Of a stretch of 64,000 bases of DNA, positions 1 through 64,000 are shown piece after piece; within the stretch, counting starts at the first letter, position 1, and each line of letters starts with the position of its first letter. The notes below the pieces were generated by a model. The model was not told where the DNA came from and did no database searches. It saw only the letters and a program-made list of their open reading frames with translations. Position numbers and translations under genes: made by a program. Location: the NCBI GenBank assembly GCA_002215645.1, contig NGFI01000005.1:1-64000 (forward strand), given 5' to 3'. The DNA is from Gemmatimonadetes bacterium 2013_60CM_65_52 (lineage in GTDB: Bacteria > Gemmatimonadota > Gemmatimonadetes > Gemmatimonadales > Gemmatimonadaceae).

Positions 1-1
1 C

Positions 2-712
2 TACGGTACCGGCTGCTTCATGCTGATGCATACGGGCGCAAAGCCTATCGCGTCGAAGCACAACCTGCTCACGACTGTGGCGTGGCGCATTGGCGGTCGC
101 ACGGAATACGCACTCGAGGGCAGCATCTTCATTGCGGGCGCTGTGGTGCAGTGGCTGCGCGACGGATTGGAGCTGTTCCGCGCGGCACCCGACATCGAGC
201 AACTTGCCGCGAACGTGAGCGATACGGGCGGCGTGTATCTCGTGCCAGCGTTTGCCGGGCTGGGCGCGCCGCACTGGGATCAATACGCACGCGGCGCGAT
301 AGTCGGTATCACGCGTGGAACGACGAAGGCGCATCTTGCCCGAGCGGCACTCGAGGGCATCGCTCTTCAGGTGCGCGACGTGCTCGAGGCGATGGAGGCG
401 GATTCCGGCATCAAACTGAAGGAACTCCGCGTGGACGGCGGTGCGAGCGCGAACAACCTTCTCATGCAGCTCCAGGCGGATCTGCTCGACGTCCCGGTTG
501 TACGTCCACAGGTGGCCGAGACGACGGCGCTGGGCGCGGCGTATCTGGCGGGGCTCGCGGTTGGCTACTGGAAAAGTCAGGCGGACATCGCGAGGCAATG
601 GCGCGCCGATGCGCGCTTCAAGCCAGTGATGAAGGCCGCAGTGCGGACACGGATCGCCAAGGGGTGGGTACGCGCGCTCGGCAGGGCGAAAGCGTGGGAG
701 ATATCGGAATGA
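2..712 (+). CDS. glpK: Glycerol kinase, C-terminal part (cut by window edge)
   Basis: This is the C-terminal half of glycerol kinase, which phosphorylates glycerol to sn-glycerol-3-phosphate in the cytoplasm. The frame is open from the first bases and starts with [12 protein letters not shown], a block typical of GlpK. It continues with the FGGY-family C-terminal domain ([46 protein letters not shown]). The last block carries the conserved DGG and the Asn-rich segment at the nucleotide site. The N-terminal domain and start codon lie upstream of the window. The fit to the family is close and I see no frame damage. Whether a glycerol facilitator or regulator precedes it cannot be seen. Confidence 0.97.
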
Positions 713-862
713 TACACGATACGCCGAATGGCTCGATCCCCCGCGCCTGCACTAACAGAAGGTCCAGAATGCTTGCCGTGGCCGCCAATCAGGGAGCACG
801 CTATCGCGACATGCAAACGCCGCGGTTCCATACGCGCATCGGTCCGAAACACGCGCTGTTCG

Positions 863-1294
863 TTATTGAACTTGCGTGAGCATGGCCCGAACCGCCACGC
901 CGATGGCGTGCCCGCATCGATCACCACTGACGCTGACACTCTGATTCCAGTCCGCATAGCCGGCCTTCGACACGCGAATGTTGTATGTACCACCCTTATC
1001 GAATCGCGACAGATGACCGCCACTATCAGCAGCGCTCATCGGAAATGTATAGGACTCGGTGTCCGCGCTGAGGGTAATTACGGCGGTGGCCCCAGGGGCG
1101 ATCCCCTTGCCGGTGCTGGCATCCGTAACAAAGACAGTCACGGCATTGTAAATCAGATCATTGCCGCATGGCAAAAATGCTTCACACCCGGCAACTCCCA
1201 TAACAGAGGTCAAGACGCCAATTAACCACAGGGGGCGCGACGACTGCACCGACAGCGGTCGCGATCGACGAAGGATGATGAGATCGTACTTCAT
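863..1294 (-). CDS. Small lipoprotein with carboxypeptidase-regulatory-like domain
   Basis: This is a 143-aa predicted lipoprotein. A hydrophobic stretch ends in VMGVAGC, a good lipobox, and the mature part looks like a single small beta-sandwich of the carboxypeptidase-regulatory type (VTVFVTDASTGKGI...GTYNIRVSKAGYADW). Two cysteines, in CGND and DRCGH, may form a disulfide. The start at 1294 is chosen because GAGGAG sits 7 nt before that ATG; an upstream in-frame ATG at 1309 lies inside the ribosome-binding site. A distant relative is encoded at 31774-32202. The function is unknown; such domains often serve as cell-surface binding modules. The local GC looks lower than in the rest of the window. 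Confidence 0.75.
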   Translation of the reverse strand: MKYDLIILRRSRPLSVQSSRPLWLIGVLTSVMGVAGCEAFLPCGNDLIYNAVTVFVTDASTGKGIAPGATAVITLSADTESYTFPMSAADSGGHLSRFDKGGTYNIRVSKAGYADWNQSVSVSGDRCGHAIGVAVRAMLTQVQ

Positions 1295-1469
1295 GATGAG
1301 GCTCCTCATAACATGACCGCCATAGGACAGATTCTCACACGCCCCCTGAGGGAGCTAGTGAGACAATGACAGTGGTGTGTGACAATCAGCTATTGCCTTC
1401 CTCTCCGACCCAGACGTTTCTGATGGGCCGCAGGGTATACGGTTTTGCCCAACCTGCCTACGCCTCGAG

Positions 1470-3191
1470 CTACTGGCCAAGATAGAACACCGTGTTGCTA
1501 TGCACCGTTATCGCGTTCCCCGTCGACGCCCAGACCTCATATTGGACGCCAGGGCAACCACTGGAATAGATGATGCTAGTGGCGATAATGGCCGAATCGT
1601 TGAACGACGTACTGTAGACGTCAAACTCGGAGTCGGTAGGCGAGTTACACGGCGAGGTCCACTGTCTTCGAAAGACGTGATACACCAACGCACCAGGAAC
1701 GGAACTCCACGTCAACGCCGGGTAACTATTCGCATCGATTGCTGCCGAGAGGGTCGGACCTGCCACGGTAGCTGGCGCCGTGAAGACGAGTTGCGCACCC
1801 TCGCCATTGAAGTCATTCCGAATTCGGCCGATGCCGCTGAAGATCAACTGAAACGCATTGCCGCCGTCCAGTCCCGACAGTATTCCTGCGGCCATGACTT
1901 CATTGCCCATGTTCAGTTTTTTGTACAGCGGAGCACCACTATCTCCACCAATCGCGTTTATATACGCCTGGTACGTGCACGTGATCTTATACGGAAACTG
2001 ACTCATCCAGTGGTCGACGCATGTGTTCGTGATCGCTCCACTGCTGGCACCACTCTGTGATCCCTCGCTGTAGACAGTGTTGCCGACATACAGATTGAAC
2101 GCCTCCGTCTGGGTCACGACGGCAAGATTCGATGGGTCATAGCTGTGGGGATCATCTGTAGCCGGGTTCGCAGGCCATGCGATCAGGCCCAGTCCGACCG
2201 AAATGCCGGGGTTGGTCGCCACGAAGGTTGCGTCCGTGGGTCGACACTTAAATAATCCGCACAGATAATAAGCCGGATCATGGTTTTCCTGGCCGATCGG
2301 AGAGCCATTCGCGGGTTGTGTAAACCCGTCGCCATCGAAGCTGAATAGGCGTTCAGTACAATGGGAAGCTGTAAGAAAGCCGACCTGACCATTGTGTAGC
2401 ACCGGCAAACCAAGCGTGCACCCGCGCTGCAGCTGGCCGCCACTCCACACTATGCCGACATAGATGCCCCCGATCATGGTAGGCGCACTTTGCCGGATAT
2501 CGGACAACGTCATGACGGAGGTGCCTGATAACGCCCCCCTGCTAACGGTGGCGGAGCGCCTTCCCGTCTCGCTCAAGAACTTCATTGGCTGACTCGCGTG
2601 GAACACGAGTGCCTTGGGGTCAATGCCTGCCGATGTAAAGCGCGCAAGCAGTCCATCGGTCGAAGCGGATGGCAATGCGCCGACCACCACTCGGTTGACT
2701 GCCTCGTCGAGGTCCAGGGACACAACACCTGTGTTCGGCGTGTTGTCAACGTAGTCAGACACCATGTCACGCCATGCTGCCAGCTGTCGAAATGTGAAAT
2801 CACCGCGCCGCAGAATAATCTGAGGATTGCCCGGCTTCTCCGGGCTGAGACTAATCTTGCCACGCCCAATCAGGCTCGAGATGGCCGTGGGAGCGTTTCT
2901 GAATTCCACGGTGTCGCGCACGACGACGATCAGCCTGCCCCGATTATCGAAAAAGAACCCCCCGGAACTCGCCACGACATTCGCTAGCTCGCTGAAGCCG
3001 GCCTCTTCCGGGCGAGTCGCTGGGGCGGTCGGACTCACGGCTTTGCTTGCCGTTTGCGCGACTGGCCGTGTCGGAACGCCATCCCGCTCCTGGTCGCACG
3101 CGCCGAGCGCAAGCAGTGAGACAGGTAATGCGATACGGAGACAGTGCCGCCACGCTCGTTTGCGCAAGCGGCTTGAGTGCATCGACAACAT
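1470..3191 (-). CDS. Secreted trypsin-like serine protease with C-terminal FN3-like domain
   Basis: This predicted exported protein has about 573 aa. The N-terminus is basic, then hydrophobic, ending in LLALGAC (lipobox-like). Next comes a roughly 200-residue pro-region, then a chymotrypsin-fold protease domain. Numbered from the chosen start, the candidate triad is His277 (LTASHC), Asp320 (TDATF) and Ser418 (GGDSGAPLY). The last 90 residues resemble a fibronectin type III module (YPALTWSSVPGALVYHVFRR). The architecture recalls alpha-lytic or streptogrisin-like proteases made as zymogens. The start at 3191 has GAGG 9 nt upstream; a longer frame opens at 3245. The DNA is less GC-rich than neighbouring genes, suggesting recent acquisition. 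Confidence 0.82.
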   Translation of the reverse strand: MLSMHSSRLRKRAWRHCLRIALPVSLLALGACDQERDGVPTRPVAQTASKAVSPTAPATRPEEAGFSELANVVASSGGFFFDNRGRLIVVVRDTVEFRNAPTAISSLIGRGKISLSPEKPGNPQIILRRGDFTFRQLAAWRDMVSDYVDNTPNTGVVSLDLDEAVNRVVVGALPSASTDGLLARFTSAGIDPKALVFHASQPMKFLSETGRRSATVSRGALSGTSVMTLSDIRQSAPTMIGGIYVGIVWSGGQLQRGCTLGLPVLHNGQVGFLTASHCTERLFSFDGDGFTQPANGSPIGQENHDPAYYLCGLFKCRPTDATFVATNPGISVGLGLIAWPANPATDDPHSYDPSNLAVVTQTEAFNLYVGNTVYSEGSQSGASSGAITNTCVDHWMSQFPYKITCTYQAYINAIGGDSGAPLYKKLNMGNEVMAAGILSGLDGGNAFQLIFSGIGRIRNDFNGEGAQLVFTAPATVAGPTLSAAIDANSYPALTWSSVPGALVYHVFRRQWTSPCNSPTDSEFDVYSTSFNDSAIIATSIIYSSGCPGVQYEVWASTGNAITVHSNTVFYLGQ

Positions 3192-3557
3192 ATGGGGATT
3201 CCTCATGTGGAAGGTCGTTGATCGGTACACAAGTCGACACAACATAATTGCCTATGTCAGAGGTGCGCGCGGGCTGAGTATCGCGGGAGTCGTGGTGAAG
3301 TCACCACAGTGTCTCTGCCATCCAAGCCGACGTCGGCCCTGGAGATGCCCCAAGCAGCGGTTCGTTAAGGCCGTCTCGCTACCGCAAGGTCGAACGTATA
3401 GGCGCGGTTATCGAAAACGCAATGAGTACATTCTACCAAGTCGCGCCGCTTAGAGAATCCTTAGCGGCACGACTGAGAAAATCTTAAGAAGTGGCGCCCT
3501 GGTTGCGGAGTGGAGTGCGTGCCCGCCTGACCGCCGCCACGTCGCTCACTCACGCCG
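3192..3557. other. Intergenic region without a recognisable gene
   Basis: About 366 bp lie between the protease start and the truncated peptidase. All open frames here are short or are shadows, and none gives a recognisable protein. It probably holds the promoter of the protease on the minus strand. A weak hairpin (GCCGCT at 3445-3450 pairing with AGCGGC at 3463-3468, 12-nt loop) precedes an A/T-rich patch. The right end marks the breakpoint where homology to P1 peptidases begins, so part of it may be decayed or inserted DNA. Confidence 0.5.
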
Positions 3558-4178
3558 ATGTACACGTCCGCGGGTATCGGCACGGCGTCGCGGCGGCTCG
3601 AGGTGCGCGACGGCGGCTACATCGTGGGCGTGCTGGTGCAGTGCAACTATGGCGCGCGACCAGATTTCCGTGTGGCAGGCGTTCCGGTGGGACGTGAGAT
3701 CGCGGACCTCATGCCGTGCATCGCGACTGCGGACACGAGTGTGCGGCGCGGGACGCGCCGTTGTGATTCGGCAACTGAAGCTCCGCGCTCTGGCAGCGAG
3801 ACCGTCGAGCAAGGCTCGATCATCGTCGTCGTCGCGACCGACGCGCCACTCCTACCGCATCAGCTCAAACGTCTCGTCACCCGCGTGGCACTCGGCGTCG
3901 GCCGCACGGGCGGCTATGGCGGCAACAGCTCGGGCGACATCTTCGTGGCGTTCTCCACCGCCAACGCGCATACGGCAAACGAGGCGAGCGTCACGAAGCT
4001 GGACATGTTGCCGAATCCGCGCATGAATCCGCTCTTTTACGCGACGGTCCAGGCAACGGAAGAGGCGATCGTCAACGCGCTGCTTGCAGCGCGCACCATG
4101 ACCGGCGCCGACGACTTCCGTGTGTTCGCCCTACCGCACGATCGACTGCTCGCGGCACTGCGGAAGTACGGTCGGTAG
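3558..4178 (+). pseudogene. Truncated P1-family (DmpA-type) peptidase, beta-chain remnant
   Basis: The encoded 206 residues match the C-terminal half of P1-family L-aminopeptidase/D-esterase enzymes (DmpA, BapA). These are Ntn-like hydrolases that self-cleave before a serine. Visible blocks are GIGTASR, YIVGVLVQCNYG, GVPVGREI, then EQGSIIVVVATDAPLLPHQL, GGNSSGDIFVAFST and NPLFYATVQATEEAIVNAL. The cleavage pair Gly86-Ser87 is intact, so the whole beta chain is present. The alpha chain that should precede GIGTASR, roughly half the usual protein, is absent: the frame is stopped at 3528-3530 and no homologous frame lies upstream. I therefore call a 5'-truncated pseudogene. The ATG has no convincing ribosome-binding site. 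Confidence 0.8.
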
Positions 4179-4203
4179 TCGTCGACGCCAATTTGGCGCG
4201 GCG

Positions 4204-4725
4204 TTACATGGCCTTCTTCTTGGCCGTCGGCGGCAGCTCGCCGTTGATGCGAAGGTAGATGGCCATCTGGCTGTAGTGGTCGGCCCAGTCGGTTGCCGTG
4301 GCGATCTCGAAGGCCGCGCGGCTCAGCGAGCGACCGAAGAATGGCAGCATCTCGCCGAGCTGCGAGTCGTCCAGCTTGGCGATGGCCTGGTCACAGAAGG
4401 CGAACGTCTCCTTCAAGCGCGCGATGAGCGCTTCCTTGCCTGCGTCCGGGCCGACCTTCGAGCGCTCGGGCGCCTTGACGCCGCCGATTGCGCCGCAGAG
4501 GTAGTCATTGCCCTTGGCGAGGTGCTCGGCAATGTCCGCGAAGCTCATCTGCGCGGGCGTCGGCTTGTAGCCATACTTGTCGGCCGGCATCGTTTCCGAG
4601 GCGGCGACGAGGTTCTTGCCATATTGCGCCGCGTTCTCGCGGAACGCCGCCGCAACGGGTGACTGAGCGGCGAGGAGCGCTGGGGCGAGAAGGGTCGCGA
4701 AAGCGAGAAACGGGGATCTGGTCAT
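4204..4725 (-). CDS. Exported DinB-family protein
   Basis: This is a 173-aa protein of the DinB/YfiT four-helix-bundle superfamily, with a clear signal peptide (MTRSPFLAFATLLAPALLAAQ). DinB features include YGYKPTPAQMSFADIAEHLAKGNDY near the N-terminus and ATDWADHYSQMAIYLR near the C-terminus, giving two histidines placed like the metal ligands of the family. DinB-like enzymes include thiol transferases and hydrolases, but the substrate here is unknown. The start at 4725 is chosen because it opens the signal peptide and avoids overlapping the divergent gene at 4754. Its end is tail-to-tail with the truncated peptidase. Confidence 0.85.
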   Translation of the reverse strand: MTRSPFLAFATLLAPALLAAQSPVAAAFRENAAQYGKNLVAASETMPADKYGYKPTPAQMSFADIAEHLAKGNDYLCGAIGGVKAPERSKVGPDAGKEALIARLKETFAFCDQAIAKLDDSQLGEMLPFFGRSLSRAAFEIATATDWADHYSQMAIYLRINGELPPTAKKKAM

Positions 4726-4753
4726 GGAACACCCAACGAATTGAGGGAGAGGG

Positions 4754-6016
4754 ATGATGCACACGGCTCGGCCCGGCGTCCAGCGCGCCGCCATGATTGT
4801 TTGCTCGCTCGTTACGGCGGGCTGCTCGTCCTCAACGCGAGCCGATGGGGGCTACCCGCATGCCGCCGAGCCGATTGGCACGGTGCGACAGAGCTACGAT
4901 GGGGCGCTGAGCGAGTCGCTGGCGGTCTACACGTTTCGAAACATCGATCGCCTGTTTCCGACGCGCACGATACCGAGGTCGGCGCATCCGCTGCCATTGC
5001 CCGCGGCGGACACGCCACTGGGAGACCTCAGCTTCACCGACCGTGGCGTCCGGTACACGCTCGACGACTACCTGGGGCGAAATCGCGTCTCCGGGCTGCT
5101 CATTCTCCAGGACGGACGCATTCGGTTCGAGCGCTATCGGCTCGGGAATTCGCCGCGCACGCGATGGATGTCCATGTCGGTGGCCAAGTCCATAACGTCC
5201 ACGCTCGTCGGCGCGGCGCTGAAGCAGGGGTACATCGCGTCGCTCGACGACGCGGTGACGAAATACGTGCCTGCGCTCGCAGGGAGCGCGTATGAGGGTG
5301 TGTCGATCCGCGACGTCCTGATGATGTCTTCCGGCGTGCGGTGGAACGAGACGTATACGGATCCGGCGTCGGACCGCCGGCGGCTGCTGGAAGCGCAGAT
5401 CTCCCAAGTGCCCGGGTCCGCGATGGCCGTCATGCGGTCTCTGCCGCGCGCAGCGCCGCCGGGGACGGTGAACAACTACAGCACCGGCGAGACGCAGGTG
5501 ATCGGGGAAGTCGTACGGCACGCCACCGGACAGCCTCTGTCGACATATCTCGCGGAGCGCGTCTGGAGCAGAGTCGGCATGGAGTCTGACGCGAAATGGT
5601 GGCTCGATTCTCCCGGCGGCACGGAGATCGGCGGAAGCGGATTCAGCGCGACGCTGCGCGATTACGCGCGGTTCGGACAGTTTCTCCTGAACGACGGTGT
5701 TGCGAACGGAGAGCGGATTCTCCCCGAGGGGTGGCTAGCCGAGGCGACGACGCCCAAGCGGTTACGAAATGGCTCGATGCTGGATTACGGCTATTTGTGG
5801 TGGACGCCGACCTCGCTCTCGGCCCGCCGCGATGGCGCGTATGACGCGCAGGGGATCCACGGGCAGTTTCTCTACGTGAACCCCGCGGTGCATCTGGTCA
5901 TCGTCGTATGGAGTGCGCAGCCCAAACCGAGCGGGGGCGCCGTCGTCGACGACTGGAGCTTCTTCATGGCCGTCGCCGATGCGCTGCGCTCATCCTCCGG
6001 CGTGGGAAGAGGGTAA
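4754..6016 (+). CDS. Serine hydrolase, class C beta-lactamase family, lipoprotein
   Basis: This is a 420-aa penicillin-binding-protein-like serine hydrolase. The N-terminus ends in SLVTAGC, a lipobox, so the enzyme should be anchored facing the periplasm. The SxxK nucleophile motif is SVAK (residues 142-145, in SMSVAKSITSTLVG). A Tyr motif follows in NNYSTGETQVIGEV and a HGQ block near residue 370 may act as the KTG-equivalent. Family members include esterases, D-aminopeptidases and DD-peptidases, and sequence alone does not say which. The ribosome-binding sequence GAGGGAGAGGG directly precedes a double ATG (4754/4757). It is the first gene of an apparent three-gene unit with the YVTN and cupin genes. 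Confidence 0.9.
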   Translation: MMHTARPGVQRAAMIVCSLVTAGCSSSTRADGGYPHAAEPIGTVRQSYDGALSESLAVYTFRNIDRLFPTRTIPRSAHPLPLPAADTPLGDLSFTDRGVRYTLDDYLGRNRVSGLLILQDGRIRFERYRLGNSPRTRWMSMSVAKSITSTLVGAALKQGYIASLDDAVTKYVPALAGSAYEGVSIRDVLMMSSGVRWNETYTDPASDRRRLLEAQISQVPGSAMAVMRSLPRAAPPGTVNNYSTGETQVIGEVVRHATGQPLSTYLAERVWSRVGMESDAKWWLDSPGGTEIGGSGFSATLRDYARFGQFLLNDGVANGERILPEGWLAEATTPKRLRNGSMLDYGYLWWTPTSLSARRDGAYDAQGIHGQFLYVNPAVHLVIVVWSAQPKPSGGAVVDDWSFFMAVADALRSSSGVGRG

Positions 6017-6065
6017 AGGAACCCATGTTGCATTGATCCGGGCGACAAGTTCTCTCGAGACCCGG

Positions 6066-7253
6066 GTGCCCTTCGTGCCGATTCATCGCCTCACGCTGCT
6101 TGCGACCTTGACACTCGCGTCCGCCACCAGCATCGGATGTGGCGACACGGACTCTTCACGCGCCATCCGTTCCCGCATGCACCTCTCGAACGGATCGGTG
6201 GCGCTCGCTTCGACGGCCAACATCTACTCCGCCGCCGGAGCGGGAGCGCTTTCGCCCGCTGCCGCTCGTGTGAAACCACTGGTCTACGTCCCCAACTCTC
6301 GCTCGGCCAGCGTGTCGGTCATCGATCCGGCGACATACGAGGTCGTCCGTACGTTCTCGACGGGTCACATTCCGCAGCACGTCGTACCGTCGTACGACAT
6401 GACGCGCCTCTGGGTGCTCAACAACCAGTCGAGCACCGTGACGCCGATCGATCCCGTTACCGGAGAGAACGGCACGCCGGTTCACGTGGACGATCCCTAC
6501 AACATGTATTTCACGCCCGATGGCAAATATGCGATCGTCGTGGCGGAGCGGCGTCGCCGTCTGGACTTCCGCGATCCCGATTCGCTTACGCTCGTGCGGT
6601 CGCTCCCGACGGACTGCAAGGGTATCGACCACATGGACTTCACGTCGGACAACCGGTATCTCATCGCGACATGCGAGTTCTCGGGACATCTCGTGAAGGT
6701 AGATCTTCGGACGCTGTCGGTGGTCGGCTACCTCGATCTCGAGCCGGACGTCTCGAAGGCGATGGCGATGCCGCAGGACATCCGTTCCTCGCCCGACGGG
6801 TCGATCTTCTACGTTGCCGACATGCATCACGACGGCGTGCACCTGCTGGATCCCGTGGCGTTCAAGACCGTTGGCTTCCTGGCTACGGGAATTGGCACGC
6901 ACGGGTTGAATCCGAGCCGCGACGGCAAGCTGCTGTATGTCACGAACCGCGGCTGGCATACCACGGCCGGCGGCCATCGCGGCCCGGGCTCGGTGAGCGT
7001 CATCGATCCGGCGGCGAAAAAAGTCGTGGCCAAGTGGGCGCTTCCGGGCGGCGGAAGCCCGGACATGGGGAATGTGAGCGCGGACGGCAAGGAGTACTGG
7101 GTGTCGGGTCGCTACGACGATGAGGTCTACGTGTTCGACACGGCGACGGGACAGTTGAAACACCGCATCAGTGTCGGGCGAGAGCCACACGGGTTGTGCG
7201 TGTGGCCGCAGCCCGGACGCTTTTCACTCGGTCATACAGGAAACATGCGATGA
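6066..7253 (+). CDS. YVTN-type beta-propeller lipoprotein
   Basis: This is a predicted exported seven-bladed beta-propeller of the YncE/YVTN type. Repeats include PLVYVPNSRSASVSVIDPAT, LWVLNNQSSTVTPIDPVTG, IFYVADMHHDGVHLLDP, LLYVTNRG and PGSVSVIDPAAKKVVAKW. The signal sequence ends in SATSIGC, a plausible lipobox. The start is uncertain: GTG at 6066 is chosen because it gives a compact signal peptide, but GTG 6075, TTG 6033 and a longer frame back to 5913 are possible. Such propellers often bind cofactors, metals or partner proteins in the periplasm. The stop codon overlaps the next start (ATGA), pointing to translational coupling with the cupin gene. Confidence 0.82.
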   Translation: MPFVPIHRLTLLATLTLASATSIGCGDTDSSRAIRSRMHLSNGSVALASTANIYSAAGAGALSPAAARVKPLVYVPNSRSASVSVIDPATYEVVRTFSTGHIPQHVVPSYDMTRLWVLNNQSSTVTPIDPVTGENGTPVHVDDPYNMYFTPDGKYAIVVAERRRRLDFRDPDSLTLVRSLPTDCKGIDHMDFTSDNRYLIATCEFSGHLVKVDLRTLSVVGYLDLEPDVSKAMAMPQDIRSSPDGSIFYVADMHHDGVHLLDPVAFKTVGFLATGIGTHGLNPSRDGKLLYVTNRGWHTTAGGHRGPGSVSVIDPAAKKVVAKWALPGGGSPDMGNVSADGKEYWVSGRYDDEVYVFDTATGQLKHRISVGREPHGLCVWPQPGRFSLGHTGNMR

Positions 7254-7798
7254 ACGGCAGACAATCTCTCACTCACATCGCGTTGGTCGTTTCGTGTGCC
7301 GCGTGTACTGCGGACGCTCGCGAACCGGGCGACTCATCCCACGTTGCCGCCGCGCGCCTTCGCGACACGACGGCCGCTCCGTTGCAGCCGTCGGGAGACA
7401 CGACCTATCTGACCACGGCCGAGGAGCTGAGGCGCATCAACGCGGAGCTGGCGGGCGGAACTCGGACGAGCGGTCTGTTCCGGGATCACCCGGGCATTCA
7501 GGTGCTGGAGACGCGACGCGTTGAAAACGGCGGACTGGAGGTGCACGACGACTGGATGGACGCGACGTACGTCCAGGCGGGCCACGCGACACTGCTCAGC
7601 GGCGGTCGCGTGACGGGATCATCGCTCCGCTCGCCGGGCGAGCACCGCGGAGGCACGCTCACCGGCGGTTCGACACGCCAGCTCAAGGAGGGAGATTTCC
7701 TCTTCGTGCCCGCTGGCGTGCCACATCAGGTCCTCGTGGCGCGCGGCGACTCGATTCGCTACATCACGATCAAGGTGCCGCGCGCGAAAGCGCCCTGA
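7250..7798 (+). CDS. Exported cupin-domain protein
   Basis: This is a 182-aa protein with an N-terminal hydrophobic signal ending near VVSCAAC (possible lipobox) and a C-terminal cupin fold. Cupin motif 1 is seen around EVHDDWMDATYVQAG and motif 2 in LKEGDFLFVPAGVPHQVL, which keeps the PAGVPH turn and a metal-type histidine. Small cupins range from isomerases to binding proteins; no substrate can be named. The start at 7250 overlaps the upstream stop by 4 nt. An in-frame ATG at 7196 lies inside the propeller gene and is less likely. Its end is 3 bp from the convergent cysK stop. Confidence 0.83.
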   Translation: MNGRQSLTHIALVVSCAACTADAREPGDSSHVAAARLRDTTAAPLQPSGDTTYLTTAEELRRINAELAGGTRTSGLFRDHPGIQVLETRRVENGGLEVHDDWMDATYVQAGHATLLSGGRVTGSSLRSPGEHRGGTLTGGSTRQLKEGDFLFVPAGVPHQVLVARGDSIRYITIKVPRAKAP

Positions 7799-7801
7799 GG
7801 C

Positions 7802-8830
7802 TCAGCTCAGGGTCTGCGCGATCTGCTGCTCCTCCTCGTTCATGTCCGCGGCGATGTCGCCGAAAAGGGGTGTGCTCAGATAGCGCTCGCCGGTATCGGG
7901 CAGCATGCAGAGCACGGTGGACCCGGCGGGAAGATCGGCGCTGAGCTTCAACGAGCCGGCAAACGTGCCACCGGACGACACGCCCACGAATATTCCCTCC
8001 TTCAGCGCGAGCTGCCGGCTCCAGTGCATCGCCTCGGCATTGGGCACGGTGATGACGCGGTCTATGACGCCCGCGCCGACCGCGTCAGCGGTGAGCTTCG
8101 GGATGAAGTCGGGGCTCCAGCCCTGTAGCGGATGAGGATTCCACGCCGGATGGCTCTTGGTCGGCGAGCCATCGGGGTTTCTGTCCTGTTCTGCACCGCT
8201 CGTGAGCATCGCCGCATCGGCGGGCTCGCACACGATGACTTTCGTCTCCGGACGTTCCTTCCGAAGCACGCGGCTCACACCCTTGAGCGTGCCGCCTGTG
8301 CCGAAGCCGGTGACCCAATAGTCGAGACGCTTGCCGGCGAAATCATTGACGATCTCTCGGGCCGTCGTTTTCGAGTGGAAATCCGCGTTCGCCTCGTTCT
8401 CGAACTGGCGGGTGAGAAACCACCCGTTCTTGTCTGCCAGCGCTCGCGCCTTGCGCACCATACCCGTGCCGCGCTCCGCTGCTGGGGTGATGACCACCTT
8501 GGCGCCCAGAAAGCGCATGAGCTTGCGGCGCTCGACGCTGAAGGACTCGGCCATGGTCACGACGAGCGGATATCCTTTCTGCGCGCAGACCATCGCGAGC
8601 CCGATCCCCGTATTGCCGCTCGTCGCTTCGATCACGGTCTGTCCCGGCTTCAGCGCTCCGGTGCGCTCCGCGTCCTCGATGATGCCGAGCGCGAGGCGGT
8701 CCTTCACGGAGCCGAGCGGATTGAAGGCTTCGACCTTCACGTACAGATCGACGCCCTTGGGGGCGAGTCGGTTGATCCGGACGACTGGTGTGTTGCCGAC
8801 GGTGCCGAGGATGTTCTCGAAGATGGCCAT
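7802..8830 (-). CDS. cysK: Cysteine synthase A (O-acetylserine sulfhydrylase)
   Basis: This PLP enzyme makes L-cysteine from O-acetylserine and sulfide in the cytoplasm. It has 342 aa from the chosen ATG. The PLP lysine is Lys43 in NPLGSVKDR, the substrate loop is SGNTG (71-75), the phosphate-binding loop is GTGGT (177-181), and GERYLST near the C-terminus is typical of CysK. Compared with the usual 310-320 aa there is a longer linker around residues 212-242 and an acidic tail. The start at 8830 gives the canonical MAIFENILGTVGNTP; a longer frame reaches 8914. It diverges from a fucosidase gene, and the palindrome at 8918-8937 lies 88 bp upstream of the ATG. Confidence 0.95.
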   Translation of the reverse strand: MAIFENILGTVGNTPVVRINRLAPKGVDLYVKVEAFNPLGSVKDRLALGIIEDAERTGALKPGQTVIEATSGNTGIGLAMVCAQKGYPLVVTMAESFSVERRKLMRFLGAKVVITPAAERGTGMVRKARALADKNGWFLTRQFENEANADFHSKTTAREIVNDFAGKRLDYWVTGFGTGGTLKGVSRVLRKERPETKVIVCEPADAAMLTSGAEQDRNPDGSPTKSHPAWNPHPLQGWSPDFIPKLTADAVGAGVIDRVITVPNAEAMHWSRQLALKEGIFVGVSSGGTFAGSLKLSADLPAGSTVLCMLPDTGERYLSTPLFGDIAADMNEEEQQIAQTLS

Positions 8831-8917
8831 GGATTGTTTTACCGGTGAGCGACGTATGCCAAGAGTGGTACAGCCGGCGGTATTGGGCAACCCGTTCGGC
8901 GGGTCCTCGGGCATAAG

Positions 8918-8937
8918 ACCATTCCGTCCGGAATGGT
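8918..8937. promoter_or_regulatory. Perfect 9+9 bp palindrome, operator-like
   Basis: ACCATTCCG and CGGAATGGT form a perfect inverted repeat with a 2-bp centre, between the divergent cysK and fucosidase starts. The ATTCC...GGAAT half-sites resemble operators of Rrf2-family regulators such as CymR, which control cysteine and sulfur genes in other bacteria; the link is inferred from the motif and the neighbour. It lies just upstream of a possible TAATTT -10 element (8959-8964) for the fucosidase. Confidence 0.55.
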
Positions 8938-8970
8938 TCCGCAGACGGACGTGGCGCGTAATTTAGGCGC

Positions 8971-10284
8971 ATGAACCGACCCCTTCGCTCGCTCTGCCTT
9001 GCCGCCACGCTCGCCGCGCCGCTTGCCCCGCAGGCCACCGCCGGCGCGCAAACATCCGACTCCGTTCCGGCGGTGCGCCGCGACGCGAGGCGATGGTATC
9101 AGGACGCCAAGTTCGGAATGTTCATCCACTGGGGCGTCTACAGTCAGCTCGCGCAGGGCGAGTGGGTAATGCAGCAGCGGGAAATACCGGTCCCCAAGTA
9201 CGAGTGGCTGGCGTCCGCGTTCAATCCGATTCGCTTCGACGCACGCGAGTGGGTCACGCTCGCCAAGGCCGCCGGCGTCCGGTACATCACGATCACGTCA
9301 CGGCACCACGATGGATTCTCGATGTTCAAGTCCGCGACCTCGCCGTACAACATCGTGGACTACACGCCGTTCAAGCGCGATCCACTCGCGGAGCTGGCGG
9401 AGGAATGCCGGCGGCAGGGGATCAAGCTGTTCTTCTACTACTCGCAGTTGGACTGGCATCATCCGGACTACTGGCCGCGCGGAGGAACCGGCACGAAGGT
9501 CGGCCGGCCGGAGCGAGGCGACTGGAATCGGTACCTCGATTACATGGACAGCCAGCTCACGGAGCTGCTGACCAACTACGGCCCCCTCGGCGGCATCTGG
9601 TTCGACGGCATGTGGGACAAGCCGACGGCGGACTGGCGCCTCGCGTCCACATACGCGCTCATCCACCGGCTGCAACCAGCGGCGCTCATCGTGCCCAATC
9701 ACCACAAGGCGCCGCTGCCGGGCGAGGACGTCCAGACCTTCGAGCAGGATCTGCCGGGCGCCAACACGGCCGGATTCAACACGAAGGAAATCGGCTCGTT
9801 GCCGATGGAAACGTCGCTGACGATGAACAACTCGTGGGGCTTCAACATCACCGACGCGCGGTGGAAGTCCTCACGCGACCTGATCCACTATCTGGTGAAG
9901 GCAGCTGGAAACAATGCGAATCTGCTCCTCAACATCGGGCCGCGGCCCGACGGCACGATTCAGCCCGAAGCTGTGGAGCGTCTGCGCGAGCTCGGTGTGT
10001 GGCTCGGCTCGCACGGCGCGTCGATCTACGGGACGCGCGGCGGCCCGGTGTCGCCGAGAGATTGGGGTGTCACGACGCAGCGCGGCGACACGGTGTTCGT
10101 TCACGTCCTTCAGTGGTCGGACCGCCTGCTTTCTCTTCCGCCGCTCGGGGGCCGCGTGACTCGCGCGACGCTGCTCGGCACAGGCACGCCGGTGGAGTTT
10201 CGGCAATCCGATGCGGGGGTCACGCTCACCGTGCCGCCGAGCGACGAGGTGGATCGCGTCATCGTGCTGACGCTGGTCAATTGA
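8971..10284 (+). CDS. Alpha-L-fucosidase, GH29 family, exported
   Basis: This retaining glycosidase should release alpha-L-fucose from glycans outside the cytoplasm. It has 437 aa. A signal peptide (about residues 1-26, ending near ATAGAQ) precedes the GH29 barrel with KFGMFIHWG (47-55), SRHHDGF (110-116), YYSQLDWHHPDYW and GGIWFDGMWD. The aspartate in WFDG (Asp212) corresponds to the family nucleophile. A short beta-sandwich domain follows (after residue 350). The length fits bacterial GH29A enzymes. A TAATTT box lies only 6 nt before the ATG and no ribosome-binding site is visible, so a leaderless mRNA is possible. The stop codon touches an inverted repeat. Confidence 0.93.
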   Translation: MNRPLRSLCLAATLAAPLAPQATAGAQTSDSVPAVRRDARRWYQDAKFGMFIHWGVYSQLAQGEWVMQQREIPVPKYEWLASAFNPIRFDAREWVTLAKAAGVRYITITSRHHDGFSMFKSATSPYNIVDYTPFKRDPLAELAEECRRQGIKLFFYYSQLDWHHPDYWPRGGTGTKVGRPERGDWNRYLDYMDSQLTELLTNYGPLGGIWFDGMWDKPTADWRLASTYALIHRLQPAALIVPNHHKAPLPGEDVQTFEQDLPGANTAGFNTKEIGSLPMETSLTMNNSWGFNITDARWKSSRDLIHYLVKAAGNNANLLLNIGPRPDGTIQPEAVERLRELGVWLGSHGASIYGTRGGPVSPRDWGVTTQRGDTVFVHVLQWSDRLLSLPPLGGRVTRATLLGTGTPVEFRQSDAGVTLTVPPSDEVDRVIVLTLVN

Positions 10285-10369
10285 CCACCGAGGGCACAGA
10301 GATCACAGAGAACAACAAAATAATACAAGGCTTTTGTAGCTGCTCTGTGCTCTCTGTGTCCTCTGTGGT
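10284..10369. repeat. Inverted repeat with 27-nt arms (ACAGAG-rich)
   Basis: The left arm (10284-10310, ACCACCGAGGGCACAGAG...) pairs with the right arm (10343-10369) at 24 of 27 positions, across a 32-nt A/T-richer loop. It starts at the last base of the fucosidase stop codon and separates two convergent genes, so it may end transcription from both sides. Similar CACAGAG-rich palindromes are recurrent intergenic elements in several environmental phyla (from memory). No other copy was seen in this window. Confidence 0.8.
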
Positions 10370-10407
10370 ATTTGGCAGTTCGCTCCTGTGGTAATTGACA
10401 GTGAGCG

Positions 10408-11751
10408 TCACTCGCCCTTCGCCCGCCACTTGCCGCGGGTGAAGTCGGGGAACTTCACAGGCGCGCTTCCGGTCGCGACGGAACGTTCAGACAGAGGACC
10501 TGGAGCACTCCACGCCGCGGCGTCGTAGACGTCGAGGTCGGGCGCGAGGCCCTGTCGGATACATTCGACGAGCCGCCAGGCCATGATGAAGTCCATACCG
10601 CCGTGACCGCCGGTGCGCGCCCGCTCGCCCTGCTGCTTCCACCACGGATGCTCGAATTCGTCGCGATACGTGTCGATCGTCGCCCAAGTGTCATTCTTTC
10701 CGCGACCCTCGATGTAGATGCGCGGCGGATAGTCCTCGAACAGGCCGTTCGTCCCCTCGATGCTGTTGATGCGGCTGTAGGGACGCGGGCTCGAGACGTT
10801 GTGCTCGAGACGAATGGTGCGTCCACGCGACGTCTTGATCAGTGACGAATTGAGATCGCCGCAGGCGTAACGCTCCCTCCAGCGGGGATCGTCCTTGGGT
10901 ACGTGCTCGGCGCGCCACTTGGTGAGCCCCATTTCTGGTGTGCTGACAGACACCATGTAGTCGAAGCGGTCGCCCGAGTGAATGCCGAGGTATCGGGCGA
11001 CGGGGCCGAGTCCGTGCGTGGGATAGAGGTTGCCGTTCCGGTTCGTGTGTGCAGCGCGACGCCACAGTCCTTCGTCCTTCGTCTCGAAGAGAATGGAACG
11101 CAGGTCGTGATTGTAGGCGGCGCCGCCGTGCTTCAACTCACCGAACAAGCCGCCGCGGACCATCTGGAGCACCATCAGCTCGTTGTAGCCGTAGCAGCAG
11201 TTCTCCATCATGATGCAATGGCGTCTGGTTCGCTCCGAAGTGTCCACGAGCGTCCACAGATCTTCGATGGTGTACGCGGCGGGCACTTCGGTGGCGGCGT
11301 GCTTGCCATTCCTCATGGCGCTGAGAACCACGGGCACATGCCAGCGCCACGGCGTCGCGGTATAGACGAGATCGATGTCGTCTCGCGCGCAGAGCTTCTC
11401 GAAATCGTGTTCGCCGGCGGTGTAAACGGCGGGCTCGTAATCGTGCCCGGCCTTTTTCATCTGCGCCTTTGCCATCTCGACCTTCTCCGGCACGATGTCG
11501 CAGAGTGCAGTAATACGCACGTTGCCGACGCCAAGCAGCTCGCCCAAGACGCTGCGGCCACGGAGTCCCGTGCCGACGATGGCGATGCGCGGCACATCGC
11601 GCGGCTCGAACCTCACGCCCATCATGCTCTCGGCCACGGGCGCAGTCGGCTCTGCGTCGGCCGGTGCGGCGAAGCCGAGCTGCGCGAGTCCGATACCCGC
11701 GCTGGCGGCGGCCACGGACTTGAGGAGATCGCGGCGGGAGAGATCGCTCAT
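10408..11751 (-). CDS. Gfo/Idh/MocA oxidoreductase, GH109-like, Tat-exported
   Basis: This is a 447-aa protein with a twin-arginine signal (MSDLSRRDLLKSVAAASAG) followed by a Rossmann fold (IAIVGTGLRGRSVL). The block MMENCCYGYNELMVLQMVRGG and the later GNLYPTHGLGPVARYLG are hallmarks of the GH109 branch, whose founding member is an NAD-dependent alpha-N-acetylgalactosaminidase. Such enzymes work by transient oxidation of the sugar with tightly bound NAD, acting in the periplasm after folding in the cytoplasm. Related proteins have other glycoside substrates, so the exact specificity is unproven. It lies 42 nt downstream of the kinase gene and is probably the last gene of that unit. Confidence 0.88.
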   Translation of the reverse strand: MSDLSRRDLLKSVAAASAGIGLAQLGFAAPADAEPTAPVAESMMGVRFEPRDVPRIAIVGTGLRGRSVLGELLGVGNVRITALCDIVPEKVEMAKAQMKKAGHDYEPAVYTAGEHDFEKLCARDDIDLVYTATPWRWHVPVVLSAMRNGKHAATEVPAAYTIEDLWTLVDTSERTRRHCIMMENCCYGYNELMVLQMVRGGLFGELKHGGAAYNHDLRSILFETKDEGLWRRAAHTNRNGNLYPTHGLGPVARYLGIHSGDRFDYMVSVSTPEMGLTKWRAEHVPKDDPRWRERYACGDLNSSLIKTSRGRTIRLEHNVSSPRPYSRINSIEGTNGLFEDYPPRIYIEGRGKNDTWATIDTYRDEFEHPWWKQQGERARTGGHGGMDFIMAWRLVECIRQGLAPDLDVYDAAAWSAPGPLSERSVATGSAPVKFPDFTRGKWRAKGE

Positions 11752-11793
11752 GCGTGAATGTCCCCTGTGATTGATGACTTAGCGATGAGATTC

Positions 11794-13119
11794 TTACAAC
11801 TTCACTGCACCGGGTCCAGCGCGTGTGACGAAGAACTCCGAGCTGGCCGCGGCGGTGGGGAACTGCTGCGCGTACGCGTCTCTCCACGCTCTGGAGAACG
11901 CTTCGGCATCCGATGCCGACGCAAGCGCCCACACGCTGCCGCCGAACCCCGCGCCGAACGCCGACGCAGCGTCCGCGCCAAGCTCTCTGGCGGTTTGCGC
12001 GAGCGCGATGGTCTCAGGAATCTGATTGCCGAGGAGCGTCTCGACGTTGTATTGCGAGCGGTCCACCAGCTCGCCGACCGAGACCAGGTCGCACCGGGCA
12101 AACGCGTCGGATACCTGAGGGATGATGTCGTACGATTCTTCGACGAACTGCTCGAACCGCTCGAGAAGCCGGTGTGGAGTAAACTCCGCCGACCGTGATG
12201 CCCGAATCATTGCACGAATGCGCTCGGCACATTCCGCGTTCGTGCCCGTTGCGTCGGCGAGGCAGCCGTCGTGGCGAGCCATGGCTTCATTCCACAACGT
12301 CAGGATCTCGCTGACGGCGAGCGACGCTTCGTTGTATTGGTGCAGGGCATTGGACGTCTTCGAGGCGCCCACGCCGGAGAATGCGACGACGAACACCCGA
12401 TCCTCGGGGAGGGAGACTTCTCCCTCAGCCCGCACGGGGCAGAACGAGTACTGGCTCAACATGCCCGCGCGACAGCACAGAATTGCGGTCTGATCCTGGC
12501 TCCCGCCGAGCGTACCGACGCCGAGGTCGCCCGCGAGCGGCCCGAAGCTCCGTCCGTTCTCCACGGCGCCCAGGTAGTTGCCGAGCGTCTCCTTCGACGT
12601 GATGATGCTGCGGAATGTCTCGTCGCTGTGGAGGTCGTTGACGGCGTCCAGCACGAGGAAAATTGCAATCACGAGTGCGCTGGAGCTGCTCATGCCCGAT
12701 GACGCCGGGAGATCGCTGGCGAATGCGATCTCCGCACCGCGCGATGCGCCAGCGAAGTTTCTCGCGAGGCTTCTTGCTACGGCCGCGACATAGTTGGACC
12801 AGTCTCCTCGACGGGCTTCGGCTGCGGCATCGAGTGCAAGCTCGCGCGTTTCTCCCGACGTGGCATCGGTGACGCGAATGATGCGGTCCGTACGAGGCGT
12901 GGCCAACACGGCGATGCCACGCTCGAGCGCGCAGAGCAGGCTCCTGCCTCCCGCGTAGTCCGTGTGCTTGCCCAGCACCTCGATTCGTCCGGGTACGAAG
13001 AACGCGAGGGACTCCTGGCCCTGCAGCGCGTTTCGACAACGCGCGAAGAGGTCAGCCTTTCGGACGGATTCCAGCTCCGACATTCCTTCGCGCTGAAGGC
13101 GCTCCGCGAAGTGCCTCAC
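11794..13119 (-). CDS. GHMP-family sugar kinase, galactokinase-like
   Basis: This is a cytoplasmic sugar-1-kinase of the galactokinase group (GHMP superfamily), about 441 aa. The galactokinase signature appears as PGRIEVLGKHTDYAGG (usual form has IGEHTDY). The ATP loop is LPASSGMSSSSAL and the third GHMP motif is GAGFGGSVWAL. I chose GTG at 13119 because GGAG lies 8 nt upstream and the codon overlaps the stop of the nucleotidyltransferase (GTGA). An ATG at 13083 is the alternative. Paired with that gene it should make a sugar-1-phosphate that is then activated to an NDP-sugar. The Lys in LGKHTDY in place of Glu suggests the sugar may not be galactose. Confidence 0.85.
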   Translation of the reverse strand: MRHFAERLQREGMSELESVRKADLFARCRNALQGQESLAFFVPGRIEVLGKHTDYAGGRSLLCALERGIAVLATPRTDRIIRVTDATSGETRELALDAAAEARRGDWSNYVAAVARSLARNFAGASRGAEIAFASDLPASSGMSSSSALVIAIFLVLDAVNDLHSDETFRSIITSKETLGNYLGAVENGRSFGPLAGDLGVGTLGGSQDQTAILCCRAGMLSQYSFCPVRAEGEVSLPEDRVFVVAFSGVGASKTSNALHQYNEASLAVSEILTLWNEAMARHDGCLADATGTNAECAERIRAMIRASRSAEFTPHRLLERFEQFVEESYDIIPQVSDAFARCDLVSVGELVDRSQYNVETLLGNQIPETIALAQTARELGADAASAFGAGFGGSVWALASASDAEAFSRAWRDAYAQQFPTAAASSEFFVTRAGPGAVKL

Positions 13120-13931
13120 AGCCGAGGCTCCACGCCGCGCAGGCGTTCCGCAACCGATGCAATGTCTCCGCGGCTCGACAGATCGAGCACGCCATCGTGA
13201 AATCGAAGCACTGAAAACAGGATTCCCATTTCGTCGCGCGCGAACTGCACGGCATCCTGGAGCTCGAGCTCCCCGCGCACCGACGGCCTGATGCGGCGGC
13301 AGGCCTCGAAGATCTCCGGCGGCATCGACCAACTGTTCATGCCGACGTACACCTCGTCGCCGAGCGCGCCCAGCACGGAGGCGTCGGGCTTCTCGACGAC
13401 GCGTTGGAGCATTCCGGATTCGTCGCTCATCACCACGGAGAATTTGGCGATGCGGTCAGCATCGATGTTGCTGAACTGCACGAGTGCATTCCGCTCGAAC
13501 ACCGCGACGCCTGCGGACTCGAGCAAACGCAGGGCGCGAAGTGTGTGATCGGGATAATAGTTGTCGGAGTTCACCACCAGCACATGCTCTCCCGCGGCGA
13601 ACCGCTCGGCGGCATGCAACGCGTCGGCGGTGCCTCTGGGCTGCTCCTGAATGGCAAAGTGGACGCGGACACGCGAGAGTGAAATTCCGGTGGTGTAGTA
13701 GTCGCGAACGCGTCCGTGCTCCGGGCCAATGACGAGACACACGTCGGTGACCCCGGCGTCGGCGAGGGAGCTGATGGCGTAGTCGAGAAATGGGCGTCCG
13801 ATCGGGATCATGCCTTTCATCCCGGCGTCTGCCGCGCTCACCTGCTCGTCGCTGAGAGCAGAATCGGCGCTCGCCTTTCGCATGCGACTGCCCAAGCCAC
13901 GCGCGAGAATGACGGCCTTGGTCGTCGTCAT
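13116..13931 (-). CDS. Sugar-phosphate nucleotidyltransferase
   Basis: This is a 271-aa NTP-transferase of the glucose-1-phosphate nucleotidylyltransferase superfamily. The N-terminal nucleotide-binding motif is AVILARGLGSRM, a variant of the usual LAxGxGxRL. Metal and sugar binding residues are seen around VLVVNSDNYY and VVEKPDAS. It would transfer a nucleotide onto a sugar-1-phosphate, most simply the product of the adjoining GHMP kinase. The start at 13931 is preceded by GGGAG at 9 nt and lies 1 bp after the exonuclease stop; a longer frame starts at 13955. Its stop overlaps the kinase start. The sugar is not identifiable. Confidence 0.85.
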   Translation of the reverse strand: MTTTKAVILARGLGSRMRKASADSALSDEQVSAADAGMKGMIPIGRPFLDYAISSLADAGVTDVCLVIGPEHGRVRDYYTTGISLSRVRVHFAIQEQPRGTADALHAAERFAAGEHVLVVNSDNYYPDHTLRALRLLESAGVAVFERNALVQFSNIDADRIAKFSVVMSDESGMLQRVVEKPDASVLGALGDEVYVGMNSWSMPPEIFEACRRIRPSVRGELELQDAVQFARDEMGILFSVLRFHDGVLDLSSRGDIASVAERLRGVEPRL

Positions 13932-13932
13932 G

Positions 13933-14781
13933 CTAGGCGTCTCCCGTGTCGACAAGAGCCTTCGCGGCCGCGCGCTCGCTGCGCATCACCACACGGGTAT
14001 CACCCAGACGTTCGCCCAGCGCGCCGAATTCAGCGCGGGGCCCGCGCCAGCGGAGCTCGTCCACGTCGGCGAACAGCGGTGCGTCTGTCCGCAGTGTGGC
14101 GAGCTCCTTGAACAGCAGCGCCACCTGCCTGTTGTCACCCAGCACGTCGGCCGGAAAATCCTCGAGCCGTCCGTATTTGGTCACCAGCCGCGCCGCGGTC
14201 TTCGCGCCGATGCCGGGGAGACCGGGATATCCGTCCGCCGCGTCGCCCACGAGCGCGAGATAGTCGGGAATGAGCGCGGGCTCGACACCGAACTTCGCTC
14301 GCACGACGTCCGCATTCCGAATCTGGCCGCTGCGGCGGTCGACCTGTACCACGCGGTCGCCGCTCACGCATTGCGCGAGATCCTTGTCGGGCGTCCAGAT
14401 GCACACCTTCTCTACGCGTTCGTCAGCGGCAGCGACGTGCGCCGCCGAGGCGAGTGCGTCGTCGGCCTCCAGATCGGTCATCGCCCAGACAGCGACGCCC
14501 ATTGCGGCGAGAGCATCCTCGAGAGGATGGAATTGCGCGACGAGCGCCGGCTCCATTCCTTCGCCGGTCTTGTAGCTGTCCCAGAGGTCGTTGCGGAACG
14601 ACTCGATCACGTGATCCGTTGCTACGCCTACGTGCGTGGCGCCTGTCTCCACCATCTGTAGCACGGTATTCAGCACGCCGATCACCGCGCCGAACGGAGG
14701 GTCCTCACCCTTGGTGAAGCGGCGAAGCCCGTAGAAATGACGGAACAGCTCATATGTGCCGTCGATGAGGTGGACGATCAT
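13933..14781 (-). CDS. 5'-3' exonuclease / flap-endonuclease-like nuclease
   Basis: This is a 282-aa protein resembling the 5'-3' exonuclease domain of DNA polymerase I. The PIN-like catalytic core has conserved acidic residues in HLIDGTYELF, TDLEADDALAS and WTPDKDLAQCV. The helix-hairpin-helix segment is DAADGYPGLPGIGAKTAARLV. Such enzymes cut 5' flaps and RNA primers. It stands alone here, not fused to a polymerase, and lies inside a unit of sugar and redox genes. The start at 14781 (MIVHLIDGTYELF) lies 5 nt after the upstream stop; a frame to 14814 exists. No clear ribosome-binding site is visible. Confidence 0.88.
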   Translation of the reverse strand: MIVHLIDGTYELFRHFYGLRRFTKGEDPPFGAVIGVLNTVLQMVETGATHVGVATDHVIESFRNDLWDSYKTGEGMEPALVAQFHPLEDALAAMGVAVWAMTDLEADDALASAAHVAAADERVEKVCIWTPDKDLAQCVSGDRVVQVDRRSGQIRNADVVRAKFGVEPALIPDYLALVGDAADGYPGLPGIGAKTAARLVTKYGRLEDFPADVLGDNRQVALLFKELATLRTDAPLFADVDELRWRGPRAEFGALGERLGDTRVVMRSERAAAKALVDTGDA

Positions 14782-14786
14782 GCGCG

Positions 14787-16148
14787 TCAGAGCTGTCCGA
14801 GCAGAGAGTCCCACGCCGCCACCTGCGCGCGATAGGCGGGATCCTCGTAGCGGGAGGGCAGGAATGCCCGTGCGTAGTCCGGCAGTGCGCCACCCACCAC
14901 GTGCGCCGCGACGAGCTCCGCTCCTGCGTGCGCTCCCATGAGGCCGTAACCCGACAAGGCGCCGAGCACGAATGCGCCGTCAACGCCAAGTGGGCCTATG
15001 AGCGGCCGATTCTCGGCGGTCTTGCAGTAGTAGCCGCCGTCTACGACGCCGTCGGCGGCGTTCGCGACGTACCGCTGCAGACCGGGAATCATCTGCGCCG
15101 CACCGCGGAGCACGACATCGCCGTAATGGGGATCGAAGGCAGGCGGCCACGTGGCCGTGCATGGTTCCGTGTGATACGTCCAGATGAGAAACAGCTCGTC
15201 GCCATACGGGCCGTCCACGGGGCGGAGGTGAACGCCGGCCGGCAGCGCGTCAAGCAGATGGCGTGTGCGCGCCTCACCAGAAAGTTCGCGGCGTCGCTTG
15301 TCGTCCCATGCGATGCTCACCGGATCGTTCCAGATCACAAAGGGGCACGTCCTCGGTACGATTCCCAGCACGTCGCGGAGCGTCAGCTTCGCGTGCAGCT
15401 CGTGAAACACCGGCAACTCCACGCCGAGCAGCCGCGCTGCCTCGGGGAGCATTGGTCCGGCTGCGATGACAAGGGCGTCGGTGTCGATAGATCCGCCGGA
15501 GGCCAGATCGACTCGGCGCACGCGGCCACCCGTTGTTGCGACGCGCGTGACCTTGTCGCGAACGAACGTTGCACCTGCGCCGAGGGCGCGTGCCAGCATC
15601 CAGGCGCCCATGGCGTGGCCGTTCATGCACCCTGCGCGGCGCACGTGAAGCGCGGCGTGGGCTTCGGGAGCGAGAAAGGGGAAGGCTCGTCGCAATTCCT
15701 CGCCGGCCAGCAGATCGGCTCCCACGGGCTGATTGCGATATCCATCTCGCACCGCGGGACGATATGCTTCCCGTCCCGGATGTTCGCGCACCGGACCCAT
15801 GCCGAATCCGGAAACGGTGTGCGCTGTTTCACGCAGCCGATCCGTGCCCGCCTTACTTCCCGTGACGAACAGGTAGCCGGTGCGGCCGAGGCGAAACGCG
15901 TTGCGGCTTTCGTCTGCCATTTCCTCCATGATGTCGATGCTGCGCGAGATGAAGCGAAGCATCGTCGCATCGGGACCGGGCCACCAATTGCGGTAGCCCT
16001 GCGTGCCCTTGTCGCTGGTGAGCGTGAGCGGCTCACGCTCGTCCACGATGGTCACGCGTGACACGCCTTTCCTCGCCGCCAAGTGATAGGCGGCCGCAAC
16101 GCCAGCGATGCCAGCGCCGCAGACAACGACGTCAGCTCGTTGCGACAT
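14787..16148 (-). CDS. FAD-dependent oxidoreductase, DAO/sarcosine-oxidase-like
   Basis: This is a 453-aa flavoprotein of the D-amino-acid-oxidase fold. The dinucleotide motif GAGIAGVAAAYHLA is near the N-terminus, followed by an acidic end of the second strand (VDERE). FAD-contact sequences recur at the C-terminus (GGYYCKTAENRPLIGPLG, GALSGYGLMGAHAGAELVA). Members oxidise the C-N bonds of amino acids or N-methyl compounds, and some act on other substrates; none can be named here. No signal peptide is present, so it is cytoplasmic. It heads a tightly packed minus-strand unit that continues into the nuclease, nucleotidyltransferase and kinase genes. Confidence 0.88.
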   Translation of the reverse strand: MSQRADVVVCGAGIAGVAAAYHLAARKGVSRVTIVDEREPLTLTSDKGTQGYRNWWPGPDATMLRFISRSIDIMEEMADESRNAFRLGRTGYLFVTGSKAGTDRLRETAHTVSGFGMGPVREHPGREAYRPAVRDGYRNQPVGADLLAGEELRRAFPFLAPEAHAALHVRRAGCMNGHAMGAWMLARALGAGATFVRDKVTRVATTGGRVRRVDLASGGSIDTDALVIAAGPMLPEAARLLGVELPVFHELHAKLTLRDVLGIVPRTCPFVIWNDPVSIAWDDKRRRELSGEARTRHLLDALPAGVHLRPVDGPYGDELFLIWTYHTEPCTATWPPAFDPHYGDVVLRGAAQMIPGLQRYVANAADGVVDGGYYCKTAENRPLIGPLGVDGAFVLGALSGYGLMGAHAGAELVAAHVVGGALPDYARAFLPSRYEDPAYRAQVAAWDSLLGQL

Positions 16149-16351
16149 GCGCGGGAAGCTATCGGGATTTCATGGATGCCGGAACTCGTGCGATGTGGCG
16201 CGAGGCACGTGGCCGGCGTGACGCGCATCACATCCACGACGCGACGCGATGGGTGCGGGTCTCCAGGGTATGCGACTTGCCCCGAGAGTGCGCACGTTTG
16301 GCAGCGCCTGAGCGGCGCGTTTGCCAGCGTCCCCACGCAGACCAGAGGATC

Positions 16352-16705
16352 ATGGCGATCCGCTATTTCGCCGACCCGGACGGCACACGGTGGAGCATGT
16401 GGCCGGTCCAGCCCACGACGTTGACAGGGAGCCATCTCCTGGCGGAGCAGTACCGCGGTGGGTGGCTGTGTTTCGAGAGTGCGCAGACTGGCGAGCGGTA
16501 TCGCCTGTCGCTCGACGAAGTGCCACCGGCGTGGGAATCGTTTTCGGACGACCGCCTCGCTCTCGTGCGGCGCATGGCGGTGCTCACGAGATCTCCGTCC
16601 GTGACGTCGACGCCAATCGCTGCGCACAAGGCGATCATCGAGGAGGAGGCCAGGAATCGCGTGTCGGGGCCGAAGGCAATGGTCGGGGACGATGAAGACC
16701 GTTAG
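16352..16705 (+). CDS. Hypothetical protein, 117 aa
   Basis: This is a small soluble protein that I do not recognise. It starts MAIRYFADPDGTRWSMWPVQP, is rich in Trp and charged residues, and ends in an acidic-basic tail. The ATG at 16352 has GAGGA just upstream, although only 2 nt away. A longer frame back to 16058 runs into the divergent oxidoreductase and is rejected as a start. The middle (YRGGWLCFESAQTGERYRL) has the look of a short beta-meander in which a request or quality domain often sits, but no family can be assigned. About 200 bp upstream has no recognisable gene. Confidence 0.6.
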   Translation: MAIRYFADPDGTRWSMWPVQPTTLTGSHLLAEQYRGGWLCFESAQTGERYRLSLDEVPPAWESFSDDRLALVRRMAVLTRSPSVTSTPIAAHKAIIEEEARNRVSGPKAMVGDDEDR

Positions 16706-16737
16706 TCTCACGGGAACGTCTGCGGAGTCCTCGCTTC

Positions 16738-17238
16738 ATGGATCTCGATACACTCGCGCGCCTGGTCGGGTACCATCACTGGGCAACTGACCGGCTGCTC
16801 GCCGCCGCCGCCGGCCTTCCGGCTGAGCGGCTGGACCGGCCACTCGGCGGCAGCTTCTCGACGGGTCGCGGTCTTCTCACTCACGTCATCGGCGTCGAAC
16901 GGCTCTGGCTCGAGCGATGGAACGGCGGGACTCCCACACAGGTGCCTGACCTCAGCGGCTGCGATACGCCGGCAGATTTTCGAGCCGAGTGGGACGACAT
17001 CAAGGCCGGCCAGCAGCGATTCATGACCGCTCTGTCGGCAGCGGAGCTGACGCGACCGTTCACGTACACGAGCCTTCGCGGCGGGACGTACACATACCCG
17101 CTGGGCGATGTGTTACAACACGTAGTCAATCACGGGACTTATCATCGCGGGCAGATCGCGCATTTTCTCAGGCAGCAGGGCGAGACACCGCCGTCTACGG
17201 ACTACTTGTTGTACCTCGACGAGAAACGTCAACGGTGA
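16738..17238 (+). CDS. DinB-family protein
   Basis: This is a 166-aa cytoplasmic DinB/YfiT-type four-helix bundle. The three expected metal-binding histidine regions are visible: LVGYHHWATDRLL, LLTHVIGVERLWL and LQHVVNHGTYHRGQIAHFLRQQG. The last is the classic C-terminal HxxxH motif. DinB proteins include metal-dependent thiol S-transferases and DNA-damage-induced proteins, with substrate usually unknown. GGAG lies 11 nt before the ATG, a little far. It is one of four DinB-like genes in this window. It may be co-transcribed with the VOC gene 22 nt downstream. Confidence 0.9.
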   Translation: MDLDTLARLVGYHHWATDRLLAAAAGLPAERLDRPLGGSFSTGRGLLTHVIGVERLWLERWNGGTPTQVPDLSGCDTPADFRAEWDDIKAGQQRFMTALSAAELTRPFTYTSLRGGTYTYPLGDVLQHVVNHGTYHRGQIAHFLRQQGETPPSTDYLLYLDEKRQR

Positions 17239-17260
17239 ACCGCTACCACTGGAGACTCGG

Positions 17261-17668
17261 ATGAAGGCGTTTCAGCCGTACCTCAACTTCGACGGCAGCA
17301 CGCGCGACGCGATGACGTTCTACACCGAGTGCTTCGGCGGCGACCTGTACATGATGACGTTCGCGGAGGCCAATACTCCCGTGCCTCCCGGCAATGAGAA
17401 CCGCGTCATGCACGCTCGCCTTGCGAGTGGCAACGGCATCCTCATGGCCTCCGATAGCATGCCGGGCAAAGCCATTACGCAGGGCAACAACGTGTGGGTG
17501 AACGTCGATTGCGAGAGCGTCGAAGAGATCGATCGCCTGTTTGCCGCAATGGCCAGGGGCGGCACCGTCGTGATGCCGCTTGCCGACCAGTTCTGGGACG
17601 CCCGGTTCGGCATGCTCACGGACAAGTTCGGCATCAACTGGATGTTCAACTGCCAGCTGAAGAAGTAG
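17261..17668 (+). CDS. VOC-family protein, PhnB-like
   Basis: This is a 135-aa glyoxalase/bleomycin-resistance fold protein of the PhnB (DUF1338/3-demethylubiquinone-methyltransferase-like) group. The opening MKAFQPYLNFDGSTRDAMTFY and the following CFGGDL are typical. Later blocks are MHARLASGNGILMASD, the VNVDCESVEEIDRLFAAMARGG helix and DQFWDARFGMLTDKFGINWMFNC. These proteins usually act as small binding or isomerase-like proteins, and no ligand is known. GGAG lies 6 nt before the ATG. A short C-run/G-run hairpin (17673-17686) follows the stop. Confidence 0.9.
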   Translation: MKAFQPYLNFDGSTRDAMTFYTECFGGDLYMMTFAEANTPVPPGNENRVMHARLASGNGILMASDSMPGKAITQGNNVWVNVDCESVEEIDRLFAAMARGGTVVMPLADQFWDARFGMLTDKFGINWMFNCQLKK

Positions 17669-17734
17669 AACTCCCCCCCGAAGGGGTCCATCGCTTGCAG
17701 TTGATCGGGCCAGACACCTGGAGGAGGCCCAGCA

Positions 17735-17887
17735 ATGATTCGCAAGCTTCGCGTCGGCGGCTACCGGCTCTACTCGCGCAAGAAGGATCCGAAGACAGGC
17801 AAACGGCGCAACCTCGGCACGTTCAAGTCGCGCGCGGCGGCTGAGAAGCACGAACGTGCCGTGCAGTACTTCAAGCACGGGGGCTGA
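17735..17887 (+). CDS. Small basic protein of 50 aa, unknown function
   Basis: A short gene with an unusually strong ribosome-binding site, GGAGGAGG, about 7 nt before the ATG. The product is very basic and opens MIRKLRVGGYRLYSRKK, followed by a DPKTGKRRNLG turn and an Ala/Lys/Glu helix (SRAAAEKHERAVQYF). I recall closely similar 45-50 aa proteins in unrelated bacteria, which supports it being real. The charge and size suggest nucleic-acid binding, but that is inference. It lies between the VOC gene and the membrane acyltransferase-like gene. Confidence 0.75.
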   Translation: MIRKLRVGGYRLYSRKKDPKTGKRRNLGTFKSRAAAEKHERAVQYFKHGG

Positions 17888-17963
17888 GCCACTCGCTACT
17901 GCGAGACATTGCCCATTCCGCCCGGGGACGCGAAGATGGTGGCGACCCCGGCAAGGCGGAAAC

Positions 17964-19151
17964 ATGGGCGTGAGCGCGAACGACGAGACTCTCACCGGCT
18001 TCCAACCACAGAGCGACGCAAGCTCCCGAGCGGGGCGCGTCAACTCGCTCGACATCGTCCGCGGGATCATCATGATCCTCATGGCCGTGGATCATGTCCG
18101 GGTGTACGCGGGCGTTCCGGCCGGCGGGTCCACGCCCGGCGTCTTCTTCACGCGGTGGATCACACATTTCTCCGCGCCCGGGTTCGCGTTCCTCGCCGGC
18201 ACCGGAGCGTTTCTCTATGGGCGACGCCTCGCCACCTCGGGCGCGCTCTCGCGCTTCCTTCTGGTGCGCGGGATCATGCTCGTGTTGCTCGAGCTCACCG
18301 TCATCCGCCTGGCATGGACGTTCAACACGGACTTCGCGCACTACAATCTCGCGGGAGTCATCTGGATGCTCGGATGGTGCATGATCCTGATGGCTGCGCT
18401 CGTGCACCTTCCGATGACGGCCATCGGAGTGATCGGCGCGTTGATCGTTCTCGGGCAACCCGTGTTCGATCCCATCGCAAGGACATTACCAGGTCCGATC
18501 GGAAGCTTCCTGTATCTTGGCGGTGTGACGCAGATTGCCGGCCTCCCGATCGGGGTGCTGTACGTCATCGTGCCGTGGATCGGCGTGATGGCGATGGGCT
18601 ACTGGTTCGGAACGGTGATCACGCTCGAACCGGAGGCGCGGCGACGCCGGTGCTTCCGGATGGGACTGGGTGCCACCGCAGCGTTCCTGCTCATTGCGAC
18701 GGGGCTTGCCGTGCTCGGCCCGCACGGAGACAACGGGCCGCCGTTGTTCGTCCGCATCCTCAATCAGAGAAAGTATCCGGCCTCGCCGCTCTTTCTCCTG
18801 ATGACGTTGGGTCCGATCATCGCGTTCATTCCCCTCGCGGAGCGCATGAAAGGGGCGGTGAGCGACTTCGTGGCGACGTTCGGCCGCGTGCCACTCTTCT
18901 ACTACCTGCTGCACATCCCGCTCATTCATGCTCTCGCGATCGTGGTATCGCTGATCCGCGAAGGTGCGGTCAACCCGTGGCTGTTCGGCAACCATCCATT
19001 CGACCCGCCGCCCGTGCCACCGGGTTACCGATGGAGCCTGGGCCTGCTGTACCTCGTCTTCGCCGCCGCAATCGCGATCCTGTACCTCCCCTGTCGCTGG
19101 TATGCGATGCGGAAGGGAACCGCCCCGGCGCCCTGGATGAAATACCTCTGA
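17964..19151 (+). CDS. Multi-pass membrane protein, DUF1624 / heparan-glucosaminide acetyltransferase-like
   Basis: This is a 395-aa inner-membrane protein with about ten hydrophobic segments. The first (SLDIVRGIIMILMAVDHVRVY) is the hallmark of DUF1624 and related heparan-alpha-glucosaminide N-acetyltransferase-type proteins, in which an Asp-His pair (MAVDHVR) is central. Members are thought to move acyl groups across the membrane to a periplasmic acceptor. The C-terminal part has further segments around FYYLLHIPLIHALAIVVS and LGLLYLVFAAAIAILYLPC. The start at 17964 follows AAGGCGG. The acceptor is unknown. Confidence 0.85.
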   Translation: MGVSANDETLTGFQPQSDASSRAGRVNSLDIVRGIIMILMAVDHVRVYAGVPAGGSTPGVFFTRWITHFSAPGFAFLAGTGAFLYGRRLATSGALSRFLLVRGIMLVLLELTVIRLAWTFNTDFAHYNLAGVIWMLGWCMILMAALVHLPMTAIGVIGALIVLGQPVFDPIARTLPGPIGSFLYLGGVTQIAGLPIGVLYVIVPWIGVMAMGYWFGTVITLEPEARRRRCFRMGLGATAAFLLIATGLAVLGPHGDNGPPLFVRILNQRKYPASPLFLLMTLGPIIAFIPLAERMKGAVSDFVATFGRVPLFYYLLHIPLIHALAIVVSLIREGAVNPWLFGNHPFDPPPVPPGYRWSLGLLYLVFAAAIAILYLPCRWYAMRKGTAPAPWMKYL

Positions 19152-19274
19152 CTGAAACATTCGCATGGCGCGTGAATTCGATCCAGCGCGCACTCTTCGG
19201 ATGACGTCCGCTGCACTGACACGTGCACCTTCCACGAGCGCAGCACACCGATACCCACTCCGAAGGAGGACACC

Positions 19275-19556
19275 GTGACGGACGAACGGATGGACGAGAT
19301 TCTCGATGCGCTCGAGCGTGGACGGCAGCGCGCCACCTACGGCGCCGTCGCGGCACTCCTTGGCAGGGCGCCGAGGACGTTGATGAGTGGACGGGAGCGA
19401 GATCAGCGGCATTCGTGGATCGTAAGCCGCAAGACTGGCGAGCCGACGGGCTACGAGCCGGACCAGCTTCACCCGGAGCTTCGCGCCAACGTTCACGTCA
19501 TCGATGCGCGGCAGGAACTCGAGGAATGGTTGGCCGGCGTTGGCGCGACGGCCTGA
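19275..19556 (+). CDS. Conserved small protein, 93 aa, unknown
   Basis: The GTG start at 19275 is set by a strong AAGGAGGA about 4-6 nt upstream. The protein has an N-terminal helical part (ILDALERGRQRATYGAVAALLG) followed by APRTLMSGRERDQRHSWIVS and TGYEPDQLHPELRAN. The YGAVAALLGR segment looks like a small helix-turn-helix, similar in flavour to the DNA-binding end of alkyltransferase-like proteins, though the PCHR active-site motif is absent. I recall similar uncharacterised proteins elsewhere. No signal or membrane segment is present. It may be transcribed with the DinB-like gene at 19621. Confidence 0.7.
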   Translation: MTDERMDEILDALERGRQRATYGAVAALLGRAPRTLMSGRERDQRHSWIVSRKTGEPTGYEPDQLHPELRANVHVIDARQELEEWLAGVGATA

Positions 19557-19620
19557 GCAACCGTACATTCGCCGCGGGCGGACATGGCCGGTTCAGCGTT
19601 CACCAGAGAGCATCATCCTC

Positions 19621-20118
19621 GTGAGTGACATCAGCGCCTCGGCGGCAGAAGCGCGCGTGTTTCTGCGGCATACGCTCGCCACACTGGCGTACCGTGGCGG
19701 AAAGGCGGTGCGCGGCGCTCCTGCGGACTTTGGCGATTTCCGCATTGGAGCGGAGTCGCGTACACCACGTCAGATTCTGGCGCACATCGGCGACCTTCTG
19801 GACTGGGCGTTGTGGATGTGTCGCGGTGAGCACCGGTGGAATAACTCGGAACCGCTGCCGTGGAACGAAGAAGTGGCGCGCTTTCACGGCGCTCTCCAGG
19901 AGCTCGACGCGATCCTGGCGTCGAACGTGGTGCTCGGGACGTCCATCGAGCGGCTGTTTCAGGGCCCGCTCGCTGACGCGCTCACGCACGTTGGTCAGTT
20001 GAACATGTTACGGCGACTCGCCGGATCTCCCGTACGCGCCGAGAATTACGCACGGGCGGACATTGCCGCGGGGCAGGTGGGGGTACGTCAACCTGCTCCG
20101 CGGGCGGAATTCGACTGA
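19621..20118 (+). CDS. DinB-superfamily protein
   Basis: This is a 165-aa helical protein with the DinB layout. An N-terminal helix SASAAEARVFLRHTLATLAYRGG is followed by SRTPRQILAHIGDLLDWALWM and a C-terminal ALTHVGQLNMLRRLAG. The histidines in LAHIG and LTHVGQ are positioned like two of the metal ligands, but the second is less typical. The start is uncertain: GTG at 19621 removes an unlikely Arg-rich extension present in the frame from 19504 but has only a weak ribosome-binding site. Substrate is unknown. Confidence 0.75.
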   Translation: MSDISASAAEARVFLRHTLATLAYRGGKAVRGAPADFGDFRIGAESRTPRQILAHIGDLLDWALWMCRGEHRWNNSEPLPWNEEVARFHGALQELDAILASNVVLGTSIERLFQGPLADALTHVGQLNMLRRLAGSPVRAENYARADIAAGQVGVRQPAPRAEFD

Positions 20119-20134
20119 CGTTATTCGCTGCCGC

Positions 20135-20560
20135 TCAACTTCCTCGCGGACCTCGCGACGGCGACAGGTTGTCGATTGGCACGCTGAGCTTGCCGTTGTC
20201 GTCGAGACTGAGTACGGCGCGACGCGTGCGCGGCATCGGATCAATCTCGTCCACCTCGATGACCAGCTTGTCTTCCGCCGGCCGGAACGCGGTGACGCGT
20301 GCGCCTACCTGCGCACCCGCGACACCGAGCTTCGCGAGCCGCGCGGGGTGAGACAGCTCACCCGAGACGCTGGCGCCCAGCGGCAGCGTCGCGCGCTGCT
20401 TCGGCGCTAGCCGAGTCCCCAACTGCTCGGCGAGAACGACGGAGGTGATGTCCCGGATCCGGCGCGCAAACGATGCCGGCCCCTGCGCATCCGCTTCGCA
20501 CATGGCCAGATGGCCCGCCCCGACGACGAGTGCCGCGAATGCGATGTGTCGTGCTGACAT
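20135..20560 (-). CDS. Exported hypothetical protein
   Basis: This is a 141-aa protein with a signal peptide (SARHIAFAALVVGAGHLAMCEADAQ) and a mature part with no family I can name. The mature domain mixes a helix (FARRIRDITSVVLAEQLG) with a beta-rich part (ASVSGELSHPARL, DKLVIEVDEIDPM, DNGKLSVPIDNLS) and could be a small beta-sandwich or barrel. The start at 20560 has AGAGGA nearby; an upstream in-frame ATG lies at 20590. It converges on the DinB-like gene with a gap of 16 bp. The 185 bp upstream to 20745 contain no recognisable gene. Confidence 0.6.
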   Translation of the reverse strand: MSARHIAFAALVVGAGHLAMCEADAQGPASFARRIRDITSVVLAEQLGTRLAPKQRATLPLGASVSGELSHPARLAKLGVAGAQVGARVTAFRPAEDKLVIEVDEIDPMPRTRRAVLSLDDNGKLSVPIDNLSPSRGPRGS

Positions 20561-20745
20561 GGTGTCCTCTCTCCTCGAGGACTCAACCATGGCAAGGACG
20601 TTCCGAGCACTGTGCTCCGGGTCCGCTTCCCCAACGGCGGACGGGTTTCCGTGGTTGTATCCTCGCCGGCCTATATCGTATTAAGTGTGCCGCGGCGGGA
20701 CACGATGCGCGGATGGCCGAAACTCCGGCTTACGCAGTGCAGTCC

Positions 20746-21927
20746 TCACTCCTTTCGTATGACGAGCAGAGCGTTGCCCACGGCGCGCTCGCCGGCGGCG
20801 TCGGAGGGCTTGTTCACAAGCACGCCGTTCACGATGAGCGTCGTCGAGCCGCCGCCGTCGAGGTTCATGGCCTGCCATGCGCCAAGGTTCCGCATGTGGC
20901 GCGCGAGCTCGCCAAGCGTCATGCCGCCGCTGCTCTCGGAGCGACCATCTACAGTAAGGAGAATCAGCGTCGTCGAGTCCTGCGAGAAACCGACTGCGGT
21001 GCGAGGATGCCTCTGCTCCGCGAGGTGTGAGGTTGCTCCTTCCACGGTCGGCTCATCGGCGCTGACGTCCACGCCGTCACGCAGAATGCGGGGCCAACCG
21101 CCGATGAGCGTTACCGGCGCACCCGACGACAATTTCGGAAGGGTGCCCAACAGGACGCGAACGGTGTCTCCTGGCTGCATCGCCAGCACCTCCTGCATCC
21201 TGGAGCCCGCGCCGTATGCGGCAAGGACGGCGCCGTCCACGGGGATGGCCGAGCCGGATGTCTGGGACACTGGCCCTAGTCTTACAAAGAGCAGCGTGTC
21301 GCCCCGACGCCCGGCGGTGGTGAGCGCCGCCTCCACTGTCTTGCGTGCGGAATCGCGCGGGGCCGACGGCCCAAAACGTGGTGTATAGAGCGCGGTGCCC
21401 TCCGAACGACCGGAGGGATTGAAGTTCACGGTGAGAATGGGCGTCGCCTTCTCGTGCGCCCACGCGTGCGCGTCCAGGATGAAACGATCAATCGCCGGAC
21501 GGCCGGCGCGGTCGATCGCAAGCTGAACGTGCACGTTGTCGAACATGTCGGATGGAGAGTCGGTGACTTTGAGACCCTTCCACCACTCGCCCGCGATCAC
21601 CTGATTGTTCTCATTTTCCCCGGTGGCGAGGTTGAAGAAGTCGCCGTTGATCGCCGCCACCACATGGGCGCCACCGTCCACCGCACGTTTTGCCATTCCC
21701 GAGGTCGTCTCGCGTCCCTTGAGCTGATCGTGCGCGCGAGCATGCCGGATCTCGAGGTCGGCGCGTTGCAAGCTCACGTGGAGGACGTGTATCTCGAATG
21801 GGCCCTTCGGCTCCACGATATGACGATAGGTGATACCGGGTGCGACGTGTTGCGTCGCGACGGTGTCTCCCTGCGCGTGAAGTGCGAATGGAACGAGGAG
21901 CAGCGCGAAGAGCACGCGAGCTTTCAT
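20746..21927 (-). CDS. Phosphodiester glycosidase family protein (NAGPA-like)
   Basis: This is a 393-aa exported protein of the family that includes mammalian N-acetylglucosamine-1-phosphodiester alpha-N-acetylglucosaminidase (DUF2233). A signal peptide (MKARVLFALLLVPFALHAQ) precedes the enzyme domain. Family blocks are AAINGDFFNLATGENENNQV, GGWPRILRDG, PRTAVGFSQDSTTLILLTVDGR and NLDGGGSTTLIVNG, the last being the DGGGS signature near the C-terminus. Bacterial relatives remove sugar-1-phosphodiester-linked groups from cell-wall or surface polymers. The start at 21927 marks the signal peptide. It lies 37 nt downstream of the NamZ-like gene and probably shares its mRNA. Confidence 0.88.
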   Translation of the reverse strand: MKARVLFALLLVPFALHAQGDTVATQHVAPGITYRHIVEPKGPFEIHVLHVSLQRADLEIRHARAHDQLKGRETTSGMAKRAVDGGAHVVAAINGDFFNLATGENENNQVIAGEWWKGLKVTDSPSDMFDNVHVQLAIDRAGRPAIDRFILDAHAWAHEKATPILTVNFNPSGRSEGTALYTPRFGPSAPRDSARKTVEAALTTAGRRGDTLLFVRLGPVSQTSGSAIPVDGAVLAAYGAGSRMQEVLAMQPGDTVRVLLGTLPKLSSGAPVTLIGGWPRILRDGVDVSADEPTVEGATSHLAEQRHPRTAVGFSQDSTTLILLTVDGRSESSGGMTLGELARHMRNLGAWQAMNLDGGGSTTLIVNGVLVNKPSDAAGERAVGNALLVIRKE

Positions 21928-21964
21928 GTGGTGGACGGCTCGCGGTGAAACGCGAACGGACACG

Positions 21965-23176
21965 TCAGTACAGCAAGAACGGTTTCACCCTCTGGGTGAA
22001 GCGCTCGGCGTCCGCGTTCCATTCCATCAGCAGAGCGTCGATCGTGCCCGCCTCGACCGCCGTGCGAAGCTTGTCGGTGCCGGCCAGGCGGTCGATCTGA
22101 CCCTGGCGCCAGGTGAACTCCGTGCGGTGTCGCGCGTAGATCGCGCGAAGCATGTGCACGCCGAGCTCCACGGGATGGACGGCATCGCGCTTCGTGACGT
22201 GTATCTTGATCATCGGAATCGTTTGCCCACCGAACTTGTAGCCCGCGTCGATGGTTCGCGTGGTCGCCTCGAAGGCGACGCCGGGCAGGTGAAGCGAGTC
22301 GAGCTCCGCGGCGATGGCGGCGTTGTCAGTCATCCAGGACGCGCCGATGAGAGTGAAGGGGTCATCGGTGCCGCGGCCTTCCGTCGCCGACGTGCCCTCG
22401 AAGAACACCGTGCCGGGATAGAGGAGCTCGGCGTCGACGGTCCGGAGGTTTGGGGACGGATTGAGCCAGGGAATACCGGTTTCGTCGAACCACATGGACC
22501 GGCGATAGTTCTTCATCGGCACGACATGAATGTCCGCGTCAATGAGCTTGGTGCCCGCGAGAAACCGCATCAGCTCGCCCGGCGTGAGCCCATACCGAAG
22601 CGCGACAGGATATTGTCCCACCAGCGACGCGAATCTCGGATCGAGAATGTTCCCCTCGATGCGATCGGCGCGGATGGGATCGGGACGGTCGAGGACGATG
22701 ACCGGCTTGTGCGCCGCTTTCGCGGTGTTGGCGAGGGTCCATTCATAGGTATAGACGCGCGCGCCGACGTCCTGGATGTCGTATACGAGCACGTCCACGT
22801 TCCCGAGCATTTCGGCCGTGGGGACCTGCGCGTCGCCATAGAGCGAATAGATCGGAACGCCGGTGGCGGAGTCGACGCCTGAGCTGACCTTCTCACCGGC
22901 CTTCGCCTCGCCGCGAATGCCGTGCTCCGGACCGAAGAGCGCCGTGAGCCGCACGCCCGGGGCACGATACAGGAGGTCGATCGTGCTCGTACCCCGGCGG
23001 TCCCGCCCGGAATGGTTGGTGAGGAGCCCGACGCGCTTGCCGCGGATGAGGTGCAGGGAATCGCTGAGCAGCACCTCGACGCCGGGAATGACGCCTGTGT
23101 CGGCCGCGGTGCGTGACGACGTCGCGGCGGAGGCGCAGCTCGCGAGGAGCGCGCACGAAAGGAGTAGGATACGCAT
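21965..23176 (-). CDS. DUF1343 lipoprotein, NamZ-type exo-beta-N-acetylmuramidase
   Basis: This is a 403-aa predicted lipoprotein (LLSCALLASC at the N-terminus) of the DUF1343 family. NamZ, a characterised member, removes N-acetylmuramic acid from the non-reducing end of peptidoglycan fragments. Conserved segments are GKRVGLLTNHSGRDRRG, LFGPEHGIRGEA, DVLVYDIQDVGARVYTYEWTL, VIVLDRPDP, LDPRFASLVG, TGIPWLNPSPNL and GTDDPFTLIG. The protein probably acts in the periplasm on cell-wall turnover products. The start at 23176 is the first compatible with a signal peptide; the frame extends to 23320. It diverges from the decarboxylase gene. Confidence 0.9.
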   Translation of the reverse strand: MRILLLSCALLASCASAATSSRTAADTGVIPGVEVLLSDSLHLIRGKRVGLLTNHSGRDRRGTSTIDLLYRAPGVRLTALFGPEHGIRGEAKAGEKVSSGVDSATGVPIYSLYGDAQVPTAEMLGNVDVLVYDIQDVGARVYTYEWTLANTAKAAHKPVIVLDRPDPIRADRIEGNILDPRFASLVGQYPVALRYGLTPGELMRFLAGTKLIDADIHVVPMKNYRRSMWFDETGIPWLNPSPNLRTVDAELLYPGTVFFEGTSATEGRGTDDPFTLIGASWMTDNAAIAAELDSLHLPGVAFEATTRTIDAGYKFGGQTIPMIKIHVTKRDAVHPVELGVHMLRAIYARHRTEFTWRQGQIDRLAGTDKLRTAVEAGTIDALLMEWNADAERFTQRVKPFLLY

Positions 23177-23305
23177 GGCGTAAGGGTGAACGTCGCAATT
23201 GTTCATCGCAAGCGCAGTTCCCTCCGATGCGTGCAGCCCGCAGATTGATGCCGGCCTGAAGGGACATGGCCGTGGCGGGCCGCCGAACCTTGTTGAAAAC
23301 AGATC

Positions 23306-24814
23306 GTGAGTGACGAGCAACCCATTTCCGACGAGTCATCCGCTGCGCTGATCGAACGCATTCGCCGGCTGGAGCGCGCTTCGCGCGCGCTCGATCCAGG
23401 GAGCGGGCGGCGCAAGACGCTGCGGAATGCCGTCATGGCGTCATCCGAGCGCCATCTGCGCAAGCTGCATGGGCAGAAGGGGTATGTCGCCGGCGCGGAT
23501 CAGGGAGCAGGCGTGCTGTCGCTACCCGTTGCCCGCGCCGGACACGATCTCGCGGACGTCATTGCACTCTACGAGCGTGAAGTGGTGCAGCCTGGAGCGC
23601 ACCCGTCCGCGCCGTCCCACCTCGCCTACATCCCAGGCAGCGGCCTCTACCACTCGGCCCTCGCGGACTTTCTCGCCGCCATCAGCAACAAGTATTCGTC
23701 GATCTTCTTCAGCAGCCCAGGTGCCGCGCGACTGGAGAACATGATGGTGCGGTGGGTGGCGGATCTGGTCGGATATCCCGAATCCGCGCTCGGCAGCATC
23801 GTGTCGGGAGGCAGCATTGCGAACCTGACCGCCGTCGTCACCGCGCGCGATGCACGCGACATCCGCGGCGGAGACGTGCCGCGCGCCGTGGTGTACCTGA
23901 CCACGCAAACGCACCACTGCATCCAGAAGTCCCTGCGTATCGCGGGACTCGGCGAAGTCCAGTTGCGCTACGTGGCGACGGATGCACGCCATCGCATGCG
24001 TCCGGACGCGCTCGCGACGATCATCTCGGACGATCGCGCGCATGGACTCCTCCCATGGATGATCGTTGCGACCGCCGGATCCACCGACGTCGGCGCCGTG
24101 GATCCCCTCGAGGACATCGGCGACGTGGCCGAGCGAGAGGGGTGCTGGTATCACGTGGATGCGGCGTATGGCGGGTTCTTCCTGCTCACCGCGGAGGGCC
24201 GTCGTCTGCTCAAGGGAATCGAGCGCTCGCACTCGGTCGTGCTGGATCCGCACAAGAGCCTGTTCATGCCCTGGGGCGCCGGTGTCGTCATCGTGCGCGA
24301 CGGGCGGGCGCTCGTGGAATCGCACGGCACCTCGGGACATTACATGCAGGACGCGCTGCGTGACGACAGCGAAATCTCCCCCGCAGATCTTTCACCCGAG
24401 CTGACGAAACCATTTCGCGGACTCCGCATATGGCTTCCCCTCATGCTCCTCGGCACACAGCCGTTCGCCGACGCGCTGGAGGAGAAGCTCCTGCTCGCTC
24501 GCTACTTCCGCGGTGAAGTGGCAAAGCTTGGCTTCGAGGTGGGTCCGGCACCGGAGCTCAGCGTGGTCACGTATCGATGGGCGCCTCCGGGGATGCCGCT
24601 CGAGGAGACGAACGCGCTCAACCAGCGAATCATCGAGGGGACGCACGCGGACGGCCGCGTGTTTCTGTCCTCGACGATGCTCGATGGCCGATTCACGCTG
24701 CGAATGGTTGCGCTGTCGTTCCGCACACACAAACGCAATATCGACATGGCACTCCGCGTTCTGCACGAACAACTGGTTCGCATCGGTCTCGTCGAACGAG
24801 CGGCCGCCCAATGA
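23306..24814 (+). CDS. PLP-dependent amino-acid decarboxylase (group II family)
   Basis: This is a 502-aa PLP enzyme of the group II decarboxylase fold (aromatic-L-amino-acid/glutamate decarboxylase relatives). The PLP lysine is Lys317 in LDPHKSLFMPWG. PLP phosphate and ring contacts are seen in IVSGGSIANLTAVVTARD, THHCIQKSL and the HVDAAYGGFF segment. It would remove the carboxylate of an amino acid to give an amine, but substrate prediction from the motif is unreliable. The start is GTG at 23306, close to the divergent NamZ-like gene. Its stop overlaps the glucanase start by 4 nt. Confidence 0.87.
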   Translation: MSDEQPISDESSAALIERIRRLERASRALDPGSGRRKTLRNAVMASSERHLRKLHGQKGYVAGADQGAGVLSLPVARAGHDLADVIALYEREVVQPGAHPSAPSHLAYIPGSGLYHSALADFLAAISNKYSSIFFSSPGAARLENMMVRWVADLVGYPESALGSIVSGGSIANLTAVVTARDARDIRGGDVPRAVVYLTTQTHHCIQKSLRIAGLGEVQLRYVATDARHRMRPDALATIISDDRAHGLLPWMIVATAGSTDVGAVDPLEDIGDVAEREGCWYHVDAAYGGFFLLTAEGRRLLKGIERSHSVVLDPHKSLFMPWGAGVVIVRDGRALVESHGTSGHYMQDALRDDSEISPADLSPELTKPFRGLRIWLPLMLLGTQPFADALEEKLLLARYFRGEVAKLGFEVGPAPELSVVTYRWAPPGMPLEETNALNQRIIEGTHADGRVFLSSTMLDGRFTLRMVALSFRTHKRNIDMALRVLHEQLVRIGLVERAAAQ

Positions 24815-25707
24815 AGCGTCGACGTCGTGTGGGTGTGCACGCTCGCCGAACGACGGCGGTCATTGGCGCGCTCATGGCGGGCGGCGTGATGGCATGTGCT
24901 CCGCGCGCTGCCGGTACAAATTCGGCGAGTGTGCCGAGCCCGTGGGTGCTTGTCTGGCGCGAGGAGTTCAATGGTCCCGTGGGTTCGCGCGTCGACAGCA
25001 CCAAGTGGCGCCACGACCTCGGCGACGGCTGTGCGGTTGGCATCTGCGGATGGGGAAACACGGAGAAGGAGTTCTACACGAATGCCTCGGAGAACGTCGC
25101 GCTCGACGGGCATGGTCACCTGATCATCGTCGCGAGAACGGCGCCGTCAGGCCTCGCCTGCTACTATGGTGCCTGCCGCTACACGTCGGCCAAGATCACG
25201 ACGCACGGGCGCATGCTCGGTGGTCCCGGACGCGTGGAGGCACGCATCAAGTTGCCTGCCGGACAGGGGCTCTGGCCCGCCTTCTGGATGCTCGGCGCCA
25301 GCCATCCCGGCACGCCGTGGCCGAAGTCGGGAGAGCTCGACATCATGGAGAACAAGGGGAGCGAATCCACGACGACGAGCTCCGCCGTGCACGGGCCGGG
25401 TTACTCCGGCCAGACGCCGTTCGCCCACCGTCACCCGCTGCGAGCCGGCGCGAGCGCGGACGGATTTCATACCTATGCGGTGGAGTGGGACTCGCTGCAC
25501 ATCCGCTTTCTCGTGGACGGCGGCGTCCACTACGTCGCGACGCGGCGCGAGGTGGACCAGCGGGGCCCGTGGGTCTTCGATCAGCCGTTCTTCGTCATCC
25601 TGAACCTGGCCGTCGGCGGGCACTTCGATGGCGATCCGGCGTCGGACGCGATCTTTCCCGCGACGATGCTCGTGGACTATGTCAGAGTGTACGCGCCGGC
25701 ACCGTAG
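24811..25707 (+). CDS. GH16-family glucanase, exported lipoprotein
   Basis: This is a 298-aa endo-beta-glucanase of glycoside hydrolase family 16. The catalytic motif E-x-D-x-x-E is seen as ELDIME (Glu175, Asp177, Glu180), and the two glutamates are nucleophile and acid/base. Flanking blocks are VWREEFNG, KLPAGQGLWPAFWMLG and FHTYAVEWD, which suit laminarinase-like (beta-1,3) members, though agarases share the fold. The N-terminus ends in AGGVMAC, a lipobox, so it is probably membrane anchored facing the periplasm or surface. It starts inside the decarboxylase stop (ATGA), so the two are likely coupled. Its stop abuts the convergent gene at 25708. Confidence 0.9.
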   Translation: MKRRRRVGVHARRTTAVIGALMAGGVMACAPRAAGTNSASVPSPWVLVWREEFNGPVGSRVDSTKWRHDLGDGCAVGICGWGNTEKEFYTNASENVALDGHGHLIIVARTAPSGLACYYGACRYTSAKITTHGRMLGGPGRVEARIKLPAGQGLWPAFWMLGASHPGTPWPKSGELDIMENKGSESTTTSSAVHGPGYSGQTPFAHRHPLRAGASADGFHTYAVEWDSLHIRFLVDGGVHYVATRREVDQRGPWVFDQPFFVILNLAVGGHFDGDPASDAIFPATMLVDYVRVYAPAP

Positions 25708-26571
25708 TCACACGTCGCAGATGTCGAAGGCCTGCTTGAGCGACGTCAGGGGATCGCGTTTGGGCACGAACTCCTGCGCCACGTAGCCCGTGAAGCCCGT
25801 GTCCGCGATGGCCTCCATGACGCGCCGATAATTGAGCTCCTGCGTGTCGTCGATCTCGTTGCGACCGGGAACGCCACCCGTATGGAAGTGCGCGATGTGT
25901 GGCGCGTTCGCGCGGATCGTTCTGATGACGTCGCCTTCCATGATCTGCATGTGGTAGATGTCGTAGAGGAGCTTCATGCGTGGTGAGTTGACGCCCTGTA
26001 CGACCTGAACGCCCCATGCGGTGTGGTCACACTGATAGTCCTTGTGATCCACCTTGCTGTTGAGCAGCTCCATGCAGAGCGTGACGCCGTACTTCTCCGC
26101 GGTGGCCACGAGGCGCCTGAAGCCCGCGATACAGTTTGCGATGCCTTCGCCGTCGCTCAGGCCGGCGCGATTGCCGCTGAAGCACACGATGTTCGGGACG
26201 CCAGCCGCCGCGGCGAGCGGAATCATCTTCTCTCCATCCGCCACGAGCTTGTCATGGTGATCCGGCCGATTGAAGCCGACGGGAATCGTTCCGAAGCCAT
26301 TGGCCATTGCGCAGACCATTCCGTGGCGCCGCGGCACCTCGTAGTCCATGGGATCGAGCAGATCGATGCCGCGATAGCCGAATCCTTTCGCGGCCTCGCA
26401 CAGGTCGTCGATCGGAATCTGCCGGTAGCACCACCGCGAGACGGAGATCTTGAGTCGTCCCGCCGAGACGTCACGCGGGGCCGCCATGGCTGTGGCTGGT
26501 GCAATGGCGCTCACTGCGGCGAGCGCGCCGAGTGCGCCGAGTGCTTCTCTGCGTGAAATGGGAGGCGTCAC
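25708..26571 (-). CDS. Tat-exported TIM-barrel sugar isomerase/epimerase-like protein
   Basis: This is a 287-aa protein of the xylose-isomerase-like TIM-barrel (hydroxypyruvate isomerase / sugar phosphate isomerase-epimerase) superfamily. It has a twin-arginine-type N-terminus (ISRREALGALGALAAVSA). Barrel blocks are CYRQIPIDDLCEAAKGFGYRGIDLLDP, YGVTLCMELLNSKVDHKDYQ, MKLLYDIYHMQIMEGD and HIAHFHTGGVPGRNEIDDTQELNY, with the metal-site acidic residues in MELLNSKVD, LYDIYH and EIDD. The GTG start at 26571 overlaps the GMC gene stop (GTGA). In keto-glycoside pathways relatives isomerise or split oxidised sugars, and the GMC partner here supports that, as inference. Confidence 0.85.
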   Translation of the reverse strand: MTPPISRREALGALGALAAVSAIAPATAMAAPRDVSAGRLKISVSRWCYRQIPIDDLCEAAKGFGYRGIDLLDPMDYEVPRRHGMVCAMANGFGTIPVGFNRPDHHDKLVADGEKMIPLAAAAGVPNIVCFSGNRAGLSDGEGIANCIAGFRRLVATAEKYGVTLCMELLNSKVDHKDYQCDHTAWGVQVVQGVNSPRMKLLYDIYHMQIMEGDVIRTIRANAPHIAHFHTGGVPGRNEIDDTQELNYRRVMEAIADTGFTGYVAQEFVPKRDPLTSLKQAFDICDV

Positions 26572-28259
26572 AGCTCTCCGCGGTTGAGGGCCGAGACGGC
26601 GTGCGCAACGGCGCGAGCGGTGATTGCCATGTAGGTGATGCTCGGATTCTGGCAGGCCGTGCTGGCCATGCACGCGCCGTCCGTGATGAACAGGTTCTTC
26701 ACGTCCCACGCCTGGTTCCATCCGTTGACGACGCCTGCGTCCGCCGTCTTGCTCATGCGCGCGCCGCCCATTTCATGGATGCAGTGTCCGGGCGGATTGT
26801 TGGACTCGTGCGTCCGGATGTCGGCGCATCCGGCGGCGTCCAGCATTTCCGCCATTGCCGTTTGCATGTCCTTCTCCATCGCCTTCTCGTTCTCGCGCCA
26901 GCGCACGTCGATGCGCGCGGCGGGAATGCCCCACTTGTCCTTGACGACGGGATCGAGCGTGACGCGATTGTCGGGATGCGGCAGCGTCTCGCCCCACCCA
27001 GACGCGGAGAGATGCCATGCGCCCAGGTCGTCGATGAGTGACTGCTTGAACGCCGGCCCGTAGCCGGGCATGCCACCGCCGCGCCCCCACCCGTTCCGGC
27101 CCGAGCCGCCCTGCATGCCATAGCCGCGCAGGAAATCCGGATGCTCCTTGGTCACGTTGCGGAAGCGCGCGATGTAAATGCCGTTGGGGCGGCGGCCGAA
27201 CGTCTTGCGATCGGTGAAGCCTGGATAAACGCCACCGGCGCCGGACCCATAATGATGGTCCATCACGTAACGGCCGAGCGTGCCGCTCGAGTTGGCGAGT
27301 CCGTCGGGAAAGCGCGGGCCGCCCGAGTTGAGCAACAGGCGCACAGATTCTATTGTCGATGCGCACAGGAAGACGATGCGAGCCGTGTACTCGTGTTCCT
27401 GCATCGTGGTGGCGTCCACGATGCGAACGCCGCGCGCGCGGTTGCGCTTCGAATCGTACAGCACTTCCGCCACGACGCTGTTCGGCCGCAGCGTCAGGTT
27501 GCCTGTGCGGCGAGCCGCCGGCAGCGTGGCTGCGAGGCTGTTGAAGTACGAGTGTGTGACGCAGCCCTTCTCGCACGTGCCGCAGTAGTGACACGGCAGC
27601 CGTCCGTTATGCTGCTTGGTGAGGATCGCCACACGGCCGATCGTCATCACCCGCTCACCGTTGAACGCCTTGAGGATTTTGGGCCGCGCGTCGGACTCGA
27701 CGCACGTCATTCCCATGGGAGGCAGGAAGTCGCCGTCGGGGAGCTGTGAAAGACCTTCGGTGGCTCCGCTCACGCCGATGAAGCGCTCGACGTGCGTGTA
27801 CCACGGTGCAATGTCCTTGTAGCGGATGGGCCAGTCGTTGCCGTGGCCGTCCTTCGCATTGGCCGCGAAGTCGAGATCGCTCCAGCGATAGACCTGACGT
27901 CCCCACATGATGGAGCGGCCGCCGACCTGTCGGCCACGGAACCATTTGAACGGCGCGTCCTCCGGCGTCGTGTATGGATTCTCGTGGTCCTTCACGAAGA
28001 ACTTGTGTCCGAGCTCGTCGCACGCATAACACCCGCGCTGGATGGGATGATCGCGCTCGAGCGCCTTGCGGTCGCCGCGCCCGCGATACGGCATTTCCCA
28101 AGGTTGGACGTGCTCCACATAATCGGTGTTCGGATCGACGGGCCCGCCGGCCTCGAGGACGAGCGTCTTCAGTCCGCGCTCCGTGAGCTCCTTGGCAGCC
28201 CATCCGCCACTGATGCCCGAGCCCACCACGATGGCGTCATAATGCGTGCGGTCAGTCAT
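26568..28259 (-). CDS. GMC-family oxidoreductase
   Basis: This is a 563-aa FAD-dependent oxidoreductase of the glucose-methanol-choline family. The FAD-binding motif VGSGISGGWAAKELTE is near the N-terminus. The sequence CHYCGTCEKGC lies in the middle, a cysteine cluster found in the branch that pairs with a gluconate-2-dehydrogenase-type small subunit. The C-terminal FAD/substrate part includes HCIHEMGGARMS and ACQNPSITYMAITARA. It should oxidise a sugar or alcohol, with electrons passed on through the partner. No signal peptide is evident; it may ride with the Tat-dependent partner. It overlaps the upstream gene by 8 nt and the downstream gene by 4. Confidence 0.92.
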   Translation of the reverse strand: MTDRTHYDAIVVGSGISGGWAAKELTERGLKTLVLEAGGPVDPNTDYVEHVQPWEMPYRGRGDRKALERDHPIQRGCYACDELGHKFFVKDHENPYTTPEDAPFKWFRGRQVGGRSIMWGRQVYRWSDLDFAANAKDGHGNDWPIRYKDIAPWYTHVERFIGVSGATEGLSQLPDGDFLPPMGMTCVESDARPKILKAFNGERVMTIGRVAILTKQHNGRLPCHYCGTCEKGCVTHSYFNSLAATLPAARRTGNLTLRPNSVVAEVLYDSKRNRARGVRIVDATTMQEHEYTARIVFLCASTIESVRLLLNSGGPRFPDGLANSSGTLGRYVMDHHYGSGAGGVYPGFTDRKTFGRRPNGIYIARFRNVTKEHPDFLRGYGMQGGSGRNGWGRGGGMPGYGPAFKQSLIDDLGAWHLSASGWGETLPHPDNRVTLDPVVKDKWGIPAARIDVRWRENEKAMEKDMQTAMAEMLDAAGCADIRTHESNNPPGHCIHEMGGARMSKTADAGVVNGWNQAWDVKNLFITDGACMASTACQNPSITYMAITARAVAHAVSALNRGEL

Positions 28260-28812
28260 TGTGCTGTGCCCCAGCCGCCGCGGCCCGCGCCGGCATGAGG
28301 ACGTCGCCGTCGAAGCGCCCCGGCATCACTTCCACCTTGAGGACAGTCTTCATCACGGACTCGCTCGTGAAGTATCCATGAATGATGAGATCCTTGAGCC
28401 GCCAGTAGGTTCGGCCGGGCTCGCTTCGTCTGTCGCCGCTTTCGATGGACGCGATGATCTGTTCACGCGTCTCGGGAGACAGCGCGACGAAGTCGGCGTT
28501 GCCGATTCGCTTTGCCGCATCGTCGATGAGACCGAGCCCGGCGATGAAGGCAGCTCGGTCGACGTCGCTGAAGTTGTCTGCGACGATCATCTCGACGAAG
28601 GCGGGAACTCGGACGTCCGTTGCGGACGGTGAATCCGTGCGCGGGAGCAAGGTGTCCGCAATTGCGCCAATGAGCTCGAGTTGCGTGCGTCCAAGCTCGC
28701 GACCGGGGCGCTCGCCGGCGGCGAGCCGAGTCCACGCGGCGATCGCGTCCTCGGGAATGAGTGCCAAGGCGGTGGCCGCGCCGAAGGCGCGCAGGAGGTC
28801 GCGGCGATGCAT
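28252..28812 (-). CDS. Gluconate 2-dehydrogenase subunit 3-family protein
   Basis: This is a 186-aa protein with a Tat-like signal (MHRRDLLRAFGAATALALIP) followed by the small-subunit family fold, including LELIGAIADTLLPRTDSPSATD, VPAFVEMIVADNFSDVDRAAF and TYWRLKDLIIHGYFTS. Such subunits travel with GMC oxidoreductases and are needed for their export or assembly, as in glucoside-3-dehydrogenase and gluconate dehydrogenase systems. The start at 28812 marks the signal; an upstream frame to 28899 lacks support. It overlaps the GMC gene by 8 nt, a strong sign of a joint complex. Confidence 0.88.
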   Translation of the reverse strand: MHRRDLLRAFGAATALALIPEDAIAAWTRLAAGERPGRELGRTQLELIGAIADTLLPRTDSPSATDVRVPAFVEMIVADNFSDVDRAAFIAGLGLIDDAAKRIGNADFVALSPETREQIIASIESGDRRSEPGRTYWRLKDLIIHGYFTSESVMKTVLKVEVMPGRFDGDVLMPARAAAAGAQHND

Positions 28813-28990
28813 GAGGGCGGGTATGGGAAGAGGTACGCCAACCGTACGGTCGGCGGCGGCGCGAGTCAATCCGTTTGTTTGACGGCCGACGATGCTCATC
28901 CCACCGTGGAGCAGCCCTTTGTCCTCGGCGGGTCATCCAACCATTCACGGAGTGCTGCTGTCATAAGGGGCGAGACGAACCGCCCATCTT

Positions 28991-31729
28991 ATGCAACGCT
29001 CCAGACTCCTGCTGCTGCTCGCCGCGCTGAACGTTGGCGGCCATACGCTTCTCGCGCAGACGGCGCCGCCCGCGGCGCCCCCCACGCCCGCATCGCAAAA
29101 CGATCCACGGCCCATTGCGCACGCGGCCCTGCGTCGCGAACCGATCGTCATCGATGGAAAGCTGGACGACGCCGCATGGGCCGCCGCCGAGCCGATCATC
29201 GATTTCCATCAGCAGGCGCCGGACGAAGGCAAGCCGCCGACGGAACGAACGGAGGTGCGCATCCTGTTCGACGCCGGCGCGATCTACATCGGCGCCCGCA
29301 TGTACGACAGCCAGGCACCCGACGGCGTCCGCAAACTGTTGGTGCGCCGAGATCAACTGTTGAACGACAACGCGTCGGACAAGATCGCATTCGTGCTCGA
29401 TCCCTATCACGACCGCCAGACCCGCGTCTGGTTCGAGCTCAATCCGCTCGGCGTGAAGGGCGATCACATGAACGGCGACGCCTCGTTCGACCCGGTGTGG
29501 GAAGGGGCCGCGCACGTGGACTCGCTCGGATGGACCGCGGAATTCCGCATTCCGCTTTCGCAGTTGCACTTTCAGCGCGACTCGGTGCAACGCTGGGGCA
29601 TGCAGATCTGGCGCACGCTCGCGCGGCGCAACGAAGCCGACATGTGGGCGTTCTGGAAGCTCAACGAAAGCGGCGGACCTGGGTATTTTGGAACGATCGA
29701 GGGGCTCGCGCTTGCGCAGCAGCCACGGCAGCTCGAGCTGCTTCCTTACGTAGTATCTAAGAGCAGTTTCGCGCTGCCGGCGAGTGGGGACCCGTTCCAC
29801 AAGAGCCGAGAGGTGTCGCAGCGCGTGGGAGGGGACGTCAAGTACAACGTTACGTCGAATCTAACGCTCGACGCCACGGTGAACCCGGACTTCGGCCAGG
29901 TGGAGGTGGATCCGGCGGTCGTCAACCTGAGCGACTTCGAGACGACCTTTCAGGAGAAGCGACCGTTTTTCGTCGCGAATGCGTCCGCGTTCTCGTTCGG
30001 CGGCTTCAACTGCTTCTTCTGTAGCAACACGTCCAGCATGAATGTCTTCTACTCACGGCGGATCGGCCGTGCGCCGCAGCTCGGCGGGCTGTTGCGGTCA
30101 CAGTCCGCGTACGCCGACGTGCCCGATGCCTCCGCCATTCTCGGCGCCGGAAAGATCACCGGCCGCACGCCCGGCGGACTCTCCGTCGCGCTCCTCGACG
30201 CGCTGACCAATCGCGCGAACGCGCGTTACGTCACGAGCGCCGCACCAGGCGCGCCCGTGCTGGAACGCGAGACCGAGCCGCTGACCAACTACTTTGTGGG
30301 ACGTCTGCGCCAGGACTTCCGCCGCGGAGACACGCGCATCGGCGTCATCGGGACGTCCACGAACCGCTTCATGAGCGATACCGCCGAAGTCTCGCGGCTG
30401 CGCCGTCACGCGGAGCTGGGTGGTGTGGACGTGCTGCACTACTGGGGCAATCGCTCCTACTCGTTCTGGACGCAGCTCGCCGTCTCGCAGGTCGGGGGCG
30501 ACACGGCCGCCATGCGCCGGACGCAACTCGGCAGCTCGCACTACTTCCAGCGTCCGTTCCGGACGGAGACGAGCGACGGTCTGTTCGACATTCGCTACGA
30601 TCCCACGCGGACGTCGCTGCGCGGCTACGGGCTGTATGCGCGCCTGGCGAAGGAGAGCGGCGACTGGCTGTGGGAAACGCAGCAAAACTGGCGCAGCCCC
30701 GGCTTCGAGGTGAACGACCTCGGAACGTTGAGCCGCACCGGCTACAAGTGGATGATGGCGGACGTGCTCCGGCAGTGGACGAAGCCCACGAGCTGGTATC
30801 GCGACGCCGCAGCAATCGTGGGCGGCCAGACCGCATTCAACTACGAGGGCGATCGCACCGACCTTCAGTCGGAGATCTGGGGACGTGTCACGCTGCCGAA
30901 CTACATCGGAGTCAGCGGCTTCGTCATCAATCATCCGCCGGTGCTGGATCCGCTGCGTACGCGGGGCGGCGTGGTGCAGAAGACGTCGGGATACAACTTC
31001 CTCGCCATCAATTTCTGGGGCGATCAGCGCAACGCGATCTCATGGGACGGTGGGTCCAGCCAGGGAAGGAACATCACGGACGCCGGCTGGCAGGCGGACG
31101 GGTATGCGGATCTGGTCATCAAGCCCCTCGTGAACGTGCGGCTGTCATTCGGCCCCTACTATTCCCGCAACGTGGAGCCGAACCAGTTCGTGACCACGGT
31201 AACGGACCAGACGGCAACTGCATTTGGCGGCCAGCGCAACGTGTTCGCGCGGCTCGATCAGCATTCATTCTCGATGCAGACGCGCCTGAACGCCACCTTC
31301 ACGCCGAACCTGACGCTCGAGCTGTTCGCGCAGCCGTTTCTCGCCAGCGGCGCGTATAGCCAACTGAAGCAATATGCGGCGCCTCGTGTCAGCGATGTGC
31401 TCGTATACGGAACAGACGTGGGGACTGTGGTGGGGAACCGTGGGGCCGACGGCATCACGTCGAGCTACACGGTCGATCCCGACGGCCAGGGACCGGCTCA
31501 GTCATTCACCGTGGGCAATCCTGATTTCAACGTGCGCTCGCTGCGCGGCACCGCCGTGGTCCGCTGGGAGTATCGTCCCGGGTCGACGATGTTCTTCGTA
31601 TGGACACAACAGCGCAGCGGCTCGGAGGCCTACGGCGACTTCGACTTCATGCGCGACAAGTCGGCGTTGTTCCGGGACCGGCCGGTGAACGTGTTCCAGA
31701 TCAAGGCGTCGTACTGGCTGGGCATGTGA
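28991..31729 (+). CDS. DUF5916 outer-membrane beta-barrel protein with CBM9-like domain
   Basis: This is a 912-aa exported protein. A signal peptide (about residues 1-23, ending LLAQ) is followed by a carbohydrate-binding-module-9-like domain (about 45-235: IVIDGKLDDAAWAAA, RILFDAGAIYIGARMYDSQ, DKIAFVLDPYHDRQTRVWFELNPLG, GWTAEFRIPLSQL). The rest is a long beta-strand-rich DUF5916 barrel typical of Gemmatimonadota, Bacteroidota and similar phyla. The last residue run IKASYWLGM ends without the classic terminal Phe. The function is unproven, but CBM9 plus barrel suggests binding or uptake of glycans at the outer membrane. The intergenic 178 bp upstream holds its promoter. Confidence 0.88.
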   Translation: MQRSRLLLLLAALNVGGHTLLAQTAPPAAPPTPASQNDPRPIAHAALRREPIVIDGKLDDAAWAAAEPIIDFHQQAPDEGKPPTERTEVRILFDAGAIYIGARMYDSQAPDGVRKLLVRRDQLLNDNASDKIAFVLDPYHDRQTRVWFELNPLGVKGDHMNGDASFDPVWEGAAHVDSLGWTAEFRIPLSQLHFQRDSVQRWGMQIWRTLARRNEADMWAFWKLNESGGPGYFGTIEGLALAQQPRQLELLPYVVSKSSFALPASGDPFHKSREVSQRVGGDVKYNVTSNLTLDATVNPDFGQVEVDPAVVNLSDFETTFQEKRPFFVANASAFSFGGFNCFFCSNTSSMNVFYSRRIGRAPQLGGLLRSQSAYADVPDASAILGAGKITGRTPGGLSVALLDALTNRANARYVTSAAPGAPVLERETEPLTNYFVGRLRQDFRRGDTRIGVIGTSTNRFMSDTAEVSRLRRHAELGGVDVLHYWGNRSYSFWTQLAVSQVGGDTAAMRRTQLGSSHYFQRPFRTETSDGLFDIRYDPTRTSLRGYGLYARLAKESGDWLWETQQNWRSPGFEVNDLGTLSRTGYKWMMADVLRQWTKPTSWYRDAAAIVGGQTAFNYEGDRTDLQSEIWGRVTLPNYIGVSGFVINHPPVLDPLRTRGGVVQKTSGYNFLAINFWGDQRNAISWDGGSSQGRNITDAGWQADGYADLVIKPLVNVRLSFGPYYSRNVEPNQFVTTVTDQTATAFGGQRNVFARLDQHSFSMQTRLNATFTPNLTLELFAQPFLASGAYSQLKQYAAPRVSDVLVYGTDVGTVVGNRGADGITSSYTVDPDGQGPAQSFTVGNPDFNVRSLRGTAVVRWEYRPGSTMFFVWTQQRSGSEAYGDFDFMRDKSALFRDRPVNVFQIKASYWLGM

Positions 31730-31773
31730 CCGGATGATGTGACCGCGCGAAGGGGCATCGTGGTTCTCATGGC

Positions 31774-32202
31774 ATGCCATGCCACGAGCCCCTCGATCCT
31801 CCGACGCAGCCCCGTCATTGCCGCTCGCTCGCGCGGCGGCTCGCCGCGGTGGCGATTCCTGTGCTGAGCCTTGCCGCCTGCAGCGGCGTGCCCACCGGTG
31901 GTGGACGTGTCTGCACTACCGAGGCGCGCGCCGGCATCACGGTGGACGTCCGCGATTCTGCCTCAAACGTTTCCGCAGGCCGCGGGTCCGTCATCATCGT
32001 GCGGGAGGGCGCGTTCGCCGATACCTCGCGCGACACGGGCGTCTTCGATGGCCCGTACGGACTCGTTTACGAGCGTGCGGGGACCTACGACCTCACCGTC
32101 CTGCAAAAGGGATTCGCGCTGTGGTCGCGAAGCGGCGTCGCCGTCACAAATGGCGAGTGCCATGTCAACGGGATTGCCGTGACCGTCCGGCTCCAGCACT
32201 GA
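31774..32202 (+). CDS. Small lipoprotein, carboxypeptidase-regulatory-like
   Basis: This is a 142-aa predicted lipoprotein. The hydrophobic stretch VAIPVLSLAAC gives a lipobox. The mature domain is a compact beta-sandwich (ITVDVRDSASNVSAGRGSVIIVREG, GTYDLTVLQKGFALW) with two cysteines (VCTTE and GECHVNG). The layout closely matches the protein at 863-1294, although the sequences share few residues. The start is uncertain; ATG at 31774 has no ribosome-binding site. It lies 45 nt after the DUF5916 gene and may be translated from the same message. Its function is unknown. Confidence 0.7.
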   Translation: MPCHEPLDPPTQPRHCRSLARRLAAVAIPVLSLAACSGVPTGGGRVCTTEARAGITVDVRDSASNVSAGRGSVIIVREGAFADTSRDTGVFDGPYGLVYERAGTYDLTVLQKGFALWSRSGVAVTNGECHVNGIAVTVRLQH

Positions 32203-32316
32203 CTCGCGCGCTGCACCAAGGCCGGGACCGCTGGACATGATCTTGCTATGAAACGGCGCCAGCGCTTTCCACGACGCCGTGGCACAGCCGTAGCGCCGTG
32301 AGAGCTTCTCACCAAG

Positions 32317-34617
32317 GTGCGCCTTGTGACGGCTCAACCCGGCGACGCCGCCCGGCCCAGCGGTACATCACGAGATAGCGACGAGCTCTTCCGCGTCATG
32401 GCGGAGACGTCCGTTGACATCATCCGCGTGCTGGGCACCGACGGACACGTCGTCTACGCAAGTCCGTCCGCCGTCCGGCTCCTCGGTAAGTATCCGAAGA
32501 CCCAGTTCGACAACATTCATCCCGATGACCTGGAGAGGGCCCGCCACTGGTGGAGACGCCTGGTCGCCGGAGACTCGGATCGACTCGAGTGGCGCGTGCA
32601 CAACGCGAAGGGCGAGTATCACTCCTTCGAGACGTGGGGCCACTACGTCGAGTATCACGGGGAACCGAACATCCTCACGTTCTGTCGCGATGTCACCGAG
32701 CGCGTGGAAACCGTTCAGCGGTTGCGCGAAGCACAGCGGAAGGTCGAGGATGCGGCGCGCATCGCGCACGTCGGCTACTGGGACCAGGACCTCGAGACTG
32801 ACCGCATGACGTGGTCGCTCGAGATGTATCGGATCCTCGAGCTGGAGCCAGGGGAGGTGGAACCCACACAGGCGACTTTGCTCGAGCGCCTGCATCCCGA
32901 CGACAGGGCCGTGGAGGACGACATCAACGAGCGAAGGAAGCTCGATGAATGGCGCTACGATGTGGAGCTCCGCCTCGTTCGCCCGTCGGGAGAGGTGAGA
33001 ACGATTCGGGCCGTGGGCGACGTCGCGCGCGAGGCATCCGGGCGCCCGACGCGCGCATTCGGCGTGGTCCAGGACATCACCGATCGCAAGCAAACCGAAG
33101 TGGCGCTCAGACGAAGCCACGGGCTGCTGAAGGCGATCGTGGAAAGCACGTCGGACCCCATCTTCGCCAAGGACATGGACGGCCGCTACCTGATGATGAA
33201 CACCACCGGCGCGCGCGCAACGGGCAGGACGGTGCAGCAGGTGGTCGGGAAGACCGATGCGGAGCTGTTTCCACCGGATGTCGCGCGCGCAATCGCAGAC
33301 AGAGATCGCGAGGTCATCGAGTCGGGCGAGTCGCAAACGTTCGAGGAGGAAATGACGACGGGGGAGGGCACTCGCATCTACGTCACGACGAAGGGCGCGT
33401 ACCGCGACGAACAGGGAAAGGTCATCGGCCTCGTCGGCATCTCCAGTGACGTCACGGAGCTGAAGCGGCTCGAGGAACAGTTCCGCCAGGCGCAAAAAAT
33501 GGAAGCAGTCGGCCGGCTGGCAGGCGGTGTGGCGCACGACTTCAACAACCTGCTCACGGTCATCAACAGCTACAGCCAGATGTTGATCGACGAGCGCGAC
33601 GCGAACGATCCGGATCGGGAGCCTCTCGGCGAGATCCTCCAGGCCGGAAAGCGCGCGGCGACGCTCACGCGTCAATTGCTGGCGTTCAGCCGCAAGCAGA
33701 TTCTCCAGCCGCGCGTTGTAAATCTCAATGCAGTGCTTCATGAGCTGCTCCGCCTGCTGGGCCGTCTCATCGGCGAAGACATTGACATCGTCCTCGTACC
33801 CGATCCGGCGCTGGGTCTCACCCGAATCGATCCGATGCAGTTCGAGCAGGCGATCATCAACCTCGCCGTGAATGCGCGAGATGCGATGCCCACGGGTGGC
33901 CGCCTGACCATCGAGACGAGTAACGTCGAACTCGACGCGCAGCACGCCGAGCGCCTGCCGGAGGTGCGGCCGGGCCGCTACGTGCTCGTGTCCGTGCGCG
34001 ACACGGGGCACGGCATGGATGCCGTCACGAGAGAGCGCGTCTTCGATCCGTTCTTCACCACCAAGGACGTGGGAAAGGGAACGGGTCTCGGCCTCGCCAT
34101 GGTGTATGGTTTCGTGAAGCAATCCGACGGGCACGTCGAGATCGCAACCGCGGTGGGGCAGGGCTCGACCTTCAGGCTCTATCTGCCACGCACGTTCGAC
34201 GCGGCGGTCGCCGAGCCGGCGCGCGAGGCGTTGGCGGTCTCCAGCGGCAGCGAGACCGTGCTGCTCGTGGAGGACGAAACCGCCGTGCGCGGCCTGTCGA
34301 AGCTCGTCCTCGAATCCCACGGCTACACGGTGCTCGAGGCTCGCAACGGACAGGAGGCAATCGATCTCGCGGCCCACGACGCGCGCATGATTCACCTGCT
34401 CGTCACGGACGTCGTCATGCCGGTGATGAGCGGGCGGCAGCTCGCCGAATGCATGGCTGTCTCACGGCCCGGCATGCGCGTGCTGTACATTTCCGGCTAC
34501 ACGGACGAAGCCGTCCTCCCCCTGAGCGTGCCGCAAACGAGAGTCGCTTTCCTGCAAAAGCCCTTCAGTCCGATCGACCTGGTGCAAAAGGTCCGCGAAG
34601 TGCTCGATGGCCCGTGA
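32317..34617 (+). CDS. Hybrid sensor histidine kinase with three PAS domains and a receiver
   Basis: This is a 766-aa cytoplasmic sensor. Three PAS-like domains lie at about residues 20-130, 140-260 and 262-390. A HisKA helix follows with the phospho-acceptor His407 in [17 protein letters not shown], then a HATPase domain with N-box [12 protein letters not shown]1 RDTGHGM and G2 [12 protein letters not shown]-terminal receiver domain has Asp698 in [13 protein letters not shown]. No membrane segment or signal is seen, so it senses an internal cue. A GTG at 32317 opens the frame; GTG 32326 with AAGG 8 nt upstream is an equally good start. No response-regulator or other partner lies beside it, but its end overlaps the aminotransferase gene. 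Confidence 0.92.
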
Positions 34618-35803
34618 GGCCGCGTCGCGCGTGACGGCACACTCACGAAACATGGATGGCGTTGCGACGTCCGCGACCCTGGCGCTGCTCGAGTTGATTC
34701 ACCGCCGCCGGTCGGAGGGCCGCACCGTACTGGACCTGGGGCTCGGGGAGCCGGTGTTTCCCGCCCCACCAGCTGGCGCGCGCGCCGCCATCGAGAGCGT
34801 GCGATCTGGCGACCTTCGCTACGGACCGGTTGCGGGCGCGCCTGCATTGCGGGAATGCATCGCCGAGGAGGCGCGACGGTTGAGCCCTCGCGACGGTGAT
34901 CTCCGCGCGGCCAACGTCGTCGTTTCGAATGGCTCGAAGCAGGCCCTCTTCAACGCGTGCTTCGTGCTCTTCGGCGAAGGGGACGAGGTTCTGATTCCGA
35001 CGCCGGGGTGGACGAGCTACTACAGCATCGTCCGTCTTGCGCGCGCCCGTCCCGTGGCCGTGCTCGGAGATCCGGCGTCATCGTTCAAGGTGGACGCCGA
35101 TCGTCTTCGAGCGGCGTCCACGCCGAACACGCGGGGCGTCATCCTGAACAGCCCCTGCAATCCGACCGGTGCCGTCTATTCTCCGAGCGAGCTCGCTGAC
35201 ATCGTGCGGCTGGCGGATGAGCGCGGATGGTGGATCATCTCGGACGAGATCTATCGCGAGCTCGCGTACGATGAGACGGCAGTATCATTGCTCTCGGTGA
35301 GTCCGGAGTTCGATCGCCTGGTGGTGACGAACGGCATGTCAAAGGCCTACGCGATGCCGGGGTGGCGTGTGGGTTGGTCGATTGCGCCGGCGCCTGTGAC
35401 GAGTCTCATCGTGACGCTTCAGTCGCAAGCCACGGCGGGTGTGGGCAACGCGGCGCAGGCGGCCGCCCTGGCGATACTGAGCGACGTCGAGGGCGCGGCG
35501 GCGTTTGTCTCTTCGATCCGAAGCGCGTTCCGCGCGCGGCGCGACTGCGCGACGGAGGCACTCTCCGGCGTCGAGGGCCTCGATCTCGTCGCGCCACGTG
35601 GCGCGTTCTATAGTTTTTTCCGCCCGCCCCACGTGGACACCGCGGAACACTTCACCCGCCGGCTCCTCGAGGCGTGCGACGTGGCGGTGATTCCGGGTGA
35701 CGCGTTCGGCGTTCCGCTCTGGGTGCGGGCGTCCTATTCCGGCGACCTCGACTCCGTGCGCGAGGGCTTTGGACGCCTCGCGCAATTTCTGCTCGCGTCC
35801 TAG
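34607..35803 (+). CDS. Class I/II aminotransferase
   Basis: This is a 398-aa PLP aminotransferase of fold type I. The PLP lysine is Lys246 in NGMSKAYAMPGWRVGW. Other motifs are the SNGSKQALFNACFVLF segment, NSPCNPTGAVY (which carries the conserved Asn/Pro) and DEIYRELAYD (PLP-ring Asp/Tyr). Substrate cannot be set by sequence, although aspartate/alanine-type members are closest in appearance. The start at 34607 lies inside the kinase gene, overlapping by 11 nt; ATG 34652 or GTG 34631 could be used instead. Its stop codon overlaps the stop of the convergent gene. Confidence 0.9.
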   Translation: MAREAASRVTAHSRNMDGVATSATLALLELIHRRRSEGRTVLDLGLGEPVFPAPPAGARAAIESVRSGDLRYGPVAGAPALRECIAEEARRLSPRDGDLRAANVVVSNGSKQALFNACFVLFGEGDEVLIPTPGWTSYYSIVRLARARPVAVLGDPASSFKVDADRLRAASTPNTRGVILNSPCNPTGAVYSPSELADIVRLADERGWWIISDEIYRELAYDETAVSLLSVSPEFDRLVVTNGMSKAYAMPGWRVGWSIAPAPVTSLIVTLQSQATAGVGNAAQAAALAILSDVEGAAAFVSSIRSAFRARRDCATEALSGVEGLDLVAPRGAFYSFFRPPHVDTAEHFTRRLLEACDVAVIPGDAFGVPLWVRASYSGDLDSVREGFGRLAQFLLAS

Positions 35804-36396
35804 TAGAACTGCCGCAGCTCGACACGCGAATTGTTCAGGAAGACTCCGGCAAATCGCACCGCGTCCCCGATGCGGAGCGAGCGAAACCGTTGGGTGTCCG
35901 ATGCGTTCGCATTGTATGGCATGGAGATCGTCAACAGGACGTTGCTGCTCGCGTCGATCTGGAACCAGCCGTTCGACACGTCGATGTTCCGCACGACGCC
36001 CTGAAGCGTCTGCACCTGCGAGTTGCCCGAGACGACGGACCCGGATGCAGGTGAATCGACCTGCACGTAATCCGTGTAGTAGGCACCGTTCTGCGTCTGC
36101 TGAATACGGGCGGTGACCTGATCGCCGTACTCGAGCGACCCCACTGAATAGTCCTGATTCCGATACACCACGCGCGTCTGGTTGTCGTAATTGATCGAGA
36201 CCGCCTGACCGTTCGATTGCGTGATGTTGATCTGATGATAGCGCGTGTCCACGCGCTGCACGGTGCCGGTCACCTGGTTGCTGTTGTTGTTGCCCAACAC
36301 GCCGCCGAGGATGCTGCCGAGTCCGCCCGCCTGCGCACATGCGCTCAGGACCAGTGCGGCGACGCCGATGCCTGCCGCGCGAAATGAGGTTCCCAC
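35800..36396 (-). CDS. Lipoprotein with two OB-like (DUF5666-type) beta domains
   Basis: This is a 198-aa predicted lipoprotein: the signal ends in AALVLSAC (lipobox Cys20), followed by a Gly/Asn linker. The mature protein has two similar beta-barrel-like modules, one with GTVQRVDTRYHQINITQSNGQAVSINYDNQ... and one with QGVVRNIDVSNGWFQIDASS, each closed by a GD(Q/A)V segment. This resembles DUF5666-type tandem OB-like folds. The GTG at 36396 is preceded by GGGAGG at 5 nt and preferred over ATG 36429. The stop codon shares four bases with the aminotransferase stop (35800-35803). Confidence 0.72.
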   Translation of the reverse strand: MGTSFRAAGIGVAALVLSACAQAGGLGSILGGVLGNNNSNQVTGTVQRVDTRYHQINITQSNGQAVSINYDNQTRVVYRNQDYSVGSLEYGDQVTARIQQTQNGAYYTDYVQVDSPASGSVVSGNSQVQTLQGVVRNIDVSNGWFQIDASSNVLLTISMPYNANASDTQRFRSLRIGDAVRFAGVFLNNSRVELRQFY

Positions 36397-36553
36397 GGGC
36401 GCCTCCCATTGAATGGTCTGGTAGCGCACGAGGCAATCCTGGTGCCCGGAGGGGCAAAAGCTGCCTCGAGGCGTTCAGTGAGGGTGTGCTCGCCATCATC
36501 ATCACGATCATGGAGTTGCCGTAGCTGCATCGCGCTTGCATTAGACTGGTGAC

Positions 36554-37405
36554 GTGGAATCGTCACAAAAGCCCAACCCCATGTCCGACGCGTCACCCGC
36601 CGCACCGAGCGCCGAGCAGGTCGTGGAGCACACGATCACCGGTGACGTCCGGCTGCATGAGGATTTCCATTCACGCTTTCTCGAGCACGATCGCTCGATC
36701 GTCGTCTATCTCCCTCCGGGGTACCACGCTGACTCCGCGGATCGATATCCCGTGCTGTATCTGCACGACGGGCAGAACGTCTTCGATCGCGCCACGTCGT
36801 TCGGAGAGGAGTGGCACGCCGACGAATCGGCGCAGGCGTTGATTGCGGCGGGTGAGGTCGCGCCCGTGATCATCGTCGGCATCTACAATACCGGCGAACA
36901 CCGGGTGGACGAGTACACGCCGACGTGCGAGAAGGGACGCGGCGGCCGCGCGGACGATTACGGCCAAATGCTCATCGAGGAGCTGAAGCCGTTCATCGAC
37001 CAGACGTACAAGACGCTTCCCAGCGCGGCAAGCACGGCACTTGGCGGCTCATCGCTCGGCGGCTTGCTGACGATGCATCTCGGGCTCCGCTATCCGACCG
37101 CGTTCAGCCGGTTGGCTGTACTGTCTCCTGCGGTGTGGTGGGATGGCCGTGTGCTGCTGCGCGAGGTGGAGTCATTGGAGCACAAACTGCCGCTGCGCAT
37201 CTGGCTCGACGCCGGCACGGGAGAAGGCGCGACGACGCTCGACGACGCGCGGGCGCTGCGCGATGCGCTGGTGGCCAAGGGATGGGTGCCGGGAGAGGAC
37301 CTGGTTTACCTCGAGGCGCAGGGTGGAGAGCACAACGAGTCGAGCTGGGGTGCACGCTTCGGCGACGTGCTCAGGTTTCTCTTCCCGCCCGCCGGACGCG
37401 CCTGA
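36554..37405 (+). CDS. Alpha/beta hydrolase-fold esterase, first of the ligase cluster
   Basis: This is a 283-aa alpha/beta hydrolase of the esterase-D / putative esterase group. The nucleophile elbow is GGSSLGG in STALGGSSLGGLLTMHLGLRYP. An N-terminal part has YLPPGYHADSADRYPVLYLHDGQNVF, which is typical of this group, and EHNESSWGARFGD supplies the catalytic-type His near the end. No signal peptide, so it is cytoplasmic. A TAGACT -10-like box lies 6 nt before the GTG at 36554, suggesting a leaderless start; ATG 36581 is the alternative. It heads a nine-gene co-directional unit, and may release a product or remove an ester group. Confidence 0.85.
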   Translation: MESSQKPNPMSDASPAAPSAEQVVEHTITGDVRLHEDFHSRFLEHDRSIVVYLPPGYHADSADRYPVLYLHDGQNVFDRATSFGEEWHADESAQALIAAGEVAPVIIVGIYNTGEHRVDEYTPTCEKGRGGRADDYGQMLIEELKPFIDQTYKTLPSAASTALGGSSLGGLLTMHLGLRYPTAFSRLAVLSPAVWWDGRVLLREVESLEHKLPLRIWLDAGTGEGATTLDDARALRDALVAKGWVPGEDLVYLEAQGGEHNESSWGARFGDVLRFLFPPAGRA

Positions 37406-38125
37406 ATGCACCGCGAGCACCATCGCTGGTACAGCCCGCGGCTGGAACGCGACATGGAGCTGCTCGTGTTCGGGCACGCCGGCGCGCGTGCCCTCGTGTT
37501 CCCGAGCTCCATGGGACGCTTCTTCGAGTGGGAGGACCGGGGCATGATCGGTGCCCTGGCCGAATCTCTCGAGCGGGGGTGGCTCCAGCTCTTCTGCGTG
37601 GACAGCGTGGATCGGGAAAGCTGGTATGCGAAGCACAAGCATCCGGACGACCGCGCGCACTACCACAGCCGGTACGATGCGTATCTGCGGGATGAAGTGC
37701 TGCCGCTGACCCGCCTCCTCAATGACAATCCGTTTCTGATGACGACCGGCGCGAGCTTCGGGGCGTACCATGCGCTCACGTTCGCTCTGCGGTACCCACA
37801 TCTCGTGAACCGGGCCATCGGGATGAGCGGTGTCTACGACATCCGTGAGGTCATCGACGGATACACGGATCAGCACGTCTATCCATTCAATCCCGCGGAG
37901 TTCATACTCGGCGAGCACGATCATGGACGCCTGGAGACCATGCGGCGCATGGACATCATTCTTGCGGTCGGCCGCGAGGACCGCCTGCGCGGGAACAACG
38001 AGTATTTCTCGGGCCGCCTGTGGTCGAAAAACGTCTGGCACGCGCTCCGCATCTGGGACGGCTGGGCGCACGACTGGCCCTTCTGGCAGCAGATGATCAC
38101 CGTCTACATTGGCGGCCACGACTAA
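37406..38125 (+). CDS. Second alpha/beta hydrolase (esterase family)
   Basis: This is a 239-aa hydrolase with the nucleophile elbow GASFG in LMTTGASFGAYHALTFALRYPH. The sequence starts MHREHHRWYSPRLERDMELLVFGHAG and shows the fold's beginning in LVFPSSMGRFFEWEDRG. The catalytic His is probably in DGWAHDWPFW. It begins directly at the base after the previous stop (no spacer), so the two are almost certainly translated together. It may be a thioesterase or acyl/peptidyl esterase acting on intermediates of the pathway; this is inferred from the neighbours. No signal peptide. Confidence 0.83.
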   Translation: MHREHHRWYSPRLERDMELLVFGHAGARALVFPSSMGRFFEWEDRGMIGALAESLERGWLQLFCVDSVDRESWYAKHKHPDDRAHYHSRYDAYLRDEVLPLTRLLNDNPFLMTTGASFGAYHALTFALRYPHLVNRAIGMSGVYDIREVIDGYTDQHVYPFNPAEFILGEHDHGRLETMRRMDIILAVGREDRLRGNNEYFSGRLWSKNVWHALRIWDGWAHDWPFWQQMITVYIGGHD

Positions 38126-38156
38126 CCGACCGCCGCGCAGGTGCCACAATTGACCC

Positions 38157-39101
38157 ATGGACCCCATGCAGAAGGTCGGTCTGATTGTCGGTCGTGAGTG
38201 GTCCTTTCCGCCTGCGCTCATCGAGGAGGTCGCGCGCCGCGATGCGGGTGTGCAGGTCGAGTACGTCCAGCTCGGGGGCACGTCGATGGACGAGCCGATC
38301 CCGTACGCGGTGATCGTCGACCGGATCTCGCACGAAGTTCCGTATTACCGGACCTATCTGAAGCACGCCGTGCTGCAAGGCGTGACCGTCGTGAACAATC
38401 CGTTCATGTGGACGTCCGACGACAAGCTGTTCGACGCCTCACTCGCCACGCGGCTCGGCGTCCCCAGCCCGAAGACCATCGCCCTGCCGAACAAGGAATA
38501 CGTCGCCGGCATCAAGCACGATGAGAGCCTGCGAAATCTCCGCTATCCGCTCGATTGGAACGCGATCGCCGCGCACGTGGGCATGCCGTGCATTCTCAAG
38601 GACGCGCACGGAGGCGGGTGGAAGGAGGTGTACGTCTGTCACACGCTCGACGAGCTGATTCACCACTACGACACCTCGGGGCTTCTGACGATGATCGTGC
38701 AGGAGTTCATCGAGTGGGAGCAGTTCGTGCGCTGCATGGCGCTGGGTCAGCGTGACGTGCTCTGCATGAAGTACGACCCCAAGCACCGGTGTTATGTGCC
38801 CGAAGAGGACCATCTCGCTCCGGAGCTCGAGGCGCGCATCAAAGCACACAGCGTCACGCTCATGCGTGCGCTCGGCTACGACATGTGCTCGCTGGAGTTT
38901 GCCGTGCGAAACGGTGTGCCCTACGCCATCGACTTCATGAATCCGGCTCCGGACATGGACGTCAATTCGCTCACGCCGCACTACTTTCAATGGGTGCTCA
39001 CCCACATGGCCGACCTGGTGATCCGACTGGCTAACGAGCCGCGCGCGTCCCGGAATCCGGCCACAGGCGAGTTTCTGCTCGGCCGACGCGAGATAGCGTA
39101 A
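38157..39101 (+). CDS. ATP-grasp ligase
   Basis: This is a 314-aa protein with the layout of ATP-grasp carboxylate-amine ligases (RimK / glutathione-synthetase-like). The N-terminal domain has VGLIVGREWSFPPALIEEV. The central and C-terminal parts show CILKDAHGGGWKEVYV (ATP-binding lysine and Gly-rich loop), IVQEFIEWEQFVRCMALG, and YAIDFMNPAPDMDVNSL with the metal-binding Asp/Asn. These enzymes activate a carboxylate as acylphosphate and couple it to an amine. The position between the hydrolase and a second ATP-grasp gene argues for a step in making an amide-linked metabolite. Spacing is 31 nt upstream and 6 nt downstream. Confidence 0.8.
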   Translation: MDPMQKVGLIVGREWSFPPALIEEVARRDAGVQVEYVQLGGTSMDEPIPYAVIVDRISHEVPYYRTYLKHAVLQGVTVVNNPFMWTSDDKLFDASLATRLGVPSPKTIALPNKEYVAGIKHDESLRNLRYPLDWNAIAAHVGMPCILKDAHGGGWKEVYVCHTLDELIHHYDTSGLLTMIVQEFIEWEQFVRCMALGQRDVLCMKYDPKHRCYVPEEDHLAPELEARIKAHSVTLMRALGYDMCSLEFAVRNGVPYAIDFMNPAPDMDVNSLTPHYFQWVLTHMADLVIRLANEPRASRNPATGEFLLGRREIA

Positions 39102-39107
39102 GACGGC

Positions 39108-40454
39108 ATGCTCCAGGACGGCATCGATCAGTATCATGCGCTCCTCACCGATGAGCTGGCCGGTGAGACGCAGGCGCAGCTCGACGATCAGCTTCGTCAG
39201 CGTGGCCTGTTCTTCGGCTCGCGCTCCCTCTGTACCGTGCTTCGGCCGCGCATGCTCTCGCCAGCGCAATATCGGTTTCTCCAGCGGCGCAGCGCGGTGA
39301 TTCTGCGCGCATTCCGGAAGGTGCATCGGGCCGCGCTCGCCGATGCCGCCGTGCTCGATCAGTTCCGTCTCCTCGATTGGGAGCGCCAGCTCGTTCCTGT
39401 TTCGACGGGCTTTCGTGACTCCAGCCCCGTGTCGCGGTTGGATGCATTCTTCAGCGGGCCGGGAGGCATCCGCTTTACCGAATACAACGCGGAGACGCCG
39501 GCGGGGGGCGCATACAACGACGTCCTGACGGAGGTGTTCTTCGGCCTGCCGATCATGCGGGAGTTCCTCCGCACGTGGGACGTACGGCCATTGCCCGCCC
39601 GCCACAACGTGCTGCACGCGCTGCTCGATGCCTTCGAGCAGTGGTCCGGTCGTCGCGAGCGCCCGCAAATCACGATCGTGGATTGGGCGGACGTGCCGAC
39701 ACAGAGTGAGTTCACGCTCTTCCGGGAGTACTTCAACCGGCAGGGCGCGCCGGCCGACATCGTCGATCCCGCGGAGATCACGTACACCGGCGGAAAGCTC
39801 CGTGGTCCGCACGGTCCCATCGAGCTGATCTACAAGCGCGTGTTGCTCCACGAGCTGGTGGAGCGCGGCGGCCTGGATCATCCCATTCTGCGTGCATTTC
39901 GCGAGGGCAACGTGTGCATGGTCAATCCACCCGCCTGCAAGGTGCTGCACAAGAAGGCGAGCCTCGCCGTGCTGCATGACGAGCGCAACGCACATCTCTT
40001 CGATGCGGAGGAGCTCCAGGCCATTGCCCTGTCCATTCCCTGGACGCGCGTCGTGGAGGAGCGCTCCACTCTTTACGCTGGTGAGAGCGTGGACCTGCTC
40101 GAGCTCATCGCAAGCCGCCGGGACCAGCTCGTCCTCAAGCCGAACGACGAGTATGGCGGGAAGGGAATCATCCTGGGGTGGGAGACCGACGATGCGGGTT
40201 GGACGACGGCGCTAGCGACGGCGCTGCACGAGCCGTACATCGTTCAGGAGCGTATCGAGCTGCCGATGGAAGGCTACCCCAGCGTCGTGAACGGCAAGCT
40301 CGCGCTGATCGATCGAATGGTGGATACCGCACCGTACGTCGCTTACGGAGATCACGTGGACGGCGTGCTGTCGAGGCTGGGCACGGCATCGCTACTCAAC
40401 GTCACTGCGGGCGGTGGGAGTCAGACCCCCACGTTCATTGCTGAACGGAGATAG
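39108..40454 (+). CDS. ATP-grasp-fold ligase, probably circularly permuted type
   Basis: This is a 448-aa protein with ATP-grasp traits in an unusual order. IRFTEYNAETPAGGAYNDVL (metal/substrate-type block) comes before LVLKPNDEYGGKGIILGWE and PYIVQERIELPMEGY (ATP-binding lysine loop and strand), which suggests a circular permutation. No signal peptide. Enzymes of this kind make amide or peptide bonds in systems that also carry a YbdK-type ligase. It is 6 nt after the previous ligase gene and 19 nt before the YbdK-type gene, so the three ligases probably act in one pathway. The substrate is unknown. Confidence 0.75.
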   Translation: MLQDGIDQYHALLTDELAGETQAQLDDQLRQRGLFFGSRSLCTVLRPRMLSPAQYRFLQRRSAVILRAFRKVHRAALADAAVLDQFRLLDWERQLVPVSTGFRDSSPVSRLDAFFSGPGGIRFTEYNAETPAGGAYNDVLTEVFFGLPIMREFLRTWDVRPLPARHNVLHALLDAFEQWSGRRERPQITIVDWADVPTQSEFTLFREYFNRQGAPADIVDPAEITYTGGKLRGPHGPIELIYKRVLLHELVERGGLDHPILRAFREGNVCMVNPPACKVLHKKASLAVLHDERNAHLFDAEELQAIALSIPWTRVVEERSTLYAGESVDLLELIASRRDQLVLKPNDEYGGKGIILGWETDDAGWTTALATALHEPYIVQERIELPMEGYPSVVNGKLALIDRMVDTAPYVAYGDHVDGVLSRLGTASLLNVTAGGGSQTPTFIAERR

Positions 40455-40473
40455 ACCGACACACGGTACCTGC

Positions 40474-41682
40474 ATGCAAGCACCCTCCCTGACGCTCGGC
40501 ATCGAAGAGGAATACCAGATCATCGACCCGGAGACTCGCGAGCTCCGGTCGTACATCACGGAGATCCTCAAGGGCGATCACATGATCCTCGACGAGGTGA
40601 AGCCGGAGCTGCACCAGTCGATGGTGGAGATCGGCAGCAAGGTGTGCCGGACGCCACAGGAAGTGCGCGGCGAGCTCGTTCGGTTGCGCGGCATGGTCAT
40701 GGATCTCGCGGGGAAGAACGGACTGGTGATCGCCGCCGCGGGCACGCATCCGTTCTCACTCTGGACGCGACAGGAGATCACGCCGCTGGATCGCTACGTT
40801 GGCGTAAAGCAGGATCTTCAGGATCTCGCGCAGCAATTGCTCATCTTCGGGACGCACGTGCACGTCGGCGTCGAGGATCGCGACTTTCTCATCGAAGCCA
40901 TGAACGTGTCGCGGTACCTTCTGCCGCACGTGCTCGCGCTCTCCACCAGCTCTCCGTTCTGGCAGGGGCGGCGCACGGGACTCAAGTCCTATCGAAGCAT
41001 CATCTTCCGGAATTTCCCGCGCACCGGAATGCCGCCCGTGCTGCGGTCATACGCGGAGTTCGACGAGTTGGTGGACACGCTCGTGAAGACGCGCTGCATC
41101 CCGGACGGCTCGAAGATCTGGTGGGACGTCCGGCCGCATCATGCCTATCCCACGCTGGAATTCCGCGTCTGCGACGTTTGCACTCGTGTGGACGAAGCCG
41201 TATGCCTCGCCGCAATCCTTCAGGCGATCGTGAGCAAGATCTGGAAGCTGCGTCGCGACAACCTCACCTTCCGTCTCTATCCGCAGGCCATGATCGACGA
41301 GAACAAATGGCGCGCGGTCCGCTTCGGGCTCGACGGCAAGCTGATAGATTTCGGCCGTGAGATCGAGCAGCCGGCGCGCGAGCTGATCGCGGAGATGCTC
41401 GAGTGGTTCGTGGACGACGTGGTGGACGAGCTGGGCAGCAGGCGGGAGGTGGAGTACGCCTTCCAGATCATGCGCGATGGATCGAGCGCGGATCGCCAGC
41501 TCGCGCAGTACGATCGCACCCGCGACCTTCGAAAGGTGGTGGACCGCGTAGTCTCGGAGACGGCAGAAGGTGTTCGTCCCGAGATTGCGCGGACGTTTGC
41601 AGACCGTGCGGCGGAGGGCGCGCCGCATCGGGCCGTCATGAGCGGCGAAACGAGCTTGCCTGAACAACTGAAAGCAACCTAG
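40474..41682 (+). CDS. YbdK-type carboxylate-amine ligase (GCS2 family)
   Basis: This is a 402-aa member of the glutamate-cysteine ligase 2 family. It opens SLTLGIEEEYQIIDPETRELRS, the family signature with the Glu pair for the metal. Later blocks are HVHVGVEDRDF, STSSPFWQGRRTGLKSYRS and HAYPTLEFRVCDVCTRVDEAV. YbdK has weak glutamate-cysteine ligase activity in vitro, but many genomic homologues sit in peptide-modification clusters. The start at 40474 gives the conserved N-terminus; an in-frame ATG at 40414 overlaps the previous gene. It is the third ligase in a row. Confidence 0.93.
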   Translation: MQAPSLTLGIEEEYQIIDPETRELRSYITEILKGDHMILDEVKPELHQSMVEIGSKVCRTPQEVRGELVRLRGMVMDLAGKNGLVIAAAGTHPFSLWTRQEITPLDRYVGVKQDLQDLAQQLLIFGTHVHVGVEDRDFLIEAMNVSRYLLPHVLALSTSSPFWQGRRTGLKSYRSIIFRNFPRTGMPPVLRSYAEFDELVDTLVKTRCIPDGSKIWWDVRPHHAYPTLEFRVCDVCTRVDEAVCLAAILQAIVSKIWKLRRDNLTFRLYPQAMIDENKWRAVRFGLDGKLIDFGREIEQPARELIAEMLEWFVDDVVDELGSRREVEYAFQIMRDGSSADRQLAQYDRTRDLRKVVDRVVSETAEGVRPEIARTFADRAAEGAPHRAVMSGETSLPEQLKAT

Positions 41683-41687
41683 AAAAC

Positions 41688-42461
41688 GTGACCTCACGCA
41701 GCAGACCCGTCGTTGGCATTCCGACGCAGACCCTTCAAAGCCTCGGCGGCATCTCCGAGAGCATCCCGGCCTCGTGGGTGATGAGCCAGCGCTACATCCT
41801 GACGCTCGCGAATGCAGGCGCCGTTCCGTGGATGATTCCGCTGGTGGACGAGGACACGCTGCGCGCCATCTACGACGAGCTCGATGCCGTCTTTCTTCCC
41901 GGCGGCGCGGACATCGATCCCAGCAGCTACGGCGCCGATCCGCACCCGTCATGTGATCGCACGGACCGCGACCGGGACCGCGTCGAGATGTCGCTCGCGC
42001 GCTGGGCGCAGCAGGATGAGAAGCCGGTGCTCGGCGTCTGCCGCGGCATGCAGCTCATCAACGTCGCCGCTGGTGGATCGCTCTATCAGGACATCGCGAG
42101 CGAGCTGCCAGGCGCCATCAAGCACGACTACTTCCCGTTCGGACCGCAAAGCCATTCGCGGGACTTTCTCGCGCACGAGGTCAACGTGGAGGAGGGAACG
42201 CGGCTCGCGTCGCTCGTGGGTGCCGGCCCGCTTCGCGTGAACAGCATGCATCATCAGGGTATACGCGAGCTGGGACACGGACTGGTTGCCACCGCGGAAG
42301 CGCCCGATGGGCTTGTCGAAGCACTCGAGGGCAGCGACGACGGCTACCTGGTGGCCGTGCAGTGGCACCCCGAGGCGCTCGCGGACGGCGATGCACGGAC
42401 CAGGCGGATCTTCGCGGATTTCATCGAGGCGGCATCCATCTGGCGCAGGGCGCATGGCTGA
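41688..42461 (+). CDS. Class I glutamine amidotransferase-like gamma-glutamyl hydrolase (PuuD family)
   Basis: This is a 257-aa protein of the class I GATase fold like gamma-glutamyl-GABA hydrolase PuuD. The catalytic Cys is Cys118 in PVLGVCRGMQLINV and the His/Glu pair is in AVQWHPEALADG. The AVFLPGGADIDPSSYG segment belongs to this branch. It would hydrolyse a gamma-glutamyl amide. Beside three ligases it may trim the gamma-glutamyl group from an intermediate; this order of make-and-remove recalls the PuuA-PuuD route of putrescine use. GTG start at 41688, 5 nt after the previous stop. The stop lies within the next gene. Confidence 0.92.
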   Translation: MTSRSRPVVGIPTQTLQSLGGISESIPASWVMSQRYILTLANAGAVPWMIPLVDEDTLRAIYDELDAVFLPGGADIDPSSYGADPHPSCDRTDRDRDRVEMSLARWAQQDEKPVLGVCRGMQLINVAAGGSLYQDIASELPGAIKHDYFPFGPQSHSRDFLAHEVNVEEGTRLASLVGAGPLRVNSMHHQGIRELGHGLVATAEAPDGLVEALEGSDDGYLVAVQWHPEALADGDARTRRIFADFIEAASIWRRAHG

Positions 42462-42990
42462 ACGAACGACGCGTCGGCGCATCGGCGCCCTGACGCTCGC
42501 CGCCGCGGCAAGCGCGATCCTCTCGTCGTGCGCGAACGCGCAGCGCAGCCAGCCCGGCACCGTGACGCAGATGGTGGCGGGAACGCGCATCGAGGTCTTC
42601 TATCATCGCCCTGTTGCTCGCGGGAGATCACTGTTCGGAGCGCTCGTGCCATGGGGGCGGATCTGGACGCCGAGCGCCGATAGTGCCGCGCGGTTCACGG
42701 TCTCGGCGCCAGTCACTGTCAACGGCGCCGCGCTCGCTGCGGGTACTTACGGAATCTGGGCCATTCCTGACTCGACCGAGTGGACGGTCATCTTCAGCGG
42801 GGAGGCGGACGCATTTCATCTTCGCTATCCGGAGGGCAAGGACGTGCTTCGCGTCCGGACGACGCCGTTGCGCGGAGAACACGTCGAGACCTTGCAGTTT
42901 GCATTTCCCGTCGTAGATGCCGACTCCGCGGTGCTTCAGCTGCGCTGGGGGACGACCATCGTTCCACTTGCGGTTCGCGCCGTCCACTGA
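42454..42990 (+). CDS. DUF2911 lipoprotein
   Basis: This is a 178-aa predicted lipoprotein of the DUF2911 family. Lipobox is AILSSC. Family features are IEVFYHRPVARGRSLFGALVPWGRIWTPSADSAARF, ALAAGTYGIWAIPDSTEWTVIFSG and LQFAFPVVDADSAVLQLRWG. Function is unknown; members are periplasmic or outer-membrane and often sit with metallopeptidases. The ATG at 42454 overlaps the GATase gene by 8 nt, which ties it to the cluster. An upstream frame to 42286 is a shadow of the preceding gene. Confidence 0.85.
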   Translation: MAERTTRRRIGALTLAAAASAILSSCANAQRSQPGTVTQMVAGTRIEVFYHRPVARGRSLFGALVPWGRIWTPSADSAARFTVSAPVTVNGAALAAGTYGIWAIPDSTEWTVIFSGEADAFHLRYPEGKDVLRVRTTPLRGEHVETLQFAFPVVDADSAVLQLRWGTTIVPLAVRAVH

Positions 42991-42998
42991 GCGCGTCG

Positions 42999-43802
42999 AT
43001 GACCAGGCTCCGCCCCGTACGCGGCAAGAAGGACATCACGCTGGGCGACGGCGCGGCGCACGTGCACGGTCGTGTAAAGCACGGTCCCGATCTGGAGTCT
43101 GCGATGCAACACGAGGGCGACCGCATCGCGGATCTTCAGAAGGTGCTGTACGCAGACGCGCGTTACGGGCTGCTCATCGTGCTGCAGGGCCGCGATGCGT
43201 CGGGAAAGGACGGCACCATCCGCAGGGTGTTCAGCGCCGTGAACCCGCAGGGCTGCCAGGTCACGAGCTTTGGAGTGCCGTCAGAGGCCGAGCAGATGCA
43301 CGACTATCTCTGGCGCGTGCATCAGGCGGTGCCGTCGCGCCGCATGATCGGGATCTTCAACCGGTCGCATTACGAAGACGTCATCGTGCCGCGCGTGCAC
43401 GGCACTCTCTCGAAGAAGCGGTGTGAGCGCCGCTACGAGGAGATCAACGACTTCGAGCGAATGCTCACCGACAACCATGTCGTCGTGCTGAAGTTCATGT
43501 TGCACGTGTCGCGCGACGAGCAGAAGAAGCGGCTTCAGGAGCGCCTCGAGAATCCGCAGAAGAACTGGAAATTTCGCGAGGGAGATCTCGAGGACCGGCG
43601 CAATTGGGACGCCTTCACCAAGGCGTATCGCGGCGTGCTCTCCAGCACGAGCACGAAGTGGGCGCCGTGGTACATCGTGCCGTCGGACGACGCCAAGGTG
43701 CGCGACTGGCTCGTCGCGCGGTGCATCGCGGATACGCTCGCCTCCCTTGGCCTGCGCTACCCGAAGGCGGAGCCGTCGTTACGTCGGCTCAAGGTGGAGT
43801 GA
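42999..43802 (+). CDS. PPK2-family polyphosphate-dependent kinase
   Basis: This is a 267-aa cytoplasmic PPK2-family enzyme. Such enzymes transfer phosphate from polyphosphate to nucleotides (or the reverse). The Walker A loop is VLQGRDASGKDGT (about residues 61-73) and the Walker B-type aspartate is in IGIFNRSHYEDVI (Asp127). The lid block KKRCERRYEEINDFERML and DRRNWDAFTKAYRGVLSSTSTKWAPWYIVPSDDAKVRDWLV are typical. It lies 8 nt after the DUF2911 gene and 2 nt before DUF1697. It could regenerate ATP for the nearby ligases, but that is only suggested by position. Confidence 0.92.
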   Translation: MTRLRPVRGKKDITLGDGAAHVHGRVKHGPDLESAMQHEGDRIADLQKVLYADARYGLLIVLQGRDASGKDGTIRRVFSAVNPQGCQVTSFGVPSEAEQMHDYLWRVHQAVPSRRMIGIFNRSHYEDVIVPRVHGTLSKKRCERRYEEINDFERMLTDNHVVVLKFMLHVSRDEQKKRLQERLENPQKNWKFREGDLEDRRNWDAFTKAYRGVLSSTSTKWAPWYIVPSDDAKVRDWLVARCIADTLASLGLRYPKAEPSLRRLKVE

Positions 43803-43804
43803 CG

Positions 43805-44332
43805 GTGCCGCGATACGTCGCGTTCCTGCGCGCCATCAACGTGGGCGGCCGCGTCGTGAAGATGGATCGGCTGCGCGCGCTGTTCATGGAACTGGACCTG
43901 GCGAATCCAGAGACGTTCATCGCCAGCGGCAATGTGCTGTTCGAGAGCAAGGTCAAAGCGCTTGCCGGACTGGAGCGACGCATCGAGGCGCATCTCGCCT
44001 CGGCGCTCGGATACGAAGTGGCCACCTTTGTACGCCAGCACGACTCACTCTTGTCGCTGCTGGACGGCCACCCCTACGAGTCGCACGCGGATGACGGCCA
44101 CACGCTGCAAATCGGCTTTCTCAAGGGGACGCCAGGGCCGAGCCAGCTCGAGGGGCTGAAGGCGCTGGAGACCCCGACCGACGAATTTCACCTCCGTGAC
44201 CGGTCGCTGTACTGGTTGCTCCGAATGAAATTCAACGAGACGAAGATCACGACAGCGAAACTCGAGCGCGTGCTCGGCGGTCCGGTCACGTTTCGGAACA
44301 TCACGTCGATCAGGCGCCTGGTAGAGAGGTAG
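43805..44332 (+). CDS. DUF1697 protein
   Basis: This is a 175-aa protein of the DUF1697 family, seen in the opening VPRYVAFLRAINVGGRVVKMDRLRALF and in FIASGNVLFES. The fold is thought to be an alpha/beta two-domain structure; no activity is known. No signal peptide. It lies 2 nt after PPK2 and closes the plus-strand unit. The GTG at 43805 fits the family start; a GTG at 43799 overlaps the previous stop. Its stop codon is part of the GTAGGACGGTAGG repeat. Confidence 0.88.
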   Translation: MPRYVAFLRAINVGGRVVKMDRLRALFMELDLANPETFIASGNVLFESKVKALAGLERRIEAHLASALGYEVATFVRQHDSLLSLLDGHPYESHADDGHTLQIGFLKGTPGPSQLEGLKALETPTDEFHLRDRSLYWLLRMKFNETKITTAKLERVLGGPVTFRNITSIRRLVER

Positions 44333-44352
44333 GACGGTAGGACAGCGGGCCT
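44329..44352. repeat. Single arm of a GTAGGACGG-type repeat
   Basis: GTAGGACGGTAGGACAG begins at the stop codon of the DUF1697 gene and ends at the stop of the convergent phosphatase gene. The same word opens the hairpin at 48106 and, as a reverse complement, closes it at 48181. It may be a remnant or half-copy of a mobile intergenic element. Confidence 0.6.
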
Positions 44353-45931
44353 AAGGGCGGATCGCCGCCTCGAGCACGACGCCATCCAACCGCTCTAGCG
44401 GTCGCGCACCCGCAAGCCGCGCAAGCGTCGGCGCAATGTCCACACTGCGCACGAAACCGTCGTAACGTCCCGGCTGCACGCCCGCGCCGAAAAAGATGAT
44501 GGGGACGTGCGAATCGTAATCGTACGGCGACCCGTGCGACGCCACGATGCTGCCCCAAAGGCTGTACGGCGTCAGTGTGATCACCAGGTCGACACGCGCC
44601 GACGCCGGAATCTGATGACTCCAGCGACGCGCGACGGCGTCCGTGAGCGTATCCGCGAGCAGCGTACTGAATCGGTCCACCCGTGCCACGCCCGGAATTG
44701 CGCGCACCGCGGCCGCAAAGACGTTCAGCACCGAGTCGGCATCGAGCCCTGCCCGCCGAAATGCATCGCGGTCCGCGCGGATGATCTGCTGATCGAAATC
44801 GACGGCGAGCGTATCCACGCCCGCCGTACGAAGATCGGCACGCAGCCGCTGGATCTGCGATACGATCGTCACGCGCGTGGGCAAGGGTCGCACGCTCGTG
44901 GCCAGCTCGGGAATCGTGCCGGCGCCGTGATCTCCGGTGAGTACGAGCGTAATGGTCGCTGAATCGCGGAGCCTGTACAGCGAATCGAGGAACGTTCCCA
45001 CCGCGCGGTCCACGCGCAGAATCTGATCGTGCATCTCTCGCGAGTCCGGACCGTACCGGTGGCCGATGTAGTCCGTCGCCGAGAGCGACACCGAAAGGAC
45101 GTCCGTCCGCGAGGAGTCTACGCCGAGTGATAGTGCCTGCAATCCGTCGAGCGCGAACGCGAGCGTGATGCCGTCGATGAACGGCGTTCCGCGCAGTGCG
45201 CTCGCGGCATCGAGGGAATCGTCGGGCAGCAGGTGCGGAAATACGAAGTCCACGCCACCGCTCTCTACCGCCACGCTATCCGGCTCGGGGTACGCGCCAG
45301 CGGGCAGCAATAGGGTCCAGCTCTTCTCGGCGAATCGCTGCGGCAGATGCCGGGCATTGAAGGCGGTGACCCAGGGCGGGAGCGAGTCTCGATAGTATGT
45401 ACTCGTCACGAAGCGGCCGTCGGGCGAATACCAGTAGACGTCCGCCTTCGACCGGCCGATGGGAAGGATGGCGGCGCGGTCCTTGACCGACACTGACAGC
45501 GCGCGCGAGCGAGCGTCCTTCGCACGGAGCCAGTCCACGAGGGTGGTGCCGGCGAATCGGCGCGGCGAAGCGCCATATCCCAGGCCGCCGGCGACGAGTG
45601 GATACGCGTCGTCTTCCACACCTGCGCGATTCGTCATGATGCCCGTGGAGCGGGGGAATCGCCCCGCGAGCAGCGTGGCGTGCCCGGGCGCCGTCTCGGT
45701 GATCGCGTGGTCGTGATGCGCGTTGGTGAACCACGCACCGCCGTGCGACAGCTTCGCGAGGCCGCCCGTGAGCTGCGGAGAAAAGCGCTGGATGTAATCC
45801 GCACGAAGCTGATCGATCGTGAGCAGCACGATCAGGCGCGGCACCGCGCGCGCTGGCGACGGCTGCGCATGCAGGCGCGGTGTGGCAAGAAGGAGCGAGC
45901 AGATGACGCCGCGAGCGCGCAGAGAGACCAT
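44351..45931 (-). CDS. Alkaline phosphatase superfamily protein, PafA-like
   Basis: This is a 526-aa exported metalloenzyme of the alkaline-phosphatase superfamily with a signal peptide (VSLRARGVICSLLLATPRLHAQ). Metal ligands and nucleophile are recognisable: TIDQLRADY (Asp), the Thr nucleophile in AITETAPGHATLLAGRFP, SATDYIGHRYGPDS (Asp, His), LTGDHGAG (Asp, His) and SHGSPYDYDSHVP (His). A Thr nucleophile is typical of PafA-type phosphate-irrepressible monoesterases and nucleotide pyrophosphatases; the substrate remains to be set. The start at 45931 gives the signal peptide; the frame extends to 46054. It diverges from the DUF4956 gene. Confidence 0.9.
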   Translation of the reverse strand: MVSLRARGVICSLLLATPRLHAQPSPARAVPRLIVLLTIDQLRADYIQRFSPQLTGGLAKLSHGGAWFTNAHHDHAITETAPGHATLLAGRFPRSTGIMTNRAGVEDDAYPLVAGGLGYGASPRRFAGTTLVDWLRAKDARSRALSVSVKDRAAILPIGRSKADVYWYSPDGRFVTSTYYRDSLPPWVTAFNARHLPQRFAEKSWTLLLPAGAYPEPDSVAVESGGVDFVFPHLLPDDSLDAASALRGTPFIDGITLAFALDGLQALSLGVDSSRTDVLSVSLSATDYIGHRYGPDSREMHDQILRVDRAVGTFLDSLYRLRDSATITLVLTGDHGAGTIPELATSVRPLPTRVTIVSQIQRLRADLRTAGVDTLAVDFDQQIIRADRDAFRRAGLDADSVLNVFAAAVRAIPGVARVDRFSTLLADTLTDAVARRWSHQIPASARVDLVITLTPYSLWGSIVASHGSPYDYDSHVPIIFFGAGVQPGRYDGFVRSVDIAPTLARLAGARPLERLDGVVLEAAIRP

Positions 45932-46023
45932 AGGACGAATGTGCTCCGCGCCGTGTGGCCCGGCAAGCATGGCGCGATCACGTTCGCCGCGCGATACTAG
46001 GGCGTCACGACCGGAGCGCGTGC

Positions 46024-47031
46024 ATGTCCGACACCTTGAACACGACCGCGCCAACCCGTCTCGTCATACGTGCCGTCGTGTATTACGCGGTGCTGACCGG
46101 CGGGGGAGCCCTCGTCTGGAATCTGCTCCCCCACGCCGGCGGATTTGCGCCGACGTCGCTGGACGCGCTGTTCGGTGGCGGGCCGCCGGTTACGCGGGGC
46201 ATGGCGGCGCTGCCGCTCGACGAAGTGACGCTCGCGATCACGGTCAGCGTCGCGATGCTGGCGGCGGTCCTGCTCGCGCTCCCGGTAGCGTGGGTCTATC
46301 AGCTCACACGCGCAAAGCGCGGCTACCAACAGTCTGTCGTGCAGCTTCTCATCGTGCTGCCGCTGGTCGTGTCCGGCATCGTGCTGCTCGTGAAATACAG
46401 TCTTGCGCTGGCGTTCTCGCTCGCCGGCATCGTGGCGGCCGTCCGGTTCCGCAACACGCTCGAGGACAGCAAGGACGCCGTTTACGTATTTCTGGCCACT
46501 GCCATCGGTCTCGCGAGCGCGGTGAACCTTCCCGTGGCGCTCGTGATTTCGATGGGCTTCAATGCCGTGGTCCTCGTGCTGTGGTACACGGATTTCGGCA
46601 TTGCGCCCGTGGAGCTCGACGGACGTATCGCGGAGCGCCGCCTCCGCCGCGCCCGGCAACTGGCGCGCACCGGCACGTTCGTCGCCCGCATCGACGATGA
46701 AGTGTTCCGCAACATGAGTCGGGAACAGTTGGAGGGCGTCGCGGAGCGCGCATGGCGCCGCGCACATTCGCAGGATGACGACGGTCCTCCCTCCAGCGAG
46801 GAGACGCGTCTCCGCCTTCGGACCACTGACCTCGCGAGCATGCGTCTGGTCGTGGAGCCGAAGCTCGAGGACTACACGAAGCGGTGGCGCATCGGCACGG
46901 TCACGGCGGTCGACGGCGTGGACGTCGTCGAGTATTTCGTGCAGCTCCGGAAAAAGACGCCGCCAGAAGAGCTGCTCTCGCTGCTGCGCGCGGCAGGGTC
47001 GTCGGCGATCCTCGACGCCGAGTTGAAGTAG
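46024..47031 (+). CDS. DUF4956 membrane protein
   Basis: This is a 335-aa membrane protein with several transmembrane segments in the N-terminal half (LAITVSVAMLAAVLLALPVAWVY, VVQLLIVLPLVVSGIVLLV, VFLATAIGLASAVNLPVALVIS) and a cytoplasmic C-terminal domain. FRNTLEDSKDAVYVFLATAIGLASAVN is the DUF4956 signature. Family members often sit beside VTC-type polyphosphate polymerase and CotH-type kinase genes. Here only a CotH-like gene follows (2 nt gap). GGAG lies 7 nt before the ATG at 46024. The role is unknown; a link with phosphate polymers is only by association. Confidence 0.88.
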   Translation: MSDTLNTTAPTRLVIRAVVYYAVLTGGGALVWNLLPHAGGFAPTSLDALFGGGPPVTRGMAALPLDEVTLAITVSVAMLAAVLLALPVAWVYQLTRAKRGYQQSVVQLLIVLPLVVSGIVLLVKYSLALAFSLAGIVAAVRFRNTLEDSKDAVYVFLATAIGLASAVNLPVALVISMGFNAVVLVLWYTDFGIAPVELDGRIAERRLRRARQLARTGTFVARIDDEVFRNMSREQLEGVAERAWRRAHSQDDDGPPSSEETRLRLRTTDLASMRLVVEPKLEDYTKRWRIGTVTAVDGVDVVEYFVQLRKKTPPEELLSLLRAAGSSAILDAELK

Positions 47032-47033
47032 GC

Positions 47034-48101
47034 GTGCGCGCCAGTACGGTGGTGCTGTCGTTCCTCGTCGCGGTGTGCGCGCACGCCGCAGTCTGCGTCG
47101 GCCAGGCGCCATCATCCGCCGACTCCGACACCTTCACGGTTCCCAAGCTCTTCAGGTCCACGTCGCCGGTGGCGGTCACGATCACCGCGAACTTCAAGCA
47201 GGTGCGCAACGACCGCGGCGAGAACGCACCGTACCACGCAGCGACGATCACATACACCGACAGCGGTGGAAAGCCCGTCATCGTTCCGCTTCGGGTGAAG
47301 ACGCACGGCATCTGGCGGCTCAAGCACTGTGAGTTTCCACCCCTTCGCCTGAGCTTCTCCGACAAGACCACGAAGCACACGCTGTTTCATGGACTCGGCC
47401 GCCCGAAGTTCGTGAACACCTGTCGCGATCAGGACCGGTACGAGCAGCTCGTACTGCAAGAGTATCAGCTCTATCGCATTTACCAGCTGCTCACGCCGCA
47501 GAGTCATCACGCGCGGCTGCTTCGCGTCACGTACGCCGACAGCGCGACGGGCAAGGTGGACGCGACGCGGTACGGCTTCCTGTTCGAGGATCCGGACCAG
47601 CTCGCGACGCGGCTCGGTGGACAGCTCGTCCGCATCAAGGGCGCCGGTCCCGAGGACATCGATCATCGAGCCGGCGCACTCGTCTACGCGTTCCAATACC
47701 TCATCGGCAACACCGACTTCTCGTTCAACGGGCTGCACAATGGGGAACTCGTGCAGCGGGCCGATGGATCGCCGGTGATCCCGATCGCGTACGACTTCGA
47801 CTTCTCGGGCGCGGTGAATGCGCCCTATGCCACCGTTGATCCCAAGCTCTCCATCCGCTCGGTCCGTGAGCGGCTCTTTCGCGGCTATTGCGCGTTCGAG
47901 GACGAGTACGAGGGAGCGTTCAGTGCGGTCCGCGCCAGGAAGAACGCCATCATGGCGCTCTATACGGATGAGGTCGGCCGGCTCCTCGATCAGCGGACGG
48001 CGAAGGATGCGCTCACCTACTTCGCCGAATTCTTCGAGGACACGGGCACGTACGACAGCGTGAAGCGCAATGTGCTCGGTTCATGCGTGAAGAGCCGGTA
48101 G
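47034..48101 (+). CDS. CotH-like exported protein
   Basis: This is a 355-aa protein with a signal peptide (STVVLSFLVAVCAHAAVCVGQ). The body resembles CotH-type spore-coat kinases: PLRVKTHGIWRLKHCEFPPLRLSFS, TLFHGLGRPKFVNTCRD, QEYQLYRIYQLLTP, and IPIAYDFDFSGAVNAPYA. CotH kinases phosphorylate secreted proteins, here perhaps in the periplasm. The link to the kinase is inferred from the layout because the active-site residues cannot be set with certainty. GTG at 47034 lies 2 nt after the DUF4956 stop; the longer frame from 46884 is an overlap shadow. The stop is followed by an inverted repeat. Confidence 0.75.
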   Translation: MRASTVVLSFLVAVCAHAAVCVGQAPSSADSDTFTVPKLFRSTSPVAVTITANFKQVRNDRGENAPYHAATITYTDSGGKPVIVPLRVKTHGIWRLKHCEFPPLRLSFSDKTTKHTLFHGLGRPKFVNTCRDQDRYEQLVLQEYQLYRIYQLLTPQSHHARLLRVTYADSATGKVDATRYGFLFEDPDQLATRLGGQLVRIKGAGPEDIDHRAGALVYAFQYLIGNTDFSFNGLHNGELVQRADGSPVIPIAYDFDFSGAVNAPYATVDPKLSIRSVRERLFRGYCAFEDEYEGAFSAVRARKNAIMALYTDEVGRLLDQRTAKDALTYFAEFFEDTGTYDSVKRNVLGSCVKSR

Positions 48102-48105
48102 TGCA

Positions 48106-48181
48106 GTAGGACGGTAGGTCCGTGGGACGGCAAACAAGGAACTGTTTTCCGTCCTACCGGCCTACTGTCCTACCGTCCTAC
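48106..48181. repeat. Inverted repeat (GTAGGACGGTAGG / CCTACCGTCCTAC), terminator-like
   Basis: Outer arms GTAGGACGGTAGG (48106-48118) and CCTACCGTCCTAC (48169-48181) are perfect 13-bp complements. Inner segments GGACGG (48125-48130) and CCGTCC (48149-48154) can also pair, giving a long hairpin. It lies 5 nt after the CotH-like stop and probably ends that transcript. The outer word also appears at 44329. Similar GTAGGACGG words occur in intergenic repeats of other genomes (from memory). Confidence 0.75.
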
Positions 48182-48201
48182 ACTTTCATCACGGACCGGC
48201 C

Positions 48202-48636
48202 ATGACGTCCCCTCTCTTCTCCGCAACCGACCGTCAAAAAGACATCGGCCTCTTCATCCTGCGTCTCGTCACCGGCGTCGTCTTTACCGCTCACGGCTGG
48301 CAGAAGGTCTTCGGCATGGGCGTCGGCAACATTCAGGGATTCTTCGCGAAGGCAGGAGTCCCCGTGCCCGCGCTCGTTGCGCCGCTCGTCTCGTATCTCG
48401 AGCTCGTGGGCGGCATTGCCCTCATACTCGGACTGCTCACGCGACTCGTCGCGCTCGGCTTCGCCGTGGACATGCTCGGCGCCATGTTTTTCGTGCATTT
48501 TGCGGGCGGGTTCTTTTTGCCGAAGGGCTATGAGTTCGTGCTGGAGCTCTGTGCCGCGGCGGTTGCATTCGCGGTTGCCGGCGGCGGACGCTTCTCGGTA
48601 GACCACGCCATCGCGACTCGCCGCTCGACTCAGTGA
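48202..48636 (+). CDS. DoxX-family membrane protein
   Basis: This is a 144-aa inner-membrane protein with four hydrophobic segments. The family signature is LFILRLVTGVVFTAHGWQKVFGM, followed by VAPLVSYLELVGGIALILGLLTRLVALG and HFAGGFFLPKGYEFVLELCAAAVAFAVAG. DoxX-like proteins are linked to quinone or thiol redox handling, although most are unassigned. No ribosome-binding site is visible before the ATG; a TACACT element (48179-48184) may be its -10. It overlaps the VOC gene in a TGATG arrangement, so the two should be coupled. Confidence 0.9.
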   Translation: MTSPLFSATDRQKDIGLFILRLVTGVVFTAHGWQKVFGMGVGNIQGFFAKAGVPVPALVAPLVSYLELVGGIALILGLLTRLVALGFAVDMLGAMFFVHFAGGFFLPKGYEFVLELCAAAVAFAVAGGGRFSVDHAIATRRSTQ

Positions 48637-49517
48637 TGCCCGTCGGGATCGCGCCATCGGGGCGTCGGATGCCGGCCGAGATGCAGCTTGGCCACGTGTC
48701 GCTCCAGGTCGCGGATCTCGCCCGCTCCATTGCGTACTACGAAACTGTTCTCGGGCTGCGCGTCGTCGATCGCTCGGCATCCCACGCGATGCTCGGCACC
48801 GAAGACGCCGCGACGCCGCTCGTGGTGCTGACGGAGCGGGCCGGGGCCAGATCGTCGCCGCAGCATGGGCGGCTCGGTCTGTATCACTTCGCCATTCTGC
48901 TGCCCGACCGTGCCGCGCTCGGCCGATTCGTGGCGCATCTCGGCGAGGTGGGTGAACGGGCTGGCGCGTCGGATCACCTCGTGAGCGAGGCGATCTACCT
49001 GCGCGATCCCGACGGCCTCGGCATCGAGGTATATGTCGATCGTCCGCGCGAAAGCTGGCGCGTGGTGCAGGGACAGCTGCAGATGGCAACCGCGCCGCTC
49101 GACCTCGCCGAGGTGGTGAGAGCAGCGCACGGCGAGCCGTGGAGCGGGATGCCGCGCGGGACCACGATGGGGCACGTCCATCTCCATGTCGGCGATCTCG
49201 AGCTCGCGTCGCGGTTTTACCACGAGGCGCTCGGACTCGACAAGACGGTCTGGACGTACCAGGGCGCACTCTTTCTCAGCGCGGGCGGATACCATCACCA
49301 CCTCGGCCTCAACGTGTGGGCCGGTCAGAACGCGCCACAGCCGACGGCTGATGACGCGCGTTTGCTCGAGTGGCGCATCGTACTTCCGTCTCGCGAGGCC
49401 GCGGCCGATGTGGCGGAGGCCGTGCGGTCGTCCGGCTTCGACGTCAGTGAATCGGGCGCGGACTGGCTGGCGACCGATCCCTGGGATACCACCGTTCGGC
49501 TCGCTGGCGCGGACTAA
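48636..49517 (+). CDS. VOC-family dioxygenase-like protein with two domains
   Basis: This is a 293-aa protein with two glyoxalase/extradiol-dioxygenase-type domains, like catechol 2,3-dioxygenase family members. Metal-ligand-type segments are MQLGHVSLQVADLARSIAYYETVLG (His) and MGHVHLHVGDLELASRFYHEALG (His) with the middle LYHFAILLPDR and the glutamate in GIEVYVDRPRE. The bacterial homologues are often annotated as ring-cleavage or unknown dioxygenases. The start ATG at 48636 overlaps the DoxX stop (TGATG); a GTG at 48633 is 3 nt upstream. No substrate is suggested by neighbours. Confidence 0.88.
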   Translation: MPVGIAPSGRRMPAEMQLGHVSLQVADLARSIAYYETVLGLRVVDRSASHAMLGTEDAATPLVVLTERAGARSSPQHGRLGLYHFAILLPDRAALGRFVAHLGEVGERAGASDHLVSEAIYLRDPDGLGIEVYVDRPRESWRVVQGQLQMATAPLDLAEVVRAAHGEPWSGMPRGTTMGHVHLHVGDLELASRFYHEALGLDKTVWTYQGALFLSAGGYHHHLGLNVWAGQNAPQPTADDARLLEWRIVLPSREAAADVAEAVRSSGFDVSESGADWLATDPWDTTVRLAGAD

Positions 49518-49546
49518 AACGCCAGCGGCCTCACGGAATCAGTGGC

Positions 49547-49828
49547 TCAGGCTGGCGTCACGGTCGCTTCCTGCTTCGGCCGGCGGCCCCACTGGCTACG
49601 CGGCTCCGCCGGGCGTGCACGCGCTTCCAGGACGTTCGTGTAGAAGGCAACGATCTTGGTCCGTACGGTCTTCTGCGTGTCGGCTGACGCGGCATGGAAG
49701 GGCGCATAACGCTGGCGGTCGCCGGAGACGTCGAACCACCACCAGGCGTCGTCGGGGGCGGAGCGGCGTGCCTCCACCGTGCAGCGGTACTTCCGCCCGT
49801 CCTCCTCGAACTCGAACCCTCGGATCAT
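49547..49828 (-). CDS. Small hypothetical protein, 93 aa
   Basis: The gene has a good ribosome-binding site, GAGGAG at 5 nt before the ATG at 49828. The product opens MIRGFEFEEDGRKYRCTVEARR and continues DDAWWWFDVSGDRQRYAPF, then a helical part (TQKTVRTKIVAFYTNVLEARAR). This pattern matches small uncharacterised soluble proteins with a beta-hairpin domain. No family can be named. It lies convergent to the VOC gene with a 29-bp gap. Confidence 0.7.
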   Translation of the reverse strand: MIRGFEFEEDGRKYRCTVEARRSAPDDAWWWFDVSGDRQRYAPFHAASADTQKTVRTKIVAFYTNVLEARARPAEPRSQWGRRPKQEATVTPA

Positions 49829-49951
49829 CGCTACTCCTCACGGGGTGAACCTCAATCTAACCGGTTGAGGCCCCGAGCTGTACGCCTTGACACTGACTGG
49901 CGCATTCCCCCGTAAAACGCGACTTTCCGGCATCCCGCACCCCCGATCCGC

Positions 49952-50113
49952 ATGTCGAAGCTGCTCGCCTTCGTTGGAGCCACACTCGGAAGCGCTGTTG
50001 GCTGGTGGATTGGCGCGAAAGTCGGAATCATGACGGCCGTCATCGTTTCCGGGGTCGGAACGGGGGTCGGGCTCTACGCCGGCAGGCGCTTCGCCAGCAA
50101 CTACGACCTTTGA
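49952..50113 (+). CDS. Glycine-zipper membrane miniprotein, 53 aa
   Basis: A short gene. The product MSKLLAFVGATLGSAVGWW... contains two hydrophobic helices rich in Gly (LAFVGATLGSAVGWWIGAKVG and IMTAVIVSGVGTGVGLYAG), typical of small membrane proteins that self-assemble, followed by RRFASNYDL. It lies 3 nt before the surface-adhesin-like gene, and the two may be co-transcribed. No ribosome-binding site is clear. Function is unknown. Confidence 0.65.
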   Translation: MSKLLAFVGATLGSAVGWWIGAKVGIMTAVIVSGVGTGVGLYAGRRFASNYDL

Positions 50114-50116
50114 TCC

Positions 50117-50518
50117 ATGTCACAGCGCCTCATCCGTATCCTCGCGCTTGCCGCGGTGATGTCACCGGGCAGCCTACGGGCGCAGCGCTGGAGGGACATC
50201 GGTACCACCTCCAGCGGAAATGTCGTCTCGGTCGATCCGGCGTCGGTAAAGCGTAGAGGCGGCCTTGTGAGCGCCACCGTTCGCATCGTGTTCACCACGC
50301 CGGTCAAGGCTGCAAGGGGCACGTGGGCCAGCTCCAGGACGTCCGCCACGCTCGACTGCGCAAAGCACTCGCTGGCCGCGCGCGAGAACGTCTACTACTC
50401 CGACGCCAGGAGCACGAAGGTGGTGGAGCGCACCGTGAACAAGCTGCCGGGGTTCGGGCCGGCGCTTGGCGGCTCGCTGGGCGCGATCGCGCTGGAGTAT
50501 CTGTGCAAGGCCAGATGA
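50117..50518 (+). CDS. Surface-adhesin-E-like exported protein
   Basis: This is a 133-aa exported protein with a signal peptide (LIRILALAAVMSPGSLRAQ). The mature part follows the surface-adhesin protein E layout: WRDIGTTSSGNVVSVDPASVKRRG, TLDCAKHSLAARENVYYSD, and a C-terminal GALEYLC-like ALEYLCK. The two cysteines (LDC and YLC) should form the family disulfide. Members are small beta-rich outer-surface or periplasmic proteins; adhesion is known only for some pathogens and is not implied here. Start at 50117, 3 nt after the miniprotein stop. Confidence 0.75.
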   Translation: MSQRLIRILALAAVMSPGSLRAQRWRDIGTTSSGNVVSVDPASVKRRGGLVSATVRIVFTTPVKAARGTWASSRTSATLDCAKHSLAARENVYYSDARSTKVVERTVNKLPGFGPALGGSLGAIALEYLCKAR

Positions 50519-50550
50519 AGGAATCGCGGTCGGGCGAGTAGCTTACAGGG

Positions 50551-52290
50551 ATGCCCAATCGCGCCCCACAGTCAGGATTTGCAGCCCTCGGCCTCGACGG
50601 CCGCATCGTCGACGCACTCGCCCAGCTCGGTTACGAGGAGCCCACGCCCGTACAACGTGAGGCCATTCCGCCGCTGCTTTCGGGGCGCGACGTGCTCGGC
50701 CAGGCTGCCACTGGCACCGGCAAGACCGCGGCATTCGCGCTGCCATTGCTGCATCTCCTCGATCCCTCGAGAGAACCGCGCGAGCGGACCGCGGGGTTGA
50801 TCCTCGTTCCCACGCGCGAGCTGGCCATGCAGGTGGCGGAGGCCGTGCACCGCTACGGCAAGTCCATGGGGATCATCGCGCTGCCGATCTACGGCGGAGC
50901 GCCGATGGAGGCGCAGCTACGCACGCTCAAGCGCGGTGTGGACGTCGTCGTCGCGACGCCTGGTCGCGCGCTGGATCACATTCGTCGCCGCACGCTGCGC
51001 CTCGACAACGTGAAGCTGGTCGTGCTCGACGAGGCGGACGAGATGCTCGACATGGGCTTCGCGGAGGACCTCGAGGCCATTCTCGCGGAGACGCCGGCGG
51101 AGCGTCAGACGGCGCTCTTCTCCGCCACGCTGCCGCCGCGCATCGCGGACATCGCGAACAAGCATCTCGACAATCCGGTGCGCGTGCGCATCGACCGCGA
51201 GGTCGTGCCGTCGGGGAGTGCCCCGCGCGTCCGCCAGACGGCGTACATCGTCAGCCGCGCGCACAAGATGGCGACGCTGGGCCGCGTGCTCGACGTCGAG
51301 AATCCCACTTCGGTCATCGTGTTCTGCCGCACGCGCACCGAGGTGGACGAGCTCACGGAATCGCTGAATGGCCGTGGCTATCGCGCGGAGGCGCTGCATG
51401 GCGGTCTCTCGCAGGAGCAGCGCGACCGCGTGATGAAGAAGTTCCGCGCGAACACGGCCGATCTACTCGTGGCCACGGATGTCGCCGCCCGCGGGCTCGA
51501 CGTGCAGCATGTCTCGCACGTCGTGAATTACGACGTGCCCAGTGCGGCCGAGGCGTACGTGCATCGAATTGGCCGAACGGGTCGCGCGGGGCGCGAGGGC
51601 GTTGCCATCACGCTGGCCGAACCGCGGGAGCATCGTCTGCTTCGCAACATCGAGCATCTCACGAAGCAGAAGATCGAGATTGCCACGGTGCCGACGGTGG
51701 CCGATCTGCGTGCGAAGCGCATCGAGCTCACGAAGGCTTCGCTCCGCGAATCCATTCTTGCGGGCGATCTGGAGCATTACCGTGGCGTCGTCGGCGCGCT
51801 GGCGGAGGAGTTCGACGTCATGGATGTCGCCGCGGCGGCGGTGAAAATGGCCGACGCGAAGGATGCCGCGGATGAGGCGGAGATCCCGAGTGTCATCACG
51901 CGGCCAGAGCGGCCGTCTCAACGCGAACGGGGCGCGAAAGCCGGGCGAGGCGAGAAGCCCGCACGCGGAGAAAAGCCGGCGCGCGGAGAGAAGCCTGGAC
52001 GCGGCGACAAGGCGGCGTCGAAGAAGCGGATCACCCCGACCTGGGACGTCGCGCGCATCTACGTCGGAGCAGGGCGGACCGCCAAGGTGCGGCCGGCTGA
52101 TCTGGTCGGCGCCATCGTGAACGAGGCGGGCATCGACCCCCGCGCCATCGGCGCCATTCAGATCACGGACCGCTTCTCACTCGTCGAGGTGCCTGAAGAG
52201 GCCGCCGACAGCATCATCGAAAGCCTTCGATCCACTACGATCAAGGGACGCCGGGTTCCGGTGCGACGCGACAAGGAGGGGAAGCCGTGA
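50551..52290 (+). CDS. DEAD-box RNA helicase with DbpA-type C-terminal domain
   Basis: This is a 579-aa RNA helicase of the CsdA/DeaD kind, unwinding RNA in ribosome assembly or cold response. Motifs are the Q-motif (GFAALGLDGRIVDALAQLGYEEPTPVQ), Walker A AATGTGKT, PTRELA, GTP-type TPGR, DEAD (VVLDEADEMLDMGF), SAT, and HRIGRTGR. The C-terminal domain with ARIYVGAGRTAKVRPADLVGAIVNEAGI is the DbpA-type RNA-binding fold. Between them is a charged linker containing near-perfect GEKPAR repeats (residues about 464-490). The gene overlaps the next by 4 nt. Confidence 0.95.
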   Translation: MPNRAPQSGFAALGLDGRIVDALAQLGYEEPTPVQREAIPPLLSGRDVLGQAATGTGKTAAFALPLLHLLDPSREPRERTAGLILVPTRELAMQVAEAVHRYGKSMGIIALPIYGGAPMEAQLRTLKRGVDVVVATPGRALDHIRRRTLRLDNVKLVVLDEADEMLDMGFAEDLEAILAETPAERQTALFSATLPPRIADIANKHLDNPVRVRIDREVVPSGSAPRVRQTAYIVSRAHKMATLGRVLDVENPTSVIVFCRTRTEVDELTESLNGRGYRAEALHGGLSQEQRDRVMKKFRANTADLLVATDVAARGLDVQHVSHVVNYDVPSAAEAYVHRIGRTGRAGREGVAITLAEPREHRLLRNIEHLTKQKIEIATVPTVADLRAKRIELTKASLRESILAGDLEHYRGVVGALAEEFDVMDVAAAAVKMADAKDAADEAEIPSVITRPERPSQRERGAKAGRGEKPARGEKPARGEKPGRGDKAASKKRITPTWDVARIYVGAGRTAKVRPADLVGAIVNEAGIDPRAIGAIQITDRFSLVEVPEEAADSIIESLRSTTIKGRRVPVRRDKEGKP

Positions 52291-52565
52291 GCATGAACAC
52301 GTACGTGTACTACATCGCCGAAAAGTTGATGGGAGCGCCCGAGATGCAGCGGTTCGCCCATCCGATTCACGTGGGCATCGTTTCGGCGCACGATCACGAG
52401 GCTGCCTACAGCGCCGTCCTCGAGGATCTCCGGCCGACATTCGCCGACGCACCGCAGCCGCTCGAGGTGCGGTTCGAGGCGCTGACGCCGCCGCGTTCAG
52501 GGGCCGGTGTGTGGCGTCACGGCAAGCCGATCGACACCGACATCACGTTCTCAGCGGCCGACTAG
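52287..52565 (+). CDS. Small hypothetical protein, 92 aa
   Basis: The GTG start at 52287 is set by AAGGAGG 7 nt upstream, within the helicase gene, and it overlaps the helicase stop (GTGA). The product SMNTYVYYIAEKLMGAPEMQRFAHPIHVGIVSAHDHEAAYSAVLEDLRP is a small alpha/beta protein with a helix followed by His-rich strands. No family is recognised. Since translation is coupled to the helicase, it could be an accessory or regulatory partner, but this is inference. Confidence 0.7.
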   Translation: MSMNTYVYYIAEKLMGAPEMQRFAHPIHVGIVSAHDHEAAYSAVLEDLRPTFADAPQPLEVRFEALTPPRSGAGVWRHGKPIDTDITFSAAD

Positions 52566-52575
52566 CTGCGCGCGA

Positions 52576-53157
52576 TCAGTTCGTGATGGTGAAGGGCGCC
52601 GCGACCTGCAGCCGTACCATCCGCGTGTCGCCAATGTGGAGGATGCCCTTCACCCAGTCCCAATCGCGCGTGATGCCGCTGTTGTCCATCACCAGGAGCG
52701 CGACTTCCGCCGCCTGGTTTGGATCCATGCGCAGACACCCGTGCGACGCCGCCTCACCGAGCGACTTCGGATTGTTCGTTCCGTGGATGTAGTAGTCGGG
52801 CTCGTGGAAGAAGATCTTGACGGTGCGCATCGGGTTGTCCGCGCTTCCGGGCGCCGCGGGTGCCTTGCCGCGCGCCCATGCCGCATCGGGCGGAATCCAG
52901 TCCGGATTCCACACGATGGTCCTGATGCGATACGATCCTGGCGGAGTCGGATGTGTCGATGAGCCAACGGCGATCGGGTACGATCCAATCGTCTCACCAT
53001 CTCGCATGACGCTCAGCTTGCGCTCGCTGAGGCTCGCCTCGAGCGTCAAGGACGAGCTCCCTTCATGTGCCCTGATGGCGGCGCCGACGCCAAAGACGAG
53101 GGCGACGGCAATGGGGAGCGACAGGAGCGCGATGATCGAACGCGAACGTCTCTGCAT
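52576..53157 (-). CDS. L,D-transpeptidase (YkuD family)
   Basis: This is a 193-aa exported enzyme with an N-terminal signal/anchor (SRSIIALLSLPIAVALVFGVGAAIRA). The YkuD domain follows: ASLSERKLSVMRDGETIGSYPIAVG, then HGTNNPKSLGEAASHGCLRM with the catalytic Cys in SHGC and the preceding His residues. L,D-transpeptidases form 3-3 links in peptidoglycan or attach lipoproteins to it. The start at 53157 has AGAGG about 3-4 nt upstream; a frame back to 53214 exists. It is one of three such genes within 8 kb. It diverges from the M49-like gene at 53281. Confidence 0.92.
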   Translation of the reverse strand: MQRRSRSIIALLSLPIAVALVFGVGAAIRAHEGSSSLTLEASLSERKLSVMRDGETIGSYPIAVGSSTHPTPPGSYRIRTIVWNPDWIPPDAAWARGKAPAAPGSADNPMRTVKIFFHEPDYYIHGTNNPKSLGEAASHGCLRMDPNQAAEVALLVMDNSGITRDWDWVKGILHIGDTRMVRLQVAAPFTITN

Positions 53158-53280
53158 CTGCCTCTGGGTGGTTGGGGTGGGCCACGCATGACGATTTGGC
53201 AAGGCATGTTCCACTTGCCCCGTGCGGCGAGCACCTTTCCGGTGTCGCGTCCGCTTCCGCCCGACTCAACCCTCGAACGC

Positions 53281-55035
53281 ATGCCTCTCAACGTGAAGTT
53301 CCGCTCATTCGCGCTGGCGATTTCAGCGCTACTCGTGCTCGAGGCCGGGTGCGGTCCACAGATCGTCACCACGAACGTTCCCGTGCCCGCTCCTTCCACG
53401 GAGAGCCAAAGGGACACCAGCAAGCGTCTTCCACCGCCGCCACCACCACCGCCGACCACGATTCCGCAGCCCGTCGCCCCTGCGGTCGCGAGCGCAGCGG
53501 AGCGCCTGGCGCGATACGCCACCGTGCGACTGGTGGCTGACACCACCACGCTCACGAAACACGAGCGGCAGATGCTTCCGCTCCTCGTTGCGGCCGCGCG
53601 GGAGATGCACGGCATTTTCTGGGAGCAGGCGATCGGACCGCGCGACTCGGTGTTGTCCACGATCACGGATGCGTCCGAGCGGGCACTCGCCGAGGTCACC
53701 GTAGGTCCGTGGGACCGGCTGGATGGGAACGTGCCGTTCGTGCGAGGCGCGGGGCGCAAGCCGGACGGAGCGAACTTCTATCCCCGCGACATGACGAAGA
53801 ACGAGTTCGCGCAGGCGGTGAGCTCCGGCGGCGCTCGCGCGGACAGCCTCAAGTCGCTGTACACGATGGTGAGGCGTGGTGCGGCCGGCTCGCTCGTGAG
53901 CGTGCCCTACTCCCGGTATTTCGCTGCGCCGAATGCGCGCGCCGCGGCAAAGTTGCGCGAGGCGGCCATGCTCGCCGACGACGCGGGCCTGAAGCGGTAC
54001 CTCACCCTGGTGGCGAGCGCGTTGGTGACAGACAAATATCGGCCGAGCGATTTCGCATGGATGGACATGAAGAAGAACACGCTCGACATCGTCATCGGCC
54101 CGATCGAGACGTACGAGGACGAGCTGTTCGGCTACAAGGCCGCGAACGAGGCGTTCGTGCTCATCAAGGATCAGGCGTGGAGCCGCCGGCTCGCGAATTT
54201 CGCGAAGGAGCTCCCGGCGTTGCAGCAAGGCCTTCCCGTGGACGCGGCGTATCGTCGTGAGCGGCCCGGCACCGACGCGGATCTCAACGCATATGACGTG
54301 GTGTACGTCGCCGGCCACGCCAACGCCGGCCCCAAGACGATCGCCATCAACCTGCCGAATGACGAGGAAGTCCAGCTCAAGAAGGGCGCGCGCCGGCTGC
54401 AGCTCAAGAACGCCATTCGCGCGAAGTTCGACCGGATCCTCACGCCCATCGCGAAGGCGATGATCGCCGACGACCAGCTTTCGGCCGTGACATTCGATGC
54501 ATTCTTCGAGAACGTCATGTTCCACGAAGTGGCGCACGGACTCGGCATCAAGAACACGATCGATGGCAAGAGCACGGTACGCGCGGCACTCAAGGAAAAA
54601 GGGGGCGCGCTCGAAGAGGGCAAGGCGGACATCCTCGGCCTCTATCTCATTCGGCAGTTACGCGACAAACGGCAGCTCTCCGGCGGGCGCATGGAGGACA
54701 ACCTTGTCACGTTTCTCGCGAGCCTGTTCCGGTCCGTTCGCTTCGGCGCGGCCGACGCCCATGGCCGGGCCAACGTCGTGGCCTTCAACTATCTCCAACG
54801 GTCTGGCGCGTTCACCCGTGACGCGGGAGGAAAATATCGGATCGACGCGGTGAAGATGCGCGCCGCTGCCGACCAGCTCGCACGCGATATCCTCACGCTG
54901 CAAGGAAATGGCGATTACGCGGGCGTCGCGAAGATGTACGCCGAGCTCGGTGTCGTCGGACCGACGCTGCAGGGCGACATCGACCGGCTGGCGAAGCTCG
55001 GCATTCCCGTCGACCTCATCTACGAGCAACCGTGA
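53281..55035 (+). CDS. M49-like (dipeptidyl-peptidase III-like) metallopeptidase
   Basis: This is a 584-aa exported protein with a signal peptide (about residues 1-23, ending LEAGC; the lipobox is weak). A Pro-rich linker (PPPPPPPPTT) follows. The zinc site is HEVAHG (His415, Glu416, His419) plus EEGKAD (Glu445-Asp450), which in the M49 family provides the third ligand. True M49 enzymes have the longer HExxxH motif, so the spacing is one residue short here. The architecture otherwise matches the large dipeptidyl-peptidase-III-type proteins with the FHELGHG/EEGKADVLGLY pattern. It probably removes dipeptides from peptides in the periplasm. The ATG at 53281 is chosen for the signal; the open frame begins at 53065. 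Confidence 0.78.
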   Translation: MPLNVKFRSFALAISALLVLEAGCGPQIVTTNVPVPAPSTESQRDTSKRLPPPPPPPPTTIPQPVAPAVASAAERLARYATVRLVADTTTLTKHERQMLPLLVAAAREMHGIFWEQAIGPRDSVLSTITDASERALAEVTVGPWDRLDGNVPFVRGAGRKPDGANFYPRDMTKNEFAQAVSSGGARADSLKSLYTMVRRGAAGSLVSVPYSRYFAAPNARAAAKLREAAMLADDAGLKRYLTLVASALVTDKYRPSDFAWMDMKKNTLDIVIGPIETYEDELFGYKAANEAFVLIKDQAWSRRLANFAKELPALQQGLPVDAAYRRERPGTDADLNAYDVVYVAGHANAGPKTIAINLPNDEEVQLKKGARRLQLKNAIRAKFDRILTPIAKAMIADDQLSAVTFDAFFENVMFHEVAHGLGIKNTIDGKSTVRAALKEKGGALEEGKADILGLYLIRQLRDKRQLSGGRMEDNLVTFLASLFRSVRFGAADAHGRANVVAFNYLQRSGAFTRDAGGKYRIDAVKMRAAADQLARDILTLQGNGDYAGVAKMYAELGVVGPTLQGDIDRLAKLGIPVDLIYEQP

Positions 55036-55060
55036 CGGCCCTGTTTGCGTGGAGTCCCGC

Positions 55061-57628
55061 ATGATGCTCGCGCTCGCGGTGCTGCGTCTGTCGTCGCTCA
55101 TGGCCGCGGGCGACAGCCTGCTCGTGCCCGGCGTGTCTCACCAGCTTGCCGAATATCGCGCCGCGCAGCTCTCCGCCGTGCGATACGAGCTCGCGCTCGA
55201 CGTCACGCGTCGGGATACCGTCGTGGGCCGGGCGCGCGTGCGGTTCGTGCGAAGGGCAGGCGGCGACGTCATTCTCGATTTTCGCGGCTTCGGGTTGTCG
55301 GCCGTACGAGTGAACGGCAGGGCCATCGAGCCCGCGTGGCGCAATGGGCATCTCGTCCTGCCGACGGGTGCGGTGCAGGACGGCGAGAACGACGTGGAGC
55401 TCGCGTTTCGCGCCGCCATCGCTGCCGCCGGTGCGAGCGTCATTCGATATCACGACACCACCGACGGGGCGGACTATCTGTACACGCTGCTCGTGCCCGC
55501 CGACGCCAATCAGCTCTTTCCCTGTTTCGACCAGCCAGACCTGAAAGCGCGCGTCACGTTGTCGCTTTCCGTGCCGCGGGGATGGACGGCAGTGGCCAAC
55601 GGTGGTGTCACCCGCGTCGATACCGCGACGACTCCGACCTATCACTTCGCCGAAACGGCACCGATCAGCACCTATCTGGTGGCGTTTGCAGCCGGACCAT
55701 GGTCGGTGCGCACCGAGACGGTTCGCGGACGTCCCATCTCCATCTACGTCCGCGCGTCGCGCTTCAAGGACGCGGAGACCGACACGCTCATCGCGCTCAA
55801 CGCGCGGGCGCTCGCATGGATGGAACATTACACCGCGCGCCCATTCCCCTTCGAGAAGTTCGATTTTCTTCTCGCGCCCGCGTTTCCGTTCGGCGGCATG
55901 GAACACCCCGGCGCGATCTTCTACAACGAGGAGAGCTTCATCTACCGGGAGCGTCCCACGCTCTCGCAGTTGCTCGGACGCGAGGCGACGGTCGACCACG
56001 AAGTCGCGCATCAGTGGTTCGGCGACGACGTCACCATGCGCTGGTTCGACGACCTGTGGCTGAAGGAGGGGTTCGCCACGTATCTCGCCGCGGTGATGCA
56101 GGCGTCGTTGAACCCCGCCGCCAACGCCTGGAAGACCTTTTACCTGCGCAACAAGCCGGCGGCATATGGCGTGGACGCCACGACCGGAACGACGCCGGTG
56201 TGGCAGCGGCTGGACAATCTGGACAAGGCCAAGAGCAACTACGGCGCGATCGTCTACAACAAGGCGCCCGGCATTCTGAAGCAGCTCAACTACCTCGTCG
56301 GCGACAGCGCGTTTCGCGAGGGACTGCGCGCGTACGTGCGCCAGCACGACTACGCCAATGCCACGTGGCGCGACCTGCTCGCGGCCGTGGGGAACGCCGC
56401 CGGCCGCCCGCTGGATGCGTGGGGTGCGAGCTACATCCTTCGCCCGGGCATGCCGGTGGTCGACCAGCAGCTGATCGTACGAAATGGACGAATCGTACGT
56501 CTGACCCTCGCCCAGTCGCCAGCACGCGCACTCTCCGGCAGTGCACCCTGGCCGGCACGCGTGGAACTGCTGCTCGGCCATCCCGACGGTTCGTCGGAAC
56601 AGATTCCCGTGGAGCTCACCGGCCGCGTGACGCGCGTCGCGGTTGCAGGTAAACCCGCGCCCACGTTCGTGTTCGCCAATGCCCGCGACTACGGGTATGC
56701 GCTCGTGCGTCTCGACGGGCGCTCGATGCGGTGGCTCGAGGCGAACATCGGCTCCGTGCGCGACGACTTTCTCCGCTCGATGTTGTGGGGCGCCATGTGG
56801 GATCAGGTTCGTGACGCAGGGCTCGATCCCGCCGCGTACGTTCGATTGGCCCTTCGCGAGCTGCCGCGCGAAACGGACGAGCAGCTCGTTCCGGTCATAC
56901 TTGGCCGCGTCTCCCGTTCGCTGACAGCCTATCTGCAGGGCGCGCGGCGCGACACGCTGGCGCGTGAGGTCGAGGCGGCACTGTTGAAAGAGATCGGGGA
57001 CGACCGCCGCACGTACGGCGTACGAAAAAACGCGCTCGACACCTTCACCGGCGTCGCGCGCACCGACAGTGCGCTGAGGAGACTGGATGGAATGCTCGAC
57101 AGCGCCAACGTGGCCGGCGCGCCGCTGCGTGCTCCTGCGAGGTGGGCCATCGTCACCACACTCGTGGCGCGCGGCGGGGCAACGGCCGATACGCGACTCG
57201 CGGCCGAACTGAAGCGCGATTCCACGAGTGAGGGAAAGCGTCGAGCGTTCGTCGCGAACGCCGCGCGTCCCGATTCCGCGACGAAAGCCGAGTACTGGGC
57301 GCGCTATTTCGGCGACCGCGATCTCAATGAGGATTGGGTCACCGCCAGCTTGCGCAGCTTCCACGATCCCGCGCGAGACGATCTCACGCGGCCCTACCTG
57401 CTGCCTGCCCTCGACAGTCTTCCCTGGATCCAGCGAAACCGGCGGATCTTCTTCCTGGGCAACTGGGTGTCGGCAACGCTCGACGGCCAGCGGTCCGCGG
57501 AGTCGCTGGCGGCGGTGGACCGTTTCCTCGGCCGGCGGAGGGACTTGCCGTCCGACCTGAAAGAGAAGATTCTTCAGTCGCGCGACGAGCTCGAGCGTAC
57601 CGTCGCGATCCGGCGCAGATTTCGCTAG
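55061..57628 (+). CDS. M1-family aminopeptidase, exported
   Basis: This is an 855-aa zinc aminopeptidase of the PepN type. A signal-like N-terminus (MMLALAVLRLSSLMAAG) precedes the domains. The exopeptidase motif GGMEHPGAIFYNE (278 onward; usual form GAMEN) and HEVAH-18 residues-Glu (His313, Glu314, His317, Glu336 in HQWFGDDVTMRWFDDLWLKEG) form the zinc and substrate site. The C-terminal alpha-helical domain follows. Histidine replaces the asparagine of GAMEN, which may alter N-terminal recognition. GGAG lies 6 nt before the first ATG at 55061. With the M49-like gene 25 bp upstream it likely degrades peptides in the periplasm. Confidence 0.93.
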   Translation: MMLALAVLRLSSLMAAGDSLLVPGVSHQLAEYRAAQLSAVRYELALDVTRRDTVVGRARVRFVRRAGGDVILDFRGFGLSAVRVNGRAIEPAWRNGHLVLPTGAVQDGENDVELAFRAAIAAAGASVIRYHDTTDGADYLYTLLVPADANQLFPCFDQPDLKARVTLSLSVPRGWTAVANGGVTRVDTATTPTYHFAETAPISTYLVAFAAGPWSVRTETVRGRPISIYVRASRFKDAETDTLIALNARALAWMEHYTARPFPFEKFDFLLAPAFPFGGMEHPGAIFYNEESFIYRERPTLSQLLGREATVDHEVAHQWFGDDVTMRWFDDLWLKEGFATYLAAVMQASLNPAANAWKTFYLRNKPAAYGVDATTGTTPVWQRLDNLDKAKSNYGAIVYNKAPGILKQLNYLVGDSAFREGLRAYVRQHDYANATWRDLLAAVGNAAGRPLDAWGASYILRPGMPVVDQQLIVRNGRIVRLTLAQSPARALSGSAPWPARVELLLGHPDGSSEQIPVELTGRVTRVAVAGKPAPTFVFANARDYGYALVRLDGRSMRWLEANIGSVRDDFLRSMLWGAMWDQVRDAGLDPAAYVRLALRELPRETDEQLVPVILGRVSRSLTAYLQGARRDTLAREVEAALLKEIGDDRRTYGVRKNALDTFTGVARTDSALRRLDGMLDSANVAGAPLRAPARWAIVTTLVARGGATADTRLAAELKRDSTSEGKRRAFVANAARPDSATKAEYWARYFGDRDLNEDWVTASLRSFHDPARDDLTRPYLLPALDSLPWIQRNRRIFFLGNWVSATLDGQRSAESLAAVDRFLGRRRDLPSDLKEKILQSRDELERTVAIRRRFR

Positions 57629-57671
57629 GCGAGCCCGTGTGGACGCAACGATATGCCCACTCGCTCGTCCT

Positions 57672-58277
57672 ATGACGGAGCGGGCTGGAACACACGGCAC
57701 GCTCGAGCGTACGTCCGTTCGTTCCCTCCGCTCTCGCATGCTGAACGCCCTCCTCGTCAGCGTCATCTCCGCACATCTGATCGTCTCCCCGCCCGGCCCG
57801 AAAAAGGTCGCTGCGGCGGCCGTACCCGCGAGCGCCGCGCACCGTCCTCTCGGACTGGCCGACAGCATCGTCGTCGAGAAACGGGCGCATACGCTCACGC
57901 TTTTCCGTGACGGCCGCATCATGCGCTCGTTTCTCGTCGCGCTTGGCGGACAGCCGCGCGGCGACAAGGTGCGGATCGGCGACAACCGCACGCCGGAAGG
58001 CCTCTTCTACATCGACGCACGGCAGCCGAATAGCCGCTATCACCTCGCGCTGCACATCTCGTATCCCGATGCGGCACATCGCGCGCGCGCCCAGGCACTC
58101 GGCGCCGAGCCTGGCGGCGACATCATGATCCACGGGTTGCCCAACGGCATGGGATCGGCGGGCGCGTCGCATCGGTTGAACGATTGGACGAACGGCTGCG
58201 TGGCGCTCACGGACGAGGAGATCGAGGAAGTCTGGAGCGTCGTGCCCATCGGCACGCCCGTCGAGATCAAGCCGTAA
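57672..58277 (+). CDS. L,D-transpeptidase (YkuD family)
   Basis: This is a roughly 200-aa exported enzyme. After a signal region (LNALLVSVISAHLIV) the YkuD domain has VVEKRAHTLTLFRDGRIMRSFLVALGG, DNRTPEGLFYIDAR and HGLPNG, and the catalytic Cys is in WTNGCVALTDEEIE. The sequence differs from the other two L,D-transpeptidases here in the first catalytic block. The start is uncertain: ATG 57672 is used, but 57738 gives a compact signal peptide and 57639 (GTG) the longest frame. Its job is cross-linking peptidoglycan or anchoring proteins. It is probably in one unit with the downstream gene. Confidence 0.88.
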   Translation: MTERAGTHGTLERTSVRSLRSRMLNALLVSVISAHLIVSPPGPKKVAAAAVPASAAHRPLGLADSIVVEKRAHTLTLFRDGRIMRSFLVALGGQPRGDKVRIGDNRTPEGLFYIDARQPNSRYHLALHISYPDAAHRARAQALGAEPGGDIMIHGLPNGMGSAGASHRLNDWTNGCVALTDEEIEEVWSVVPIGTPVEIKP

Positions 58278-58298
58278 GGGCGCGGGCGCGCTGACGGC

Positions 58299-58922
58299 GT
58301 GCTGCGCTACCTGCTGGACCTCGCCGGCGTCGCGGTGTTCGCCATCAGCGGAGCGCTCGCCGCCGGACGCCGCGGGCTCGATCTCATCGGCGTGATCGTG
58401 CTCGGCGCGGTGACCGCCGTGGGAGGCGGCACCATTCGGGACGTGCTCCTGGCACGACATCCGATCTTCTGGCTCGCCGATCCCGCGTATCTCATCGTCA
58501 TCGTCGCGAGCTCGTTGCTGACGGTCGCATACGCCCGGTGGCGGCCGGCTCCGCATGCAGCGCTGCTCGTGGCCGACGCGCTCGGGCTCTCGCTCTTCAG
58601 CATCGTCGGGGCGCAGATTGCGGAATCGCAGGGCATGCCCGCCGTAAGCGGCATTTTGCTCGGCACCGTGACCGGCACGGCCGGCGGCGTCGTGCGCGAC
58701 GTCCTCAGTGCCGAGGTGCCGCTGGTGCTCCGCAGCGGCAATCTTTACGCGACGGCGGCCATCGCCGGAACGTCCACGTACTTCGTGCTCGGCAGCATGG
58801 GTGCTTCTCGCGTGATTGCGGCGTACGTTGGAATGGTCGTGTGCGCCGCACTCCGCGCTGCGTCCATCTGGTGGGGCCTCAAGCTGCCGGTGTTCGAGCT
58901 TGGCAACGGAGCTTCGAAATGA
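58299..58922 (+). CDS. TRIC-family (UPF0126) cation channel-like membrane protein
   Basis: This is a 207-aa membrane protein with seven hydrophobic segments in the UPF0126/TRIC layout: two repeats each opening with a Gly-rich helix and a charged turn (GGGTIRDVLLARHPIFWL and GGVVRDVLSAEVPLVLR). The bacterial family is a trimeric intracellular-cation-type channel. Ion preference is unknown. GTG start at 58299. The stop overlaps the next gene start (ATGA), so the DinB gene is translationally coupled. Confidence 0.92.
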   Translation: MLRYLLDLAGVAVFAISGALAAGRRGLDLIGVIVLGAVTAVGGGTIRDVLLARHPIFWLADPAYLIVIVASSLLTVAYARWRPAPHAALLVADALGLSLFSIVGAQIAESQGMPAVSGILLGTVTGTAGGVVRDVLSAEVPLVLRSGNLYATAAIAGTSTYFVLGSMGASRVIAAYVGMVVCAALRAASIWWGLKLPVFELGNGASK

Positions 58923-59467
58923 CGACGAACTCTCCAGCGCGGCGCGACGCCACCGTCGCTGATCTACCGCTCGAATTCATCGATCGTTCGCGCCGCTATC
59001 TCGTGCGCGAATACCCGGCAAAGATCGAGCGCTGTCTCGCCGCGCTTCCGCCGGGCACGCTGTGGGCACGGTCGGATACGGAGTCCAACAGCGTCGGTAA
59101 CCTGCTGCTGCATCTCGAGGGAAACGTCCGCCAGTGGATCGTGAGCAGCGTGGGAGGTGTGCCGGATGAACGGCACCGCGCGGCGGAGTTCGCAGCCACC
59201 GGCGGCACGGATGCGCAGAGCCTGTTTGCCGCCTTACGCGGGACGCTCGTCGACGCCGATGCAGTGCTTGCGCGGCTGACGCCGGACGACCTCGCGACTC
59301 GGCGCGTGATTCAGGACCGCGACGTGAGCGTGTTCGAGGCCATCTACCACGTGGTGGAGCATTTTGCGATGCACACGGGGCAGATCATTCTGCTGACCAA
59401 ATTGCATGCGCCGGGCACGATCCAGTTCTACGATGACGCAGCGGGGGCAGCCAAGCCACTGTACTGA
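58919..59467 (+). CDS. DinB-family (DUF1572-like) protein
   Basis: This is a 182-aa cytoplasmic DinB-type helical bundle. Blocks are ADLPLEFIDRSRRYLVREYPAKIERCL, SDTESNSVGNLLLHLEGNVRQWIVS and VIYHVVEHFAMHTGQIILLTKLH (seen as AIYHVVEHFAMHTGQII), which carry the family His residues (LLHLEG, EHF, MHTGQ). The metal-binding triad therefore appears complete. The start at 58919 overlaps the TRIC stop (ATGA). It is the fourth DinB-like gene in the window. It is followed by a palindromic repeat. Confidence 0.9.
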   Translation: MTTNSPARRDATVADLPLEFIDRSRRYLVREYPAKIERCLAALPPGTLWARSDTESNSVGNLLLHLEGNVRQWIVSSVGGVPDERHRAAEFAATGGTDAQSLFAALRGTLVDADAVLARLTPDDLATRRVIQDRDVSVFEAIYHVVEHFAMHTGQIILLTKLHAPGTIQFYDDAAGAAKPLY

Positions 59468-59473
59468 GCTACC

Positions 59474-59712
59474 AAGAACAGTACTCAGTACGAAGGCCAG
59501 TATCCGGAACTCGGCACTCGGTATTACGACGTATCCAGTACGGGGCGCGGAGGCCTCGCGTGACGCCTTTGCCGTTTGTACCGGATACGTTGTTTTAGCG
59601 AACTCGGTATGACGACGTATCCAGTACGGGGCGCGGAGGCCTCGCGTGACGCCTTTGCCGTTTGTACCGGATACGTCGTTTTACCGAGTGCCGGATACAG
59701 GGTACTGTTCTT
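59474..59712. repeat. Nested palindromic element with internal tandem 86-bp duplication
   Basis: The 239-bp element is bounded by exact 11-bp inverted ends, AAGAACAGTAC (59474-59484) and GTACTGTTCTT (59702-59712). Inside lie two tandem 86-bp units, 59516-59601 and 59602-59687, with 3 differences. Each unit is itself an inverted repeat (ACGACGTATCC near its left, GGATACGT near its right) around a G/C core. The gap between convergent stops at 59467 and 59729 is filled by it. It encodes no credible protein; open frames in it arise from the repeat. It resembles REP/MITE-type elements. Confidence 0.85.
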
Positions 59713-59728
59713 CCTACTGTTGTTGGTC

Positions 59729-60664
59729 TCAGTAGATGTATACCCGTGTTCCCACCGGCACATTCTCGTACAGCCACTCGATGTCCTCGTCGCGCAGCCG
59801 CACGCACCCGTGCGTCACGGCGGCGCCGATCGATTTCGCGTATGGCGTGCCGTGCAGCAGGTAGCCGTTGCCGAGGTCGAGCCGGAAGTGACCGAGCTCG
59901 CCCTGAATGCGGCGGTGCTTCGTGCCCTGTGGTGGAATGAACAGCGTGTTGTCGAAGACGATGTGCTCGTCGTAGATCATGGGCACGAACTCATCCCCCC
60001 CGGGCCGAATGATGCCCACCTCGTCGCCCTGCGTCAGCAGCTTCGTGCCGTCTTTCAGCTTTACGACTCGGCCGCGCTCGAGCTGCGCGAGCTTGAGGCC
60101 GTGCTCGAGCGCCACCTCGGCGAAATGCCACTCGGGCGGCGTCCACACCGGATCGCGATCCTTGCGTAGCACCGTGCGTACGCCGCGAGGCGTGGTGAAG
60201 CGCCAGATCTTGCCGCCGTACTCCAGTGTCGCGTTCATCGCGGTGGCGACCGTGGCGGTGCGTAGCGTATCCTCGCCGTCGATGACGCGCAGCTGTCGCC
60301 CGAACAGATCGACGATGACGCGGTAGCCCTCGGACTTCTCGGCACTCGTACGCGCGCTCTCCCACGCCAACCGGTCCTTGCGCGACTTGAACGACCGCTC
60401 GGACGACGCCGCGGCCGTGGCTGTGACTTCGGTGCCGGCCGTCTCGGATGTGCTGCCGGAGGATGCGTCGTCGCTCCGCCGGGCAATCTTGCGCAGCAAC
60501 GACACAAACCAATTATGGCCTCCGCGCTGTGCCTCGGCGGAGTCCGCTCGCGTGGTGACGCTGCTACTATCGAGGTTTCGTGCCTGGACTTGCGCTCGCG
60601 CCGGGGCGGCGTACAAAGCGAACAGAAGCGCTGCCGCCGCCAGTCGTGTCATCGTCAATCGCAT
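59729..60664 (-). CDS. L,D-transpeptidase with long N-terminal region
   Basis: This is a 311-aa exported YkuD-family enzyme. A signal peptide (LTMTRLAAAALLFALYAAPARAQ) precedes a Ser/Thr-rich linker, then a YkuD domain with IVDLFGRQLRVIDGEDTLRTATVATAMN, and HGTPYAKSIGAAVTHGCVRLRDEDIE, with the catalytic Cys in THGC. The linker is longer than in the other two L,D-transpeptidases. It would form 3-3 cross-links or attach outer-membrane lipoproteins. Start 60664 (second ATG 60652 possible). Its stop is 17 bp from the palindromic element. Confidence 0.93.
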   Translation of the reverse strand: MRLTMTRLAAAALLFALYAAPARAQVQARNLDSSSVTTRADSAEAQRGGHNWFVSLLRKIARRSDDASSGSTSETAGTEVTATAAASSERSFKSRKDRLAWESARTSAEKSEGYRVIVDLFGRQLRVIDGEDTLRTATVATAMNATLEYGGKIWRFTTPRGVRTVLRKDRDPVWTPPEWHFAEVALEHGLKLAQLERGRVVKLKDGTKLLTQGDEVGIIRPGGDEFVPMIYDEHIVFDNTLFIPPQGTKHRRIQGELGHFRLDLGNGYLLHGTPYAKSIGAAVTHGCVRLRDEDIEWLYENVPVGTRVYIY

Positions 60665-60739
60665 CACTACGAAAAATACACTGCGGAGGGCGTGAAGGTT
60701 CACGTCCTCCGCAGTCTTGCACGACTCGGGCCGGACTTT

Positions 60740-61585
60740 CTAGTAGAACTTCAGCCCGACAGTGATCGGCCAGTAGTGCGAGTTGCCGTTCGTCGTCGCA
60801 ACGGTCGTGTACTTGGTTTCGACGTACCAGTGCAGATCCCACATCGTCCAGTCGAGCCCCGCGCCGGCGTTGTAGTTCCAGAAGAGACTCTTGTCGCCAC
60901 GGAAGTTGGCGGCACCCGCCGTGCTGGACAGGGTCAGGCCGGGATAGTTGAGATACGTATCCGAGCCGGCCGTGACGATCTTGCTACTCGAGTTCCGGAA
61001 CGGCAGGAAGTCGGTGAACTTGTCCACGCCGCCGCCACCCATGAAATAGACGACGGGATTGAGATCGCTCCGTCGGTCGAGCGGGAAGCGGAGCACGACG
61101 TCCGCATTGCCCTCCCAGAGCTTCGGGCTCGGGCACGACGGACAGTCCGTCGCCCGATGGCCGAAGAAGTCCCCGAGCGCGTCAACGCGAAGTCCGAGCG
61201 CACCGTCCTTGGGGAACCATCCCAGGATGCCCTGGATGGCGGGACCGTCCTTCGTCGTGTTACGCCAGTCGTTCATCGGAACAGCCACGCCGGCGCCGAG
61301 CCCGAAGTACAGGCCCGGAAGCCGGTGCAGCGGAAGCGTCTGCATCACGGTGTCCACGCGGAGCCGTTCGACGGTCCGCACCACGGTATCCGTGCGCCCG
61401 CGAATCGTTACCGTGTCGACGCGCACGATTCGCACGGTGTCGATCTTGGGCGCCTCCGCCGGCTGCTCCTTCCGCACGGGAATTCGCCGCTGTGAGGCCG
61501 CCTGCGCTGATGCGATCGTCGCGTTACCGGTCGTTACGGCGGCAGCGAGGCCGAGTGCACACAGCACAAAATTTCTGGTCTTCAT
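60740..61585 (-). CDS. Outer-membrane beta-barrel protein
   Basis: This is a 281-aa exported protein with a signal peptide (MKTRNFVLCALGLAAAV...SAQA). A linker of VDTV-type repeats (DTVRIVRVDTVTIRG...LRVDTV) is followed by an OmpA-like beta-barrel: PGLYFGLGAGVAVPMNDW, GNADVVLRFPLDRRS and the end ITVGLKFY, whose terminal aromatic is the sorting signal for the outer membrane. GGAGG is 6 nt before the ATG at 61585. Function is unknown; barrels of this size in these bacteria often serve as structural or protective proteins. Confidence 0.85.
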   Translation of the reverse strand: MKTRNFVLCALGLAAAVTTGNATIASAQAASQRRIPVRKEQPAEAPKIDTVRIVRVDTVTIRGRTDTVVRTVERLRVDTVMQTLPLHRLPGLYFGLGAGVAVPMNDWRNTTKDGPAIQGILGWFPKDGALGLRVDALGDFFGHRATDCPSCPSPKLWEGNADVVLRFPLDRRSDLNPVVYFMGGGGVDKFTDFLPFRNSSSKIVTAGSDTYLNYPGLTLSSTAGAANFRGDKSLFWNYNAGAGLDWTMWDLHWYVETKYTTVATTNGNSHYWPITVGLKFY

Positions 61586-61850
61586 TCTTGTCCTCCGTCG
61601 CCTTCGCCCAATGTTCTCGTTCCCCGCGGGCGAGGTTGCGGGTGCGACGAGGGTCGTCGCGGGTCTGCCGCGCTCGGGGAATGGCAGACCTCGTGCCGCG
61701 GCGTTCGAAACACGCGGGCAAGCTGGACCTTTTCTCGCCGCAGCACGTTTCAAAAGTGTCAACGGCCGAGTCCGCCTCTGTTGCAACGGCGCTCACCTGA
61801 CCAGTTTTTTGAGGTGATGCAGGTGTCCCTTCAGCCACTCGGAGTCGCTC

Positions 61851-63143
61851 ATGTTCCCGTTCCGCGCCGTGCTCGCGGTCGTCGCCGCGACATCGCTGAC
61901 ACTTCCCGCCGCCCGCACGCCGCGGGCGAATCGTTCCCACGCTGACGCAAGGGCGGCAGCCAAGCCGCGCTGCGCACCTGACAATGGCGGCCTGACGCTG
62001 CCCGCAGGCTTCTGCGCGCTCGTCGTGGCGGATAATCTCGGCCAGCCGCGGCATCTCACCGTACTCTCCAACGGCGACATCGTCGCGTCGTCGCAACGCG
62101 CCGGTGTGATCGTGCTGCGCGACACGTCGGGCGACGGCCGCGCCGACATCGTGAAGGAGTGGGGCGGGGGCTATCGCTCGTCCGAGGTGGTCCTGCACGG
62201 CGGATATCTCTACGTCGACGCGACCACCGCAATTCTGCGCTATCCGTTCACCGTGGGCTCACTGACGCCGTCAGGGCCCGCCGACACGCTGATCAGCGGC
62301 CTGCCCGGAAACGGCCATTCCGCGAAGCCGTTCGTCATCGCCGACGACGGGACGCTGTACATGAACATCGGATCGGGCACCAACAGTTGTCAGAAGGCCG
62401 ACCGTCAGCTCGAGATCCCGGGCAACGATCCGTGCGTGGAGCGCACTACGCGCGCGGGCATCTGGGCCTTCCGTACGGATCGCCTCAACCAGCATCCGAG
62501 CGACGGCGTGCATTTCGGCGCCGGCATCCGCAACGCCATGGGGATGGCGATTCACCCGGGTGACAACACGCTGTTCGTCACGCAGCACGGACGCGACCAG
62601 CTCGCGCAGAACTGGCCGAAGCTCTTCGACGAAGCCAAGAGCGCAGAGACCCCGGCGGAGGAGCTGTTCAACGTCACCAAGGGTGACGACTTCGGCTGGC
62701 CCTACTGCTACTATGACCGCCAGATCGGACGAAAGGTGCTCGCGCCCGAATACGGCGGTGACGGCAAGACCGTCGGCCGCTGCACATCGATGAAGGGGAA
62801 CGTTGCGTCCTTTCCGGGGCACTGGGCGCCGAACGGACTGCTCTTCTATACCGGTTCGCAATTTCCAGCCAAGTATCGGAACGGCGCGTTCATCGCGTTC
62901 CACGGCTCGTGGAATCGCGCGCCATTGCCGCAGGCGGGATACAACATCGTCTTCCAGCCGCTGAACGGTGACAAGGCCGCCGGCGACTTCGAGGTGTTCG
63001 CAACCGGATTCAAGCCCGCGGAAGGCACCACGGGTACGTTGCGCCGTCCCACTGGGCTGGCGACCGGTCCCGACGGATCACTTTACATCGGAGATGACGC
63101 CAGCGGCCGCATCTGGCGCGTGATGTATACGGGTCCGCGCTGA
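61851..63143 (+). CDS. PQQ-type soluble sugar dehydrogenase (sorbosone dehydrogenase-like)
   Basis: This is a 430-aa exported protein of the soluble glucose dehydrogenase/L-sorbosone dehydrogenase beta-propeller family. A signal peptide (FRAVLAVVAATSLTLPAA) precedes LPAGFCALVVADNLGQPRHLTVLSNGD, GNGHSAKPFVIADDGTLYMNIGSG, GIRNAMGMAIHPGDNTLFVTQHGRDQ, DFGWPYCYYD, and GSWNRAPLPQAGY, which are the family's PQQ- and calcium-site blocks. It should oxidise sugars in the periplasm, passing electrons to the respiratory chain. GGAG is 6 nt before the ATG. It diverges from the barrel gene through a 265-bp region. Confidence 0.9.
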   Translation: MFPFRAVLAVVAATSLTLPAARTPRANRSHADARAAAKPRCAPDNGGLTLPAGFCALVVADNLGQPRHLTVLSNGDIVASSQRAGVIVLRDTSGDGRADIVKEWGGGYRSSEVVLHGGYLYVDATTAILRYPFTVGSLTPSGPADTLISGLPGNGHSAKPFVIADDGTLYMNIGSGTNSCQKADRQLEIPGNDPCVERTTRAGIWAFRTDRLNQHPSDGVHFGAGIRNAMGMAIHPGDNTLFVTQHGRDQLAQNWPKLFDEAKSAETPAEELFNVTKGDDFGWPYCYYDRQIGRKVLAPEYGGDGKTVGRCTSMKGNVASFPGHWAPNGLLFYTGSQFPAKYRNGAFIAFHGSWNRAPLPQAGYNIVFQPLNGDKAAGDFEVFATGFKPAEGTTGTLRRPTGLATGPDGSLYIGDDASGRIWRVMYTGPR

Positions 63144-63167
63144 TCGGTGAATCCGTGTATCTTGCGG

Positions 63168-63190
63168 GCTCCGGCAGAAGCTGCCGGAGC
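63168..63190 (+). promoter_or_regulatory. Perfect 10-bp hairpin in leader of tal
   Basis: GCTCCGGCAG and CTGCCGGAGC are exact complements with a 3-nt loop (AAG), 25 nt before the transaldolase ATG. A TATCTT -10-like box lies just upstream (63158-63163), so the hairpin would form the 5' end of the mRNA. It lacks a U-tract, so it is more likely a 5'-stabilising or regulatory stem than a terminator of the preceding gene. Confidence 0.55.
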
Positions 63191-63214
63191 TCGCCCTTCG
63201 ACGCCGAGTTAGCG

Positions 63215-64000
63215 ATGTCCACCAACCGCCTGCAACGCCTGCACGATGCCGGCCAGTCCATCTGGCTGGATTTCATCGACCGCACGATGCTCCGCAACGG
63301 GGATCTCCGCCGCCGGATTCAGGAGGACGCCCTCACGGGCATGACGTCGAACCCGACGATCTTCGAGAAGGCACTCGCGGAAGGCGTGGCGTATGACGAC
63401 CAGCTCAAGAGCGCGGATCCCGAGCTGTCGCCGCACGACCTGTTCGAGCTGATCGAGACGACCGACGTACGCGATGCATGCGATCAGTTCATGCCGGTGT
63501 ACGAGGCCACCTCGGGCGGCGACGGATTCGTGTCCATCGAGGTATCCCCTGGCGCGGCCAACAGCGCGGCGGAAACGATCGCCGAGGGGCAGCGCCTGTG
63601 GTCCATGGTCGATCGCCCGAACGTGCTGATCAAAGTGCCCGGCACCGCCGAGGGCGCGGTCGCTGTTCGCGCGCTCATCAGCCAGGGCATCAACGTGAAC
63701 ATCACGTTGCTCTTCGCCATCGAGGCGCACAAACGCGTCATCGACGCCTACATGGCGGGCCTCGAGGATCGCCGCGCGGCCGGCAAGCCCATCGATCGCC
63801 TCGCCTCGGTGGCTTCGTTCTTTGTCAGTCGCGTGGACACCGAGATCGACAAGCGGCTCGAGGCACTCGCGGCCAAGGCCACGGCACCCGAGCAGGCACG
63901 GATCCTCGCGCAGCGCGGCAAGGCGGCCGTGGCCAACGCGCAGCTCGCGTACAAGCTGTTCCTCGGGGAGTTCTCGTCGCCGCGATGGGCGGCGCTCAAG
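63215..64000 (+). CDS. tal: Transaldolase, N-terminal part (cut by window edge)
   Basis: This is transaldolase of the pentose phosphate pathway, which moves a dihydroxyacetone unit between sugar phosphates. The 262 residues seen include LQRLHDAGQSIWLDFIDRTML, the substrate-binding DALTGMTSNPTIFEKALA, and the Schiff-base lysine in NVLIKVPGT. The family type is that in which transaldolase may be fused to glucose-6-phosphate isomerase, but the 3' part is beyond the window. The frame is open to the last base. ATG at 63215 has only a weak ribosome-binding site. Confidence 0.95.
   Translation, partial: MSTNRLQRLHDAGQSIWLDFIDRTMLRNGDLRRRIQEDALTGMTSNPTIFEKALAEGVAYDDQLKSADPELSPHDLFELIETTDVRDACDQFMPVYEATSGGDGFVSIEVSPGAANSAAETIAEGQRLWSMVDRPNVLIKVPGTAEGAVAVRALISQGINVNITLLFAIEAHKRVIDAYMAGLEDRRAAGKPIDRLASVASFFVSRVDTEIDKRLEALAAKATAPEQARILAQRGKAAVANAQLAYKLFLGEFSSPRWAALK

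Follow-up and report, generated by a model that had tools for sequence, protein, structure and literature searches.

At positions 17735..17887 of the plus strand, the window examined here (the whole stretch of 64,000 nucleotides) contains the coding sequence, stop codon included, of a small basic protein of 50 residues, MIRKLRVGGYRLYSRKKDPKTGKRRNLGTFKSRAAAEKHERAVQYFKHGG, which begins with an ATG at 17735 and whose last stop base is 17887; its sequence, homologues and structural model are consistent with a stand-alone, predicted β-β-β-α domain. A first-pass annotation of this DNA had described a basic protein of this length with a very strong ribosome-binding site about 7 nt upstream, and both descriptions hold. 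The open reading frame (ORF) is confirmed, with 16 lysines and arginines (eight of each) against three acidic residues (one aspartate, two glutamates) and a pI of 11.35, and GGAGGAGG is present at 17720..17727 on the plus strand, 7 nt 5′ of the ATG. The strength of this site is local to the window locus and is not conserved among homologues, since any RBS-like string is found at 80 of 133 cellular sites (81 of 135 including two viral rows), and GGAGG or AGGAG at 52 (also 52 with the viral rows). The gene is present in one copy in its own genome.

Upstream lies a gene for a glyoxalase/VOC protein (3-dmu-9_3-mt by Pfam; 17261..17668, plus strand), and downstream an ORF for an HGSNAT_cat-type acyltransferase (Pfam; 17856..19151, plus strand), whose first listed start overlaps the small gene; an in-frame ATG at 17964 seems the likelier start. 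A DinB protein is also among the window neighbours. Directly 3′ of the VOC gene, a C7-GAA-G4 hairpin occupies 17673–17686 and scored as terminator-like on the minus strand only (one found; shuffles mean 0.4, s.d. 0.7). No sigma-70-like promoter was found in 17560–18020 and no Rfam match within 16500–19500, and the 76-nt leader of the small gene folds no better than shuffled sequences (z 1.28).

Across phyla, no conserved neighbourhood was seen. Guilt by association through an operon was rejected, as only 2 of 49 neighbour clusters with at least two loci span two phyla (L007 and L024 with L060; L032 with L040); since their distances and sides differ, we take them for coincidences or for soil genes that are loosely shared. 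A Pfam scan of the first 300 residues of each neighbour, using a simple ORF heuristic and leaving out 17 near-duplicate loci, found each family at no more than 3 of 62 upstream and 2 of 64 downstream neighbours, among the first 25 of the 47 and of the 55 families listed, and neither set lends support to a regulatory role. A mobile cassette was likewise rejected: all-against-all comparison of the 300-nt flanks gave 259 matches, and none of the 128 that could be judged by phylum joins two phyla; among these 128, no cassette, attC-like flank or terminal repeat common to different phyla was seen.

A short reading frame under strong purifying selection

We extracted 139 homologous reading frames, 133 of them cellular (seven being the same locus seen twice), having left out L125 (a weak match with stops), L126 (no hit) and L127 (a neighbouring stretch of L122). 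Aligned from start to stop, the cellular frames comprise 49 codons in 101 cases and 50 codons in 32; in G305 and G309 the start is fixed, because the stop-to-stop frames there are only 50 codons long. Over divergence bins, pN/pS (computed on 135 rows, two of them viral) was ~0.03–0.20, with 0.03 for near relatives and ~0.2 near synonymous saturation. Among 107 distinct cellular sequences, the invariant residues include R24, N26, L27, T29, F30, A36, H39, E40 and K47, so that the core singled out in the first-pass annotation as conserved-looking is indeed conserved. R3, R15, R24 and R25 are each arginine or lysine in all 107 sequences, and the helix residues H39, E40, R41, Q44 and K47 are as frozen as the arginines of the sheet.

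Ribosomal protein S12 served as a yardstick in 13 carriers of various phyla, drawn from the best 80 relatives so that identities lean high; identity to the window protein was 82–94% against 72–83% for S12, and higher in 13 of 13 genomes, all of which carry a single copy. With synonymous sites near saturation, such identity indicates that the copies diverged long ago and have been held under strong constraint, as opposed to having been copied recently. The 50-residue ORF is a real coding gene under very strong purifying selection. That it is a chance ORF or a conserved non-coding element, for which the high GC content of the region and its many spurious ORFs might speak, is close to inconceivable given the pN/pS of 0.03–0.20, the near-saturated synonymous sites, the constant length, the lack of flank matches between loci assignable to different phyla and the lack of an Rfam match.

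Distribution in bacteria and phages

At least 387 relatives were confirmed among at least 588 pattern-matched stretches in genome_contigs. The best 80 of these show 80–94% identity and fall, by record title, into seven phyla (Pseudomonadota, Gemmatimonadota, Acidobacteriota, Verrucomicrobiota, Planctomycetota, Bacteroidota and Fibrobacterota), with two rows lacking a phylum. The statement in the first-pass annotation that near-identical small proteins occur in distant taxa is thus borne out, and relatives extend far beyond the genus. Many of the best 80 are metagenome-assembled genomes, and the Planctomycetota, Bacteroidota and Fibrobacterota, with one or two rows each, may include misbinned contigs; isolates among the 80 belong to Bradyrhizobium, Taklimakanibacter, Aestuariivirga, Sphingomonas and Afipia. 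The gene is also carried by 14 plasmid records from Rhizobium, Bradyrhizobium and Gemmatirosa, including a 1.04-Mb plasmid of Gemmatirosa kalamazoonensis, and in all three plasmid records with gene tables covering the homologue it is annotated as a hypothetical protein.

Carriage, each count including the known carrier on which the sample was centred and each group being named after the record title of that carrier, is patchy. The gene was detected in 40 of 298 Gemmatimonadota genomes and 21 of 119 genera (the window's own genome counted; 38 longer matches besides the window's own at 72–90% identity, two carriers having partial matches only), in 18 of 199 Acidobacteriota, in 20 of 398 Pseudomonadota (two of the 20 matches being weak, E 2.9e-4 and 7.6e-4), in 3 of 240 Verrucomicrobiota and in 2 of 296 Bacteroidota genomes sampled. 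Within Bradyrhizobium, the genus of G298, it was found in 117 of 146 genomes, three of these copies (G1508, G1488, G1535) being broken-looking or partial; elsewhere, the copy of G743 looks frameshifted and that of G732 is partial with a stop. Judged by its patchy carriage and decayed copies, the gene is dispensable in the long run; one genus has it almost as a core gene, and elsewhere its occurrence is scattered. The description of the protein as widespread accordingly stands as regards its span of seven phyla and its frequency in Bradyrhizobium, but not as regards its frequency in general, since it is a patchy accessory gene in ~1–13% of sampled genomes in five phyla. Most carriers have one copy, the exceptions being G016 (two), G762 (three) and G584 (two). 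In G584, a member of the Pseudomonadota, the two loci (L122 and L127) encode an identical aligned protein and lie ~1.1 kb apart (C6:79335-80618).

On the gene tree, phylum changes number 18, where the least possible is 6 and shuffled labels give a mean of 35.1; phylum labels are thus partly clustered, and the distribution is therefore not all due to transfer. With 147 columns the tree has little resolution (4 of 78 inner branches are starred), so we argue for transfer from patchiness and identity, and not from the tree. High identity and patchiness together suggest ancient horizontal transfer between soil bacteria, followed by vertical retention.

Relatives are also found in phages. Searches of IMG/VR returned 6 loci with a single-protein query and 42 with an alignment query (overlapping sets), at 47–70% identity and with one match per virus record in each of 18 examined. 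Read from the first possible start, the domain lies inside or at the end of a longer frame in 29 of 32 loci drawn; eight fused proteins were scanned, of which three contain a cytidylyltransferase-like domain, one an HD domain and one a metalloprotease-like domain (below the Pfam cut-off, PHROG E 1.6e-5). A free-standing version of 45–46 residues is present in three loci (L171, L172 and L173). In two of them (L171:3980-4120 and L173:3980-4117) the small gene is placed between the genes for the small and large terminase subunits (PHROG), one other ORF separates it from the small-subunit gene, and its stop codon overlaps a GTG at which the large subunit could start; this AP2-like gene is possibly a packaging accessory. 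In L087, a 54-residue version lies downstream of the portal gene, and scaffold-like and major-head-like genes come after it.

More distant versions were detected as well. One of these occupies the N-terminal ~44 residues of a 466–470-residue protein encoded by Klebsiella and Salmonella phages (tblastn E 5e-4 to 4e-3 among the first 40 of 240 rows; hhalign probability 91%). Records name this protein a prohead/procapsid protease or a core, coat or capsid protein, and mostly hypothetical; it belongs to phrog_760 (function unassigned), with weak matches to head maturation proteases (E 0.0007–0.009). Such phrog_760 proteins are encoded at L196:3501-4901 (Klebsiella phage) and L199:3501-4913 (Salmonella phage). 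In Klebsiella phage ZCKp20p, the gene is followed by two whose annotations are capsid decoration and major capsid protein, and in the Salmonella phage record the surrounding genes are annotated as hypothetical. RB43 gp57B (RNA-ligase-type by PHROG; L198:1964-2587) matches the helix part of the domain with its C-terminal 26 residues, and weak matches of the gp57B type (E 0.03–1) occur in many related Klebsiella, Enterobacter and Cronobacter phages. Aeromonas phage 1233 has an unannotated 43-residue copy after an uncharacterised small gene, and four more distant phage versions gave hhalign probabilities of 91–98%. In five further loci (L143:3986-4927, L144, L146, L147 and L150), the domain is N-terminal in uncharacterised phage proteins of 247–313 residues, preceded by a leader of 5–6 residues that ends in alanine. 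Structure searches of BFVD returned an unnamed phage protein first (64% identity, E 3.5e-4), then cytidyltransferase-like and DUF5824 phage proteins, with a phage AP2/ERF protein sixth (E 0.19).

The phage modules (L082–L087, L143–L184, RB43 gp57B and the start of phrog_760) share a related helix motif with the cellular protein, but they are mostly fused, often have a shorter hairpin between strands 2 and 3, and are less basic. Net charge is +6 to +17 in cellular members (mean +12.4), compared with a mean of +7.6 over 29 viral rows; the free-standing copies of L172 and L171 reach +15 and +16, while the charge is +2 in L160 and 0 in the module that starts the head-protease-like protein. With so little positive charge on some of the phage relatives, binding to DNA is not necessarily a function common to all relatives. 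Several phage copies, though not all, sit in head or packaging blocks.

Predicted fold and remote kinship

An AlphaFold2 model built from a 65-row alignment (pLDDT 90.8) has a β-β-β-α order, with predicted strands at residues 2–4 (17738..17746), 10–17 (YRLYSRKK; 17762..17785) and 24–30 (RRNLGTF; 17804..17824) and a predicted helix at residues 33–49 (17831..17881), all on the plus strand. The helix holds the motif AA-x2-HER-x-VQYFK, the part most common to cellular and phage relatives. In the predicted model a three-stranded sheet is packed on one helix, as in AP2 domains. The top match in a Foldseek search of the PDB was AtERF1 with GCC-box DNA (1gcc; probability 0.98, TMq 0.69, E 0.35), no match reaching an E value of 0.001 or better. 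With VIA-align, the best AP2 rows were TEM1 (Z 5.4, rmsd 2.4, 46 aligned), WRI1 (Z 4.9, 2.9, 48) and 1gcc (Z 4.8, 3.1, 49), further AP2 rows scoring lower (7et5 3.6, 5wx9 3.1, 6sy0 2.6), and the N-terminal domain of lambda Int (1kjk) gave Z 4.1 (rmsd 3.0, 44 aligned). Structure alone is not decisive, because the unrelated lipid-binding protein 1pzx (Z 5.2) and the UPF0339 protein 3bid (Z 4.9) are level with the best AP2 rows, and a Z of ~5 is weak.

Sequence evidence separates the candidate folds better than structure does. The sole match in a PDB sequence search at E ≤ 10 was the AP2 protein ERF096 (E 0.39). The window protein reached no Pfam cut-off, its best sub-threshold matches being integrase arm domains (PF09003, lambda type, and PF14657; Arm-DNA-bind_1 14.8 bits against a cut-off of 22, Arm-DNA-bind_4 9.5 against 22.3); neither AP2 (PF00847, gathering threshold 33.3 bits) nor NCBIfam gave a row at E ≤ 10, while in PHROG the lowest E value was 0.13. 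When 65 members were scanned at E ≤ 1, the highest Pfam counts were for Arm-DNA-bind_1 (14), Arm-DNA-bind_4 (13) and AP2 (9), all weak, with best E values of 0.0025–0.003 (AP2 0.0026), and most members match none of the three; against PHROG, 29 of the 65 matched integrases and 10 HNH endonucleases. Profile comparison by hhalign with five AP2 domains from four proteins scored 26.5 over 17 columns (probability 71.7%; 40 column shuffles ≤12.8), and with the lambda Int N-domain 18.1 over 35 columns (probability 10.3%; 100 shuffles ≤17.4). All in all, the sequence-based and structure-based searches give weak but concordant pointers to the AP2/ERF and integrase-arm DNA-binding domains. PF00847 detected no true AP2 protein in the window genome, a plant AP2 query had no match in phages at E ≤ 1e-3, and the motif strings of the family were found in no paper of the open-licence PMC collection searched.

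Membership of the UPF0339/YegP (DUF1508) proteins was rejected. These are also small β-β-β-α folds and superpose on the model (3bid Z 4.9, rmsd 2.7, 48 aligned; 2k7i Z 4.1, 2.7, 48), but DUF1508 matched none of the 65 members at E ≤ 1, and the hhalign score of 9.0 is at shuffle level, equalled or beaten by 14 of 40 shuffles, which makes such kinship highly improbable.

Besides the predicted strand and helix order, the family shares an LGTF-x-S/T-x2-AA motif with AP2/ERF domains (PF00847; 1gcc, ERF096 5wx9, TEM1 7et4, WRI1 7wq5), and differs from them in being bacterial, stand-alone and 49–50 residues long. For AtERF1, PMC6631176 names R150, R152, W154, E160, R162, R170 and W172 as residues for specific binding to the GCC box. 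R162 aligns with R15 of the family (arginine in 99 and lysine in 8 of 107 sequences), R170 with R24 (107 of 107) and T175 with T29, whereas W172 corresponds to N26 (107 of 107) and E160 to Y13. The counterpart of R150 would be R3, but only on the assumption that the VIA-align range contains no gap before strand 2; no basic residue or tryptophan stands in for R152 and W154, and the YRG element that precedes strand 1 in AP2 domains is absent from the family, which starts at strand 1. By these alignments, the predicted sheet would keep two or three of the AP2 contact arginines. Lambda Int aligns with the DP-x-TGK-x3-LG stretch of the window protein, but unlike integrases the family has no tyrosine-recombinase core after the domain, because the frame ends at 49–50 codons in all 133 cellular rows; HNH-AP2 homing endonucleases carry an HNH nuclease domain before AP2, whereas the 50-residue protein has no further domain. 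As the Pfam cut-offs are not reached and flanking elements are missing, the protein should not be filed as a member of either the AP2 or the integrase-arm family.

Candidate roles of the protein

We consider it about an even chance (probability ~0.5) that the gene product is a free-standing, strongly basic DNA-binding protein that is AP2-like and has its kin in a phage module. On this model, the 50 residues would make up a β-β-β-α domain of AP2/ERF and integrase-arm type, minimal and stand-alone, with its basic three-stranded sheet lying in the major groove of double-stranded DNA, as in AtERF1; R15, R24 and perhaps R3 would occupy base-contacting positions, and the arginine- and lysine-rich hairpin between strands 2 and 3 would rest on the DNA backbone. 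Binding to double-stranded DNA is what we infer from the model, and the test of nucleic-acid binding proposed in the first-pass annotation fits the AP2/integrase-arm-like predicted fold. The protein could then act as a small DNA-binding regulator or an architectural protein. DNA binding leaves the conserved face of the helix unaccounted for, and the frozen residues H39, E40, R41, Q44 and K47 suggest a second interaction; the invariant outer helix residues (HER..Q.FK) may serve dimerisation or a partner. The gene probably shares its descent with a module of tailed phages and, by our inference, would have come from phages to bacteria rather than the other way; it would have spread among soil bacteria long ago, and then been kept mostly in single copy under purifying selection.

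The same helix could instead be the centre of the function. The protein would then be a protein–protein adaptor whose HER-x-VQYFKH motif docks on a conserved partner, tag-like in the phage fusions, with the basic sheet secondary. Across relatives the helix motif is the best-kept part, even in modules with a shortened basic hairpin or no net charge, and the fusion partners of the module in phages are unrelated proteins (cytidylyltransferase-like, HD, RNA-ligase-type gp57B and head-protease-like). However, in cellular members R3, R15, R24 and R25 are conserved as strongly as the helix (R or K in 107 of 107 each) and the net charge is +6 to +17, and we regard an adaptor role as unlikely.

Rather improbable, in our view, is an RNA or ribosome binder, in which two near-frozen faces would reflect a target that hardly varies, for example rRNA or tRNA. 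In favour of such a binder are an identity to the window copy that exceeds the S12 value in all 13 genomes compared (carriers taken from the best hits), the character of a small basic single-domain protein with a pI of 11.35, and ribosomal chains among the weak structure rows (9g6k_UG Z 4.1, 9qf4_Bk Z 3.0). Against it, carriage is patchy and loss is tolerated, as the broken-looking copies of G743, G732, G1508, G1488 and G1535 indicate, the matches at the sequence level are to DNA-binding families, and several phage relatives are located in head and packaging blocks.

It is very unlikely, though conceivable, that soil bacteria have domesticated a phage head or packaging module that interferes with phage assembly, the domesticated module competing with the phage's own copy at phage DNA, the terminase or the prohead. 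A parallel is CapR, described in PMC10448857 as a capsid repressor of a satellite that derives from the DNA-binding domain of a phage nuclease. If true, such interference would explain the patchy carriage, the horizontal spread, the strong constraint and the lack of operon context.

The combination of features is unusual for a protein of 49–50 residues: its conservation between phyla is at least S12-like (13 genomes, best hits), yet few of the sampled species carry the gene. If the preferred reading of a DNA-binding protein is true, this would be a minimal stand-alone bacterial AP2-like protein, and it would bear on how the AP2/integrase-arm fold has moved between phages, bacteria and plants.

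What the first reader, a model, noticed from the sequence alone, without database searches (positions are those of the whole stretch)
59474..59712. 239-bp nested palindrome with tandem 86-bp units between convergent genes
Exact 11-bp terminal inverted repeats bound two 86-bp units (3 differences), each internally palindromic. It exactly fills the gap between two convergent stops. It looks like a non-coding mobile or REP-type element that has duplicated in tandem, and could also act as a bidirectional terminator.
Basis: seen in the sequence. Interest (0 to 1): 0.65.

Follow-up and report, generated by a model that had tools for sequence, protein, structure and literature searches.

The report
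Species-private heptad-armed intergenic palindrome family
The odd palindrome is one of at least 41 copies of a small non-coding repeat scattered through this one bacterial species, sitting mostly where neighbouring genes end; sister species carry different repeats of the same design, in two tested cases at the very same place, which suggests a fast-changing class of gene-end elements that spreads by an unknown route.

Summary
At 59474-59712, between convergent DinB/DUF1572 and L,D-transpeptidase genes, lies a palindrome with exact 11-bp ends and an 86-bp tandem duplication. It is not unique: at least 41 copies (62 arms) occur in this 4.2-Mb genome. None occurs in the 393 other class genomes searched, GTDB contigs or IMG/VR. 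The basic unit is a 55-57-nt arm of imperfect heptads (GTAYYCK), usually as an inverted pair (125-234 nt) or singly beside a second repeat. The 86-bp unit is a private duplication of this copy's inner hairpin. Congeners show the gap as 36-50 bp (empty) in five species; two others hold unrelated palindromes there, each a multicopy family in its own genome. Copies avoid promoter gaps and favour convergent ones (15 of 41; about 4-5 expected). No REP-type Y1 transposase is found in any of the four carrier genomes, and no target-site duplications. Best reading: a lineage-specific, MITE/BOX/SPRITE-like palindromic repeat, tolerated at gene 3' ends, where its RNA hairpin probably terminates transcription or caps transcripts from both sides. 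Dispersal mechanism unknown. Closest precedent: paired tandem hepta-/octanucleotide sites in Geobacter metallireducens (PMC2700814). New variant of a known kind.

The parts
59468..59728 (.). intergenic gap between convergent stops that holds the element
   Evidence: the same gap is 36-50 bp in five congeners
59474..59712 (.). element as reported, bounded by exact 11-bp terminal inverted repeats
59486..59541 (+). left arm: member of the dispersed 55-57-nt heptad-repeat arm family
   Evidence: nhmmer E 3.6e-15
59664..59719 (-). right arm, inverted member of the same arm family; conserved end continues as TGTTG to about 59724
   Evidence: nhmmer E 1e-17; 92% to consensus over 59664-59725
59516..59601 (+). 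first 86-bp tandem unit (inner hairpin: inner part of left arm, spacer, inner part of right arm)
59602..59687 (+). second 86-bp tandem unit, 97% identical; this duplication is found only in this copy
58919..59467 (+). DUF1572/DinB-superfamily gene, converging on the element
   Evidence: PF07609 2e-15, PF12867 2e-10
59729..60703 (-). L,D-transpeptidase (YkuD) gene, converging on the element
   Evidence: PF03734 1.9e-20

Best explanation
It is one full-length copy of a dispersed, species-private family of non-coding palindromic elements. SHOWN: each arm is a run of imperfect 7-nt words (GTAYYCK) of 55-57 nt; two arms face each other around a spacer; at least 41 copies lie in intergenic space, enriched between convergent genes; the congeneric site is empty in five species; in this copy the inner hairpin was later duplicated in tandem (86 bp). 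INFERRED: the whole module copies itself or is copied into new gaps as a unit, by a process that leaves no target-site duplication and does not use a Y1/RAYT transposase, and survives mainly at gene 3' ends because it does no harm there. When transcribed from either side it folds into a long hairpin that most likely stops or blunts read-through between the two convergent genes and protects mRNA 3' ends. It thus works like a BOX/SPRITE-type mobile 3'-end hairpin.
For: Copies: 92 BLAST matches in the own genome, 62 arms, 41 elements, 63 arm-pattern matches against 0 for the reversed control. Species-private: 0 in the 393 other genomes of the class, 0 exact in GTDB contigs and IMG/VR; the only BLAST hit in 40 relatives lies inside a reading frame that reads like a response regulator. 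Insertion: the syntenic gap is 36-50 bp in G001, G004, G006, G007 and G009, against 261 bp here; a second copy (L004) has short sites in G001, G006 and G009. Heptads: period-7 autocorrelation p 0.0005 and 0.0015. Context: 15 convergent, 23 co-directional, 3 divergent; expected from gap bp 3.7, 27.0, 10.3 (p 2e-9) and from gene pairs 4.9, 31.4, 4.7 (p 7e-6). Folding: z as low as -16, median best z -6 over 18 full copies. Y1 transposase absent.
Against: No canonical U-run follows the hairpin; the only terminator-like hit is no better than shuffles (1 against 0.6 expected). Arms of one element are no more alike than arms of different elements (0.756 against 0.776, p 0.94), so there is no sign of compensatory pairing selection or arm conversion. 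No TSD and no mobiliser identified, so transposition itself is inferred, not shown. Gene calls are from a home-made codon model. Congeners are only 67-79% identical in the genes, so exact junctions cannot be read.
Confidence: 0.7

Rival explanations
1. A REP/REPIN element mobilised in trans by a RAYT (Y1) transposase.
For: Intergenic, palindromic, inverted dimers with a spacer; the right end carries a GTAG (CAGTAG), as GTAG-REPs do (PMC3733652).
Against: PF01797 is absent from this genome (97% complete) and from G003, G005 and G008, which carry analogous families, while 14 of 41 relatives have it. The 57-nt arm is not a stable hairpin by itself (about -11 to -13 kcal/mol). The left end often has CAGTACCCGGAGG, not GTAG.
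Confidence: 0.06
2. A classical MITE with terminal inverted repeats, a remnant of a DDE transposon.
For: Short, non-coding, imperfect terminal inverted repeats, multicopy, intergenic, empty sites in relatives.
Against: No target-site duplication (mean longest match 2.06 against 2.03 when flanks are shuffled, p 0.51). No parent element was met, but DDE transposases were not searched genome-wide. Half of the copies have only one arm, often joined to another repeat.
Confidence: 0.2
3. Paired binding sites of a nucleoid or global regulator protein; the heptads are protein contacts, as proposed for IHF/HU-type sites in Geobacter metallireducens.
For: Very similar anatomy in G. metallireducens: tandem hepta-/octanucleotide repeats in pairs on opposite strands at variable distance (PMC2700814). 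In the arms the G, A and C of each heptad are 98-100% conserved and variation is restricted to C/T, C/T and G/T positions, with TT at the two Y positions 1 time against 18.5 expected: a word grammar as a protein site might impose.
Against: Copies avoid divergent (promoter) gaps (3 of 41) and favour convergent ones, unlike promoter-regulatory sites. Words turn over completely between congeners.
Confidence: 0.2
4. Not mobile: locally grown quasi-palindromes made by slippage and template switching at each terminator independently.
For: Tandem duplications are common (86 bp here, also in L003, L006, L031, L038) and arms are periodic.
Against: The same words, ends and spacer recur at 41 unlinked places in one genome and nowhere in sister species, so the unit was dispersed.
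Confidence: 0.05

Closest known systems
Geobacter metallireducens 'putative global regulator binding sites' classes 1-3 (Aklujkar et al. 2009, PMC2700814)
   Same: Multicopy, largely species-unique intergenic families of 3-5 tandem hepta-/octanucleotide repeats, mostly in pairs on opposite strands at variable distance.
   Different: Different words; no bias to gene 3' ends, empty sites or re-use of one gap by different families is described in the passages read; there the authors propose IHF/HU binding.
BOX / RUP / SPRITE elements of Streptococcus pneumoniae (MITE review PMC10969869)
   Same: Small non-coding intergenic palindromes, modular and found clustered and inserted in one another (compare arm A joined to repeat B here); SPRITE looks like a Rho-independent terminator.
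   Different: No sequence relation tested; the heptad build-up is not described there; no autonomous partner found here.
REP / REPIN / BIME families with RAYTs (PMC3116915, PMC3733652, PMC2817692)
   Same: Species-specific vocabularies, inverted pairs, gene-end positions.
   Different: No Y1 transposase in the carriers; the single arm is not a stable stem-loop.
ERIC/IRU (127-bp imperfect palindromes)
   Same: Size, imperfect palindrome, intergenic and transcribed-region position (own knowledge; PMC2759123 seen as an abstract only).
   Different: Not species-private; no heptad arms; no sequence comparison made here.

Membership tests
REP/REPIN (RAYT-mobilised) | RAYT / Y1 transposase gene in the genome | tested here: not met
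   PF01797 absent in G000, G003, G005 and G008; rings in 14 of 41 relatives and in the controls
REP/REPIN (RAYT-mobilised) | each repeat unit is a short stem-loop of about 20-40 bp with GTAG/GGAG at its foot | tested here: not met
   single arm folds at only -11 to -13 kcal/mol without one dominant stem; GTAG only at right ends
MITE | short, non-coding, multicopy, terminal inverted repeats | tested here: met
MITE | target-site duplication | tested here: not met
   no excess over shuffled flanks at 18 full copies; caveat: exact edges uncertain by a few nt
MITE | parent autonomous transposon with the same ends | not tested
   only Y1 and Y2 (uninformative because its controls were silent) were searched
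BOX/RUP/SPRITE-like modular intergenic palindromes | modular combinations and nesting with other small repeats | tested here: met
   single A arms lie next to repeat B at about 12 loci; B-A-B' nesting in L009 and L032
Intrinsic terminator | G+C-rich hairpin followed by a T-run | tested here: inconclusive
   very strong hairpin but no clear T-run
Geobacter paired tandem-heptad/octad sites | tandem 7- or 8-nt words in inverted pairs, multicopy | tested here: met
   period 7, p 0.0005-0.0015; inverted pairs; a second family with 8-nt words
Geobacter paired tandem-heptad/octad sites | sequence relationship to the Geobacter families | not tested
   the published words (GTTGCTYN, TCTCCGTS, MTYCTGA) differ by eye from GTAYYCK; no comparison was run

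The most novel reading that the evidence does not exclude
These palindromes are one instance of a general, unnamed class of gene-end elements: hairpins whose arms are built from 7-8-nt words around a core, with a different vocabulary in nearly every species of the genus. They disperse through the genome without a transposase of the REP type and repeatedly occupy the same gene-end gaps, so that one gap holds unrelated families in different species.
Probability: 0.35. Interest if true: 0.75.

Novelty: new variant of a known kind. Interest (0 to 1): 0.5.

Why it matters
Small palindromic repeats shape transcript ends and genome plasticity, but their origin and mode of spread are mostly known only for RAYT-linked REPs. 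Here sister species carry unrelated families of the same design, some in the same gap, with no RAYT. That makes a testable case for another way of spreading short palindromes, and for gene 3' ends as recurrent landing or survival sites.

Tried and rejected
Rfam gave no family (the one E 0.17 MIR918 hit is chance). REP/RAYT origin rejected. TSD scan negative. Arm-to-arm covariation negative. A relative's apparent hit (G014) proved to lie inside a coding reading frame. The IS91-type Y2 search cannot be read because its controls did not ring. A larger transposon bearing these arms was looked for in one cluster of three copies (C4, L035): no transposase was evident among the reading frames. The third slot tested for re-use (L034) was uninformative because synteny is lost. 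A text search for the related words in papers gave nothing useful. Co-directional copies are closer to the 3' end (median 22 against 74 nt), but not significantly (p 0.19).

Full report
What is there. The palindrome at 59474-59712 is real, with exact 11-bp ends and two 86-bp units differing at three positions. It fills all but 6 and 16 bp of the 261-bp gap between a convergent DUF1572/DinB-superfamily gene and an L,D-transpeptidase gene. As RNA it folds at -152.7 kcal/mol, z -13, and z -10 on the other strand.

It is a family. A search of the window's own genome gave 92 matches. A profile built from them finds 62 arms in the fetched loci, grouped into 41 elements. The unit is a 55-57-nt arm, consensus CAGTAGTGAAGACCAGTACCCGGTATCCGGCACTCGGTAAAACGACGTATCCGGTAC. 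About half of the elements have two arms in inverted orientation with a spacer (125-234 nt in most). The others have one arm, about 12 of them next to a second repeat, B. The 86-bp unit of the finding is the inner hairpin of an ordinary two-arm element, duplicated in tandem only in this copy; other copies show other duplications (L003, L038).

It is species-private. A 25-nt arm pattern occurs 63 times in this genome (0 for the reversed control) and in none of the 393 other genomes of the class. It has no exact match in GTDB contigs or IMG/VR (the window's own records may be left out there). In 40 relatives BLAST found only one short match, inside a coding frame.

It was inserted. The same gene pair is syntenic in congeners. 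In G001, G004, G006, G007 and G009 the gap between the conserved gene parts is only 36-50 bp. A second copy (L004) likewise has short sites in G001, G006 and G009.

The same gap holds other families in other species. In G003 the gap holds a palindrome of CGTGAAC heptads around a perfect terminator-like core. In G005 it holds a palindrome of roughly 400 bp built from CACGGAT-like words. Both are multicopy in their own genomes and absent from ours; G008 shares the G003 family. At the second slot G005 again holds a member of its own family (membership by BLAST). With these numbers slot re-use is suggestive, not proven: 3 of the 11 congeneric slots examined are occupied, and no formal expectation was computed.

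The design is common in the genus. Arms here have period 7 (p 0.0005 and 0.0015), in G003 period 7 (p<0.0005), in G005 period 21 (p 0.02, weak). A 396-kb sample of G004 contains further families, with ACGGTTTG, GGGGAGT and similar words around terminator-like cores. In 484 kb of the own genome a detector of inverted repeats with 7/8-nt periodic arms finds 9 elements, all intergenic, against 1 and 1 in Markov controls. Six of them belong to a second own family with 8-nt GTAGGWCG words; the word pattern occurs 37 times in the genome against 2 for the control. The detector found none in the G009, G001 and G005 samples. It misses gapped palindromes and longer periods, so this is not evidence of absence.

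Where it sits. Of 41 elements 15 are between convergent, 23 between co-directional and 3 between divergent genes. From intergenic bases one expects 3.7, 27.0 and 10.3 (p 2e-9), from gene pairs 4.9, 31.4 and 4.7 (p 7e-6). The gene calls come from a simple codon model, good enough for this contrast. The pattern fits survival at gene 3' ends and avoidance of promoters.

How it may work. The hairpin is strong in most of the 18 full copies on both strands (median best z -6). Flanks are pyrimidine-rich but without a T-run. A bidirectional 3'-end hairpin or terminator is therefore likely but untested. The arms of one element are not more alike than arms of different elements, so pairing has not visibly been maintained by compensation.

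An unexplained word grammar. In each heptad G, A and C are 98-100% conserved; positions 4 and 5 are C/T and position 7 mostly G/T. The combination TT at positions 4-5 occurs once against 18.5 expected. Left arms tend to use GCATCC where right arms use GCACTC. This looks like replacement of whole words or selection on words rather than free mutation, and it would suit a binding protein.

How it spreads. No TSD. No Y1/RAYT gene in the four carriers, while it is detected in 14 of 41 relatives. Other transposases were not searched genome-wide. The mobiliser is unknown.

Known relatives. The best precedent found is the Geobacter metallireducens genome paper (PMC2700814): species-unique families of tandem hepta- and octanucleotide repeats in inverted pairs, interpreted there as possible IHF/HU sites. 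BOX, RUP and SPRITE are functional parallels (PMC10969869). The GTAG/CGTC-REP survey (PMC3733652) notes that the CGTC class also lacks a dedicated transposase.

Noticed in passing
window 48096-48181, also 44329-44341; L225 9632-9701 and 11487-11548; L252 12892-12945: A second own family of palindromes with 8-nt GTAGGWCG words; 37 matches of GTAGGNCGGTAGG in the genome against 2 for the control.
   Followed up: partly
window 10280-10370: Palindrome with CACAGAG-type repeat arms between convergent genes (CCACCGAGGGCACAGAGATCACAGAGAA ... CTCTGTGCTCTCTGTGTCCTCTGTGG).
   Followed up: no
L027, L005, L010, L037, L017, L012, L041, L019, L009, L035, L014, L032: Repeat family B, about 96 nt with its own GC-rich hairpin, usually next to a single arm of the present family; in L009 and L032 the arm lies between two inverted B pieces.
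   Followed up: partly
L007 about 1575-1660 and L011 about 1565-1615: The spacers of two elements carry tandem copies of a 21-22-nt sequence AAACCGGGTTGATGGGTGAGC, in opposite orientation.
   Followed up: no
arm alignment, heptads at columns 16-36: Word grammar: only C/T, C/T and G/T vary within heptads, and TT is avoided (1 against 18.5 expected).
   Followed up: partly
L192 7191, L195 7522, L199 14565, L200 5215, L203 6615, L191 581, L204 5887 (G004): A sister species has several further periodic-arm palindrome families around GC-rich terminator-like cores.
   Followed up: partly
L102 (G005), about 400-bp insert between the two gene ends: The G005 insert is itself nested: outer CACGGAT-type arms, an inner inverted repeat (TCGATTCTTGAATCCTAGCC / GGCTAGAATCACGGAATCGAAGAATC) and a perfect hairpin AAGGCGGCGAGACA ... 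TGTCTCGCCGCCTT.
   Followed up: no
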